Below, one piece after another: positions 1 to 64,000 of a DNA stretch of 64,000 nucleotides. Each line of letters opens with the position of its first letter. Within the stretch, counting starts at the first letter, position 1. The translations under genes were made by a program, and so were the position numbers. The stretch comes from Actinernus sp. WN-2022 (Eukaryota > Cnidaria > Anthozoa > Actiniaria > Actinernidae), in NCBI GenBank assembly GCA_030867875.1, contig JAOWCC010000237.1, positions 8,480,713 through 8,544,712 of the forward strand, in the 5' to 3' direction. The notes under the pieces are model-generated. The model was not told the origin of the DNA, made no database searches, and was given only the letters and a program-made list of their open reading frames with translations.

Positions 1-3000
1 CATGGCCCCATAGCTTAAGTAAGGATAGATAAGTGTGTAATAAAGTTACTTTAGCATGTTTAGATACAAACGCAATTTATAGATATTCCTATATGTTTAG
101 CTATTTTGTTATTAACATGGGTAATTTGGTTTTTCCAGTTAAGATTTTCATCAAGGTAAATGCCAAGATACCTAATACAGCATTTACGTTCAATATTAAG
201 GATGTTCATAGGTATCTCCTTTTTCCTTGAAATTATCAGCATGAAATTAGTTTGTTTTCATGTTTACAGATAATTTGTTGCTGGCACAATACTCGAGGAC
301 ATTTTCAATTCAGTGTTAATAATCAATTCAAGTTCCTTGGGATCTTTACTTGCATAGAATATATTTGCATCAACAGCAAACAAACGGAAGGATAATTTGG
401 AAGAAGAGTTAGCCATATAATTAATATAAAGTAAAAACAGTAGAGGGCCTAGCGTCGATCATTGAGAGATTCCGCACCTAATTTGTAGGAGGCTAGATTT
501 ATCAGTTCCGATTTGAACATATTGAATTCCATTGAGAAGATAGCTATTGAACCAATCAAGTGGTTTACCTCGTATTCCATATTTATATAGTTTAGCTAAA
601 ATTATGGTTAACTGTGTCAAAAGCTTTACAGAAATCAAGTAAGAGGCCACATGTGATGGATTTATTATCAATTGAAGTTTTTAAATTGTCAGTTATTTCT
701 AATATAGCTTGTTCAGTTGAGTATCCCTTTCGAAACCCAAACTGGTATTTAAATAGTATATTATGTTTCTCTACGAAAAAAGCAGCTGATCATACTGAGA
801 TAATTCTTTCCAGTGTCTTGCTGAATTGTGAAAGTGTTGATATTGGCCTATAATTGTTTGGGTCTGTTACTGTATCATTTTTGTGAACTGGGGTTACTTT
901 AGCCACTTTAAATACATTAGGAACTATGCCCGTGGATATTGACCTGTTAAAAATAAATGTAAAAGGTATTGACAGGGGCCTACATGCTATTTTTATCATT
1001 TTATTTGGTATATCAAGTGATGACTTATTTACTTTTAATTCAGAGAACAGTTGGCAGACTTTTTCTTCAGGAACAGATGACAAATAAAAGCTAGAGAATG
1101 GAGAGTTATTGATATAGTTAGTGGGATCATCATTAGTATTCTCAATAAGGCTTGCTAAATTTTGGCCTACGCTCACAAAGTGTTGATGAAATTGCTCAAC
1201 AATGTCAGATTCCTTGGTAAATAATTTGCTGTTTCCTAAGATTCTTGAATTAGAGGATTGGCCTTTACTTTTACTTTTTATAAGTGACCTATAAGCTTCC
1301 AAGTATTTTTTAAATTGTCTTTGCATAGATAAAACTGTTGACTGTAATACTCATTCTTTGTCTTAGCTTTTATATGGTTAAGTAGGTTTGAATATACTTT
1401 ATACAGCGAGACCTTCACGGAGTCCTTACTTAAAAAGTGTGTGGTACATTTTTGGCTTTACTTTTATGGAAGTCAAAAGGCCTTTTGTGATCCAGGGCTT
1501 GGCTAGTTGTTTCATTTTATTCAAAGAAGCTTGTTGTTTTGGAGCATGCTTGTCAATAATTTGATTTATAATACTAATACATTCTGCAGTTGATTCATGA
1601 AGATCTGTGGAATTGCTAAATATGTCAGTCCAATTGACTAAATTTAGATCGTTCATATATTTAGATTGCTCAAAGTTACTATAGTCTCGAAGGAATATTT
1701 TTCTCTTAATTCTATTGGTTGAAGTATTGCAAATACAAAGCACAGGAAGATGGTCTGATTTGTCAACTAATACAATGGCAGCAGTAATATTTTCAATGAA
1801 AGTATTAGAGTAAATATGATCAATAAGTGTAGAGGAGTGATCAGTAAGTCTTGTTGGTTTCGTTATTAAAGGGAGTAAATTATTTAAGTATAACATGTTT
1901 AAGTTCTCTTCTGTATTAGTGTGATGATGGTATTTAAGAAAATCAATATTCATGTCACCCATTATGTAAACCTGATTTTTTTAGCTGATTTAATTGTTTG
2001 ATCAAATTGTCTAATTCTAATGCAAATTCCTGTAAGTTGGCAGTAGGATTCCAGTAGATGCATCCAACTATTATATTTGGTTTGCCATTACCAGTGACAA
2101 TTTCTGACCAGCAGGATTCCACTAGTGGCATTATAAATCAGTATGAAAGAAATTGTAGCAAGATATGTCAGTGTTGGTTACAGTGCGGCTATTTACATGT
2201 AGCTTTGTTTCGGTTATAGCTAACATCTCAGGTTACTGTTCAGAAAGTATAAGATATCATCCAGGAGGGATAGGTTTTTAGGCAGACTTCTGATATTACA
2301 GTGGAGCAGCGTATGGTTATCTTGGTTCAATGTGTTTAGAAGCTGGTTGAACTTAGACAAAAAAATAAAAATTAGAAGTTGGAGAGGTCAGCACAAAAGA
2401 GTCTCTGTCATCAAACTTATCAGGATTATGCAGAACATTATAAATATCAATATCAGTACTAAAATCGTAGTGCCAGTTTCCAGTTAAAGCTTTGTGTTCA
2501 GTGTCAGATAAATGAAAGAACGGTAAAAATTGTAGAGAGTTCAACTCACGATTCCAGGGGAAGAGGAAAGCTTGGAGAATCACAGCTAGATACTTGTAGA
2601 ATCAGATACTTATTCATCAGAGTCCAGGAAATCTTGGAAGTCTTCCTCTGTTGTGAAACTGTAAACTTCCAACGTTTCCGTTTCCCAGAGGAATATTTTC
2701 CCATTAACGGTCCAGATGAATTTGAAGTCGTTATCATGCCTAAATTCGCGTATCTTGCCAAAAAGTCGCCTCCTGTATGCCGTAAGCGACTCATTAATAT
2801 AAATCTTAGTAGATTTGGGGATACTTGTTCCCAGCTCTTTATTAATGAAGGAAGCTAGCTTGTGGATTTGCCAATGAGTAGCTTACGCTTGTTGTACATT
2901 TTTTCTCTAACATCTCTTCGCACGAATTTCACTATGATGCGATCTCGAACTGATTTTGTGGTGGGGAGTCGATGGGCTATAGAGATCACGTTCTCACTTA

Positions 3001-3456
3001 GACTAACCCCTAATACGGAACCAAGCTCCATTATAAGTTAGGCTTAGACTTATCCAGAGGTAGGACTGGAATCCCGGTACCTTCGAGGCAGTCTCGGCGC
3101 TCATATTGATTAATGGCGTCGAGGGAGGTGGTATTGTTGCGTACGTAGTCTTGTAGGCAAGAGATCACTTTCTCTTGATCTTTGATTTTCTTATCCATTG
3201 CCTGGATTTGCTTTATTTATTTCCACCAGTGTATCATATTTACCAGAGAGAAATGATTGTGATGCTTCAATCGAGTCGAGACGTGTACTTTGTGCCTGAA
3301 TGGCAACACGAAGGCTTGTATTCGATAACCAAATCTCAGATCGAATTTCCGGCATAAACTCTTTCTTCCAAATTTCTCTTAAAGCTGTAGCGGTTAGGTA
3401 GGGAACTTCTGTCATCTTGTAGTGAGATTTAGGATCAATTCTCCTACTTTTCGATA
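1..3456 (-). mobile_element. Decayed LINE (CR1/L2-like) with ORF1 and endonuclease-RT
   Basis: A non-LTR retrotransposon relic read on the minus strand and cut off by the window start. ORF1 begins at the ATG at 3415 and shows a coiled-coil start (ALREIWKKEFMPEIRSEI), then a conserved block (IIVKFVRRDVREKMY) near 2930. Several single-base frameshifts break it. ORF2 follows: an APE-type endonuclease (LHCNIRSLPKN near 2270, DHIYSN near 1820, SDHLPV near 1760), then reverse transcriptase (NNYRPIS near 860, GIRGKPLDWFNSYL near 560). The catalytic FADD box is degraded to FAVDAN near 380. The C-terminal RT block (YLGIYLDENLNWKNQI) lies near 150. It cannot be autonomous now. Assignment to a CR1/L2-like clade rests on motif style only. 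The hAT element at 3462 split its 5' leader. Confidence 0.8.
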
Positions 3457-3461
3457 TAGTG
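3457..3461. repeat. 5-bp target-site duplication TAGTG, left copy of hAT element
   Basis: TAGTG directly precedes CAGGGCTTAAAATAACTGC. The same five bases follow the matching inverted terminus at 8472-8476. The pair marks the insertion of the element between them. Confidence 0.8.
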
Positions 3462-4259
3462 CAGGGCTTAAAATAACTGCTGCTCGGACGCCGGACAAGA
3501 TGACCGGCCAAACATTTTTTTGCCCGGACATGCTGCGTTCCAGGCCGGTCAAGACGAGAAAAAAAAACACACACACGAAATATGAAGTAAATAATTAACC
3601 AAACATAAAAATGCTAGACAACGATTTTATTGCTTTCAATCGTAGATGTAATTAATGCAAATTAATTATGTTTCAACTGCAGAAACGCACATGAAAATGT
3701 ATTGTGGATCCGGTAATCATATTTCTTCCAAATACTATTTACATAACAAACAAAACACCTTGAATATAAATAATTTATCTATATACAAACAAAACAACGC
3801 GAATGTAAATAGTTTATCTCTAGCTAACATTATTATACACTAACACCTATTTCGACAAAGGTTTTCCGACTGAAAGCGGCAAGCGACAAGCGATGTACAA
3901 GCGGAGTCAAGACCACAGACAAGCAAACATTAATTATCGCAGTATGTCACTGCAAAACGACTAAAAATAACCATACGTGTTGTACTGTAGGTTTTCGCGG
4001 TCTTGAGTTGTTATTTGTTGGGTGTGTATACAAATTATAATAAATTTATTCTCTTTCACCTCAGTCTTGCACATGAAAATATTGTGGGTCCGTATTCAAA
4101 ATCCAGGCAGGCAATTCCGTACCTTAACGATTTAATACTACATGATGTGTATATACAAACAAAACACCGTATATATAAATAGTTTAGACATGTATAAATA
4201 ACATAATCCGTCGAGTTTTAAAAATAGCTAATAATTACAAAAGTAATTGCTTCGGTTAC

Positions 4260-6905
4260 TTAGTCAATTTCTTGAAGCTCTGGAATTATTTCGCTGTCGC
4301 TGTTGTCACTCTCTTCCGTCGAAGACTCCAGAGATTCGTGATCATCTATTAAAACTCTAGGCCGTTTTCCAGTGGCTCCAGCACGGCTTTGGCATTGCTT
4401 TCTTTTCTTTTGCTGGGGTGGACGATTTGCGCTAGAAGCCCAGAACTTTATAGCTGGGGTGAGATCGTAATCTTCTAGCTTTGGATCCTCTGCTCCAATT
4501 CGTATCAGGCTATTGAGTTTACTTTCACTGAGGGAAGCACGGGAATCTGTCTTGATTCGCTTCATCTGCGAAAATAGCCTCTCTACCTTGGCATTTGAGA
4601 TTGGAATGGCAAAAAGAAGTTCAACTAGTATCAGTACCATATGCCACTCATCCCTTCTCCCTGAATCGAAGATTCGCGTAGGTATGGCGTCCGGGAAGGA
4701 TCAAGGTAGCGCACTGTGTATTGAACCAGGCAATGCCATTGCTGTAAAAGATCAGTTAAGGAGCCTATGCCAGCATTTGATAATTGTTCCTTAAAATGAT
4801 CAAACAACTCCGTTACTTGCTCACCACCAAACGAGAGATCATATTCGCCGTCATCATTTCTCTGCTCCCACCCTTCGGTGTTCAAAATTGTGGCAGCATT
4901 CTTGACACACTTGTTCTCTGCTACATCTAGCCTCGCTTCCATTGCCTCTTTAATATCATTCAACAATTCAGTCTTCTTGGATGTTAATGACTCTTTAGCG
5001 GCTTGGAAGGAATGCATTGCATCGTTCTGGTAGTAGAATTTACCATCGTCTTCTTCAACTTTGTCAAGAAAGCGTTTCACCGTTGGAAGAGCCTTAACTT
5101 CTTTCTTTTCAATTCGTTCCAGCTGTTTCTTTGCATTCTCAATGCGTGTGATGGACGTAACAATATCAATTTCTTCATCTTGAAACGCCAAAGATAGAAC
5201 CTTTGCTGGGCTTAGGATCTCAATAAACAGACATCCTCGGCCATGCTTTGAAGATGCTGGATATAAATACCATATTTATCAACTACTAGCTGTAAGGCGT
5301 TGATTTTGTGGGCAATCCAACGAGTACCTAAAAATACGTAATATATAATGTTTAGCCAGTATTATATTTAATAAACATGTTCTCTAAGACTATGACCTCA
5401 GTACATACCGGGGTTACAACATAGCAGTTCACCTCGATAAGAATTATATAATTCAGAAAGCAATCTTACCGGATGCACGTTTTAGTCTGACACCACGCAC
5501 TTCAAACTCAAACGTTTCGTCATAAATGCGGTACAGGTCACCTAGCTGTCGGAGTTTCTTTGGAGAGTTCTCATAAAGGTAGTACAGGCGTAGCAACATC
5601 TCATTTACAGCATGAAAGCAGGAATTGCGTAGAGCATCTTTAAGAGAAAGTTCGAGACGATGTGCCACACAGCACACGTATATTATCCATGGCTGGTTTC
5701 GTTGTAGAATTCCAATGACGCCCTCTCTTACACCACGATTGACACTAGCTCCGTCAGCTGCAAAACCAATCAATTTGCTCTCTACGCTATCGTCATCAAT
5801 GCCAATGCTATGGAAACTACTCTTGATTGATTCTACAATGCCAACAGCAGAGCTATCTTTCAAGTCTACTATCTTTAGAAATGACGTTATAACTTGAACG
5901 GTATCTCGCCCCGATGGATTAGTATCTAAGCACTGGACAAAAACAGCTTCCTTTTCTGTAATTGATACATCGTTTGACCCATCTGAGAGTACACTATAAA
6001 ATTTGGCTGTTGACAATTTTTCATTTAAACGATTTTCCAGTTCATCACTTATAGAAGTGATGAAATCACTGCAGCTGACAATGTTTCGGTATGTATTGCC
6101 AGTCGATACACCATGTCCCTCTCTTCTAGTTTCAAAAGCCCCGGGTATTTAGACAATGGCAGTTCCTCTTTGGCTGTGAAGTACGCAACCTCAAATTTGA
6201 TTTTCGTTTCCGCAAAATCACTCGCCCTCATGTTGGCAATAGGACTAACTGCTGTGTACTGTCTGTAAATGCTGACATTCTTTCTGCTCTTTCCTTTCCA
6301 CTTGCTCCCTTTTTGTTCAAATACAGGTCCAGCGCTCTTTTATGTGGTTCACCATTAGCGTGGTCTTGAGCATTAGTCAGACGTAGGTTTGTTGACCCAT
6401 CAAATGCCCAAGAGTTGGAAAAGTGCTTCATTCCTTTTATATGTTCTGCACACGTCTTGCAAACAGAGCAATTTAGGCTCACTACTGATGAACTTGCATT
6501 GTCGACTGTATGTATTACAAGCCAATCACTAGCCATATAACTGGCTAACGATGTTCCTTTCCAACGATTAGCTGCCGACACAGACAGACTTCTGGTTTTC
6601 TTTGTCGATGTGGATGCTGCCGTCGGCGTGGAAGTACTGCTTGTAGAAGCGGGTTGTTTCTTTAGAGCCGTCTTACTTTTAAAAGTGAAGAAAGAGGACA
6701 GGCCTGCTTGTTTGGGCTTTGCACCACTTGACTGCACGCAACACTTTTTACATTTTCCAACACAATATTCTTCTTCGCAATATTCTTCTTCGCAATATCC
6801 AGGCGTTTCCTCTGAAGAAGAGACTGAACATGTATTGCATATGTGTATCTTGCAATTGATACACTTATATTTCGTATTTATCCTTCCACAATTGGTGCAA
6901 TCCAT
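4260..6905 (-). pseudogene. hAT transposase relic, KIAA1586/ZMYM-like (TTF zinc finger, RNase H fold, hATC)
   Basis: The N-terminus at 6905 is cysteine-rich (CTNCGRINTKYKCINCKIHIC). A TTF/BED-like finger region follows (CSVCKTCAEHIKG and a later QDHANGEPHKRAL). The catalytic core appears from 6016, with DGSNDVS and GFAADGASVNRGVREGV, then CVAHRLELSLKDA. A short intron runs about 5469-5329 and the frame continues as GTRWIAHKINALQ. The hATC dimerisation block is clear near 4590 (PISNAKVERLFSQMKRIKTD). Three frame changes, near 6235, 6030 and 4640, break the reading frame, so this is a dead copy. The C-terminal tail is acidic. Domain identity is strong; the family name is a resemblance call. Confidence 0.8.
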
Positions 6906-7158
6906 GGTTTCTTCCGACTATTTGATCATAATTGGTACTGAATGGTCTGCAATATCTTATCACTCTCAACCTCGATGCAAAAGTCATGGGGTTTTAAATA
7001 AATCGGCGGTCCCTTTGATGAAATGTGTTTGAGACAGTTGAAGCGTTCTCATTGGTTAGTGTGATTATACTAGAGATCACCTCTAGTAATCTCATTATTT
7101 GACTACTAATAAATGAAGTGTTTGAAATGCGGTAATTTGGATACATGTGAAATAGTTG

Positions 7159-7899
7159 ATGCAAACCATGGAGAATATCCCCCACTTGGTACTGGGAATT
7201 ATGTTCAGCTATCTCCCCGAAACAGATAGAATCCACAGCATAACTCTTGTGTGCAAGACATGGTACCATGTCGTATATAGCAGCTACGTTTGGAGGAGAC
7301 TTAATTTCGATGGGCAAAGAAGAATTACCTCAGAAATATTGCAACGATTTATCTATCCATGAACTCGAGAAATCTGTTTGTATGAATGCCGTGGAGTAAC
7401 TTGGTTGGAACTTTGTGATATCGTAAGCCGATGCAAGAAAATAACCGCTTTAAATTTAGCGTGGATTGGTTACAAAGTGCCACACAAAGATCATGTTCCT
7501 GAGGCATTTACTGGATTGAACATTGAACATTTATACTATTCGAATCTGAGCCATCGTAAAGTTAGTAACTCTTTATTCCTTCAGCTTCCTCTCAGATATC
7601 AACGGCTAACTATTTTGATTCTTCAAGAATGCCAAGATATTTCTGAGGAATCTTACATGTCTTGTAGCTTCAAAGAACACATATTTTTGAAATTGCTATG
7701 TGTTGCTTACAATAGAGAAGCTCTCTCCCCACGATGTATCATTGAATTGCTCAAGTACGCTATTAGTAATGTACACTTAGACATTAGAGGGAATAATCTA
7801 ATAGAGATGGATTTCATTGAAATCACTGAAGTACATCAAGATGCAATGACAAGAATCAAAGATATTGATGATTACGCTCACATGTTGCCTTACTGGTAA
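7159..7899 (+). pseudogene. F-box / leucine-rich protein gene carried inside the hAT element, one in-frame TGA
   Basis: The ATG at 7159 opens a frame that begins with an F-box (residues about 4-45: IPHLVLGIMFSYLPETDRIH, VCKTWYHVVYSSYVWRRL). Leucine-rich segments follow (ITALNLAWIGYK, LTILILQECQDISEESY). F-box proteins normally bridge SKP1-cullin ubiquitin ligases to substrates. A single in-frame TGA at 7360-7362 interrupts it after residue 67. The same frame resumes at once and stays open to 7899, giving about 246 residues in all. TGA here is one transition from CGA (arginine), as expected from CpG decay. The gene lies between the hAT transposase and the right terminus on the opposite strand, so it travels with the element. 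The transposase has several frameshifts, while this frame has only one lesion. Readthrough or recoding is possible but unproven. Confidence 0.75.
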
Positions 7900-8471
7900 A
7901 ACTAAGTTTGTTTAACATAATACCCTATCTTCAAGTTTGTTCATGTTGTTCTTATTATTCTCAAGAAATATTTCAGTAGTTATTACAAATCAATGCGATT
8001 CATTTTTATATTATTATCTGCTGTATATTATCCTTTAATCAAATTGTGATCGTAGATTAGTTATCTTCCATTGACTGATTGTCGGAATGTCCGTTTATGA
8101 AATAAAACCAACTAAAAACTGTCATATTATCTAAAAATGTATTTTCATTTCAGGCGTGCGTTATTGTTTGCTTTGCTGCGTTAACACTGTCGCGACATGT
8201 TACAAAAACGGGAATAATAATATGTTCACACTGTCGCGACATGTTCAAGTCCAATTATCGCGTAATTAGCAGACGGAAAGATCTTTCTCACGACCACCTA
8301 TCAATCCATCACGGGACTAAAAAAGCGTGACGTGCATAATTTAATAAAAAGCCTTGCAATGTGTGACTTCAACTTGACAGGTCAAGATGACCGAGCTGTT
8401 TGGTGTTTGGCCGGACAATTGGCAAATTTGGCCGGACATTGTCCTATGTCCGGCAGTTATTTTAAGCCCTG

Positions 8472-8476
8472 TAGTG
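8472..8476. repeat. 5-bp target-site duplication TAGTG, right copy of hAT element
   Basis: Matches 3457-3461 exactly and abuts the CCCTG end of the element. Confidence 0.8.
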
Positions 8477-9530
8477 TGGCAGGTTTATCTGGGAGCTAAA
8501 GAAGAGGCCCGCCATTATGCTAATATGAGAGATAACTTTCTAACCATTTAAGTAAAGGGTCTTTGATTCCAAGATACTTTAATTATTTTTGGAAGTGCTA
8601 TTGTAATCTTTTTTTCTGGAATGAAATAATGTAACCTGTAGTTAACTTATGCAAAGAAAGGAGGATTTAGATGAAATTATTCTATGTTAACATGCCCAAT
8701 GCAGTTCACTAGGATCACTTGTCTATACATTATGGTTTGTGGGAATCTCAGGGCCTAGCTCTTTAAACTTTGTCAGACTGAAACTCCCAAATTAAGTAAC
8801 CAGTAAAATACGGAAAATTTCGTATGTGGGCATGAAAGGGTTAAGTGCTTCTTTCACAAGTGAAGACATAAGTGAATTGGCAATCTCTTCTTTAATAAGG
8901 GAACGCATTTCTTCCCTGAATTCATCTAAGTCTGAAGAGGTAGAAGGCAGTGAAGTTTTTCGTGAATATGATCTTGTAGTAGCAAACATGATGGCGACAG
9001 CTCTCGAAGGCGGCCGATAAAGAGAACTGCAATAGGGCAGCCAGAACTCCGTTAAATAGCTGTAAACCTTCCGAATTTGGTAGGTTTTACATTCACATTA
9101 GTATTCCACAGAAAAGTTAGAGCACAGCCTGAATATAAACGGAAATATTTAAGATAAGAGTCAGAATGAAGAAAAAACGTTGCTACCTCACTCACTCCGA
9201 TACTCTTATTAGTACCTGTAATTTCTCCTCTAGCATGTGAGGATATCACTTGTAATGTAAAAGAAATCAAGTAGCGCTCAAAATAAGTCAGTTATCACGA
9301 CAACAATACCTTTATTTGTACCCATCAATTTATGTTTTTGTTTTATATAATAAGAACAAATAAGCAAAAAGTGTGTGGTACGAGCGCCCTAGAATAACTA
9401 AAAGGCTAATCTAGCTAGGGCGCCCTTAAAAGATAAATGTGCAGAGAAAGGTGCAAATGAGGAGAGTGCAGTGAGTATACTTAATTTGAAATTAATAGTA
9501 AACAAAGGGCCCCTAAGGGCAGCTCCTAAA
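8477..9530. other. Non-coding: probable LINE 5' remainder and unrecognised sequence
   Basis: The first part should be the displaced 5' leader of the LINE cut by the hAT insertion. No convincing gene was found. Short frames around 8792-9020 lack recognisable motifs. Confidence 0.4.
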
Positions 9531-9534
9531 AATC

Positions 9535-9865
9535 ACGTGACCAATGACGTCATCACCACTAAGTGAATCGTGGGAAAATAATACCATACCTGTCCAAGTT
9601 TGAACTGTCTGGCAGTAGAAATGAGGGAGATATTGGCATGTACCTAAAATGACGTCATCGTTACGTCATCGCCACTATCTGATTGATAGCAACCCACTAC
9701 TATGTATATCTAGGTTTGAGCCAGCTGGCATTAGAAATGAGGGAGATATGGCATGTACTTAAAATCATGTGATGATGACGTCATCGTTACGTCATCACCA
9801 CTAAGTAATTTGTGATCGATAGGGACCCGCTACCATGTCTGTCGGGGTTTGAAGTGTCTGGCATT
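9535..9865. repeat. About 2.5 degenerate tandem copies (~115-125 bp) with CRE sites
   Basis: Each copy contains a run like ATGAGGGAGATA and TGACGTCATC followed by CCACTA. Full CRE/ATF palindromes TGACGTCA lie at 9545, 9650 and 9776, the last two each followed by a second ACGTCATC. No gene starts immediately beside it; the THAP gene begins about 600 bp downstream. Confidence 0.6.
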
Positions 9866-10450
9866 AGATGGGCACCGTCAATACATCTTCTCCAGCATGA
9901 CCAAATCTTTTCGAAACCTTGGACGGTCATTCGGAAAGTCAACGGCGAGTCGTCAGGTCACAGAAAAAAACGACGAATAAATTATCTCGTATCCACCTAA
10001 ACCCAATAACTCGTTCTGCACATGCGTGCATCCACGAGTTAAATTACTATTGTGTGTGGATTAAACGACCTATTCATAGCTTGATTACGTCTAGAACCTT
10101 CGCTTGATAATGGCTAATTGTGTTGACGCATGCATTCTAAGTAGTTCTGGAACCTTCCAATCTGAACAAGGATTGTGTGACAAAGTTATTTTTAGTGTAG
10201 CTAAATCAAATTTATCTTTAAATCAAAATGCCCCACTGAAGTTTGAAATCACATATCGAAGAGGTTAAAACGGGTTTTATTCCGTTCCACATCGGCGCAG
10301 AATAGTCCCCTTTCGAATTCTCGAACAACCGCTGGAATGGAAGCATCGTCGGCGCGTTTTTAACATCAAATCGAGGCTAATCCTGAGTCATCGAGCTATG
10401 TTGTTTTACTGAGGTTGTGTAGTTGTTGACGGATAGTTTTTAGTTATAAA
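9866..10450. other. Intergenic stretch upstream of the THAP gene, no gene recognised
   Basis: No coding signal was recognised. It may contain the THAP promoter, but no clear TATA box was seen. Confidence 0.4.
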
Positions 10451-11175
10451 TTGGAAAATGGCGCGAAACGTAAGAGAACGAAACAGGTACGGCGTGGAAA
10501 AGAATGTGTGGCAATAGATTGCACAAGTACCGAATATCTGTGCGATGGAACCTTGTCGAAGGTGCACTTCTTCAAGTTCCCCTCGAAGCCACCTTTAAGA
10601 ACTCGATGGTGCAACCTGATAAAGCGACAACATGGAAAGGATGGCTTCTTCGTTAACGAAAAATCTGTAATCTGCGATAAGCATTTTAAGCCCGAAGATA
10701 TTTACCGGCCACCGGGTGGAACTAGACACATTACGACAAGGTAAGCTCTCACTCTCAGTCGCTTCACAACCGTTTCTAATAGCAACGGTCGATCCAGATG
10801 CATTTTCCTTGCAGTATGTTATGTTTCTCGTGCTGATTATAGACTATTGAAGCTTTTATTATATGTTTGGTCTTCTAGACTTAAGTTCTCGTAGGTTTGA
10901 TCGATTACATTATTTTGATTTATAGGAATAGAACCATCAATATTCAGTTGGTCAAACCAAGCTAAACAGAAGACTCGAGCTCCCCCTAAACATGGAAGAT
11001 TACCAGGACCTGTCCTAGCTTTGTCTCCACACAATGACAATGACATGAATCTTGAGGTCACATGTACTAGTACAAGTACACTTACCTCACTGAATGCCAT
11101 GCTCAGCTCAGATGACGAAGAGATGGATCTTGAGGTGCATGTATCTTCACCTGTTAGATTACACTCTATGCCACA
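10451..11175 (+). pseudogene. THAP-domain gene, start and splice phase both disturbed
   Basis: Residues encoded from about 10500 to 10740 form a THAP zinc finger: CVAIDC, a conserved tryptophan (RTRWCNLIKR), then ICDKHFKPEDIY. THAP domains are sequence-specific DNA-binding modules found in host factors and in P-element and Kolobok-type transposases. A good donor (ACAAG|gtaagc) follows. A second open stretch (about 10922-11175, GIEPSIFSWSNQAKQK and an acidic tail) resumes the expected end of a THAP domain. It is preceded by TTTATAG and ends at CACAG|gtaatt. Two problems appear. The only near ATG (10458) is one frame away from the THAP frame, and the exon 1 to exon 2 phases do not match. Either small indels have broken it or the true exon layout differs. 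Confidence 0.6.
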
Positions 11176-11220
11176 GGTAATTATTTTGCAAATTATAATT
11201 TGTTGTAAATATTTTATTAA

Positions 11221-11252
<32 letters not shown>

Positions 11253-11293
11253 CATTTTTCAGCCTTACTGTGTTTCCATTAATTTAATATTAA

Positions 11294-12050
11294 GAGCGGC
11301 CGTCTGTAAATATCGCCTAAAGTGTTTAGGATGAGAAAAAAATAAATTCCTCAAACTTTCTCAGAATAATGGCCTGGATGAGTGATTCATATAAATATAA
11401 CTTTTAGTTGAATCTGATTTTTATTTTAGCCAAACGGCGACAAAATCGGTTTTACGGCTCTCAGACCGGTTTTTAGGAGCTCGATACCACACATCGTTAA
11501 CGGCTCGCCTAAAAATGAAAATAGAAATTAAAAGCAATACCGTGCAGCTAAGTACAAAGAAAAGATAATGATTCTCTTTTCATGGGTTGTTTATTTAATT
11601 TGATTACAAACTAAATATTTTAGCGATTTTTCATTATTTTGTTAATTTTAGACATTTTTGGTACGCAAAATAATGACCAAATTGAGAAGCCAAAATCTCC
11701 AATGATACATGACCTGGCTATATTAGAGTATAACCTAGCGAAAGAGCAATGTTTCTTCTTCAAATACCTGAAATAACTTTTTTGGGCAATTAAAACTACG
11801 AATTTTCAGGGCATCAAACGCAAGTGGCACCGACGTAAGAATACTCTCTTTTCTCGCAGCGTTCGAATGCACAGAATCTAAGTGAACAGAGGAAAAAAAT
11901 ATTATATCAACATCTATTGGGTTAAATTTAATACTAAAGAAACCTGAGTACTTTCAGATAGATTATATATCGGTTTCTACCAATTATGTACAAAATCAGT
12001 GGCTTTTAGCGGTATTTTTGCGATGACATATTGTTGAATCTTTACTCATG
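11294..12050 (+). mobile_element. Single end (copy A) of the TTAA-target long-TIR element
   Basis: Starts GAGCGGCCGTCTGTAAATAT straight after TTAA (11290-11293). It runs about 757 bp with high similarity to 47898-48650 and, inverted, to 54665-55421. Similarity stops where a long G-run starts at 12053. No matching opposite end was found, so this is a solo or truncated copy. Not coding. Confidence 0.75.
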
Positions 12051-12052
12051 CC

Positions 12053-12110
12053 GGGGGGGGGGGGGGTGGGGGGAGGGGGTGGGGGTGGGGGGGGTGGGGG
12101 TGGGGGGTGA
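12053..12110 (+). repeat. Poly-G / GGGGT purine run
   Basis: About 58 nt, almost entirely G with scattered T and A. Any reading frame across it is an artefact of composition. It could form quadruplex DNA and is a likely site of assembly error. Confidence 0.85.
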
Positions 12111-12818
12111 CTCCCATATAAAAGGGGTAGGGATGCTCGTCGGACATTTTCGATTTGACTTATGTAGATTTTACATTTCATATTACATGATGGATTATGT
12201 CGAGAACTATGGGAATAAAGAAGAACAATTAAATAACACAAATACAATAATATTAAGGTCGGGTCATAGATTAAATTAAAATACTAGACTGATGCACTGA
12301 ATCTACCGCTCTCAATAATAAATCTTTGAAGGATCCTTGGATCTAAAATTCTGAATTTCAATCAAACACGTAATTATTGGGTGAATATAAAAAAAGACAA
12401 TTTGCTTTTTAGCCAGGCTTTTTAACCAACCAGTACTCCAGACTCTGACAACAGCATTCCCGAACGAAAGTAGCTGAAATTAGTAGTGGTTGATTGTGTA
12501 ATAAGAGTATTATTTATGTCAAATGATTGTCTCAAAACCATGAAACATGTGCCATGTTAAACACTGAAAGCAGTTGTTCACTTCTAAGTACTGTGTTTTA
12601 TCGATTCTACCAGGTTTTGTCTAGTTGTCTTCTGATCTAAAACTTGTCTCAAGCACACACTTGTTGAAACAGATATAGCAAAAACCAGAATGATTTATAC
12701 AACCCCCCTCCCCCCACCCCAAATTTGTTTTGAGTGTCTACATGTACATGTAAGAGTGTCTATTTACAAATAAAAGAAAAACTGCTAAACTTATTTCTTT
12801 GCTTTTGTTATTTCACAG
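12111..12818. other. AT-rich non-coding stretch
   Basis: Nothing recognised except a short C-run near 12700. It may be an intron ahead of the candidate exon at 12819. Confidence 0.4.
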
Positions 12819-13303
12819 GAAACTGGGTCAGACTTGACTTTCTCCAAGTAGAAAAAAGGTACTTCCAGCATCTGTTGAGTGTCATAGTTCAGAGCCCAGA
12901 CACTATAAAGGATGTCAAACACAGGAAACATCCTCTTTTTTCAAATAAAACCCGTAGAGTCTCCTACAAAATATTTGATGAAGAGATAGTCCAAGAGGCG
13001 TTCAGGGGGCAAAACATCATACCACTGACAACAACAGTTACCTTCTGTGGAAATGTCACCAAAACCACACAGGAAGATGACGATCCTCTGGTAGCCATTG
13101 CAGCAGCCAAGCAACGGGCAGAGAATGAAGTGGAAATGAGAGGTGGAGATGACCGTCCAACATCAAAGTCCACCATTATTATAGGTCTTGGGAAGGGGAG
13201 GAAGACCAGAGAATTTGAACTGATCTGGTGGCCAAGCTTGTACTTGGTTTCCTCCCTGGGCAAGTTATCAGTGAGGTTTTTTGTAAATAAAATATCTTTC
13301 TAA
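12819..13303 (+). CDS. Candidate exon of unknown function
   Basis: An open frame of about 160 codons follows a strong acceptor (TTTGTTATTTCACAG). It contains charged stretches (VKHRKHPLFSNKTRRVSYK, DDPLVAIAAAKQRAENEVEM) and no domain I recognise. It could be a downstream exon of the THAP gene, but the required phase does not match the THAP exon 2 donor. It ends with TAA at 13303, so it would be a last exon, unless a donor inside it is used. Confidence 0.35.
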
Positions 13304-13494
13304 ATACATGTTGCAAAATAATCTGTCATGGATATTTGGCTTAATAATAACAATGCTAAAAAAAATTCAAGGCTACACAAAGATCATAACTTCATATTTT
13401 AAAAAGCATTCACAAAAATTTCCTTTAAAATGTTTACCTATCTTTATATGATTTATTTTTATATGTATGTATTTTGTACTTATCCTCTTGTAAA

Positions 13495-13985
13495 TATTTA
13501 CTGGTTATTTCATGGTTTTCTATGGCATACGGGCGAATATTTCACGAGAAATTTGTATTATTTAGTATACAACGAGCCGTTAGGCGAGTTGTATACCAAA
13601 ATAATATGAATTTCGAGTTAATTTTTTGCCAGTATTCCATAGAAAACCATGAAATAACCATATTATCCTATAAATAACAAATTTACAAAAAGATTTATCA
13701 TGAAAACAAAGTAACTTACCGGACGATAGACTGCAAATTTTCTTGCCGGAAAACACAAATTTCGAGTGGCAACCGCGCACGTCTGCAGACTAATTATGTA
13801 TTCGAAATGGTGAATTCTTATTGGCTGATAAAGAAATGCGTGAAATTTCCTGCATTTTGATTGGCCTTGACCTAGCCATGAAATACTGCTCTGTATTTCA
13901 TAGAAAAACCATGAAATACCGCCCTGTATTTCATAGTAAAGCTGAGCTCTGATTGGCTGAAATATAATATTTATAGGATAATCCC
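13495..13985. repeat. Fold-back / MITE cluster
   Basis: GGTTATTTCATGGTTTTCTA at 13504 is answered by its inverse near 13640-13665. ATTTCATAG/CCATGAAATAC words then recur at 13870-13935. ATTATCCTATAAATA near 13664 is matched by TATTTATAGGATAAT near 13970. This looks like one or two nested palindromic non-autonomous elements. The core also contains the host-like phrase TGATTGGCTG twice. Confidence 0.6.
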
Positions 13986-14271
13986 ATTTGTATTATACAT
14001 GTACATGTAGCTCAGTTATCCCGGACCTTTGCCATATAAGCCTCTGGCTTTGGCTTTTCATTTAAAAATATAACATGTGCTGTAAATAAATAAAGTTGAA
14101 CATATTGATACATACATCATGTAGCATTTGTTTCTAGGCATAATTTTCATTTATAAACATCTAATCGGGTACAGCTGGAAAACTAGTGTACATAATGTAT
14201 AATTTTTATTATCACTATTTATAGACTGTCGCTTTTAGGACATGTCCAATATCAACCAATTAGCTACCCTT

Positions 14272-15240
14272 AGTGTTATTAGAACTATTCAATTAATGAT
14301 CTTCGTTGCTCTCAGGCTTAGCACCAGGACATCTGCAAGATCAACTAAGCTACCCTTTAGTGCTATTAGAACTATTCAATTAATGATCTTCGTTGCTCTC
14401 AGGCTTAGCACCAGGACATCTGCAAGATCAACTAAGCTACCCTTTAGTGTTATTAGAACTATTCAATTAATGATCTTCGTTGCTCTCAGGCTTAGCACCA
14501 GGACATCTGCAAGATCAACTAAGCTACCCTTTAGTGTTATTAGAACTATTCAATTAATGATCTTCGTTGCTCTCAGGCTTAGCACCAGGACATCTGCAAG
14601 ATCAACTAAGCTACCCTTTAGTGTTATTAGAACTATTCAATTAATGATCTTCGTTGCTCTCAGGCTTAGCACCAGGACATCTGCAAGATCAACTAAGCTA
14701 CCCTTTAGTGTTATTAGAACTATTCAATTAATGATCTTCGTTGCTCTCAGGCTTAGCACCAGGACATCTGCAAGATCAACTAAGCTACCCTTTAGTGTTA
14801 TTAGAACTATTCAATTAATGATCTTCGTTGCTCTCAGGCTTAGCACCAGGACATCTGCAAGATCAACTAAGCTACCCTTTAGTGTTATTAGAACTATTCA
14901 ATTAATGATCTTCGTTGCTCTCAGGCTTAGCACCAGGACATCTGCAAAATCAGCTAAGCTACCCTTTAGTGTTATTAGAACTATTCAATTAATGATCTTC
15001 GTTGCTCTCAGGCTTAGCACCAGGACATCTGCAAGATCAACTAAGCTACCCTTTAGTTTTATTAGAACTATTCAATTAATGATCTTCGTTGCTCTCAGGC
15101 TTAGCACCAGGACATCTGCAAGATCAACTAAGCTACCCTTTAGTGTTATTAGAACTATTCAATTAATGATCTTCGTTGCTCTCAGGCATAGCACAAGGAC
15201 ATCTGCAAAATCAGCTAAGCTACCTTTAGTGTTATTAGAA
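14272..15240 (+). repeat. 87-bp tandem array, 11 copies
   Basis: Units start GTTATTAGAACTATTCAATT and repeat every 87 bp with only a few substitutions (for example GCTATT in unit 2, TTTATT in unit 10, CAAAATCAGC in units 8 and 11). Since 87 is divisible by three, one plus-strand frame stays open through all units (VIRTIQLMIFVALRLSTRTS per unit). The array lies just 3' of the Ulp1 gene. No splice sites, start context or known domain support translation. Confidence 0.9.
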
Positions 15241-15490
15241 CTATTTTATTTGCAACTAGAATGACCCAGAAATGAGCAGAATTCAGATAATTTTTAAAAG
15301 TTTGTTCTTCATCCATGTACATGTAGCAACAACTATGCAGCAGTATAGTTAAGTATACATATATACAGTATACATATAAATATACATTTATGGTCATTTA
15401 CTGTGCATATACAAAGTTCCATTCAACTACAATGAAATCTGGGGATTCAATAAAGATAAATACATACAGTTCTTATTACATTTCTACAAG

Positions 15491-17076
15491 TCATGTCCTC
15501 TCTTTCCATTGTAATATCTGCCAAAGAAGATGTTGTCGGTGCCCAACCATCTCAGAAAAATTCCAACTGAAGGCTGGAAACTTAGACAAAAGTAAATCCC
15601 TTGCTGACAGGATTACACCAACTCCACAACCTCCAGACCCAATTCCATATGTTGGCTGTGTTGGCATCCTAAAGCGTCGCAATGGAAGGGAAATATCCCA
15701 TTTGCTCATTATAAATGATGATGAACTGTTGTCCAACAAGTGGTGGAGTGCTTTCAGGAGAGTCTGTATGATGACATTGGTGTTGCCTGGGGGATTCATT
15801 CGAAGTCCATCGTCAAAGGAAATGTGCTTTGACTTGACATCGAGACAAAGCAATCCCCAGTGATTCCCATTGATGTGCAATGGGGTAAGAACCCATCTTG
15901 TTTCTTTCGAATACCACTTATCAAGGAAGGGCTGCAACTTAGTGCAAAGAAAAGCCAAATCCCCAGTAGCTGCCCATGTCTGCACCACTGAAGGGAGGTA
16001 AATGTTGCTTTCCTTGTTTCCTCCACTTCTCCCATAGAAGAGGCAAACAACATCAATTGTGAACCCTGTCAGCCACCTCTCACATGTAAGGCTTCCAAAA
16101 TCTTCCACATCAATGAAGAAATCCCCTTCACGCAACACTTCCTGGTTTGGTTTATATTCCAGGAGTACACTTTTGATGGCAGCAATTGCTTGAGGTGGAA
16201 TATCTCTGCTGTTTTGATCTAACCATTTCACTTCCTCTCTGACTTTATACTTCAGTGTTGCAGCAGTACAGGCCCTTCTCCATATTCCAAGGGAGCAGGC
16301 ATTGAATGTGCCAAGAGAGGTAATGCAAACTCCAACATCATCTTCATCAACATCAATGGCGTTATTCAAGAGTGTGAAGCACTTCTCAATAATTACTTCA
16401 GATGGCCTCACTCCAAGAGAAAGGGGGTTACTGAGACGCAAAGGGTTTACAGATAATTGGAGATCCTTCACTGAAATTGGTTTCACTGGTGGAAGTATCA
16501 AGGATGCAAGCTGTCCCCTTGTTGCTTGATGTGACATGCACTTCTTCAAATCTGAATAGACTTTCACAGGAGGGTGGGGCACATGCACATGTAAAGAGGA
16601 AGGCTGCTGTGAGGTTCCTTGAGATGAGGGAGGCTGCGAGGGCCCATGAGATGTGGAAGGCTGCTGTGAGGGTCCTTGAGATGAAGGAGGCTGCGAGGGC
16701 CCTTGAGATGTGGAAGGCTGCTGTGAGGGTCCTTGAGATGAAGGAGGCTGCGAGGGGCCATGAGATGTGGAAGGCTGCTGTGAGGGTCCTTGAGATGAGG
16801 GAGGCTGCGACTGGTGTGGCAAAGGTGTCACAACAGGATCCTCTTGAGCAAGTCTTTTCAAATACTCATTTATCCCAATCTCCCACTGTTCGTGGTCGTA
16901 TTCATACACTGGAATGGAGCCTGGTGAAACCTTGACAACCTTTGTTCCCTTCTCAGTTTCATATTCAAGGAAATCACCACCAAATAATCCTTCAAAGAGT
17001 TTATTAATGGCCGACATCCATGTAACATCATCTTTGGTCCAAGCCTGCACAGCATGTTGGGTGGACCAGCCACATC
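15491..17076 (-). CDS. Terminal exon: Ser/Pro/Gln repeats and Ulp1 (C48-like) protease domain
   Basis: The acceptor is CTTTAGAG|GATGTGG at 17077. The exon opens with CGWSTQHAVQAWTKDDVTW. A low-complexity block of 19-residue repeats (SQPPSSQGPSQQPST) follows at about 16815-16600; this is likely a flexible linker. The last 170 residues carry the Ulp1 signature: NGNHWGLLCLD (catalytic His), HISFDDG (Asp), PTQPTYGIGSGGCGVGV (oxyanion Gln region and catalytic Cys). All expected catalytic residues are present, so the domain looks competent. Stop TGA is at 15491-15493. The phase matches exon 12. Many eukaryotic DNA transposons carry such protease domains, so the gene may itself be transposon-derived. 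Confidence 0.85.
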
Positions 17077-20000
17077 CTCTAAAGTAGAAAGGCTTACCTA
17101 TACATTTGTAGGTAAGAGATTTAGATGAACATTGAATTGCGACCAGTTATGGAAATTTGTAATTTTTAGATTTTCACTTGATTAACAAGACTTCCTTTTT
17201 TACAGTTTTCAAGTGATTTATATCAGCTGAGTTGATGAAAACTAGTTGCCAAATTCACAACTGTTGAGACGTTTTAGTTGCAAGTGAAAGAATTTGTTCG
17301 CATTTGCGACTGTATTGGTTGCAATTTCAAGCCTGTGTTATCAAAAGGCACAACGTATCTTTCATTTATTTTCTGTTCAAATCTAACTACAGAGACTTTA
17401 ATTACTATTACATTTATGTTAAGTCTATAACAGGGTAATTTAATTTACCTTTCTCTGCACACTCCAGTGCCATAGTGAAGCAAAGACGCATGAAGAGAAG
17501 TTTCTCTGCATAGAAGTGTTTAAGCATCTGACATACTAATGAATGAAAGATAATAGTTTACTTTTAAATGAGGATGTAAAATCGCTTTAATGCGGTATAA
17601 TTAATTTCACTTTAATGTATATAAATAAAATTAATACCGGTATTAAACTCATTATAAAATAGATTCGATAGTACGCACGCTCTGATTGGCTGAAAGCCAT
17701 GTTTCTATAACTCTATAGAAACATAGAAAGTTGAGCACGCGCTCAGTTTTGATTGCGTGGTTAGGAGAATTTATATTTTCGTGATAACTAATAAATGCGT
17801 GATTTTCCACTGTTGTACTTATTTTCTGTGGGTTATTTTATAAAGGAAATAGAAAACATTTTCCCCTTGTTTCTATAGAGTTATAGAAACACTTGTGGAA
17901 GTTTGGAAGAACTCGAAATAGCTGTGGAAACACTCGCCCTTCGGGCTCATGTTCCCACTGCCATTTCTCGTTCTCCCAAACTCCCACGCGTGTTTCTATA
18001 ACTCTATAGAAACACGGGAAATGTTTTCTATTTCTTAAATGTAATTGTATATTTCAAAATACTATAATAATTTAAAAAAACAAAATTAATGTAAAAGGAT
18101 CAATTCTACAATCAACTTGCCCATTCCAAAGTTTAATTTAATTTAATTTAATTTAATTTATAGTAACAATACAGGCCTCGAAATTAACAAAAATTCGTAC
18201 CGTAGTCGTCAAAGTGGCAACTAGCAAATAAAATTTAGTCTCCAGCCAGTAAATGTTAGTAGCAGAATAGCCTACTAGTCGTTATGTTGTAGTAGTCAAA
18301 CCTAATGTTTTAGTCGCATTGGTGACCGTATCGGTTCCAATTTCGAGCCCATTAATAACATATTTTTTTTAAATCATGTCCCGGGTGGCAAAGGGTGTTG
18401 GCATCACGTTTTAAGCACCAGGTTTTCGTAAATTAAGGTGTTGCATACTTATGAACTGGGCGACAAATGGAAGGGAAAGAAGATCGAAGATGCAAATTAG
18501 GCTAAATCCTAAATTCATGCATGCATCATGCTTAAAATCACGTATCACACTCATTTTGGTCCCAATCACGCATCACACCTATAACCCCTTTGCCACCCAA
18601 CATATCCAGTGACAAAATGTAATACATTACTTGATGACGTATGACCATGTCTGTCATGTGAAGTTGTCTTGGAAAAAAGCAGGCGCTGAAGAGAGTGGGT
18701 TGCCTCAAACCCCTGGTTAGAGTAGTCCTTCATGCTACGAAAGGTTCTCATCAGCATGCTGATATGTTCAACTGTCATATGCCCATAGTCACCAGTGCCA
18801 AGACGGTTTCCAAACATTTCGCGAAGAAGAAATCCCCATTCCTTGCACTGTGGAAACAAACAGTATAACTATTCTGTGAAATCTTACTGTACTATTTAAC
18901 TACTATAAGAAATACTAAAATTAATATTCTACAGTCAAGGAATTGTTTTGCATTCATGAACGTACATGTATAAAGTCATTGAATGGGGTGTTTCACATTT
19001 CTCATTCAGAAAAATGATCTTAAGGGGAACTGAACCCTAAAATCAACCCAATAATGATACAAAGATATATTTGAAAGAAATAACACCTACATTTACATGT
19101 ACATGTTATTTCTGTGTTGTGTGTCTATGAAGAAAAACTCTGAAAACGTTCCAAATAACCTCTGCTACAATGTATGTACTTATCACTCAGGTCTTGTAAT
19201 TTGTGATCTCAGGTATGGGAAATAAATTATTTTTGCCATGCTGTCCCTGGCACTGAAAAGCTGGATTAATGACTCCTTCGATTGCAAACCATTATTTATT
19301 TGTGTTGGGGTGTCATTGGTATGTGTGATGTAGGATATGGAGAAATTGGCATTGAATTGAATTGTAACTACAAAAAAAAAAATGTAGAATACAACTGTAG
19401 CTGTAACAGAGAGAGAGGAGTAACTGATAATTAGACTGTAAAGAACCGACCGTATAAAATCACCTGCACATCAAATGTATCAATAAGGTGTTCTTCTTCT
19501 TCCTTAAAGATCTTGTCCCTGATGATTGCAGCAATATCGCGCCATCCTTCGAACACCTTAAATATACAATGTATGAGAGATCTTAATGTTTGTCCAGGGT
19601 TTGACTTTTGGTGTTAATAAATAAATTGTCTGAAGTGGGATGACACAGTGCCAGTACTCAAATCAGTTGGGATTGATACATGTATTTACCTTAAGATAAA
19701 AGTGATGTGTCATCTCTGCAACATATTCCAATTGACCATCTTTCAGGTTTTCAGCCATCTGCTTTTTCTTTGCTGCACTTAGTTTCTTTAGGCTTGGAAA
19801 AAGCTTCTCACAGTTGAATTCCAATTCCTCCTGCTTGGCTTTCCAAGTAACTAGGAGTTCCTCTATGTTCTTAGCAACCTCTATGTACAAGAATTAAAAA
19901 TTATGTATATATATATATTAATGCATTATAGTATTATGAGTATTATAGCTCCTTAACTTTTGTTTTGTTGAGTACCGTATTCACTCGCGGATAAGCCGCA

Positions 20001-23000
20001 CCTTTTTACCCGAAATCTTCGTTTAAAATCGGGGGTGCAGCTTATCTGCGAGAACATCTACCCAATAATAGGTACATGTAGCTGTCTACAAAGCCACAAT
20101 CACCGCTGCAGATAATGAGCCAAAAATCTATATCGGAATGACTGAACACGATTTTAAAACAAGGTTTAGAAATCACAAGCTTTCTTTCAACAACAAGAAG
20201 TATTCTTCAAGCACCGCCCTCTCAAAGCACGTTTGGGAATTGAAGGAAGCCAACACCAATTTTACGATTAAATGGTCAATTATGAAATGGGCCAACGCCT
20301 ACAAGAGTGGTTCCAAACAATGCAACCTGTGTTTAGCAGAAAAACTTTGTATTCTTAAAGCCAAAAAAGAAAAACTGTTGAACAAAAGATCCAAACTCTT
20401 AGCTAAATGCCGGCATGAAAACAAATTCTATGCTGCCAGTTATATAGCACATGTTTTTAGTCTGATGATCGCTTCGAGCGTGAAACTCGAGTAACATACA
20501 GTTTTTTATTTTTTTCCATTTTTAAAGTTTTTAACATTTTATATATATATATTACCTGATCCAGCCAGTGTCATTTCTTCCTGTCTCGTCCCATAATCTC
20601 TTTTGAAGACGTTACTCTTGATAAGCTTTTCATAATACTGTACAAAAAAAATAGCTGGAGACTCACTCTCCATTGTTATCACAAGCAATTTATGTGCACT
20701 TCTTGTGATTCCTGTTGTCAATTAACATAAACACTTTTAAAACTTTTTCAAGTTTCTAAATAATTATATAGTATACATGTGCATACATGTATTATGCAGC
20801 CACTCATTCAAGAACAGTCAGTGTACTTGTTCATATATTTAAATGACTGCTAATAACATTCTAAATTCTACTTCATGTTCTTTGTTTTCTAATGGAGTCT
20901 CTGGAAGTTGATGAAAACTCACTTACTTGATCTGTTCGTAATGACCCCAAGGGATAGTGGTTTTCCCTGTTGGGTTGGTAAAGGTTACATTCCTTCTATC
21001 CAATCTAAATCTGGATTTTTCGATCGAAAATTAGATTTCCATTCCAGTTCTCAAGAATCTGATCTTAGGTTGCAATCCTAACAAATCTCTGGGGGAATAA
21101 TGTTCAGATTGATCTGCCACATCCAGTTTCCAATTGGTGGTTTCATTCGAGTGATCTAATTCTCAATCAATTCATGTATAAACATGTAGCCATGCGATGC
21201 AATGTTTTTTTTCTTCAGATTTTATGTTTCTTTTAGAATGGAAATCTGAACAATCCAGATTGCCTCAATCCAAAACTGGTTTGGTTGAAAGGAATGTGAC
21301 CTAAGATTGGTTTGACAACTTGTTGGATGGGCAAGGAGGCAAAATAGGCTTCTTAAATATTTTTTTAAATTAAATTAGCATATATTGGGCAAGCTTGAAA
21401 GAACCATATGGACTAGTGAAATAAGGTTGAATGTATAAGGTTCAATTTCGTTTTTCTTCTAGGCCTAGCTTCTTCTATATCATTGAGATCAAGACAGTGT
21501 TCATGCATGATTTACTTTTTTTATAAGCCACTGCCAAATCAGGTTAATTAATATTGGTTACATACATGTATGAACTGGATTATCATTTACACATTGTATA
21601 TTTACCTTGATACGCTTCTCACAAAAGGCTATTTTGTTCAGCAATGCCTGCCTTGTAATATCTGGATCTGGCTCCCCACGGAAGAAGGCCTTCAGTTTTT
21701 CATGAGGGAGGGATTCCCTGACAATACTCTCGATGTTATTAAGAAACTGCCTTTCAGTGTTGCCTAGGAAAATATATCTTGTTTGAATACTTGAGTTTGG
21801 TGATATGCCATTTGTTATTAGTAAATTACAATGAAGCATCAATAATTATGTTTAGGAAAGGGTTTGTTGGCCGAAAACAGAAATCACAGCAAATAGCATG
21901 AATAGTGAGTAGATCAATGGAACATTTAAAAATAGTGTGGGCTGCAGTTATAGCAGAGCACGTCACTGTCCTGTACTATATTTCAAATGAATATCTGCTC
22001 ATTTGTTTTCCTCATGTCACTCAATTCAGCGAATGGGTTACTATAATTGCATGCATTCAAAATTGATGACATACACGTAACATGCATAAATTAATATATC
22101 ACCCATGTTACTGTTGCTGTTGTTGTTGTGAATCACACTTTAAATATGGCTTAGTTTATAGGCTGATTTCGCATAAGAGGAAGAAAGGGACATGTATATT
22201 GAATATTTGTTATAAAAATGTTGCCACTGAGTATGAGTATTCTGAGTATTCTTTGAAGACCAAAAAGGTTATGTAGGGGCTTGTTTTCCTCTCAAAACTT
22301 TAATTAATAATAAATTAAGATAAAGATTACTGACAGAAAAATATTAAACCAATAATACTGTACAGTGTCATGTACTTACCAGAAAATGAGGTCATGCTGA
22401 TATTTTGCTTGTTTACACCTGTCTGTTGGCCCTGCTTTAACTTTACACTAAGCCGGTTTGGACTGTTTTCTGGTCCATACTTCTTTAGTTCCTTGTTACA
22501 TTCCTCAAGAGCACCAATCTGATATGAGAACAAACCAAGGGATCCAAGAAGCTGTTCGGTATTTCTCAACTCACAATGTAGGGCACAGAGATTTATTGCT
22601 GTAAGTTCCTCCTCCATGAGAAACGTAAGGTCATCTCTGATCCCTGTGAAGCTGAGACAGTAAAAAATACCCCAAAAGTCAGTCACCTTTTAATTATTTA
22701 AGCAATATAACACACGTGATGTGTCTTTGTTCTCTGTTAACTTGTCATGTACAATCATGTTGCAGTTAATTTTTAGTACCCTAAAATAATTCCTAGTTTG
22801 AAAAAAATTTAACTACAGAAAAAAAATTAACTGAAAACAAAAATAAACTGCAACATACATGTACATACATGTGCACATCACTTCTTTAGGTGTACCATAA
22901 ACTTATCCCATTGTCCTGTATTATATAATTCTTATCAAACTCATTACACAGGGAAAAATTTCAAAAAAACAATGGTAATTTGCCAAAACCCATCACACAT

Positions 23001-26000
23001 TAATGGTAAGTCAGTTCAACTTTCCCGGGAATACAGATTTCGGGATACAGATTTCGTCCTGATTTAGATAAACTTTGGCTTCGATTTTCTCGGCCAAAAT
23101 ACGTTGTATCACCAAAATAACTGAAAACAATTAAACTCTCTATCTTTATCCAATTTACAAACTCTCGCTTTCAGCACGATTGTAAATCGGATAAAGATCG
23201 GCCACTCATTCTTTATCTATTACTATTACGAGGCATTTTTTACAATTTAATTACATGTACTTACCCTCCTATATTAGCCTTTGTTGTGATAAAATGTTCA
23301 AGACACACTGAATGGGGGCCTAAGTTACAGGAGCAATTCTGAAACAGGGTAATGATTATCATGTTAGGTTGAAACTTCAAGTCTTAGTTTATTTAACACT
23401 TTTAATCATTAATTTAATCATGATCATCATTATTATTTTTTTACCATGAAGTCTACCCATGGCCCATTGTCACATGCCTGGAACATTAATTTTTACTCAT
23501 TCTTTTGTGCTAAGTTTCCTTTTGCAGATGACAGCTACAATGTATCACATACATCACATTTCCAATTCAAGTTGAAAACATGGACAGGAAGTATTGTCAA
23601 TATGAGGCACAGTGTGCATACATTTTCAAGCAAGAAAAAAATAATGTGATAATTTATTCAAATATGGCTCAATCAATCAGATTTCCTCAGGCTACTAAAT
23701 CACCAGCAATGTACAAATGGACAATAATTACTGTGATTATATAGTCAGCTGTGAGCCTATAGGCAGTCTCCTCAGAATAGCTACAGTAAGTAGTGCCAAG
23801 CCCTTAATTACATACAAAATCACTTAGAAAACGAGAAGATTGACACCTGGGTTTTTGATTTATAACAATGCAGTGTGCATCTTCAAAATAATGTACATGT
23901 AAATGTGTTTTGAAAGGAAAATGAAGTTACACAAGTCAAAGTAATGCTTAGAATGTTCCAGAAATTCTAGTATGATATTTTTTGCTCTATTTATTTCAAA
24001 TGATGCAGTATTTTCACTGATTTAATGCACAAGTGATCGGATGTGATGGGAAGCCAATTGTGTTAAGTGGCACCATTGCATACTGTAATATCAAAATCCC
24101 TGAGTATAATTAGTCATGTCAGAAACATATACTAGACAAAAACCGGAGGGTTTATCTAGACATTTTAACTACAGTGTACAAATGTAGATGCAATATAATT
24201 GTATAATATGTTGTAATTTTCATTTTTGGGGGTTTATTTATTTTTCTTACACTCTGAAAGCAGTAGACAAAAATGTATGTATACAGTCCACTACTACTTA
24301 CCCTAATGGCCAAGCAAAAGAAACAAAACTCTACTGCCATGCCTTTCGTTGCAAGGCAGAAGTTCTCATCGTCTTTCTTCACCAACAGAAGATATAAAGC
24401 CTTCAGATCAAGAGTTACTACAGTCATGTATAAAAACAAAGTAAAAAAAGCACTTTAATTTTTTTAAAGCTGACATTATGATTCTACTGGAGCCTACAAA
24501 AGTACATGTATTTCAACTCTGCTTCACATAACCTGAATCAGAACACTGTTAACTTTTCATCTACATGGATCATGCAGCCCTTACATAAAAAAAACAGATG
24601 CATTGAAATGATCCAAACTAAGCTATTTTAGGCTTCACTGATTCACCCTAGATCCTGTTTGTGATACCAATATTCAGTTAATGTTTCCACAAAGGTGTGA
24701 AGAATCCTAATTTGAGCTACACTTTAAGCCCCCATCCCCCAATTATGCATGAACCATGATTTTACCTTTGAAGCTCACAGAGATTTGAACTCCGTCAACA
24801 GAAACTCCCTCTTTCTTGATGAAATCTTTCTGTCTGTTCAGATCAAACAACAACTTGGTAAGGCTCTCCCTGGAATACAAAAAAATGTATAACATTTAAG
24901 TTTGTACTCTTTCAGTTATCATCAGAATTACATGTACTACTTAATTGAGTTCATGATCCCTTGGAAAAAGCTTTACTGAATGGCAAACAAACTTTAATGG
25001 CCAGCCTTTTGCAGAAATGCATGCAATCATGTGGTTGTTAAGCGGGTTGGCAAAAAATCAATGTTTTAATTTGAAATTGTGAGAAAAATCTATTTTCTAT
25101 TAAATTAATGACTAACAAAAAAAAAATTATCTTAAGAAATAAAAATATTGGAACAGGCGAAAGAAAACTGTCAGGAGAGCATTTAAAGAATAAAGAATGA
25201 TAATAATAATTGAGACAGGCTAAAATCATATGAAAAATGTTTCAAAATACTAAACAACACATTTACATTGTATATCTTTTTAATATAATAATATACTGTT
25301 TCTTACGGTGGCCCACAAGGGCAATACAAAAATATATATGCCACTACAAAAATATAAATCGCACTACAAAAATATATATGCCACTACAAAAATATATATG
25401 CCACTACAAAAATATAAATCCCACTACAAAAATATATATGCCACTACAAAAATATAAATCCCACTACAAAAAAATATATGCCACTACAAAAATATAAATC
25501 CCACTACAAAAATATATGCCACTACAAAAATATAAGTCCTAGTACAAAACTATATGCCACTACAAAAATATAAGTCCTAGTACAAAAATGGGAAATTCCA
25601 GTACAAAAATATGTCCCAGTACAAAAATGTTTCCCAGTACAAAAAAATGTGGACTGCTTGTCACCAGTTTCCCTCGGTTGATACACAGGAAGCCCATCGC
25701 TAAAGGAAGTTGGATATAACAAATATGGCGGACGGTGTATCGAGCTGTCCACAATGTGAATTTCACGGCCTTGATAATACCTGTAAGTTTTGTCCTCTCT
25801 GCGGTACAAACATTTTGGATGAAGAAAGACAATTAATAGAGTATTATTTTTCAAGAGGATATGAGTATAAAAGCATTATTCGTTTGCTTTTGAAAGAACA
25901 CGGTATCAAAATGTGTGAACGGACTCTGAAATCTCGTCTACACGGTTATGGGCTGCGAAGAAGACTACCCTTATATGATGTTGGAAATGTACGACAGCGT

Positions 26001-29000
26001 ATCTCAAAGGAACTAGACGGCCCCGGCTGCATGGGAGGATACCGGTCAATCTGGCATACGCTACGGCTAGAGGGTTTTCAAGTGCCGCGGAACATAGTTG
26101 AAGAAATTGTTAGGGAACTCGACCCCGAAGGGTGCGAGACCAGAAAAGCAAAGCGATTGAGGAGACGCAGATACAGAGTGCCTGGCCCCAACTATTGTTG
26201 GCACATTGATGGCTACGATAAACTGAAACCGTTTGGCTTCCCTGTGCATGGTTGTATCGACGGTTGGAGCAGGAGAATCATGTGGCTACAAGTGGTAAGG
26301 TCAAACAATCGACCAGAAGTAACTGCATCTTTGTTTTTGCAATGTGTAGAAGATTGTGGCGGTTGTCCAGTCAAAGTAAGAAGTGATTGTGGAACTGAAA
26401 ATGGTGTTATTGCTGCAATGCAGTGTGAATTCAGAGGTAATGCAGAGGCTCATATGTATGGGCCATCCCCTGCCAATCAAAGAATTGAGGGCTGGTGGTC
26501 CTTCTATCGAAGAAACAGGTCAACTTGGTGGATTAATTACTTCAGTGATTTGAACGAAAAGGAGCTATTTAACCCTGGAAATGAGCTTGAAAAAGAAGCT
26601 TTGTGGTATTGCTTTTCTGGGGTTTTACAGAAAGATCTCGACATAGTAAGGAATCACTGGAACACACATCGAATCCGAGACTCAAGGCACAACACCATTC
26701 CTGGGATACCAGATGAGTTGTATTTGTTACCAGAGTGTCATAGTGGTGTTGATGGATTAATTCTTGGCATTGATAGTGAGCAACTTCAGTTTGTAGCTGA
26801 TAATCTGTTGCAGTGTGAAGATGAAAGTAATGTGTATCAAGACTATTTTGACTATATTTTATCTAATAGTGACTTAAAGTTGCCAAATGACTGGAAGGAA
26901 GCTGAAGAATTATATTTGCAGTTGATTGCAATTGGAAGTCAGCCGTGACTCGCAAGGGAAACATCACAGTTTAGTAAGACTTATAAAGTATGACCAATGG
27001 AGTTGGAAAACCGGAACAGCGATGAATCTTAGCAATTAATGAGTAAAAGTGTAACCTTCATTTAACCATTTTGATTGATTTCTGGTGCCCGAGCCTTGCT
27101 TTTGAGTGAGACAGGTAACCCAAATGGCAGATATTGACAGGAAGATGGTCACAGGGTAAACCGAAATTTAAAGAAAACTAACTACATTGTATTTGGGAGC
27201 AGATGACAGGTAAATTTACAGTGCAACTACACTTGAACCAAGGCCACCCAAGAAAATTTTAAAACAAATTATTTCATCACATTCATATATTTGATAACAA
27301 TGAATTGAAATGATAACTCAAGTTAAATCTTGTACTGCCAGTATTTTTATGGCAGGTTGTTGAAAAATGTACAGATCCTATAAGTGTTCAAGTACTTGAA
27401 ATATGTGATTGGCTAATGTCTTAGATTTTGCTTCAGCAAAAATCAGAACACTAGCCTCTGCATGCACAATGTGCATTAGTTTTAAGAAAACCGAGAGAAA
27501 TCCAGTAATCGGGTTTACTGTGGTAGAAAAACCTGGAGACTGGAGAGAGAAAGGGGGAAGAAAGTTGTTTTCCCTTTCCTCAGCCCCATCCCTCTCCTCC
27601 ACCTTGATACACAGGAAGCCTAATTTGCTTTCAATTCCCATTTGCTCGAGTTCCTTTAATAGGTGAATGTTTAGCCTGGAAATTAACTTTTGATAGATAT
27701 GGTGAAATTGATTTTGGTCAGAACATGTAAGGGTTGGCTGTATTTGGTGGGCTTGGAGGTTCTTCCCAGTGTCGTTCTTCCTCCCATCTACTTCCAGGCT
27801 GTGGTTTGATTCTCCATAAAGTAAATAGTACTTGAACTTTTAATATATTTTTTTATTTGAGTGTGGCATCATGAGTTATTTTACAACAGCGCCAAATTTC
27901 TTGCAATCTGATTGGCTTATTTTCATATGCAATATTTGGACAGACAACAAAAGCTGACACCATTTGTCAAGGAGTGCGCATGCACCTTTCGTTTGAAGCT
28001 AAAAGTGTTTTGTTGTTGTAAAATTGACTATTTAGTTTGTTGTTGTAAAAAACAAATTGAAGTTAGTTTTTGTGTCTGTCCTAATATTGACAATGATTTT
28101 CGTCATAACATGGTCAAAATAGCTGTAGATCCACAGCTATGTTATGATGAAAATCATTGTCAATAGTAGGACAGACACAAAAAACTAACCTCAATTTGTT
28201 AAATAGAGGTTTCTATTTCCAATAATTATGCTAATTATGTGACATGCGAGGCCAACAAATGTCACTTCTTTCTCCCTGTGAATGAAACTATTTCTGATTT
28301 ATACAAAATATTTGGTAAAATCACTGATAAAGGCCCAAATACTACATGGATGTTTAGAAAAATATGTATATTTCTGCCAGAACATTTTTGTATAATAAAG
28401 GAGTCCTCACATGTCGTCACATAATTAGCATATTGGAAATAGAAAACTCTAACTCATAGATGCAACACTCAAATTAAGAAATAGTTTACAATTCAACTAT
28501 TTACTTGATGGAGAATCGATTTTGGGCTCATATGCACTTTAAGGTTTTTAACGGTTTGTAAGCAGCTTGTAGCTGTTAAAAGTTCAAGACAGTGATATAT
28601 TATTTTTCTCAAGTGTGAAAGTTCCCCTCAGGACTGCCAGTGTGAGTTTATCAGTTGTGTTAATTCAGAAAATAAATAGTGCTAGAAACAGTTTCAAAAT
28701 TGGTATGAGACTTGCCTGCCACAGAGTATTTTCGAATGTCAACAAATATTGCTTTATTGACAGTCTCTAATGATAACTTCTATAATTACACAGAATGACA
28801 ATCAATATTCCTGAAAGTTTAAAATATTATTAAGCTAGTAATGAAACTATAGCTATAAACGGTACAAGCTCGGGTACTACATGTACATGTATGTTTAGAT
28901 CCAGCCTTCAATAACAAGTTTTATGGCCAAAATTGGTACATCATTATTTATGGTACATCAAAATTGACAACAAAATTGGTTTACTGGTTAAATATTGCCA

Positions 29001-32000
29001 AAGCCTATGGAATCTCTCACTGCTGACTCCACCATAGCTTTCATATCCTCTTCTGAAGTAATGTGTACAGGAATCTTCAAGATAAGATCACAGGTAGATG
29101 CTGTAGGGCGACATCGGCATCCTGTAGCACAGCCATGCACAAACTTTACTGAGAATTTCTTTGGAAATCCAAGCGGGGGTATGCCCTTGGATCCTGTAAG
29201 CCACTTGACAAAGTCCTCCATGCCCATTCCAGGAATACCTGTTTATTCAATTTAGAAAATTAGTCATGTACTTGTAGACATATAAACAGCTGCACTGTAC
29301 ATGTAGATAGAAAACATCACCCGTGTAACCTAGCTGCACAATCTATGAAAATGTTTCACTAAATCATGTAGCATATTACCCTGGATACCAGAGGTTCTTA
29401 TAATACCAGCTCTCTCTAATAACTATCATTTGTTATGAAATACACCAGTTGTTTGAGGTATTGACACAGTTAACCATGACATTTTAATTCATAAACTTGA
29501 ACATTATGGGATTAGAGGGATTGCTCTAAATTGGTTTCAATCATATTTATGTAATAGAAAGCAATTTACCTCTATTGGTAATACATCGTCTGAAGAGAGG
29601 ATTATTCCATGCAGTGTCCCACAAGGATCAGTGCTTGGAACAACTCTATTTTTGCTATATATCAATGATATCTCTAACAGCTTTCATATTTTTGCTGATG
29701 ATACCAATCTAATTTATACCAATAACAGTTAATTGCAAAATCTGGAAATGATCATTAATGAACAATATTTATTAGAACTGGTAACCAATTGGATTTGTTC
29801 AAATATTAAGCTTTCCTTACATATTATTAAAACAAATTTTGTAGTTTCCATCCTCACCAAAAATAAATAAACTATCCTATTAAATTCAGGGCTCAACCTT
29901 AACTTTTTGTAAGAGTATTTAGATTTAAATTTTAGTAAAGTAAACAAGCAACTTCCACTAGCCAAAACTGAAAATCCACTAGTCTTTGGCTAGTTGACGA
30001 CTGTTAAGGTCAAGCCCTGAAATTGGTACTAAATGGTAAACCAATAAAGTAGGAGAAAACAGTGAAATATCTTGGAATACTTTATTGACTGTAATCTAAA
30101 TTGGAAATCCTTTATACATCAAATTTCAAGAAAAATTAACAAGTATTGGTGTACTCTCCAAATTAAAATATTATTTAAATTACCTATTCTTACTAACTTG
30201 TATTATTCACTTATATATCCTTACCTCATCTATGGTATCCTTATCTGGGGAAATACCTACCAATGATACTACTATTCGTCCTTTATTCATCCTCCAAACA
30301 AAGGCTCTTCGTATCATTACATTTTCTAAATACGATGCACATTCTACCCTTTGTTTAGTAAACTTAAAATCCTGAATTGTATGATTTAACTTTCCTTCAT
30401 ACTGCATTATTTATGTTCCAGTTCCACACAAATATACTCTCCCATCTGACTTCAGAGATATTTTCAAACCACTCTCAAATGTTCACTGTTATAATACACA
30501 ACTAACTTCAAGCTCTTATCATCTTCCAATTATTCGGTATAGTAGTAGTCCTCTCTTAGTTCATAGTAATTATGTAGTTCCGGTGTTATGAGCTTCATAA
30601 TGCATGTAAATCTGGTTATTATTGTAGGATATGCATAAATTAGGTACCCCCAATACACACACACAGTCTGTTTACACTATTTAAGGCCCTGGGCCCGCTT
30701 CCTGAAAGCCCAATTAGCACTAAAAATAAAGCCAGATCAGTTAATTACCATGACAACTAATAGGTTTTGTTGAGAGATAATCCAGGATTAGCACTAATCG
30801 GGCTTTCACAAACTGGGCCCTGTTCCTGATCTTAGGTAATACATGTTATTTTTGGGCCCAAACATGTCTCATGCCATGCCTATGGCAATTAAATAATTAA
30901 CTGTTCTGATCACGACTATCCAAGCTCATATCACGAAATATTCAAAAATATATAGGGGTTTGTATGGGAACTTTGTTTACTAGCCAGAGATATTGTATAA
31001 TTTTTTTAATCGAATTTTCCTACCTTGCCACTGTGTTGTCTTGTGTGATGTTTCTCTCCTTTTCAGCTGGAATTTTTTTTCAAGTAAGAGCTCCGAAAAA
31101 ATTCTGGCTGAAATGCACCCAACAAGGAGAGAAACATCACACAAGACATCACAGTGGCAAGGTACTGTACATGTAGGTAATTTTATTCAAAAACTGTACA
31201 ATATCTCTGGCTAGTAAACGAAGTTGTTACATTCCCATACAAACCCTTATATTTTGAATACTTCATGATATCAGCTTGGGTAGCCTGTGTTCTGACTGTG
31301 TCTCAGGTAACTTGCAAGTGCAATGCAGGAAACACAATTTCCAGGTAACTTATACATGTACCATAGAATAGACATGGGAAAAATCTATTCACCTCACCTT
31401 TTTCCTCCACAAACTGAATGACATCACAGAATAATTTATAGGTGTCGATTTCTTTGTCCTTCATGACTTGGGCACAACTAAACTCTACCACAGCCTCATC
31501 CAATAAATTATCAGCAGATATTAGGAATTGCTGACCTGGCTGAGAAACTGGTTTCCACACTAAAGGGTGCTCTTGCATAGATTCAAGAACACCACATGAT
31601 GACAACCCCTCTTCCAGTTGCATTAGCTGTGGCAACCAAGCTGAAAGCTGGTCCTTCATACAAATTGACCTGAATTTAAAAAGCAATGTTTTAGGTGCAA
31701 AAATATAACTTTTATAAACAATATGAATGTCTCACAGGTTATTTTTTTACCATCTGGTGGTTATTATAATACGAGAGTACATGTATGAGGACATGATTAT
31801 AACTAGTTTATTGAACTATCGTGTGCATATAAAACTGACTGCTTTCACAGGTTATTTTAGGTCACTCTTTCCTGCATATTTAAACCTTTCTCCATGATGG
31901 TTCCTGTCACTTTTTCTTCAAACATTTTCAAACAACAATTATTTATTAATCCCTAATGGTAGCAGAAAACATTTTTTTTGCGGGAGGGGATTTTATGTTC

Positions 32001-35000
32001 AATGAATGCAGATTCATGCAAGTACTGGTATAAAGGACAGTGCAGGTAATTAGTGTTTCCATCATCAGTATTCAGGGCTCGAAATTAAGAAAAAAAAGGA
32101 GGCGTAATTTTACGCCAGGCTTAAAAAATTTAGGCGTAATTCTCCAAAATTTAGGCGTAATGTAATGTAAACTATTTTCCCGCGCAAAACAAGTTGTTTT
32201 GCATGACAAAAGGCAATGTACCTATAGATAGGAGCTGTCAAACTTTGACATTTTGCGGTTTAAAGTTCAGACTTCACACGCCAAACGTCGCCGCGTAATT
32301 AGTAAACTTTGCGTTTCAAACTTGAAACAACAGACAAAAAAGTTTACACTAAACGCTTGCTTGCAAATGGTAGTAATTTTTTCAAAAAAATCAAATAGTT
32401 TTAGAGATTTGGAAATAAGACCGACAAGAAGATCTAGGCGTAATTTTACGCCTAAGTGGAAAACGCTAGGCGTAAAACGAAAAAATCTAGGCGTATTTAC
32501 GCCCGTATCGGGCGCAATTTCGAGCCCTGGTATTAGCAATCGAGCATTTATAACCGGAACCAGAAGTTACAATAATTGTAACTTCCGGTTCCAATTATAA
32601 ATAGTAATGTTATACTACACTAGTTGATGGCTAAAGTGAACAATCGGCACCGAAAAAAAGTGGTCGGTAAGTGGTCAGCCACTTACCGACCACTTTTCTT
32701 GGTGCAGATTGTTCACTTTAGCCCGAGTTGACATTTTGACAGCTCAATGAGCTGTCAGATATTGACATGAACATACAGGCCATGTGCTTCAAGGCCATTG
32801 AACTAGTACAGTGTAGATTATGTTTCTAGCCAGTTTACGTACACAGAATGTTTAGCAGAGTTCTATGAGTTTAATCAGGATGTATAAAGAAAGTAATTTA
32901 TTTATTGTAAGCTTAAGAAAAAAGCCATTGTGATTTGGATCAATCTATCCACTGGCAGCTAAAACTGCAGCAGAGTAAGGTTTAAACATGATATGTATGA
33001 TTGTCTTATTGCCTAATGCAGGTAAACATTTTGTGTTGTTTCAGATCAATCAAATGTTCTATCTACTGGGTTCCTTGGTCCAATTAGCATAGTTGATTAA
33101 TATATGGGTAGAATGTGGCACTGTAAGATAGGGAGGGGAGTAGGGGAAGGATGTGATTGTTTAAAGTTCAAAGGACACATGTACATGTATCTAGATGTTT
33201 TTCTTACCTTACAATTTCCTTTGTTGAAGACACTGACTCCCTCTGTGGTACTCCTCTGTACCCTATGCTGTCCAATATATCCAGTACATCATCCTTTATG
33301 AGAATATCACGGACCTCTTCATCTGTTTTTGCACTTGCAAGCTACAGGAAAGATAAAGAAATGGTTTATAAAGTCAGAAACCATCCAGTTTAGTACTGCT
33401 TTATATTATATACCTAAGCATGCAGTTATGGGAAAATACATATCTTTATTTACTGGACACTGTCACAGGACTCCCTTCATTATAAATGCTCTTCAAGAGA
33501 GTTGTGTATACCAAAAACTACTAGTAATTAATTGTGAAACTTTCATGGCTAATACTACAAATGTATAACTAGATATCTAATAATAATTTATAATTAAAAT
33601 CAGAATGTATAACTTACAGTAAAAAAAATATTAGAGGCATTTAATTGATGGCCTGAAAAAATATAAAGTTAAACTTAGTCTAGTAAATGTAATACAATGT
33701 AGATAAATGGCTTTAATGATTTAAAAATACATTAGCTTCCCTTTCACCCATGTAATCATGTGTAAGGAAAATAGTTGCATGCAAGCACTCAAAACAAGTT
33801 GTATAACATTGGTTGTTATATTGGAAATTGAAACTACTATTTAATATTAGAAGTCCTTCAAAAACTCGGGCACTATCCATGAGAAAACTAGCCAATAAAC
33901 TGGTAGAATTGAAGGGCTGTGTGCAACAAGGGTGTAAGTACATGTATCTCCTGATCGCATTCTAAATTCTCCTTCAATTTCTTTGTTTTCTTAGGGAGAA
34001 TTTAGAATGTGATCAAGAGTCACTTAATCCCTTTTAGCACACAGCCCTTCAATATTATTGGTCATGTGAGCAACCTTTATACCCAATAAAAACGCTGAGG
34101 GTCTATCAAGTTTCACCCACTGAGAATTGACTCTTCTTAATATTTATGTGCATATAATTAGCTACTCGAAAACGAGGCTATCCCCGCATCGTTGCTTAGC
34201 TGAAAAGCAAAATGGTGTCGCGACAGAATATTGCTGTGTTTCTCTATGCGTTGGGAGACAAAAGGAAAAATCCTGAATTGTCCTTTCTAACTTGGATGCA
34301 CGTTGCAGCATCCACGATGCGAGGATAGCCTCATTTTCGAGTAGTGAATTAGATATGTGCATAAATATTAAGAGTGAAGGGGGTCTCTATAAAAACTTGT
34401 GTTTGATGCCTGCTAAAAATCATCAATTCTAAAGTTTATATTACAAAAAAATAATTTTAGGTTATTATCTTTTAAGAAGCATAATTTTTTAAGCAACTTA
34501 ATAAACTTGCACTAGGGTTGTTTAGCCTAGTGCCCACATGTTTTTATACCCGATACAAAACTACTAATCATTTATTAAACAGTGCATAACATCCAGTACT
34601 TGCTTAATGCTCTGCAAGGACTATAGCTACATATAGCTTACATTACTCACCTGGGTTGCAATGTCTTTTGCAAGCTGTTCAGTGTTGTTTTGGGGGCAGA
34701 GTGGCTCCCTGCACAGGTAGGAATAAACCACAGGTGCAAGAAAGTTAGGTGCTGGACCTCCTTGCAGAATTGACATAGCCATGATTTCCCCAGCTAGACG
34801 AAATTCTCCTGAAGTGACGGCAATCAGTGATTTTGTTGGCATACCACTTGGGAAATATTTACGGTGTGCTATCTCCAACAAGTCTAAACAGCAATTATAA
34901 CAGGATAACACGAAAGGATAAGCAATATGGACGACTGTATGTATTATTTTAGTTTTCTAACAATTAACTTCAAAGTCTTGGTTCTAGTTATACCTCTTAT

Positions 35001-38000
35001 TGATGATGTTCATTAATACAAGTGGAGTGACATCATGATTATACTGCTGCAGGCTTTTACTACTTTATCATAAATGAATCTATTTTGTGTGTGAATTTAA
35101 ATAATTATTATTGCTTTATGTGCAGTATTAGCATACACCGACCATGATTTCCTCTCAAAATTGTTTAAGAACAGCTGCTCTAATTTTAACAGTGCTTAGG
35201 TTATCAAAAAACCTATTTAACTTGTCCTATCAGATACTTTATTAGAAAGACAACAATATTAATATTAGAGTCTATTGTCCAGGAATTGATATTAAATAAT
35301 TACTCACATCTCCATTACTCATAATTTTCAAAATATGTTGCAAGCCCTTTCCCACTAAAACAGTTCAATGGAGAAATACTAGCTAGCTCACATAGTTTAC
35401 AAACAACAATAAAAAAATATTATATTATTATTGGTCACTTGTTAATACATGTATCTGTAATATACAAACCTGAAAACAATTCTCTACGTGGTCCACCATC
35501 ATCTATAGCAGGCTCACCCAAGAACACCACTTTTATCTTTTTTTCTGGCATAACATTTCTTTTTCTTTCCTTTTGAAAGTCTGCCCACAATGTCTTTCTC
35601 CGGACATTTATGCGTATTTGCTCTCCGTGGACCAAATTGTTCTGAAGTTGCAGAATTAACTCACGTATTGTTGGCTCAGGTGTGGCTGCTGTGCTGTCAC
35701 TTGTGTGAGTTGCTTGATCCAGAGCCTGCTGACTTGTTGATTCATCTGAATCTAAATCAACAGATTCGACAAACCAAATGGCACATAAGTCAGCATGCTC
35801 AGCTATTTCCTTGACTGGAAATCTTTTGTAGCATGTAGGGCACTCAATCGATCCACCACCTCTATTCTCATTGTATGTGCTTCCAGTTCCAGTACACTCT
35901 TCCACTGACTGCGACTGTGTCATATGTGTGGGTGTTGCTGTATGACTGAAGCAGTGTGATATGGGCTGCAACCATTCGACTGGCTTCAGCTTCTTGTCAT
36001 CATCATCACTAATTTCGATGTCACTGCCACTGGCACTGGGTTCATTGGAACTTGACGAGGAATCTTTCTTTTCAAGGGATTCTCTAAGTTGATCAAAAAT
36101 GTCGCCAACTGGAAGTAAATAGAAGACAATTCTGGCAAAGCCAAGACCAGATTCCTCTTTATATCTGAATAAAGAAAAGGGCTCTTCAGTTCCAGGAATA
36201 AACTTCACTTCAGTACCATCTTTATAGACTAGACGGTACTCGCCTTTGTTACCAAACCTTTTGTTGAAAGTACTGTGCTTCTTGATGGCTGCTTGCAAGA
36301 TGTTTTCAGGTGTGGCAAACGAAAGTACCTTTAACGGGAGATTTTCTCCTCTCTTTATAGTATCTTTATCCTTCATTACTCCAACTTGAATCACAACTTC
36401 TTTATCGTCTATCTTCCTTTTCTTTGTTTTCTTTCTTATGGAGAAGGAGTTTCTTTCAGATTCCTTTTTGGCTTTGAAGGAAATGAAACTTGGCAAATCA
36501 AACTTTGAGTTTGACTTCGTTTGTTTCGATGCTGGTAAATCCTTTGTCGACTCAAAGTCAACGGACGTTCGTGGTGAGTTACTTCCAGTAACTCGACGAA
36601 AAACCTCTGCTCCACATTTAGGGCAATACATAAACGTACTTTCTAGTCTATTTGCGCACTTGTGACAGTAACAACCTGGAATGCGAGCGGCCATGCTTTC
36701 ATGCTCCACACTTTTGTGCGATCGAGTGCGCGAAGATTGATAGGCAGATACACCATGTATGGAATATATTTTTGTACTGGGAAACATTTTTGTACTGGGA
36801 AACTTTTGTAGTGGGAAACATTTTTGTACTGGGAAACATTTTTGTACTGGGAAACTTTTGTAGTGGGAAACATTTTTGTACTGGGAAACTTTTGTAGTGG
36901 GAAACATTTTTGTACTGGGACTTATATTTTTGTAGTGGCATATATATTTTTGTAGTGGGATTTATATTTTTGTAGTGGCATATATATTTTTGTATTGCCC
37001 TTGTGGGCCACCGTAGTTTCTCATCATTTCAAAGGTATGTGTACATTGTAGCATGGTAGTATATTTTAATACATGCACATGTCACTGGGTTCTCAGTAGA
37101 AACCAGCAACTGGCAGTTTTCCACTACCTGTTTGCCAATGATAATATAAGTAGCTTCCTGTTCTGACTTTTTAAATGTTCAGAAGATTCTAGCTCATACA
37201 TTTCCTGCAAGTTCAGCCACCTGTTTCCATGTCCACTACCTGAGCAATATCATACTGAGATATCATACAGTTTTTACCTGTCTTCCTTACAGTTGGCTAA
37301 GGCTACAGGATACACTGACTTGCAGCTCTGGTTTGACCCATTAGGGCTCACTAAAGGTACCACACCCACAAGAACTTGGTTTCTTCCTGAAGGAGTAAAA
37401 AGAAAATAGCTTTAGCCATAATTATGTCATTAATTAATTGTTATTATACTACAGTTGTTCAATATTGTACTTCCACAAATAAAGCACAATTGAGAAAATG
37501 GTGTTAATTGTTCTTAGCTAAATTATATTCAATAGAATGAAGTATATTTAATTGCAAATAAGGGTACGCTTTACTAATAATTATTATACCTAGAGACACT
37601 TTAGGATTAATTTAGTGATTGATACAGCTGACCAATAAATTGAAGTAGAAAATTCAAGGATTTGACTGTTATTTCATACAGTAAATAATTGTCATACTGT
37701 ACTTACCAAAGAACGGTCGTCCATCCAACTTGAGGTTAAGCTGGAGCTTCTGAGTCAATAGCCCATGAAGTCGCAACTCTCTTGCCTGCCATACAATTAT
37801 GGACCGTAGTCCAACCTGAAAACCAGGGATGTCTTCATCTGGAACAGGAATTATTTCAAACAACTCCTGTACTTTCTGGAAAATCATGGAGCTTAAAGCT
37901 TTGATGCTGTTTTTGGTGAGAAGCAAACCAGTGTCTGTTGCTTTCTAAGAGAAAGAGACATCAGAATTACAAAATTGTGCAATGCAAGGTTGGGCTACTA

Positions 38001-40086
38001 GAGTGGATATTGTATGAGTGGGACAAAAATAAGGCATGTCTGTAGCCTTACCATAACCATGCTTTAACTTACTTTGCCATAATTCATTTCCGTAACTAAT
38101 TGATTAGATCAGATACTTATGCAATCATAGCCCATCAATGGGTAACTCATTGGTGAAAGTGCCTGATTCGACTTGCACAGATTTATATCGACTCAAAATT
38201 TGACTTGTTTCTGTGCCCAGGGAGTAGGGAATTTGAACAGTCAAGTTGTCTCGATTTCATGTTACGTGATTCCATGGATTCCATGGCAGAATTGGAGTGG
38301 GAGGTCACTTCACACGACTTCAAAGGACAAAACTCTGCTTTTGTACGAGACTGGCTTAAAAAAACTGGACTCCAAAAGCTTTGTGCTGTATTTAAAGGTA
38401 TTAAAATACAAATGTAAATTGCTCACAATGATTTACATTGTCTATTAAAACCAAAAATGCGGTGTCACAACTAATACTATGTCCCTGGGGTAGGGACATT
38501 TTAGTGCCTAATATGACCATTGGATGGGGCATTTGAACAACATTATTTGCCTGGGGGAGGGGAATTTGAACAACCCAAACTCCAAAAGTTCAAATGCCTG
38601 GGGGTTGCCGGGGGGGGGGGGGGGGGGGGGGGGGGGGATGTTAATGGTTCAATTTGATCGGTACATAAGTTAAATTATTTCTATATTATTTATTTACATA
38701 TTTATTCAGTCACTCAGTTTATATATTTTAAGTTAATATATTTTATATAGTTTTTATAAAATTTGTAATTTTTTAACTCTGAGTGATGCTTATGGTTTTG
38801 CGGATTATAAATGTAGATGTAGGATGTACTTACTCCACTTTTTCCTAACTTGGTCCTATTAAGAACGTTTTGCCACCCATCGTCGGACAGACGAGATTCC
38901 AGTTTGGACAGAAGCAGCATCCAGTCAGGCACCTGCATTTCTTTCAATCGCTTTTGCCATACCTCAGAAGGAATGAGGTCGTTGAAAGCCTTCACCACCC
39001 CTCGGTCGACAGATACTGCTTCAATTGTTTTCCCTATCATATCCTTGACTCCAGAGATAGGGTTTCCTCGCTCAAGCACGCAACATCTCGATAGAATCGA
39101 CTCATGCTTTTCGCCGTGAAGTTCGGCGACCTCGTTCAACTCGTTAAAAACTTCAAAAGCCTTGTCTCTTATTTTCCTTCGCTTCGTCGCTGGGGCGTAA
39201 TCGAGACTACTCTCAATATCATCTATTGACATCCTTGACCTTGATTTCGGTGTCGAAGTTGAAGACATCGACCCAGACTCGCTTGAAGGACTTAAACTCC
39301 TTGGAGTTGGAGTTGAGCACGAAGTTGGAGGAGATTTTGGCGGGCTCGAGGTAAACAAAGTTGGCGGGCTTTCTGTAACAGTGTTCCTCAGCTCATTTTG
39401 CTTACATACAACGGCAATTTGTTTTCTCAATGCCATGAGTTCTTTCGCACATGATGCCAACTGGTTCTGTAAAGCAATATTCTGCAGTTGGAGGCGATTG
39501 CAGCTCTCGTTGTCGCGAATCACGGAATCACTAAAACTGCCAGAATCACTGCCGGGCCTGGCACTGGCAGCAAAGTTTAGAGTATTCAACTTCGCTTTGA
39601 CTTCTGCAAATCTTTGGCTTTTTAAGAAATCCAATTCTCTTGGGTCTTTTCGGCGGATCGATCCAATCAGAACTGCAAAAGTAGTGCCCACGAAGACATC
39701 GTTCTTCGATTTGTTTCCCCATTAAACCACTTCACGGAAACTCTCCCGCCATTTTCTGCTCGAAGGTCTTCGAGGGAAATATTCTGGACCTCTTCAGTAA
39801 ACTGCTCGAAAATCGCTGTGCTACAGAACTTCTTTGGCGGTATTCCACACAGGGTTGTGTTCAAAGCGTACCAAACTTTATCACTTGCTAGGAGTGGTGA
39901 CCAAACTTGAAACAACATAGCCATAGGTTTGCAAAGAAGATGAACATCGACACGATAGTGGATATCAACTAAATCAAGCTCACGTGCCGACGTGGTGCTT
40001 ATTGCGAACTCAAATTCATATCTGCCGCGTAAAATCCCAAACTCCGTACAAGGCCTGATCCAGTTAAACAGTTGATATTCATCCAT
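15491..40086 (-). CDS. Thirteen-exon gene with C-terminal Ulp1/SENP-type cysteine protease; hosts the IS3EU-like element in intron 3
   Basis: Exons (minus): 40086-38834, 37944-37707, 37386-37278, 24869-24766, 24417-24302, 23338-23265, 22651-22380, 21763-21606, 20637-20556, 19880-19690, 19556-19464, 18847-18631, 17076-15491. All introns are GT-AG and all phases agree, giving about 1,497 residues apart from one base missing in exon 1. The N-terminal half has a coiled coil and a Ser/Pro/Thr stretch, then DGRPFFGRNQVLVGVVPL across exons 2-3. A central cysteine/histidine region follows (CFFCLAIRNCSCNLG; NLCALHCELRNTEQ), then a helical part and the C-terminal protease. The central region resembles transposase-like proteins seen in many copies in cnidarians; I cannot name the family. 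Ulp1-type enzymes cut SUMO or related tags. The exon 3/exon 4 junction spans the 11.7-kb insertion without loss of frame. Confidence 0.75.
17680..18015. repeat. MITE-like unit with three quasi-palindromes in intron 12
   Basis: The 22-bp quasi-palindrome GTTTCTATAACTCTATAGAAAC occurs at 17701-17722 and 17992-18013, with its inverse at 17869-17890. All are flanked by related CACGCG/TTCTATTTC words. The region also contains TGATTGGCTGAAAGCCATG. This lies in the 1.5-kb last intron of the Ulp1 gene. Confidence 0.65.
18173..18352. repeat. Possible MITE with CAGGCCTCGAAATT-type ends
   Basis: CAGGCCTCGAAATTAACA at the left and CCAATTTCGAGCCC at the right are near-inverse. They resemble the MITE at 32073. 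The right end departs from the family after GAGCCC, and a target duplication was not resolved. Confidence 0.4.
19975..20060. repeat. Palindromic fragment GCGGATAAGCCGCAC / GTGCAGCTTATCTGCGAG
   Basis: The two halves are near-inverse with a 30-bp loop. It lies in the intron between exons 9 and 10 of the Ulp1 gene. It looks like the hairpin end of a non-autonomous DNA element. Confidence 0.45.
20130..20494 (+). pseudogene. Penelope-like element fragment: GIY-YIG endonuclease C-terminus
   Basis: The frame reads FKTRFRNHKLSFNNKKYS, TALSKHVWELKEANTNF and IKWSIMKWANAY, then CNLCLAEKLCI and a basic tail ending at a TAA. This order of motifs is that of the GIY-YIG endonuclease region at the end of Penelope-like elements; the RT part is absent. 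It lies in an intron of the Ulp1 gene on the opposite strand. A fragment, not a gene. Confidence 0.65.
25298..25303. repeat. 6-bp target-site duplication GTTTCT, left
   Basis: Exact match to 37016-37021. It abuts the TACGGTGGCC terminus. Confidence 0.9.
25304..25655 (+). repeat. Left terminal inverted repeat with subterminal array
   Basis: After the 20-bp tip come about 17 units of 17-21 bp. Outer units read GCCACTACAAAAATATAAAT. Inner units change to CCCAGTACAAAAATGTTT. The same outer-to-inner change occurs in the right end. Confidence 0.9.
25725..26948 (+). CDS. DDE integrase/transposase with N-terminal zinc ribbon (IS3EU-like)
   Basis: A single-exon frame of 407 residues from the ATG at 25725 to TGA. 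Residues 8-26 form a zinc ribbon (CPQC ... CPLC). A helix-turn-helix-like segment follows at about 35-80 (YFSRGYEYKSIIRLLLKEHG), then a basic run (KAKRLRRRRYRV). The integrase core is complete: D162 in YCWHIDGYDK, D221 in VRSDCGTENG, E255 in NQRIEGWWSF, a D-D-33-E arrangement. It should cut and join the element's ends in the nucleus. The ATG lies 421 bp from the left tip, just inside the subterminal array, so the promoter is probably in the repeat. GGAAGCCC just upstream is an ETS-like motif. No stop or frameshift interrupts it. Confidence 0.9.
   Translation: MADGVSSCPQCEFHGLDNTCKFCPLCGTNILDEERQLIEYYFSRGYEYKSIIRLLLKEHGIKMCERTLKSRLHGYGLRRRLPLYDVGNVRQRISKELDGPGCMGGYRSIWHTLRLEGFQVPRNIVEEIVRELDPEGCETRKAKRLRRRRYRVPGPNYCWHIDGYDKLKPFGFPVHGCIDGWSRRIMWLQVVRSNNRPEVTASLFLQCVEDCGGCPVKVRSDCGTENGVIAAMQCEFRGNAEAHMYGPSPANQRIEGWWSFYRRNRSTWWINYFSDLNEKELFNPGNELEKEALWYCFSGVLQKDLDIVRNHWNTHRIRDSRHNTIPGIPDELYLLPECHSGVDGLILGIDSEQLQFVADNLLQCEDESNVYQDYFDYILSNSDLKLPNDWKEAEELYLQLIAIGSQP
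26949..28050. other. Spacer between the integrase and HECT genes
   Basis: No further gene was recognised. A short frame at 27409-27666 lacks motifs. Confidence 0.4.
28052..28199. repeat. 148-bp near-perfect inverted repeat
   Basis: ACAAATTGAAGTTAGTTTTT on the left is matched by AAAACTAACCTCAATTTGT on the right. The arms also share TGTCTGTCCTA and GACAATGATTTTC. A MITE inside the IS3EU-like element. Confidence 0.75.
28211..28446. repeat. MITE with ~35-bp inverted ends
   Basis: TCTATTTCCAATAATTATGC and its near-inverse GCATATTGGAAATAGAAA bound about 235 bp with no coding content. Confidence 0.7.
28988..36694 (-). CDS. HECT-type E3 ubiquitin ligase encoded by the transposon (G2E3-like)
   Basis: Exons (minus): 36694-35470, 34883-34651, 33341-33208, 31669-31398, 29238-28988. 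Every junction is GT-AG, phases agree, and the joined frame is 704 residues with no stop. Start: ATG at 36694, where residues 8-27 form a zinc ribbon (CHKC ... CPKC). A basic region and a possible ubiquitin-like fold follow (RLVYKDGTEVKFIPG). A C2HC finger resembling UBZ lies near residue 290 (ECPTCYKRF ... HADLC). The HECT domain starts near 395 (VFLGEPAIDDGGPRRELFS) and continues as GEFRLAGEIMAMSILQGG. It ends with PPLGFP and the catalytic cysteine C671 in CRPTASTCDLIL, then IGFG. HECT ligases form a thioester with ubiquitin at this cysteine. The usual Phe after it is Asp here. The start codon is 321 bp from the right tip, mirroring the integrase. Confidence 0.9.
29450..30600 (+). pseudogene. 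LINE reverse-transcriptase fragment inside the HECT gene's last intron
   Basis: The frame reads LEHYGIRGIALNWFQSYLCN, then VPQGSVLGTTLFLLYIND and the intact catalytic box FADDTNLIYT near 29690. After a MITE interruption it resumes as YLGI, CNLNWKSFIHQISRKINKYW and LIYPYLIYGILIWGN. Stops and frame changes are frequent. The type is similar to the LINE at 1-3456. It is inserted in the same sense as the element's integrase and opposite to HECT. Confidence 0.75.
29887..30019. repeat. 133-bp MITE, CAGGGCT family, 5-bp TSD AAATT
   Basis: Ends are CAGGGCTCAACCTTAACTTT and GTTAAGGTCAAGCCCTG. AAATT flanks both sides (29882-29886 and 30020-30024). It splits the LINE fragment. Its ends resemble those of the hAT element at 3462. 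Confidence 0.8.
30692..30823. repeat. MITE with GGGCCC / AAAGCCC...TTAGCACTAA inverted ends
   Basis: Left: GGGCCCGCTTCCTGAAAGCC with CAATTAGCACTAA. Right: TTAGCACTAATCGGGCTTTC ending in GGGCCC. Inside the HECT gene's last intron. Confidence 0.65.
30937..31262. repeat. ~325-bp palindromic MITE
   Basis: ATTCAAAAATATATAGGGGT and TTATATTTTGAATAC bound inverted arms. They share TTTGTATGGGA, TTTACTAGCCAGAGATATTG, TGCCACTGTG and TGTGTGATGTTTCTCTCCTT. It lies directly 3' of HECT exon 4. Confidence 0.8.
32073..32529. repeat. 457-bp MITE, CAGGGCTCGAAATT family, 5-bp TSD GTATT
   Basis: Ends CAGGGCTCGAAATTAAG and CAATTTCGAGCCCTG. GTATT lies at 32068-32072 and 32530-32534. Internal TAGGCGTAATTTTACGCC-type hairpins repeat several times. 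Same target size as the hAT element at 3462, so it was probably moved by a related transposase. Confidence 0.8.
32630..32722. repeat. 93-bp near-perfect hairpin
   Basis: GCTAAAGTGAACAATCGGCA on the left is answered by TGCAGATTGTTCACTTTAGC on the right. The centre is GTGGTCGGTAAGTGGTCAG folding on CCACTTACCGACCAC. In an intron of the HECT gene. Confidence 0.75.
36768..37015 (-). repeat. Right terminal inverted repeat with subterminal array
   Basis: Inverse of the left end. The outer 90 bp match with one substitution; inner units read CCCAGTACAAAAATGTTT and CCCACTACAAAAGTTT. The HECT frame technically extends into these units, but its likely ATG lies just inside them. Confidence 0.9.
37016..37021. 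repeat. 6-bp target-site duplication GTTTCT, right
   Basis: Exact match to 25298-25303, beyond the CCGTA terminus. Confidence 0.9.
38200..38640. repeat. G-rich degenerate repeats and poly-G tract in intron 1 of the Ulp1 gene
   Basis: Phrases such as GGGAATTTGAACA and GGGCATTTGAACAAC with CCTGGGGG recur at about 38225, 38525 and 38555. A run of about 30 G ends at 38637. Probably a non-autonomous element with an unstable tail. Confidence 0.55.
38834..40086 (-). CDS. First exon of the Ulp1 gene, with a single-base frameshift near 39700
   Basis: ATG at 40086. The first 126 residues (MDEYQLFNWIRPCTEFGILR onward) run to about 39710 in one frame. The continuation (FVGTTFAVLIGSIRRKDPR) is in the -1 frame, as if one base is missing in the GGGGAAACAAA run. 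The second part has a coiled coil (NIALQNQLASCAKELMALRK), a Ser/Pro/Thr linker (SPPKSPPTSCSTPTPRSLSP), a basic patch (KRRKIRDKAF) and a conserved-looking end (QVPDWMLLLSKLESRLSDDG). Donor GTGGA|gtaagt at 38834 leads in phase 0 to exon 2. A homopolymer sequencing error, a real lesion, or an unusual intron could each explain the break. Confidence 0.7.
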
Positions 40087-40329
40087 GGAGATCTGCTTTC
40101 TGTTAAACAGCTATACCACAGAGCGGACGACATACACACACGACACTCGAGTGACAACATTAACACTGTTACTGTTAATTATATCCTGAGCCCGTTTAGG
40201 TAAAAACCGCAATGCTGTCAATTTCTATGGTTACTTGAGCGCCTGCTGTGTGCAAAATATCAAGGGCTGCGGCTTGTTATGACATGCACAGAAGGTTAGA
40301 ACTGCTCCAACAAAGACAAAACATGAAAA
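40087..40329. promoter_or_regulatory. Presumed upstream region of the Ulp1 gene
   Basis: Only position supports this. No TATA box was seen. It separates the Ulp1 start from the head-to-head Tnp2 relic. Confidence 0.3.
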
Positions 40330-41643
40330 ACATGCTAAAACCTATGGACTTATTATAGCACTCTCCTAGAGCTGGAATATTTTGATGTCATAAAATTTTC
40401 GGCCATTGATCCTATGCATAACTTGTTCTTAGGGACAGCCAAGCACATGTTTAAAATATGGATTGCAAAGGGTTTTTTGACTCCCTCGCTCACTTAAGCT
40501 AATGGAAGAAAAAATTAAAGCATTTGATGTTGCAACAGGTTATGGACAATTACCTAGCAAGATATCATCAAACTACGGCAGCTACACAGCATCTCAGTGG
40601 AACAATTGGACTCTAGTGTACTCAATGTTTGCACTAAATGGACTGATTCCTGATGCCCATCTTAGATGCTGGCAAACATATGTGTTGGCGTGTAAATACT
40701 TGGTCAGCCCAATTGTCAAAAAAGTTGATATCAACAAAGCTGATTTCTTGTTTCTGAAGTTTGGTAAAGATGTACAACGACTGTATGGCAATGAAATAAT
40801 CACCCCAAACATGCATCTGCACTGCCATCTGAAAGAGTGTGTGATGGATCTTGGCCCAGTACATGTATTTTGGTGCTTCAGCTTCGAACGATTTAATGGG
40901 ATTCTTGGAGCCACACATCTCAATGGAATGTCAATTGAGATACAGTTAATGAGAAAGCTGTTGGCGGGACGATATGTGTGGAACGTAGAGTTTCCTAAAG
41001 AGTTTGCAGAGAACTTTGTGCAATTCTTTGATGACAAGAAAAAGACTGTGATTGAAAACTTTAATGCACTTAATGCTACAAAGTTATTCAACGCTGCAAC
41101 TTGTTACAATTTAGGAGAAGTGAATTGGAGTGATTTGAGATACTTAATACTACCAAAGTCGTACAAGCTTGTGGCCATAGACTCTTACTTTATTGTTATA
41201 AAGTTATCTATCCACACAGCAACATATCTTTGTCATCACTAGCCTTGTGTGCTCGCAAATATCCCCGAGTTTCTCTTGGAACTGAAACATTTGGTTCCAA
41301 AATGGATAACAGAAATCGGCGTTCGTCAAGAGTTTTGGCTTCATGGTCAGACGAAAATGGTAACATTAACCCTTCAGCAGACGTTAGACCTGGCCAAGTG
41401 AACTTTTATATCAAGCATTGTGTAGATATAGACAATGTCCCTTGTGAACATGTTTTTGCATGCGTTTGGTGGTACAGTCACGATGAGAGCAAGGACCATT
41501 TCAAGAAGCCCATTCAAGTATGGAAGCTCAAGACTTTTGATAATCCTGGCCCTTCAGTATTAACTTACCAGTTCAGCGTATACTGCAAACTTTTGCTTGT
41601 TGTGAATCCGTGGAGATTTCCGGAGAAAAGAAACTTGTATTAA
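40330..41643 (+). pseudogene. Tnp2-type (CACTA/Plavaka-like) transposase C-terminal relic
   Basis: Starts near YSTLLELEYFDVIKFSAIDP and MHNLFLGTAKHMF, the typical Tnp2 block. A stop at 40496 and a frame change follow. The main frame (40502-41200) reads LPSKISSNYGSYTASQWNNW, LRCWQTYVLACKYLV and HLHCHLKECV, then FWCFSFERFNGILGATHLNG. Another frame change leads to the terminal domain (SSRVLASWSDENGN, RPGQVNFYIKHC, CEHVFACVWWYS) ending at TAA 41643. The N-terminal half with the first catalytic residues is missing. The fragment stands head-to-head with the Ulp1 gene 244 bp away. Assignment to Tnp2-like transposases is firm by motif; the subfamily is not. Confidence 0.75.
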
Positions 41644-41889
41644 GTCCAATTCCAAGATTGTATTATTAAATTATTATGAGTGGAATTCAAGCAACACTAC
41701 TACTAGTAAAAACTTGTATTACACAGTACTAATGCATGGACCTTTGAAGATGCATGTCATGTGTATTTGCGCTAAAAGTATATATGTGGCTACATTTTAC
41801 ACTGAAGTTTACGGTATTGTTTGATTACTGCTTTTTATCTTTACGAGACTTATAAAAGTAATAAAAGAATTACAAAACAAAATGGATTA

Positions 41890-42230
41890 ATGTTTGCGTA
41901 AAAGTAGCGTAAAGTTAATTAAACACTAATTTACGTTCAACTTAATGACCACCTAATTCTTGTGTAAACATGACATTATGCCACATTTAAGTGAACTTGT
42001 AAATCCAACGTAAAGCCAAGTTTACGTTCTATTTAAGTTAAGCGTAAATCTACCGTAAAGTTCGCACTGGACTTTACGCTATCTTTACGTTCACTTTATG
42101 CCGTGAGTGCTTAAAGCTGAACTTTACACAGCTTTAAGCGCGTTTAAATGCAGCTTAAAGTTATATTAAGAACTTTAAGCTGCTTTAAGCTAAGCTTAAA
42201 TTAGCTTAAATCTCGTTTTTCGTGCTGTGT
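41890..42230. repeat. Strand-symmetric low-complexity tract (GTAAA/TTTAC and GCTTAAA words)
   Basis: The first half is dominated by GCGTAAAG, AACGTAAA and TTTACGTTC in both orientations. The second half is dominated by GCTTTAAGC, AGCTTAAA and TTTAAGCTG. The words form many short inverted matches, so the tract could fold extensively. Not coding. Confidence 0.6.
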
Positions 42231-42413
42231 ATATTTTTGTGCTTTACCAGATACTTCTGAGCTTAGTCTTTGAACAACTATCGCTTCTTTCTTTAGAACA
42301 CCAGGTACTCTTTTCTTTCCGTTTCTTTTATCCTTCATAGCAGTCTTGAAAATTTTCCATGCGGCAGCCATCATGAATCTGTCATAATCAGTACCATGCA
42401 GAGCTCGTACCAT
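42201..42413 (-). CDS. Possible exon downstream of the SAP exon, unknown function
   Basis: Open frame with FMMAAAWKIFKTAMKDKRNG and KRVPGVLKKEAIVVQRL. No domain recognised. It is placed 3' of the SAP-domain exon on the same strand, so could belong to the same element-borne gene. Confidence 0.3.
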   Translation of the reverse strand: MVRALHGTDYDRFMMAAAWKIFKTAMKDKRNGKKRVPGVLKKEAIVVQRLSSEVSGKAQKYTQHEKRDLS

Positions 42414-42699
42414 GTGCGGGCATTGAAGAGTCTTCCCCAGTCCCCCATCATTCTCATTGAGTCATTTCCAAAGGAGACTGCGATACTATGGCAGTCGTCG
42501 GCCACATGGCCGGGAACTGCCATTGGATTTTTTTCTTTTCCTTTTTTTATTTTTTTTATTTTTTTTATTTTTGTATAAATTAATTTGAGGAATTAATTTT
42601 AAATCCCCAAAAAGGAAAGTCAAAATAAATAATTTTAAAAAGAAAAGAGAAACAAACTAAAATAAATAAATAAACAAACTAGAAAAAAAGGGAAATTGT

Positions 42700-42993
42700 C
42701 TAAATAAATAGGAAATTTGAGTGGAAATTATCGAAATCTCGAATGGCAGCTCTCGGCCACCATACAGCTGCTATTAAAGACGGTTGCTCGACATTGGTTT
42801 GCGATGTTTCGTCGCTATCTTCTGTTGTCTTATTTCTCTCGAATAGCATGTGACAGCGAAGCACCAAGTCAGCTTTATTTCCATTCACCGACTGTTTGTT
42901 TTCGGCTAATATGTTCTTCAGATCTTGAACTTTTAACTTATTGAGCTCTTTCAGTGATATATCTTGTTCGTTGTTTGTTATAGAATCCATCAT
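42700..42993 (-). CDS. SAP-domain protein, N-terminal exon
   Basis: ATG at 42993. Residues about 14-50 match the SAP motif: LKELNKLKVQDLKNILAENK, a Gly-Asn-Lys-Ala turn (NGNKADLVLRCHMLF). SAP domains bind scaffold or AT-rich DNA. In cnidarian and other animal mobile genes, a SAP domain often precedes SWIM or YqaJ-type domains; neither is visible here. The acidic stretch after it (TTEDSDETSQTN) resembles a linker. The frame closes at 42700 after about 97 codons. It may be a leftover 5' exon of a mobile element. Confidence 0.6.
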   Translation of the reverse strand: MMDSITNNEQDISLKELNKLKVQDLKNILAENKQSVNGNKADLVLRCHMLFERNKTTEDSDETSQTNVEQPSLIAAVWWPRAAIRDFDNFHSNFLFI

Positions 42994-43185
42994 TTGTTAT
43001 CGTAAAGCAGTTTAAAAAGACGATTGAATACATCGATGACAGTGTAACCAAGGTAAGCACACGTTGCGTAAACGAAGGACTCAGGATTAGCCTAGCTCTG
43101 GTGCAAAAAGTGTGCCGCCTTATCGAAGATCAGCGGTTACACGGGGAATTCGAAACTGGACTATTGAGTTTTTCGGAATCTAACG

Positions 43186-43524
43186 CTAGCCAGATGTAAC
43201 AACTTGCAAACGTTTTATCAGATATAAACAGTGCATGACGCGGAGGTCAACTGGCTGGAAGATCAAATAAAACACAAGGTTTTTTTTTAAAACTGGTATT
43301 CTTGAAGGTTCTCTATCACGATTTCTAACTGCAGACAATCTTGATTTGTGCCTCCTACTCCTAGATTGATCAGTATTCAAGCCTTTACTAGATAACAATA
43401 CAGTGCTCAGCTGTTCGCGTTCGACCATCAAATTCAAACCATTTGACATTTCAGTGATATTTACCGTATCATTTCTCGAACTGATCACAATGTTGTTATT
43501 CTGTATATTACTAAACTTTTCCAT
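43186..43524 (-). CDS. Open frame of unknown function
   Basis: 112 codons from an ATG at 43524. Ser/Arg-rich centre (DQSRSRRHKSRLSAVRNRDR). No domain recognised, no splice evidence. It lies between the SAP exon and the DIRS-like element. Confidence 0.2.
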   Translation of the reverse strand: MEKFSNIQNNNIVISSRNDTVNITEMSNGLNLMVEREQLSTVLLSSKGLNTDQSRSRRHKSRLSAVRNRDREPSRIPVLKKNLVFYLIFQPVDLRVMHCLYLIKRLQVVTSG

Positions 43525-43534
43525 TGGCTATTGT

Positions 43535-43690
43535 ATGGCCAATATAGGGATGGCATTAAATAGGGTGAAAATGCCGTACTCTGGCTCAGTTCTTTTCAAT
43601 TCTAGTGAAGAAGCGAACCGAAGAACAATATTTTGGATACGAACCCGCACGAATGGCAGATGCACCACAAGGGGTTCCGTTCCCGCAAGC
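43535..43690 (+). repeat. Repeat copy 1 (partner at 55650-55790)
   Basis: Shared text includes ATAGGGATGGCA, CTCTGGCTCAGTTCTTTTCA / CTTTGGCTCAGTTCTTTCCA, then GAAGCGAACCGAAGAAC and a later TTCGTGC-related inverse. The copies are 12 kb apart in the same orientation. Confidence 0.6.
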
Positions 43691-44226
43691 TCTATCGGCT
43701 AGAGTTCGAGCTCAGCAAAACCCATCAGCTGCAGTTCAACCTCAGCAAAACCCACCAAACATATAGGCTCTGGATGGGGAGCTTTAGGTGAATGGGTTAC
43801 TCCTTCATTGACTACGTGACATTTCAATAGATGTCTATTTTCTATTCTTCGAGAATTTATAGTTTCTAGGATATATTTATTTTTCGTATTTTCGGGAGTC
43901 TATAGTAATATATCCTCACAGAATACCAATTATCACATCGCGGTAATTAAGTTATGGACGAGACCCGCTCCTATCCCTCTCCTATCCCTCTCCTAGGATA
44001 TAGGATGGGGCGTTGTGGTCTCCCAAACCCGGGGGCTCCCCCAAACCTATCCATGTATAACTCAAATTCCATCACTCAAGTATACTTTAATTCGATGACG
44101 TATTACTACTAGACTTGTGAAAGTCGTGATGGCAGCAAATGCACCTCGATTCCACTACTCAATTTGGCAAGCCAACACGTGATCCTTACTTTAAATAATA
44201 AACTTGGTAATAATATAACAAAACTA

Positions 44227-44820
44227 TCAAATGTCAATATCTTGGAGGTTATCCGGGTTAGTGACACGTAGTCTATGATGGAGGCCAGCCGAGGAGAGGT
44301 TGGAGGCCAACTTCTCAAACAGGGAAAGCACTTCGGGTGTATCTGAAATACGAGAGTAACGTTCCGTCATAGACGTGCTGCGCCAGCCAATGTATCTGGC
44401 CAATTCATCTGGTGTGCAACCCAACTGCTCCAGCGTATTTGAGACACCCACGCGGAAACTATGCGGCGTCTATATCCCCCCGTCAATGCCCGCGTCGCGC
44501 AAATATTTGCGCAGACGGTTGTTGACCACAGAGGCAATGAAAGGCTGGTCACTAATAGTAGTTGTACACCGTACGCCACCGGAAGAGGGGCACCGCCTGG
44601 GAAGGGGTAATAGCTTTCCTAGCTTGTTCCTCACGAACAAACTTGAGAGAGTTATTTACCCTGGGATGAGAAACAAGGTTCGAGTCGTTTGTTCGCCCTA
44701 TGTTATTAAATATTGTCCGAATTTTCCCTAGCGTGATGGGAAAAGCAATGTCTTCGTGCACCCTCGTAGGCCAATGGGATATCGGTCGACTGAAATAGAC
44801 TGGGGTAACGCCCACCAATA
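44227..44820 (-). pseudogene. Tyrosine recombinase domain of the DIRS-like element
   Basis: The C-terminal catalytic part is clear: TPHSFRVGVSNT (the H-x-x-R box), then CTPDELARYIGWRSTSMTER with the nucleophilic tyrosine in ERYSRIS. Upstream, KIRTIFNNIGRTND and FVREEQARKAI are in a different frame, so at least one frameshift exists near 44560. The recombinase would integrate a circular DNA intermediate. Confidence 0.75.
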
Positions 44821-45033
44821 ATGTATGGAGCGAAGGTCAGGGACAATTACCGTGAATTACAATTGCCTGGTCGATGAAGAAGCGCAATAAGGGGACCATT
44901 AACACAAAAGGCGGGAAGACGTAGATATTATCCTCAGCGGGTTTACGCTGGGCAAACGCATCGACGCCAGAGGTACGAGGGGATGGCCATGGAGAGAAAT
45001 GGGGCAGAGGAATTCCTTTGTTATTTCTACGGC

Positions 45034-45202
45034 AATTCACTCTTTTCACATGGTGGCCATCTTGGATTCAAAGCGAGGCAATCCGTTGTTTTTGTCAGGT
45101 CAGCCTCGTAGTGAGGGATAGTCAAAATGAGGCTCGCCTGGCAAAAACAAAGGATTGCCTCGCTTTGAATCCAAGATGGCCACCACGTGAAAAGGGTGAA
45201 TT
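45034..45202. repeat. 169-bp palindromic MITE inside the DIRS-like element
   Basis: CTTTTCACATGGTGGCCATC with TTGGATTCAAAGCGAGGCAA on the left is inverted on the right (TTGCCTCGCTTTGAATCCAA, GGCCACCACGTGAAAAG). A second copy is at 49313-49474. It interrupts the reading frame after the RNase H domain. Confidence 0.8.
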
Positions 45203-45813
45203 ACTACTGTCCAGAGCCATAAGGTCAAAGGTGTGCGCGCCGTATAATTGCTCGACTAGCGCCCAGGCTGAGTCTGACAAAGTGCAGTCTAAGTCGAACA
45301 TTATCGTGAAGGGTAGTCGGCAGGATTGACTCGAGAAGGGACATAATCTAATCTTACATTCTTCTTTAGACCATGAAGCTAGGAGTACTTTGCTGTCCGT
45401 GAAAACATCCACCCTTGAGTTCTTTGTGCGTCCTTTGAAGGAAGCTAAGACCTTCAACAACGCTTTGGCCTCAAGAACATTGATTTCAATAGACGAGTCA
45501 ACAAAGTAATCTCGGATTTCTTGTCGGGATCCATTTCCAACTAAAATACCTCCCAAGCTCTCTGGAACGCGTCGCAGTACATAGTAACGGCGAGGTATCG
45601 TTCCGACCTCTACGGTAAACAATCCTCGAGAAAACGCCAATAAACAATTATATCATACAGCAGACCCTTGACTAGGGCAAAAGTTCTAGAACTCCTTGTC
45701 AGGCTTGACAGAGCTTTAAAAAGCTCTCGTTCATGCAACCTGCACCCCGGGATCGCGAGGCTAAATGAGATGGCTTTACCCGCGAATCTCTGTAATGTTC
45801 GAAGATCAACCAA
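45203..45813 (-). pseudogene. Connection and RNase H domain of the DIRS-like element
   Basis: LQRFAGKAISFSLAIPGCRL near 45790 is the segment typical after DIRS reverse transcriptases. RNase H follows, with INVLEAKALLKVLASFKGRT and the DVFTDSKVLLASW box containing a catalytic Asp. The two parts are in different frames. The 3' end of the frame runs into the MITE at 45202. Confidence 0.75.
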
Positions 45814-45834
45814 TTTTGTGGCGTGAATTTCTTC

Positions 45835-46374
45835 TTACAAGCCTACGGATTTGTCTCTCTTATCTTCGGGGACTCGAAAAGCCTGATTTACTGAGTCGGA
45901 GATAAACCCCAGGAATCGCACCGAGGTCGACGGCACAGATATAAGCGGCGGCTTCGGCGTGTTGGACGTTCGGGGGAAGGTTTGTCCAGGTTGGCCTACA
46001 TGGCGGTCGTCTATGTACTGTGAGATGGGTACTCCGTGCGACCGGGCCGCACTGGATACCACAAGACCAAGGTTATGATACAGATTCGCGCTTGCTTTCC
46101 ATCCGAATGGCAGAACACAGAATGTGAAAAAAAAAACAGTTCTCCCAGGATAAACAAAAATAGGTTTTTGAATCCGGGTGGAGCTTAACGTGCTGGTACC
46201 CCCTTTTATCGTCGAAATGTCTCGGGAATACGTACCTGGAAGATCGGGCAAATGGTCTAGTTTGAAAGGGAGATCCCGTATCCATAAATTGAGGAAACGC
46301 TCGTCGTGACAGAGCCTAGGTGCTTCCAGTTCACCAGCAACCTGCGCTGGTGGTAACTGTTGTGGAGCAGCCAT
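45835..46374 (-). pseudogene. Reverse transcriptase domain of the DIRS-like element
   Basis: CHDERFLNLWIRDLPFKLDH opens the domain, then FVYPGRTVFFFTFCVLPFGW and the catalytic loop SQYIDDRHVGQ, the form of the YxDD box usual in DIRS elements. A poly-A-like run near 46130 distorts the frame locally (VFFFTF), and the C-terminus changes frame near 45835. Confidence 0.8.
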
Positions 46375-46544
46375 AATCGCACTGGGCGAGGGACTCAGAG
46401 CTTGTGTTGGTGGCGAAATTGATAATCAAACTTAACTCTCCAACGTCGTGCGAGGTAATGCCACGAGGGATGTGTGGCGAGTTAATTTATACCGCTCTGA
46501 GCTAATTAATTATTCAGTGAGAATAGTATATTTAACATTGGACG

Positions 46545-47040
46545 ATTGTTCGCCGGCCGGTACTTGGTGGAGTGAATTTCTTGGCAAGTTGTTCGAGTTA
46601 GGACCACCATTCAGCGGAGGTTAATAGTCTGTTGACACTGGGAGAGTGTTAGCTGGCCGGTATTTGGTAGAGTGAATTTCGTGGCGGGATATTCAAGTTA
46701 TGTCCACCAGTCAGTTAAGTTTTAGTGTGTATTGACACGGGGCGAAGGTTAGCCGACCGTTACTTGATGAAATCAATCTCATGGCGAGTTGTTACAATTT
46801 GGCCACCGTTCGGAGTTTATATTATAGTTCCACACAGGACGAGGGTTCATCGGCGGGTATTTAATGGTATGAATGGTTATTCAAGTTAGAACCGCTACTC
46901 GCAGTTTATATTATATTTAGTCAAGAGGGTTCGCCGGCTGGTGCTTGGTCTTTTTCGAGGCGGAATACTCGACCACTGTTCAGAGGGTCCCGTAAAGAAT
47001 GTTGCCCCCGAGCGAGGGTCGACCGATTGTTACATGGTTT
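46545..47040. repeat. Six degenerate ~85-100-bp tandem units upstream of the DIRS-like ORFs
   Basis: Landmarks such as CGCCGGCCGGTACTTGG, AGCTGGCCGGTATTTGG, AGCCGACCGTTACTTG, CATCGGCGGGTATTT, CGCCGGCTGGTGCTTGG and CGACCGATTGTTACATGG begin at about 46551, 46651, 46751, 46849, 46932 and 47020. GTGAATTTCGTGGCG and CAAGTTA words follow each. Likely the 5' leader of the retroelement. Confidence 0.7.
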
Positions 47041-47893
47041 CCCTTTTTCCCTTATTTGTTTAGATTTATTCTGTGTGTACTTGTGTCGATATTATTTATG
47101 AGGTTACTCTCTTTAATGCGTGCGATGTTTTTCCGTTGCATACGAGTGGCTTCATTAGGGGAACGCAATTAGTTTGAATAGAAGGCGTAACGCCGTTAAT
47201 GGTCACGGCTCGTAATCCCTTGGATGTTCAACCTGTGAGATGACAGCTTTGACCCAGCAAGGAGGAGGAGGAGTGGATTTAGATACCCTTTTCAAGGCTG
47301 TCAGCACGCTAGCATGACTATTGCCTAACTAATAAAATAACAATTACTCCCTACTGATGAAGGTCTCGCTAAACATACTCATATGATTATTGGGGGCTGT
47401 GTGTTTATTGACATCACTTCACTGATATTAATAGGTGGCCGCTAGGGTTGTCCCTGAAATGTCCCCTTGGCATGGGTCGGTCCCTTCTCCTCCTCATACA
47501 ATTCGCCCTTACATGACCCAGTTCGTGGCAGTTATAGCAACGGATGGAACCGGGAGACTGGAAAACTGGTATGTCTCGTCTCAGGTCTAACGTTCCCCGA
47601 GCATGCCCTTTGCCACAATATCGAACACTTTCTCATGGTTCTTATCAAGGGAAGTAGGAGGCAGGTCTAGTCCCCCCTCAATGTTTCATAGACCAGACGG
47701 TAATATCCTTCTTTCTTATACCTGTTGTCATGCACAGCGTTCTTCAAGGAATCAATGAGCTCACTTGCCTATCTGTTAAATTCCGCCGATAGGCTAGGTT
47801 CATGATGCGCTTCAGGAGATTTTAATTGCCCTTAGTCAAGACGTTTCAACAATGCAACTGCTCAATCAACCATCCCTCTAGTGACTAAAGGGT
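47041..47893. other. Unrecognised sequence between DIRS leader and TTAA element
   Basis: No domain-bearing frame was found. It may include the upstream gag-like region of the DIRS element in decayed form. Confidence 0.4.
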
Positions 47894-47897
47894 TTAA
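47894..47897. repeat. TTAA target duplication, left
   Basis: TTAA directly precedes GAGCGGCCGTCTGTAAATAT; the matching TTAA is at 55422-55425. Confidence 0.75.
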
Positions 47898-49312
47898 GAG
47901 CGGCCGTCTGTAAATATCGCCTAAAGTGTTTAGGATGAGAAAAAATGAAATTCCTCAAACTTTCTCAGAATAATGGCCTGGGTGAGTGAGGCATATAAAT
48001 ATAACCTTTAGTTGAATCTGATTTTTATTTTCGCCAAACGGCGACAAAATCGGTTTTACGGCTCTTAGACCGGTTTTTAGGAGATCGATACCACACATCG
48101 TTAACGGCTCGCCTAAAAATGAAAATAGAAATTTATAGCAATACTGTGCAGCTAAATACAAAGAAAAGATAATGATTTCTATTTTCATGGGTTGTTTATT
48201 ACAAATTAAATATTTTATCAATTTTTCATTATTGTGTTAATTTTAGACATTTTTGGTACGCAAAATAATGACCAAATTGAGAAGCCAAAATCTCCAATGA
48301 TACATGACCTGGCTATATTAGAGTATAACCTAGCGAAAGAGCAATGTTTCTTCTTCAAATACACGCAATAAATTTTTTGGGCAATTAAAACTACGAATTT
48401 TCAGGGCACCAAACGCAAGTGGTACTGACGTAAAAATACTCTCTTTTCTCACAGCGTTCGAATGCACAGAATCTAAGATGAACAGAGGGAAAAAATATTA
48501 TATCAACTTCTATCAGGTTAAATTTAACACTAAAGAAGCCTGAGTACTTTCAGATAGATTATATGTCGGTTTCTACCAATTATGTACAAAATCAGTGGCT
48601 TTTAGCGGTATTTTTGCGATGACATATTGTTGAATCTTTACTCATGCCGGAGCGCTGACAACTTTCAATTGATAGACTACCTTTATGAGACTTCTAAGTC
48701 AATCCGAATGATCTACAGTTGAACTATTCACTGTTAGGAATGTTAAAAAGTAATTGTAATGGCTTAATATGTACCTTTTATGTGGTTTTGTAGAGAATCG
48801 GTAGTATAACTAGAGGTTGTCAAATGCAAGACTGCCGTAGTTCAACTGTCAACAGCTGAGATTGCGTTACACACAGGAAGCCCGCTTTATCAGGAAATAC
48901 GAACGCGTAATATAACTATATATGGACTTTTGGTTTACGTTCCGATCCGGGAAACTAGTTATATTTTATATAGGATCTCAGTATCACTGGATTTATTTTT
49001 TGTCTTTGAGTTTGGTCGCCAATTGAAATCAAAGCTTCACGTAACCTTATCTCCCTTAGGGGGGAGACGGGGGTACTTATGTTATGTCTCTTGACTCTTT
49101 TCGGTATGACCAGTTGGCGAGCCCGACCGATTATTATAATTCGCAACCCAAGTACGGTTCTGAAGCAAAAATGTAGCAATCGGTTAGACTTTTTTTCTCT
49201 AAATTTTGGAAAAAAGTGTTTTATAGCTACTTTCCGCACACCTGGTCAGGTTCCGAAGCTGACGCCGGCCGCATAATAATCTCTCGGGAGTTCTAAAACG
49301 GCAATTACGTAT

Positions 49313-49474
49313 ATTCAATCTTTTCACCCAGTGGCCATCTTGGATCGAAAGCGAGAAAATCAGTTTTGTTTTTAGTAACGCTATAACCTCGCACTGAGGG
49401 GTATTAGAACGAGTTTAGCCAAGCAAAACCTCGCATTGGATCCAATATGGCCACCGAGTGAAAAAAACGTGAAT
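49313..49474. repeat. Second copy of the GGTGGCCATCTTGGAT palindromic MITE
   Basis: ATTCAATCTTTTCACCCAGT with GGCCATCTTGGATCGAAAGC on the left; GGATCCAATATGGCCACCGA with GTGAAAAAAACGTGAAT on the right. Related to 45034-45202 but more diverged. Confidence 0.7.
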
Positions 49475-52400
49475 GCAACCGCGTTATTTATGGTTCGGTT
49501 TCCGTGAGTTTACTTTTCGCTTGCCTATCACAAGCGTAATTTTATGATTAATGGTGTTGTAGCCATGGCCATGTAGGTTGACCAAACAAGAGAAGTTAAT
49601 GTATCTATCAATTCCAAATCTGCCCCCCCCCCGGTATACGTGTAGCATTTGGCCGCGCAGTCTGTCCCAGGTACCAGCAAATAATAGTTTGGGTGGTGAA
49701 TAGCCCACGGTTCGATATATGTTTCACTTATCACGCACAAAGGTTTCAACATGTGTCTCCGGGGTAAATTAAATATATTATATTATTTGAACAAAGAATA
49801 AAATTAATTTAATTACCCTGGAGCATCATTATACTGAAACCTTTGTGTGTGACGAGTGGAGCATATATTGAAAGTGGTGTATTGGTGAAAGAGAGTCAAG
49901 GTTGCGGATTTTACATCAATATTTATTAGAGATTTGCACTCGTTCGTAAGCCCCACGGTTAGGTATTTGCAAAGCTCTGATTCCCAAAAGTCAAATGCTC
50001 CACAAATGGGGGGGGGGGGGGGAGGGGAGGAGTGGGCAGGTTTGGAATTGCTAGAGAGATAACGAGTCATACTTTATAAAGCCCGGTTTACCATAGGATC
50101 TTTACGATCGCAGTGATCGCAGCGATCATAGATAGCGATCGTAACGATCTACATATGGAAACCGATCTATATTTCTATCCTGCCGATTGTACAATCCATG
50201 GAGCCCGTGGGAGGAGGACTGTGTGGCGGTTATGATTTCCGGGTACGAGTTTTTCACAAAAAGACAGGTTATAGACGACTCCGAATAATAAAACATAAAT
50301 CCGGGTTCGTTTTCACAATAACTTGGAAAATCGGGTTTTGGAACTATACTTTCTCTGAAAACCGGATCTGGATCGGACCCCATGGCGACACATACGTACG
50401 TACCCGTATTGTGATTAATATATTGTTCACATATCTGACTGATTTATTTAGCATAGTGACCGGATTTCGAATTTACCATGGCCAGATGAGCCACCATATT
50501 ACATGCATTAAGATCGAAGGTCTAGTCGTTGTCGATGCCATATGCATCATACAAAATGTCTCTAAAAGTAAACTACATCTGAATGCGACAATTTCTATTG
50601 AATAGAAAATGGGAAGAACTAAATATCCTAAAACAATATGTAGCCTTCGAAAGCACTAAACTGAGCATAAAACAGACTGAATGAATCAAGTTGTGACAAC
50701 CCCTGAGTTCGTACCCGACTAGTTATTCTTCATCAATAGTAGATACATTACTTTGCTATTTTAAAAAGGGACGCTTATTTATGTTTAGACTCTGCCAAAA
50801 TGGTATAGATAGCAGCCGATGCGGTCAACAGACATTCTTCTCAGTCTATTATTCTCAGTCTTCTGAGCCTTACACGGATTACTATTGTGGTCAACTTCAT
50901 TCTTATGTTGTCCCCTTAAATTATTTTAATTAGAATTCAATAAAAAGGGTACAGCCATGGCCACATAACGGACTCCCATGCTCTATACCAACGCGTATAC
51001 CGTACAGTTATGGTGTCAGTTATTTCTAGCCAACACATCTACGTTTTTCACACACCTCTACCATTTAATTAATTTTGCACGTGCTACCCTTCCCCCATCC
51101 CGGATATTTCCATGCCTGGTATTAAAACAGCTGATTGATAGTAAACTTGCTGAATTTGATAATCTCTCGCGAACCCAAAAGACTCAATATTGATGGAAAC
51201 TTGCAAGAATATTGACTTACATTGTAGGTAAGGTACCAAAGAACTTAAACAGATGTCGCATTTATGATTGGTAAATGATAGATGACATACAGTGGCGGAT
51301 CCAGGGAGAGGGTTCCCCCTTACTCCTGGATATCACTCAGAAATGAATAGCTAAATACATATTTCAATGTATGCTACTCAGACATGAAAAATTATCATAG
51401 AAATATCATATGAAACCTGTTACATATTGTAAGTATAGTTCTCTAGTATGACACTATTATTTTGCACCCTCCCCCCCCCCCCCCCCCTATGACTCGCTTA
51501 ACCCACCTTTTACAAAATCCTGGATCCGTCCCTGAATGAGTTGTCTTCTTCATCAGTAGTGGATGACTCTAGATCGGCTAAAAAAACGCAAAACGATCCC
51601 ACAAGCGCTTAGATAGAACGAAGAACAGAATACTAAGTCCTAAGCGCCTTCGGTACATTTTTGCGGTCTTTTTGGGCAGAACTTGAACATAAATCAACAT
51701 CTCTTAACATCAAAGTAATATATTCACTGCTGATAAAGACTGAATAGCTACTTCCAGAAAAATACTTCTATACTACTACTAGTACTGCTTGGCACATGAT
51801 ACACTTTTCCTCCTACAGTCGGTGCCTGCATTCTCCAGCGTGTTTAGCGAAACAAATCATACTTTAGACATAAACAGGCCGACCATTACCCGTATCGTTA
51901 TCGTTTATTTTTAGATTTTATATATAATGCCATACGTATTGTTTGCTTTCATCGCGAATGTAGGCTGGTTTTCATTTGATCGTTCGCTGCGATCGCTGTA
52001 AAGGTGAGTCGGCTTTAGGGACCGGACATTATTTAGCGGTAGGGGGGTGGGAGGGGGGGTGGGGCTATTAGTTCTGCATTGTGGCTTGCCCAAATAAATG
52101 TGACCTTGCAGTTCTCTGGTCTCACAAAATAATGACCCTCCCCTTAGATAAGCCTATAAATATATCGGCGATCGTAGTGGTAACATGGAATCTACTCTCA
52201 AGCGGTCATAGCGATTACGATCGCCAGGATATAATTTATTGTTGTACCCGATAGTTCGGTTCAGTTCCATTTGATAGCAAGATATAATCGCTACGATTGA
52301 CAAGTACTTTTTTTCAGCGGTCGCTGCGATCGGAGAAACGGGCATATGGGATATAATTTAGCATGGGGAGTGTCATACATTTTCAAACCCCCCAAAATAG

Positions 52401-52694
52401 AGGGTCGTAAAAAAGGGTTGGCTGTAGGGGGAAGGGCAAAATATTTCATACGTATTGGTAGGGTTATATATTTTTAGACTTTTCATTTCATTCTCCATAA
52501 CGTATGGTACGGACCTCGTACTCAGATAATGAGAGGTAGATACTTGTGACTTCCGGCACTCTTTTCTTCGACATTTTGGAAAAAGAGTTCTGACAGTCTT
52601 ATAGCTACTTTCCGCACACCTTGTCGACGCCGCACAAGTACCCTCCATCTCCCAGCAATTGTAACATATCGATTGCGGCGTCCAATATACAGTT
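49475..52694. other. Interior of the TTAA element, no gene recognised
   Basis: Contains G/C homopolymers near 49625, 50010 and 51475 and clusters of GCGATCG/CGATCGC words around 50105-50160, 51975 and 52165-52335. Frames here (for example 50198-50605) show no domain. Confidence 0.45.
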
Positions 52695-52962
52695 TGAAAC
52701 TCAAAGACAAAAATAAAAGCCAAATCCAGTTACACTGAGATCCTATATCGAATATAACTAGTTCCCCGGATCGGAACTGATGTAAATCAGAAATCCACAG
52801 TTATAGATTTCTTCGTAAACACGTTGTTCATTTGTTCCGAAAAAGCGGGCTTCCTGTGTGTAACGCAATTTCAGCTGTTGACAGTTGAACTACGGCAGAC
52901 CTGTTTATAAAGCTACCAATTCTCTACGAAACCACATGAAAGGTACATATTAAGCCATAACA

Positions 52963-54564
52963 AGAGCCCATCTGGGCTTACACTCGGGCCACATGAGATT
53001 GAAGATCAAATACACTTTCATTTGAAATCCTCTTAGTAATAACCAAAGTGAAGAATTATTAGCTGAATTTAGCAGTCTTTAGGAGTGGCCGGTAGCGCGG
53101 TGACTTTCATTCTCTGCTCCCCTAGTATATATGTAATTTAATATTTTTATCGTATGTTGACCTTTTAATTGAAACACTCTACTTATTCGTTGAACACACT
53201 GCATTTGAGCAGGCATATATTCATTGTTTTGAACCCGATAATTAACCGTACTACCGTGCTTCATGGTCCCTTTCTTTAGTAGTGGGTTGTCGGTCAGGTG
53301 ATTGTAAACTCTCGTCATTTAGCACAGAAAATGTATTCTGATGAATAGGGATCGGGTTGTCATGTAAGAAAGATGGCTCTTGAACAAACTGATTCGTTGC
53401 TAAAGCTTTAGTAGGTTGGGTAGTCTCGGAACACTGGAGACCTTGGTCTTTCATTGTCTTCTTTTTTGTATTCTTGATTATTTTTTTTAAGTTTGAAAGT
53501 CGGATCTCAGCTTTATTATAAATATCCGCTTTCAACTCGCCATTTTCAACTTCTAGGTCAATAATATGTGATGACAGCATCTTGATTTCGGTCTTGTATA
53601 TATTATCTTGCTGCACTAATTTGTCTTCCAAATGACTGAGTTTCGTTTTGATGTGACGAGAGTAAGAATTCATTACGCATACAGTTAGGTCAGCCTCCAT
53701 GTTACAAATCAAGGTCATTAAATCAGCGAGAGAGTTCTTATTGCGGGCTAACAAATATCCCCGTGAAGAATCTCAAGAATTCCGTCTCTTCCGGTTTGAA
53801 TTTGACTCATGTGTATGTTGCTTTTGGAGTTTCGAGGATATGTTGATACAAAACTACAGGCTCTTGGGGGTTTTCATTGACTTGTGAACATGCAGGCTCT
53901 GTAACTTGTTTTGTTTTCTTAGTATAACATAAAGTGTTAAACATGTTCATGTTCTCAAGCCTGTCGCGCGTGGCCTCTGTTTCTTCATTCATTAAGTGCT
54001 CTACTTTCATCTGTAATCTGGAAAACTCTATCTTTGCCCATGCCTTGGCACATAACTATTCCTGTTGTTAAGTAGACGTGGATGATTATAAGTAAAATCC
54101 TTCGACAGCTTGTACCGTTTCCGCTAGGTCAATATCCTCGCTGGAACGAAATAACTTGATCTCGATACTCTCTGATCCAACTTACGGTAAATTTAAATCT
54201 CTTGACAGTTTTTAAGAGACTCATAACATTGGTCTTGAAGTGCCTTCACCCTCCGACAATAGCGCCAGTTGAAATATCCTGAGCCTGTTGGAAGGCTTTC
54301 GCACGAGTGAAGTTAAATAAAACATTAAACTGGCTTACATTTGAGAGCCAGTTAGAGAGAAAGTTCCTCGCGGGTCTTCCGCCATCTTACTTTACTGTAT
54401 TAAATTATGTAAATAAATTAACCTGGCGATTGTTGCGTGACCAGCACAGTGCAATCTGATTGGTGTGAATTTGACCTTTAACGCATGCGCAGAAATTTTG
54501 CGACACCCAACAAAAAGAACGGCTTGCATTTTAAGACTCGGTGCTGCCACAGGCAGCCCGAGTA
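52963..54564. mobile_element. 1.6-kb insertion splitting the right arm of the TTAA element
   Basis: The left arm is continuous across AAAAGTAATTGTAATGGCTT. In the right arm the matching bases are separated by this block. The block begins AAGAGCCCATCTGGGCTTAC and ends GGCAGCCCGAGTAAT, each with a small local palindrome. It contains a coiled-coil frame on the minus strand. The class is unknown. Confidence 0.6.
53251..54010 (-). pseudogene. Coiled-coil protein frame inside the 1.6-kb insertion
   Basis: Two overlapping frames (54010-53807 and 53754-53251) encode a mainly helical, charged protein. The second part shows heptads (IKTKLSHLEDKLVQQDNIYK, IKMLSSHIIDLEVENGELKA) and a basic end (KKIIKNTKKKTMK). 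No enzyme motif. A frame change separates them. It could be an ORF1-like RNA-binding protein of a retroelement, which is inference only. Confidence 0.4.
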
Positions 54565-55421
54565 ATAATTACTTTTAACATTCCTAACAGTGAATAGTTC
54601 AACTGTAGATCATTCGGATTGACTTAGAAGTCAGTATCAATTGAAAGTTGTTGGGGGTTCGGCATGAGTAAAGATTCAACAATATGTCATCGCAAAAATA
54701 CCGCTAAAAGCCACTGATTTTGTACATAATTGGTAGAAACCGATATATAATCTATCTGAAAGTACCCAGGCTTCTTTAGTATTAAATTTAACCTGATAGA
54801 AGTTGATATAATATTTTTTCCCTCTGTTCATCTCTGATTCTGTGCATTCGAACGCTGCGAGAAAAGAGAGTATTCTCACGTCGGTGTCACTTGCGTTTGA
54901 TGCCCTGAAAATTCGTAGTTTTAATTGCCCAAAAATTTTATTGCATGTATTTGAAGAAGAAACATTGCTCTTTCGCTAGGTTATACTCTAATACAGCCAG
55001 GTCATGTATCATTGGAGATTTTAGCTTCTCAATTTGGTCATTATTTTGCGTACCAAAAATGTCTAAAATTAACACAATAATGAAAAATTGCTAAAATATT
55101 TAATTTGTAACCAAATTAAATAAACAACCCATGAAAAGAGAAATCATTATCTTTTCTTTGTACTTAGCTGCACAGTATTGCTATAAATTTCTATTTTCAT
55201 TTTTAGGCGAGCCGTTAACGATGTGTGGTATCGATCTCCTAAAAACCGGTCTAAGAGCCGTAAAACCGATTTTGTCGCCGTTTGGCGAAAATAAAAATCA
55301 GATTCAACTAAAGGTTATATTTATATGAATCACTCACCCAGGCCATTATTCTGAGAAAGTTTGAGGAATTTCATTTTTTCTCATCCTAAACACTTTAGGC
55401 GATATTTACAGACGGCCGCTC

Positions 55422-55425
55422 TTAA
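55422..55425. repeat. TTAA target duplication, right
   Basis: Follows the inverse terminus ACGGCCGCTC directly. Confidence 0.75.
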
Positions 55426-55649
55426 GTGTAGCCATTTATTTTTCTCTGCCCGATTATTTATTAGGGAACGGTGAAGGCTTCTCCTGGTTATGGGAGCACA
55501 ATGATAATTCTGAACAAGTCATTAATGCTAGTAACGAGCAGAGGTCTATCAGATGGTTAAACTATTCACAACACTCGTAATGAGATGCGAAGATGAAATA
55601 AGGTACAATAACGCTCCATTAGCGCTAGGTGTGCATATGCACGGCGGTT

Positions 55650-55790
55650 ACGCCATAGGGATGGCAATAAATACGGTGAAAACACTGTACTTTGGCTCAG
55701 TTCTTTCCAATTCCAGCGGAGAAGCGAACCGAAGAACGACCCACCCACCCACCCTCGTACCATTCGTGCGGTTCGTATCCTATCCACAGT
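55650..55790 (+). repeat. Repeat copy 2 (partner at 43535-43690)
   Basis: Same order of words as copy 1, followed by CCCACCCACCC and a TTCGTGCGGTTCG hairpin half. The copies bracket the DIRS-like and TTAA elements. Confidence 0.6.
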
Positions 55791-55799
55791 CAACCCAAC

Positions 55800-57580
55800 C
55801 CAGCTTGACCTAGACCGCTGGATCAATATTTCCCCATACCTTAAATCAACTGAGTATGGAGTACCACTGTTGTAGAATAAAATACTATAATCAGCATTTT
55901 CACATACACGAATCGTCACGATCTTCGTAAAATTCGACTTGAAAAACCCTAAAAGCAACAGTAAAATAACAGTTGTCACGTACGTCATCTTCGTTCTGAG
56001 CCCTTCAATTTACAAAAAATATTGTCAATTCAGTACTAAATGCAAATTAGACACGGTTATCTAGCGAGTATTGGGGCCCTGTGTCATGTTCGTGGGGTCC
56101 TGAATTTAGCTGTCATCTGGTGATTTTCATTAGTTATTCAGTGTTGTATCCAGTGTCATTTTGTAACATGTTTCATTTTGGACACATAAAAATCATGCAA
56201 AGGGATATTTTTGGACGCAACCCATTGGCTTAAAATTATGTAAGTTTATTAGTTTATCCCTTACAAACCACCCATTTTGCCACAAAATCATTGTTAAAAT
56301 TTGTGGAAAAATAACTTCTCAAAGTTAGGTGTACGTGGCTTATGGGCAAGTAATTTCCAAAAACGTTCCGAAATGTACTCCCAACTGGAAAAACGTGGAT
56401 CTTCGCCTCGTTATCTGCCATGTTGGAGCCTTCAAATATTGTGGTTGGTCAGCGGTCTACATAAGAGTACATCACGATATACCTTATATGAAGTACATGT
56501 ATGTACCACATTCAAGATGACGTCCAAAAACCGAAAGGACAAAGAGATTCATGACTTTACCTTTGATTTGTCTGTATTTTTGTCAGGTTAATAAACTATA
56601 AATGTCATAGAACTACGTAAGACTTTCTCAAGTCATATTGGATCATTTAAGGGGATTTGAGATCCAGAAACTGCCAAAACGTTTCTCCAAACTTGACTTG
56701 GGAAAGCGTTTTTCAAAACTAATGAATAGTTAATCGTGAATGTACTCCTGGAATTCTTGTTTGGACCCCCAAATTTCAGGCTTGGGTGGATACAACACTG
56801 GCTATTGTACACGTTTAGGTTTACCTCTGGATATTGATTTTCATTTTGCTATGGAACAGCTCATTTATTTAACCCGAGTTTCACCATACGTAAGTTAAAA
56901 TTTACAATTCACAACACTGAACCCAGTTCTGCTCATCCTGTACACCGTACGTAATTTATTTTAATCTTACAGTTTCACCGTTGGGTCGAATCGACTACGA
57001 GTTGGGACAACAACTGTATTTCAACTACGGCACAGAGTTAAACTACTGCCTCTGACTGTTAAAGATCGATACCGTTTAATACTAAGACTGACATGTTCAA
57101 TGTTCACCTAAATATACAATAACTTGTAATGTCTCGTAGATAACCTGACAACGAGATACCTAGCGCTTAGCACGCGTGAGAAAGCAGATATGGCCAATTC
57201 AGAATGTCCCCCAAAATACGCGACAAAACATCGCAAACTAAATAAAATACACAACTCACTTTTTAAGTCCTAATATACTAAACGCTAAAATAATTCAAGG
57301 ATTGTACAAGGATGACATGATTACCTGCAAATAATACAAATATTTCTTCTTGGTTAAAAGGAGAACGCAACAACACCACCAGAAGTAGAGTAGTCGTTGC
57401 CCAACTATAACGCCCGCATAGCTTGCAGGGACATTCACATAATCTGGCTACTGCGCATGGTCAAGCCATGGTCAAGGTTAAAACCGCGCGATACAGGAAG
57501 CCCATTCCGAAAAAAGTGGATAAAGAAATAAAAATGTTAAGCGAATATTATTATTATTTAGGTCTGCGCAACAAAATGGT
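55800..57580. other. No gene recognised
   Basis: Several frames of 60-100 codons have no motif, splice context or domain. Composition is ordinary AT-rich DNA. Confidence 0.4.
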
Positions 57581-57587
57581 TTAATCT

Positions 57588-57697
57588 CGCTCTTCGCTCA
57601 TTGATATACCAGCGTGATTTGGATGCATAAAGAAAAGACAACACTGTTCGTGGCGGTAAATGCGATAGCGTGATAAGGCTGGCGTGACGACGTTTTG
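57588..57697 (+). repeat. Direct repeat, left copy, flanking the Crypton-like region
   Basis: CGCTCTTCGCTCATTGATAT, then ACCAGCGTGATTTGGATGCA, GACAACACTGTTCGTGGCGG and GCGATAGCGTGATAAGGC. Matches 60842-60957 with scattered differences and a small indel. Confidence 0.7.
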
Positions 57698-57867
57698 CGC
57701 TCAAGATGTTACCTAACACTGTAACCGTTACCTTGGCCTTTAAAGCCTCACTCATCTCCAGCACGCCAGTGCTGGACCGGATAAGGGTATTGGCATCACA
57801 GGCCTTGACCTTTTAAGACCTCGCATATCTCCCCAGCACTCTGCGTGCTGGATCGGACAAGGTTAGT

Positions 57868-58395
57868 GGCAGGTCAACAAATGCAACAAAGCTATGGAAT
57901 AGCATCCCACCAGAAATTACAAAGAAATACTCCCTAAATTAATTTAAATATGCTCTGCGAAAGTACTTTTTAGATAAATAGATATATAGTCATAGCGCTA
58001 GCTATCATATAAACGAAGACTGCTTATTTTTAAAATTCACATTTTACACATTGCCTGGTTATTTTTAAATTAGCAATTACGTCACGTTTAGTTAAGCCAA
58101 TTTTAGATAAAATGTTCAAAACAATATAGTATACGTATAGTGTATTTTTATAACAATTATGTCATACGAGTAAGTTAACCCCTTCTTATAGTTTCTCTTA
58201 GCTTATATGTTTCATAACTTACTCTGTACAAACATCATCTACCTATCTCACATAGTAGTAATTATTCTCTAGTAGCTTTTATATATACATTTATTTATTT
58301 TGTATTCTTTTTTTAGGGCCACGAGTTTATCAGTTTTGACTGTCAAGTGTTTATACCCTCGGTAAATAAAGTTGTTTCGTTCAACAAACGGACTG
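57868..58395 (+). pseudogene. LINE 3' end: RT C-terminal tail and 3' UTR
   Basis: ATKLWNSIPPEITKKYSLN, then FKYALRKYFLDK and stop, is the usual end of LINE polymerases. An AT-rich 3' UTR follows, ending near AATAAAGTTGTTTCG. The rest of the element is missing. Confidence 0.65.
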
Positions 58396-58919
58396 CAAGC
58401 TCGCTCAATAAAATGCCACATGAAGCAACCCCTATGTGCTTGGGGAAGTCACCAGACAGACTTCACCGCTAACTACAGGGATGATGACCCCAGTTTATTA
58501 CTATAAAACGTTATCTAGCAACTACATGCAAGTACTATTACTCTGTCATAAGCAATTACTGAAGACTACAATATCAAGGGAGGATGTGTGGGCAAAAATT
58601 TGTTAACATCGTTTACTGCTTTTGGCGAACTCCCCGAGGGTATGAGAAGCTTTTTGTACCCAGACAGGTTCCTGTCATGTGACTTTGCTAACCAATGCTA
58701 CAGTCTGTATTATATTGATAGTAGCCTTCACAAGCCTGAAATGGAGGCATGAATGCTCCATTTAGTTACTCAATACAAAAACACCCAATCACATGTACCC
58801 TTAGAAACTGCTAGCCGAGCAATAGGCAAATTGGACTTTGGAGTGGGTAAATACCCGATGCCAGACAAAACGTACTAACGTGACCCGAGGGCTACGGCTC
58901 CATTAACTGAAATTATTAT

Positions 58920-59060
58920 ATGGCACATGCTACTTCCGGTGAAATGGGGCATTCTGATTGGCTCTCGCGTCTCTCTAGCAGTCGATTATTTTCCCGTAAT
59001 CGACCGGTGGTCCATTACGGATTGCAATTGCAAGAACCATAGTTTTGTGAGAAAAACCAA
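58920..59060 (+). promoter_or_regulatory. Probable promoter of the Crypton-like gene
   Basis: Contains ACTTCCGG (ETS-type) at about 58931 and GATTGGCT (inverted CCAAT box) at about 58960, within a locally CpG-richer stretch. It lies 90-230 bp upstream of the ATG. No TATA box at a suitable distance. Confidence 0.4.
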
Positions 59061-59148
59061 AGAAGTAGTAACTGTTTTCTACCAAACGTAAATCATCTAT
59101 ATTCTGAGGATTTTGTCTTTGATGTAAAAGCCTAGGCTTAAAAAAACA

Positions 59149-60624
59149 ATGCAAGAATCAGAGGAACACTCGGATAGCGAGTTTTACTATCCCGACGAAG
59201 ACAACAACAGCAAAAACATGGCTGCCGGAGACGAAATTCGCGAACAGTCAAACAGCCAAGAGGAAATTGATAATTTTGTCAGTGACCAAAAAAGTGCCAA
59301 CACCTCCAAGAAAACGAAAAGTGACCTCAACACCTTTCGTCGCTACTTACAGTCAATCGGAAAGTCAAATGTTAACGTAGTCATAGAGAGCTTACCTTCG
59401 AGCGAGCTCGACCATTTGTTGTCAAAAATTTTCATAAACGCTCGCAAAGTGAACGGCGAGGATTATGAACCGGATACTCTGTCTGGCCTCCAACGAAGTA
59501 TTCAGCGACACCTTACTGAGCTGAAGTCCACAGTTAATATCCTTAAAGATGCTGAGTTCAACAAGTCCCGTAAAGTCCTCACAGCCAAACGTAAACAACT
59601 GGTAACACTCGGCAAGGGAAACAAGCCACAGGCAGCGAAATCATTGACTGACGATGAAGAAAGTATGCTGTTTCAGTCGGGACAGTTCGGGGAAGACAAT
59701 CCTGAGGCCCTTCAGAGAGCAGTGTGGTGGTTCTTGGCAATGCAATTCGGCTTTCGTGCGAGAGATGAAAGCCGAAAAATGAAATGGGGCGATGTAAGCT
59801 TGCAACAAGATCCCACAGATGGCCGTGAAATGCTCGTATGGCTGTCAGAGCGGGGCACGAAGACAAGAAAAGGACAGGAAAAAGGCCACCAGCGACAGTT
59901 CCAACCCAAGATATATGCAAGTGGTACAGAGAAATGCCCCATAAAGTACTACAAGATCTTTCGTAATCACCGTCCAGCCGAGATGAACCATTCCGAGGCA
60001 CCGTTTTTCCTTGCTGTAAATTATACACGGGCTCACAAAAATAGCATTTGGTACAAGAAAGCCCCGCTCGGAAAGAATGAAATCGGTAAATTTCTCACCA
60101 AAGCAGCCACACAAGCCGGTATCCAGCGTCCAGGAAGAAAGATAACAAACCATTCAGTCAGAAAAACCTGTATTTCCCGACTGCTTGACGCTAATATTCC
60201 TGAAAATTACGTCGCGCAGCTAAGTGGGCACAAGAAATTGGAAAGCCTCCAATCGTACAAAACCGCCAGCCTCCAGCATCAGCGACAAATGTCTCTCATT
60301 CTCAGTCGAGCACTAGGACAGCCATCAGCATCCTCCACTGCAAACAACCAACTGGCTTCAGAGTCCGCTATTGTACCGCAGTTATCTGCTCCAACAGGTG
60401 CAACAGTGCCAGTTCGCCATGAAGTACTGCAAACCACGTCAAATTCTCTCACTATAAACCAGGGAAGTTCAGAGAACAACAACTCTTGTGAAGCCATTTT
60501 TAACGGAGCCAGCATCTCCAACTGCCAGTTCCAAATCTTTAATGGTCCTATAAAAGTTGTCCAAGATGGAAATAAAAGGCGAAGAGTTGTCATAGAAAGC
60601 GACGATGAAGGATTAGACGACTGA
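59149..60624 (+). CDS. Crypton-like tyrosine recombinase (DUF3504 type), intact
   Basis: Uninterrupted 491-residue frame from ATG 59149 to TGA. An acidic N-terminus precedes an SAM-like core-binding domain (residues 53-140, KKTKSDLNTFRRYLQSIGKS). The catalytic domain follows: R203 in FGFRARDESRKMKWGD, H335-x-x-R338 in TNHSVRKTCISRL, H361 in QLSGHKKL and the nucleophile Y370 in LQSYK, nine residues later as in active enzymes. The C-terminal tail is Ser/Asn-rich and ends acidic (RRVVIESDDEGLDD). Crypton-derived genes such as KCTD1- and ZMYM2-type host genes share this DUF3504 core; here the catalytic residues are all kept. Direct repeats flank the region. It may be a live Crypton or a domesticated copy. 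Confidence 0.85.
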   Translation: MQESEEHSDSEFYYPDEDNNSKNMAAGDEIREQSNSQEEIDNFVSDQKSANTSKKTKSDLNTFRRYLQSIGKSNVNVVIESLPSSELDHLLSKIFINARKVNGEDYEPDTLSGLQRSIQRHLTELKSTVNILKDAEFNKSRKVLTAKRKQLVTLGKGNKPQAAKSLTDDEESMLFQSGQFGEDNPEALQRAVWWFLAMQFGFRARDESRKMKWGDVSLQQDPTDGREMLVWLSERGTKTRKGQEKGHQRQFQPKIYASGTEKCPIKYYKIFRNHRPAEMNHSEAPFFLAVNYTRAHKNSIWYKKAPLGKNEIGKFLTKAATQAGIQRPGRKITNHSVRKTCISRLLDANIPENYVAQLSGHKKLESLQSYKTASLQHQRQMSLILSRALGQPSASSTANNQLASESAIVPQLSAPTGATVPVRHEVLQTTSNSLTINQGSSENNNSCEAIFNGASISNCQFQIFNGPIKVVQDGNKRRRVVIESDDEGLDD

Positions 60625-60841
60625 TTTTCTTCGCCGAGCCAGCACGTGGGATCGCAAGCACGTTTGGTCTCAATTAGTCAATCACCTCTTGAAGACTTGA
60701 CTGTATTTTCTTGTGATTTTTTTGCACACCTCGCAAAGCCTCGGTCTGTACAGAAAAACCGCGGTCTGATATTTTCCCGTACAGCCCTCGCTCTCGGTTA
60801 ATAAGAAGTTATTAATGATCCAGATAGGGCATTAATTTGAT

Positions 60842-60957
60842 ATCGCTCTTCGCTCAGTGATTTACCAGCGCGATTTGGATGCATCAACAAAAGTCAACAC
60901 TGTGTTTGTGGTGGTAAATGGGGGAGACATGCCCAGCCGATAGCGTGATAAGAGCAA
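60842..60957 (+). repeat. Direct repeat, right copy, flanking the Crypton-like region
   Basis: CGCTCTTCGCTCAGTGATTT, ACCAGCGCGATTTGGATGCA, GTCAACACTGTGTTTGTGGT and CCGATAGCGTGATAAGAGC, in the same order as 57588-57697. Confidence 0.7.
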
Positions 60958-60959
60958 TA

Positions 60960-61560
60960 CATGGTAGGCCGGACATTTCTAACGAGCGAAACAGGATTTT
61001 ACACCTAAAAATAAATAGGAAAAGGAAGTAAAGCATTAAGTTTGTTTTTGCTAAGAGTTAGGTTTTCCTTCTGGTGACCAACACGGCCCGATTGTTGCTT
61101 TTGATATTACTGTGTTGTTGTCCATTTCATTCACTAGTCTCACAAGAACTATAAAAGTTCTGAGCTTTTCTACCCCGTATACTTTGAATTTCATCGTTTA
61201 TATATTTCTTAAATTACTTTGAAACGATGGGAAAACATCTAGTCTTAAAGAATATATAAAGCATTGAACAACAAGAACAAGAAGTTTATTTCATTCTAGA
61301 TAATAAAATTTACTTTAATTTTCACACACACACAAAAACATCCAATACTAATTTTATAAATTAATAATGTCAGAGGAGTAGGAACGTTCTGAAAAGAAAC
61401 ACAGGGATATCGAGTCAGAACTACCTGGCAGGTCAGGTGATAATATCATTTATAATTACAAGCAAAATACGAAAATAGAAATTAATTACAAAGCGAGAAA
61501 CATGCATAGTTCTATGAGTTATAATGTCGATAGGAGAGAATTGCAGACAATATAGTTTGA
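60960..61560. other. AT-rich stretch with no gene recognised
   Basis: A short CA-type run lies near 61323. Nothing else notable. Confidence 0.4.
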
Positions 61561-61630
61561 ATTGTTATTACTGGAATATATACAGTACATTTATACATAT
61601 TTATACAAGACTAATATCTATATTTATTAT

Positions 61631-61970
61631 ATGGACGATAGTGTTTTACTGAGAAATAAACCACCCATAGAACTCATACGAAACTATATCCGGGTACTGA
61701 GTAGCGTATTTTCCATATCCTCACTAGTGAAAATATCGATGACATCAAGTTTGCCGCCTTTGAACTACAAAGTTGGTGGCAGGTTTGTGAAAATCACAGA
61801 AGAAGATTTAAATAGCTTGAATGAGCTGCATGACAATGAATATTCCGAGCACAAAAAGCCAAATACGATCTAAAACTCCCTAAAGATTTTCTCGACTTAA
61901 ACGAAGAGACACAAAAGACGGATGAAACTCCCCAGGACAGCTTAGAAAAATCGCGAAGGAGATTGTACTG
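61631..61970 (+). pseudogene. Small acidic protein frame of unknown function, one frameshift
   Basis: The ATG at 61631 opens MDDSVLLRNKPPIELIRNYI and runs through LNYKVGGRFVKITEEDLNSL to 61873. The continuation KYDLKLPKDFLDLNEETQKT to SRRRLY then stop at about 61970 is in another frame. Together they look like one coherent acidic protein broken by a single-base shift near 61865. No domain recognised. Confidence 0.35.
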
Positions 61971-62191
61971 ACAGTAAGTAATATGAATAGATAAGAGTTG
62001 TTACAGACAAATGTATGGTAAACTAAAAACACGATTGCACGCTTACCAGCACTGCTACATCCCTCAAATTTTTATCAGTTAATCTTTTACCTGGTACCTT
62101 ACGTTTGTATCTGAATCCAGGATCCGGATTGGCCACCGTTATAGAACAAATCCGGGCTCCGGAGTGGTGGACCATAGAATCCCTCAGGGAG

Positions 62192-62198
62192 TATAAAA
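62192..62198 (+). promoter_or_regulatory. TATA box (TATAAAA)
   Basis: GTATAAAAAAGTG lies 34-40 bp upstream of the ATG at 62232, implying a leader of only about 10 nt. Confidence 0.55.
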
Positions 62199-62231
62199 AA
62201 GTGAACCTCCCTTGTAAATTCAGTGTGAACG

Positions 62232-62765
62232 ATGAACCCTACTTGCTTTTGCGGGTGCTACGCTAAAGTCGTGAAAGGATTGGCCGCGACGTCAGAGTGT
62301 GTGTACAAGTGTGGGGAAACGGCCAATTACAAGTCGCAACCGCAAGTTTTACCGTGCAGCTTTTATTTTACGGGGCAGGAAATTCCTTTGGTGAAAGCGG
62401 CTATCCCATACGGTACTTTGTACACTACGTTTCCCAAGTGTGGCCATAATTTGTGGATGAAAGTAGGGGTGAGCCAAAGTGCGAAAAATCCGAACCGTGT
62501 GTTCTTTACGTGTACGGCCCCGTCGCCCAACCCCAAGTGTGCGTTTCCTCTTGGATTTATGTGGGCCGGCCCTCCCGCGACACCTATTGTGGACGGACCC
62601 CCACCCCCCAAGAAAATTCAACTCTACGCTTCACCATGGCCCCCACCACAGGCCCCCCAAGGTCCGCCACCCGTCGCTTGGACTATATTGAAATTGGAGT
62701 GTCTACCCTTTTGGCTTTATTGGAGTCAGCCAATTTTATGTAAGACAGGAACCCCGAGACAATAA
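62232..62765 (+). CDS. Compact single-exon gene with GRF-type zinc finger and proline-rich tail
   Basis: 177 residues. The N-terminus is Cys-rich (CFCGCYAKV, CVYKCGE) and may be a degenerate finger. Residues 70-111 match a GRF zinc finger: C70-G-H72 with NLWMKV, then NPNRVFFTC94, C103 and GFMW. GRF fingers bind single-stranded nucleic acid. A proline-rich stretch follows (GPPPPKKI, WPPPQAPQGPPP). The stop codon TAA (62763-62765) lies inside the polyadenylation signal AATAAA (62761-62766), and a TATA box sits just upstream. Such tight packing is typical of viral or mobile-element genes. It could be an integrated-virus or transposon gene, but no partner gene proves it. Confidence 0.6.
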   Translation: MNPTCFCGCYAKVVKGLAATSECVYKCGETANYKSQPQVLPCSFYFTGQEIPLVKAAIPYGTLYTTFPKCGHNLWMKVGVSQSAKNPNRVFFTCTAPSPNPKCAFPLGFMWAGPPATPIVDGPPPPKKIQLYASPWPPPQAPQGPPPVAWTILKLECLPFWLYWSQPILCKTGTPRQ

Positions 62766-62766
62766 A
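62761..62766 (+). terminator. Polyadenylation signal AATAAA overlapping the stop codon
   Basis: CAATAAAAGAGACTTGTGTT: a T/G-rich stretch follows within 20 bp, as expected for a cleavage site. Confidence 0.6.
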
Positions 62767-62799
62767 AGAGACTTGTGTTTGAATAACAACAACTTTGTT

Positions 62800-64000
62800 T
62801 CCGTAATAATTTACAGCTTACATTATAAATATATAATTAAAAAAATTGGCGTTGGGCCTATTTCGGGTCCAACAGAGCGAGAGAGGGTAGCGGGGGTAGA
62901 GGGGGCAGGGTAGAGGGGGCAATTGATGGTCGGGCAATAAACCACATTTTAAACACTAAAGAAAAGAAAAAAAGAAAAAGGATTTAACACTCAATGTAAA
63001 AATAAAGCTTACGCCACTGGAGTCGTCACCACCCCTCGTCCCAAACAGCAGAGTAAACAGGGTGGTGGGGACACCGCTTATATACTATCCCAAAATTACA
63101 ATATCTCATACAAACCGTCATATTACAATCACATTTCGCACACCAACGAAACTGATATTCACACAAGGGTTCTATATACAGGACAGAGTGAACTGGATGC
63201 ATTAACCGAAAGTTACGATGGTGTGGGAGTTTCTGTCCGGAGGTGTTCCAGCTATAACTCCCCTTGAGTTCCCACGTCGACAAATATGTGATGAGAAATA
63301 AGGTAGAAAAGAAAATTGTTTCCTGTTTCTTTCTGCGGCGGTCCGCCCTTTGCTGCCCACAAACATAGGAGCCAATCCTACTCAATACTTCTGCAGGTAA
63401 ACCAAACTGTCGTAGGTAGAGAGCATGGCTATGAAAATGGGTAGCAGATAGATTTTGAGGGGTAGCAGTAGAAGTCTGTTTGTTATTAAAAAAAGAAGAA
63501 TGGAATGAATAATGTTTTAGAGAAATTGTTTCTGTGGAGGCGCTCTTACTAGAGCGGAGGTCCTGCGGGAGGACCCCAAGAAAATCCTATAAAAATTAAT
63601 CAAATTGAGCTTCGCGAAACGGGGGGAAATTTTGCCAATAAAAATGAACGGCCTGTTAAGCAGAGACCGAACGCTACACTGTCTTTTAGGGGGAGGGTAA
63701 ACAAGTTACTTGAGCCAGATTCATATCTGCAACGCCTCTGATGTTCTAGAAAAAAACAAAAGAAAAATTAGTGGCCGTGTTCAAAGACAGGGTGCAGGGA
63801 CAGTGGCCGGGTGCAGGGACAGCACCTCTCCCGGTCTGTTAGGCCCGCGGCCAGCCATGGATATTATTCTGGGAAAAAAGATTAGTACAAAAGCGTGTTG
63901 AATTTCAAGAGAGTATTTCGTGTCATCTTACCTGGCTGAGTGGTTGGTTCAAAGGCGCCGAAGTTCATTCAACCTTCAGTATTTATGGGACAAATCCTGG
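62800..64000. other. No well-supported gene
   Basis: A purine-rich GGGGTAGAGGGGGCAG tract lies near 62895. A minus-strand frame at 63385-63026 is cysteine-rich at its end (WCAKCDCNMTVC) but has no ATG, so it is only a possible exon. Confidence 0.4.

Follow-up and report, generated by a model that had tools for sequence, protein, structure and literature searches.

The element and its two genes

An element spanning positions 25304-37015 of the window (the whole 64-kb stretch of DNA that was analysed) has inverted ends of the form TACGG..CCGTA and carries an integrase gene and a HECT gene, which are convergent on opposite strands. Its features are as follows.

25298..25303, no strand: left target-site duplication GTTTCT, read directly, a perfect match to 37016-37021
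25304..25422, + strand: left terminal inverted repeat, about 119 bp at ≤10% mismatch, the first 57 bp identical
25325..25645, + strand: left subterminal array of 20-bp repeats (TACAAAAATATAAATGCCAC-like)
25725..26948, + strand: DDE integrase/transposase, 407 aa, open; core 150-324; N-terminal CxxC..CxxC
26208..26210, + strand: catalytic D162 codon
26385..26387, + strand: catalytic D221 codon
26487..26489, + strand: catalytic E255 codon
28988..29238, - strand: HECT exon 5 (C-lobe, catalytic cysteine, stop)
29090..29092, - strand: predicted catalytic Cys671 codon, aligned in one column with the catalytic cysteine of Rsp5
31398..31669, - strand: HECT exon 4
33208..33341, - strand: HECT exon 3
34651..34883, - strand: HECT exon 2
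35470..36694, - strand: HECT exon 1 (zinc ribbon, ubiquitin-like module, C2HC/UBZ-like finger, start of HECT N-lobe)
36768..36994, - strand: right subterminal array of 18-20-bp repeats, oriented towards the HECT gene
36897..37015, - strand: right terminal inverted repeat, pairing with the left end
37016..37021, no strand: right target-site duplication GTTTCT, a perfect match to the left one

The left end starts with TACGGTGGCCCACAAGGGCAAT at 25304, and the reverse complement of this sequence finishes at 37015. The near-identical inverted ends (57 bp identical) and perfect GTTTCT duplications of the original prediction were confirmed by re-reading. Within the window, the 20-bp tip was present in only two places, at both ends (≤3 mismatches; 0 in 100 shuffles). 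Both genes start just inside the ends and face inward, as had been described, with the integrase ATG at 25725 (+) and HECT exon 1 running from 36694 (-). No Rfam match was obtained in the window at gathering scores.

The open 407-residue integrase with D162, D221 and E255 was found as predicted, and it matched the Pfam integrase core rva_4 at 8.8e-37 (127 bits, cut-off 26). Its fold matched those of TnsB, IstA, MuA and the foamy-virus integrase with E values of 5e-6 to 4e-4 and low whole-chain TM; a sequence comparison with solved structures gave no match at E≤1. The N-terminal CxxC..CxxC is zinc-ribbon-like with a Pfam score below the cut-off, and by eye has cysteines at positions 8, 11, 20, 23 and 26. 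No HHCC motif was seen by eye before the core, as no H-x(3-7)-H pair precedes the cysteines. The CxxC..CxxC is missing in several integrase relatives (P0032, P0039, P0054 and P0087).

The five HECT exons join by predicted splicing to encode a protein of 704 aa, with GT..AG borders at 4/4 introns. The four joins are consistent with the annotated relatives P0001 and P0002 (compared by eye), and exon 1 ends at the point where the frames of relatives depart from the alignment. The introns contain nested insertions. The window protein scored 47.8 bits against Pfam HECT (curated cut-off 23.9). As criterion for a HECT E3, a bilobed domain with the catalytic cysteine about 30-35 residues from the C-terminus was used; profile A1 matched both Rsp5 lobes, and the candidate cysteine is residue 671 of 704. 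On these sequence features the protein is predicted to be a ubiquitin ligase. The five-exon frame with its HECT domain and catalytic cysteine thus stood as first proposed, while the zinc ribbon and C2HC finger gave Pfam matches only below the curated cut-offs. The window protein matched no PHD model up to E=5; its zinc ribbon gave a weak match to a C3HC4 RING (0.24), and a weak PHD_ash2p_like match (0.014) was present in 1/15 relatives. The AlphaFold model of the relative P0002 was poor overall (pLDDT 61, HECT part low) and only its residues 86-189 were used; Foldseek gave no match to it at E≤0.001, with HECT chains weakly present.

Recurrence and divergence of the gene pair

A second copy in the same genome (C1706:8860621-8871689) shares the ends of the window element, carries both genes (98-100% identity) and is flanked by a different duplication, CTTTAT, which means that the HECT gene was mobilised together with the element. 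The integrase of this copy is open, and its HECT gene is probably broken by a frameshift (a 1-bp deletion in exon 4). The two copies differ at 13/3332 coding and 42/6887 non-coding positions (p=0.19), and the HECT changes comprise six replacing and three silent ones. As coding and non-coding rates are similar and the HECT changes stand at 6:3, recent purifying selection was not seen between these two copies.

A HECT-family match was present within 10 kb downstream at 16/20 further integrase loci, on the opposite strand in 16/16, and was lacking at the other 4/20. Among 16 loci with sequence on both sides, 15 have at least the HECT N-module, and at 10/16 the pair lies between TACGG ends that are flanked by perfect 6-bp duplications; a single insertion probably accounts for two of the ten. 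The co-occurrence of both genes between matched ends, which had been put forward as a check, was found in the same genome. Three of the 16 loci have less: C685 and C398:10.29M keep the N-module alone, the latter having lost the HECT domain with ends and duplication perfect, and C1684 has no partner gene. For the small elements tblastn returned the N-module only, which had suggested that HECT was lost; this was rejected when profile and Pfam searches recovered a diverged HECT exon from five of them. Tandem arrays lie near both ends in 12/12 bounded elements, and their repeat units differ between families.

Among the places listed, 13 pairs of integrase and HECT exon 1 were found within 20 kb, compared with 0.23 expected under uniform placement; all 13 are opposed with the partner downstream. 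Among the same places, 64/77 HECT exon-1 places had no listed integrase within 20 kb, and 89/102 integrases had no listed HECT partner within that distance. The flanks, amounting to 66,876 distinct bp, gave no match to either HECT or integrase at E≤1e-4.

Across the diverged families of this genome, the partner gene occurs in three forms. Two type C proteins reached 30.1 and 29.6 bits against Pfam HECT; the two type B proteins tested did not reach the model and are related by sequence only. A reading of type B as intronless was rejected, because a separate zinc-ribbon piece lies upstream in C116 and C398:24.04M. The partner gene co-diverges with the integrase, the identities of integrase and N-module being correlated (r=0.63, n=10; 5 of 20,000 permutations). 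It also shows long-term constraint, with HECT dN/dS of 0.10-0.21 in three computable pairs, two of which are not independent; three saturated pairs had pN/pS of 0.35-0.41, above the integrase.

Outside this genome, the Desmophyllum pertusum proteins P0001 (HECT) and P0070 (integrase) have the consecutive locus tags OS493_029427 and OS493_029426, and were the only HECT and integrase matches on contigs of the same size (834,273) among the best 120 of 1977 integrase matches. The claim of an IS3EU-type element that carries a HECT gene is thus borne out by the second insertion, the 16/20 loci, the 10/16 enclosed pairs and this coral pair. Among GTDB genomes, a bin contig yielded a single distant relative. 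Scans of viral contigs gave four pattern matches with the integrase and 39 with alignment A2, none of which was a relative.

Relationship to IS3EU and other transposons

IS3EU elements have a DDE integrase-like transposase, TA..TA ends and 6-bp duplications (PMC10045372, PMC12730594), and the fungal members have ends TAYGG..CCRTA (PMC12730594). The window element has a DDE integrase-like transposase, TACGG..CCGTA ends and 6-bp duplications, and before its core lacks the HHCC motif, as expected of IS3EU. It fits the IS3EU type by ends and duplications, an assignment based on features. It resembles the described elements in transposase, ends and duplications and differs in its second gene, HECT; neither paper mentions "HECT" anywhere in its main text (PMC10045372, PMC12730594). 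A literature search, mostly of titles and with Repbase reports outside its scope, gave no report of an IS3EU element with a HECT gene, in agreement with the original view of the element as undescribed. The element is judged to be a new two-gene variant of IS3EU, consisting of integrase and HECT. We consider it probable that it is a complete IS3EU-type transposon with two convergent genes, whose HECT gene has travelled along with it and is met again as the partner gene in diverged families.

Accessory genes have been described for other transposons. Fungal TET+ IS3EU elements have the transposase and an alpha-kinase gene in opposite orientation, and the author suggests that their TET/JBP enzyme counteracts silencing (PMC12730594). 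They are like the window element in having more than one gene and an opposed second enzyme; the enzymes there are an alpha-kinase and a TET/JBP dioxygenase, whereas here a HECT protein is found in an animal. VANC of the Arabidopsis VANDAL elements is an anti-silencing protein whose targets are fast-diverging, non-coding tandem repeats (PMC10398659), and it belongs to the MuDR superfamily (PMC12730594). The likeness lies in an accessory protein of a DNA transposon and in tandem repeats that diverge in non-coding parts. VANC differs in coming from another superfamily and in binding sequence-specifically, while recruitment of HECT to the repeats is a proposal. In the TransibSU/RAG1-RAG2 transposons of animals, the transposase likewise has a dedicated second gene as its partner (PMC4411706). 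The window element shares this arrangement; TransibSU/RAG1-RAG2 belong to another superfamily and are not known to have a separate HECT protein.

Possible roles of the ligase

RAG1 also has a ubiquitin-ligase RING, and G2E3 has N-terminal PHD/RING fingers. The window protein has the HECT domain in common with G2E3 and G2E3-like proteins, and has a zinc ribbon, a ubiquitin-like module and a UBZ-like finger instead of the PHD finger.

The same pair occurs in the second copy and in several related families, which makes the ligase a likely working part of the transposon. That it is instead a host HECT gene which by chance became enclosed by transposon ends, or came to lie next to an integrase, is next to impossible, and for the window element this was ruled out by the second copy with its different duplication. 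The many HECT exon-1 places that have no listed integrase would suit such a gene, but the repeated enclosure by ends and duplications, and flanks free of HECT and integrase, argue against it. A captured passenger carried by chance and without a role is very improbable: the partial HECT genes at C685 and C398:10.29M and the frameshift in the second copy speak for it, whereas the single arrangement at 16/20 loci, the three forms, the presence in another species, the co-divergence and the long-term constraint all speak against it.

It is likely that the ligase would help the transposon to move or to escape host silencing. The integrase would bind the ends, excise the element and insert it with 6-bp duplications; at this step the ends, the duplications and the conserved catalytic residues are observed and the chemistry is deduced. 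The N-terminal zinc ribbon and ubiquitin-like module may bring the HECT protein to the element or its integrase, where it would ubiquitinate proteins. Host silencing machinery would be the favoured target, and the diverging subterminal repeats would be the likely recognition sites. This anti-silencing step is proposed tentatively, and its nearest rival is regulation of the integrase, in which the ligase would ubiquitinate its own integrase to limit or time transposition, or to clear it from the ends after insertion. Integrase control seems rather unlikely. It would accord with the co-divergence of the two proteins and with the CxxC..CxxC with which both begin in the window, through which they could share DNA or a complex, but this motif is missing in several integrase relatives, and the interaction is hypothetical. 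A ligase that restrained its own element would also be difficult to maintain in three diverged forms, unless every copy were subject to it. Less probable still is an action on host cell-cycle or DNA-repair proteins that would, as in a G2E3-like role, provide favourable timing for excision and gap repair. P0004 and P0016 were named G2/M phase-specific E3 ligase-like by their depositors; these names are unsupported. P0016 is only 22-25% identical, and no PHD finger was matched in the window protein.

Returning to the anti-silencing reading, a whole animal branch of IS3EU might, with similar reserve, be a two-gene system in three gene forms whose members stayed together through deep divergence. 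Its ligase would be directed by the zinc-ribbon/ubiquitin-like module to the fast-evolving subterminal repeats to strip silencing, and decayed ligase copies would be one source of the many G2E3-like HECT genes annotated in cnidarians. The element would offer a clear example of a cut-and-paste transposon of eukaryotes that retains a ubiquitin ligase as its regular companion, and it makes a general question testable: whether ubiquitination serves transposons to overcome silencing or to adjust the transposase they encode. For annotation, the consequence would be that part of the HECT genes in coral genomes may be transposon and not host genes. HECT-less copies of the element, together with identical HECT genes at fixed host loci without terminal repeats, had been named as evidence that would count against the original prediction. 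The first part was found in C398:10.29M, with its intact ends. The second was looked at in one of the 64 unpaired HECT exon-1 places, the only one read, which keeps the element's subterminal repeats upstream.

The element and its second copy

The window (C942:8480713-8544712 in the 1.39-Gb genome) and a second contig contain the following features of the predicted IS3EU-type element.

Window 25304-37015: window element, 11,712 bp
Window 25725-26948, plus strand: integrase gene, open, 407 residues with D162/D221/E255
C1706:8860621-8871689: second copy, 11,069 bp, tips as in the window element, CTTTAT on both sides
Window 32073-32529: MITE-like insertion in HECT intron 3, 457 bp, ends CAGGGCTCGAAATT
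Window 29400-30640: reverse-transcriptase fragment in HECT intron 4 (PQGSVLG and FADDTN motifs by eye)
Window 28067-28183 and 31021-31164: near-perfect hairpins with 45-nt and 54-nt arms

Both strands of the window element start with TACGGTGGCCCACAAGGGCAAT. The matched inverted ends and perfect GTTTCT duplications of the original prediction were confirmed, with 57 bases identical between the ends, end repeats of ~119 bp at ≤10% mismatch, and GTTTCT on either side as the target-site duplication. The 20-bp tip had no further occurrence in the window besides the two ends, inside which arrays of 18-20-bp repeats were present. The integrase was also as predicted in frame and active-site residues, and matched the Pfam integrase core rva_4 (8.8e-37). 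In Foldseek, its predicted structure (mean pLDDT 82) matched TnsB, IstA, MuA and foamy-virus integrase at values of 5e-6 to 4e-4; TM-scores over the whole chain were low.

Both genes of the second copy were 98-100% identical to those of the window element. As the duplications differ (GTTTCT versus CTTTAT), the two copies are separate insertions and the HECT gene travelled with the element, which bears out its predicted place within the transposon. The integrase of the second copy was open. In the HECT gene of that copy, exon 1 has lost 6 bp in frame and exon 4 has lost 1 bp, and the gene is probably broken. The copies differed at 13 of 3332 coding and 42 of 6887 non-coding sites (p=0.19); with 6 replacing and 3 silent differences in HECT and 3 and 1 in the integrase, these were too few for recent selection to be assessed.

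The MITE-like insertion has a 5-bp duplication (GTATT), and its site is empty in the second copy, which also lacks a stretch of roughly 250 bp close by (about 32580-32830). HECT intron 4 aligns over 2137 bp in both copies, so the element carries the reverse-transcriptase fragment. The hairpins are likely small nested elements.

Recurrence of the integrase and its partner gene

At least 106 integrase matches were found in the genome (102 of 2764 candidates scored). Twenty further loci, ranking 3 to 27 among the matches listed, were chosen, passing over five duplicates that were the same or nearly so, and 10 kb was searched on the downstream side of each. A HECT-family match (E≤1e-4) was present at 16 of the 20, always on the opposite strand; four loci (L017, L031, L032 and L034) had none at this threshold within that distance. 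Co-occurrence of the two genes between matched ends, the proposed check, was found from the integrase side: among 16 loci examined on both sides, the partner gene was present at 15, at least in its N-terminal part (N-module), and TACGG ends (0-2 mismatches in 18) with perfect 6-bp duplications bounded 10 (TCAATA, TGAAAG, CTGTTA, ATTTTT, GTTAAT, GATATC, GCATCC twice, CAAATG and GATAAG). The two GCATCC loci are probably one insertion on two contigs. Including the window element and second copy, there were 12 bounded elements of 3.7 to 11.7 kb, representing 11 distinct insertions. The HECT partner gene is not an isolated capture. Flanking sequence (66,876 distinct bp) contained neither HECT nor integrase matches at E≤1e-4. 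At C1706:1847700-1859699 (L037/L024), an IS3EU element (CAAATG) was nested within other IS3EU ends (CACAAC).

Pairing was also counted over at least 102 integrase and at least 77 HECT exon-1 places. These came from 106 and 118 rows, respectively, after fragments belonging to a single place had been combined, each search scoring about 100 candidates. Among the matches listed, 13 pairs lay ≤20 kb apart, compared with 0.23 expected under uniform placement, all 13 being opposed with HECT downstream; 89 of the 102 integrases and 64 of the 77 HECT places had no listed partner within 20 kb. For the integrases this partly reflects search sensitivity, as the more sensitive search gave a match at 16 of 20 loci. 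At one HECT-only place (L045, C1312:184398900-184401399), subterminal repeats of the element directly precede exon 1 and similarity ends within that exon; neither an element tip nor the remainder of the element was found within the 2.5 kb examined.

Forms and long association of the partner gene

Three forms of the partner gene were distinguished. In type A (window, second copy, C235 and C734, with C813 assigned on those exons at hand) the HECT domain spans several exons and has the motif STCDL. In type B it is a single long frame, open with 650 residues at C635:12.75M and C1706:1.85M and in pieces at C116, C398:24.04M and C540; a separate zinc-ribbon piece lies upstream at C116 and C398:24.04M. 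Neither of two type B proteins tested reached Pfam HECT. Their kinship to the family comes from tblastn (for example E 6e-35 to residues 47-661 of the protein relative P0002) and a profile with two type B proteins among its seeds, and a cysteine is at the same place in both aligned proteins. Type C (C888:86.38M, C635:28.01M, C635:65.64M, C888:36.11M and C814) combines zinc ribbon and ubiquitin-like module with a separate diverged HECT exon, which scored above the Pfam cut-off in both cases tested (30.1 and 29.6 bits). HECT sequence was present at 13 of the 16 loci, the N-module alone at two (C685 and C398:10.29M) and neither at C1684. Another type C HECT piece, lying beyond the bounded element at L020 (about 3346-4242, minus strand), probably belongs to a neighbouring element.

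Integrase and N-module identities were correlated (r=0.63; 5 of 20,000 permutations as high) across ten representatives, namely nine loci and Desmophyllum pertusum, near-identical or incomplete loci being excluded. Pairwise dN/dS of the HECT coding parts was 0.10, 0.11 (these two pairs not independent) and 0.21 where dS was computable, at dS near 3; three other pairs were saturated (pN/pS 0.35-0.41). For the integrase, dN/dS ranged from 0.04 to 0.10 or was saturated, with pN/pS of 0.17-0.29. The two D. pertusum proteins, an integrase annotated in part (284 aa, 75% identical) and a HECT protein (52% identical), have consecutive locus tags and a contig size of 834,273 in both records. At the N-terminus of the exon-1 protein P0003, an extension resembles the subterminal repeat (PVQNCISVQKYIP), and the integrase P0024 has a similar one (both by eye). 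A distant integrase relative (32%; L001 1839-2474) was found on a contig binned as Myxococcales, possibly eukaryotic contamination.

Known systems, possible role of the ligase and neighbouring features

IS3EU elements are described with TA..TA ends and usually 6-bp duplications (PMC10045372). Fungal TET-carrying IS3EU elements have TAYGG..CCRTA ends and carry an alpha-kinase gene in opposite orientation to the transposase (PMC12730594), so a second opposed gene in IS3EU is not new; in the window element a predicted HECT ligase takes that position instead. The original prediction knew of no standard description of IS3EU with HECT, and no report was found in the published papers searched (Repbase lay outside the search); a search for the word HECT in PMC10045372, PMC12730594, PMC4255032 and PMC9587614 gave no occurrence. 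As far as the literature searched shows, a HECT ligase as the second gene of IS3EU is new.

The two genes lie between the ends and duplications, have conserved active-site residues and have moved together. The integrase would move the element, and the HECT protein may be brought to the element or to the integrase and then mark a protein there with ubiquitin. We tentatively favour silencing factors as its targets, a reading that may well prove wrong. The reason is that tandem arrays were present near both ends in all 12 bounded elements (best-scoring periods 20 to 60 bp), and the array unit varies between families while the tips remain alike. This resembles the targets of VANC anti-silencing proteins, described as diverging repeats of this sort (PMC10398659). 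Fungal IS3EU elements, in turn, have a TET/JBP enzyme to which the author of PMC12730594 ascribes a likely role against methylation. The closest rival is that the ligase controls its own integrase.

Three further open frames lie elsewhere in the window.

Window 59149-60624: 491-aa frame matching DUF3504, QRICH1 and phage integrase (tyrosine recombinase)
Window 15491-17050, minus strand: 519-aa frame whose match to Ulp1/C48 protease is marginal, at 20.9 bits against a cut-off of 20.7
Window 14242-15264: tandemly repeated frame, about ten copies of the unit VIRTIQLMIFVALRLSTRTSARSTKLPFS
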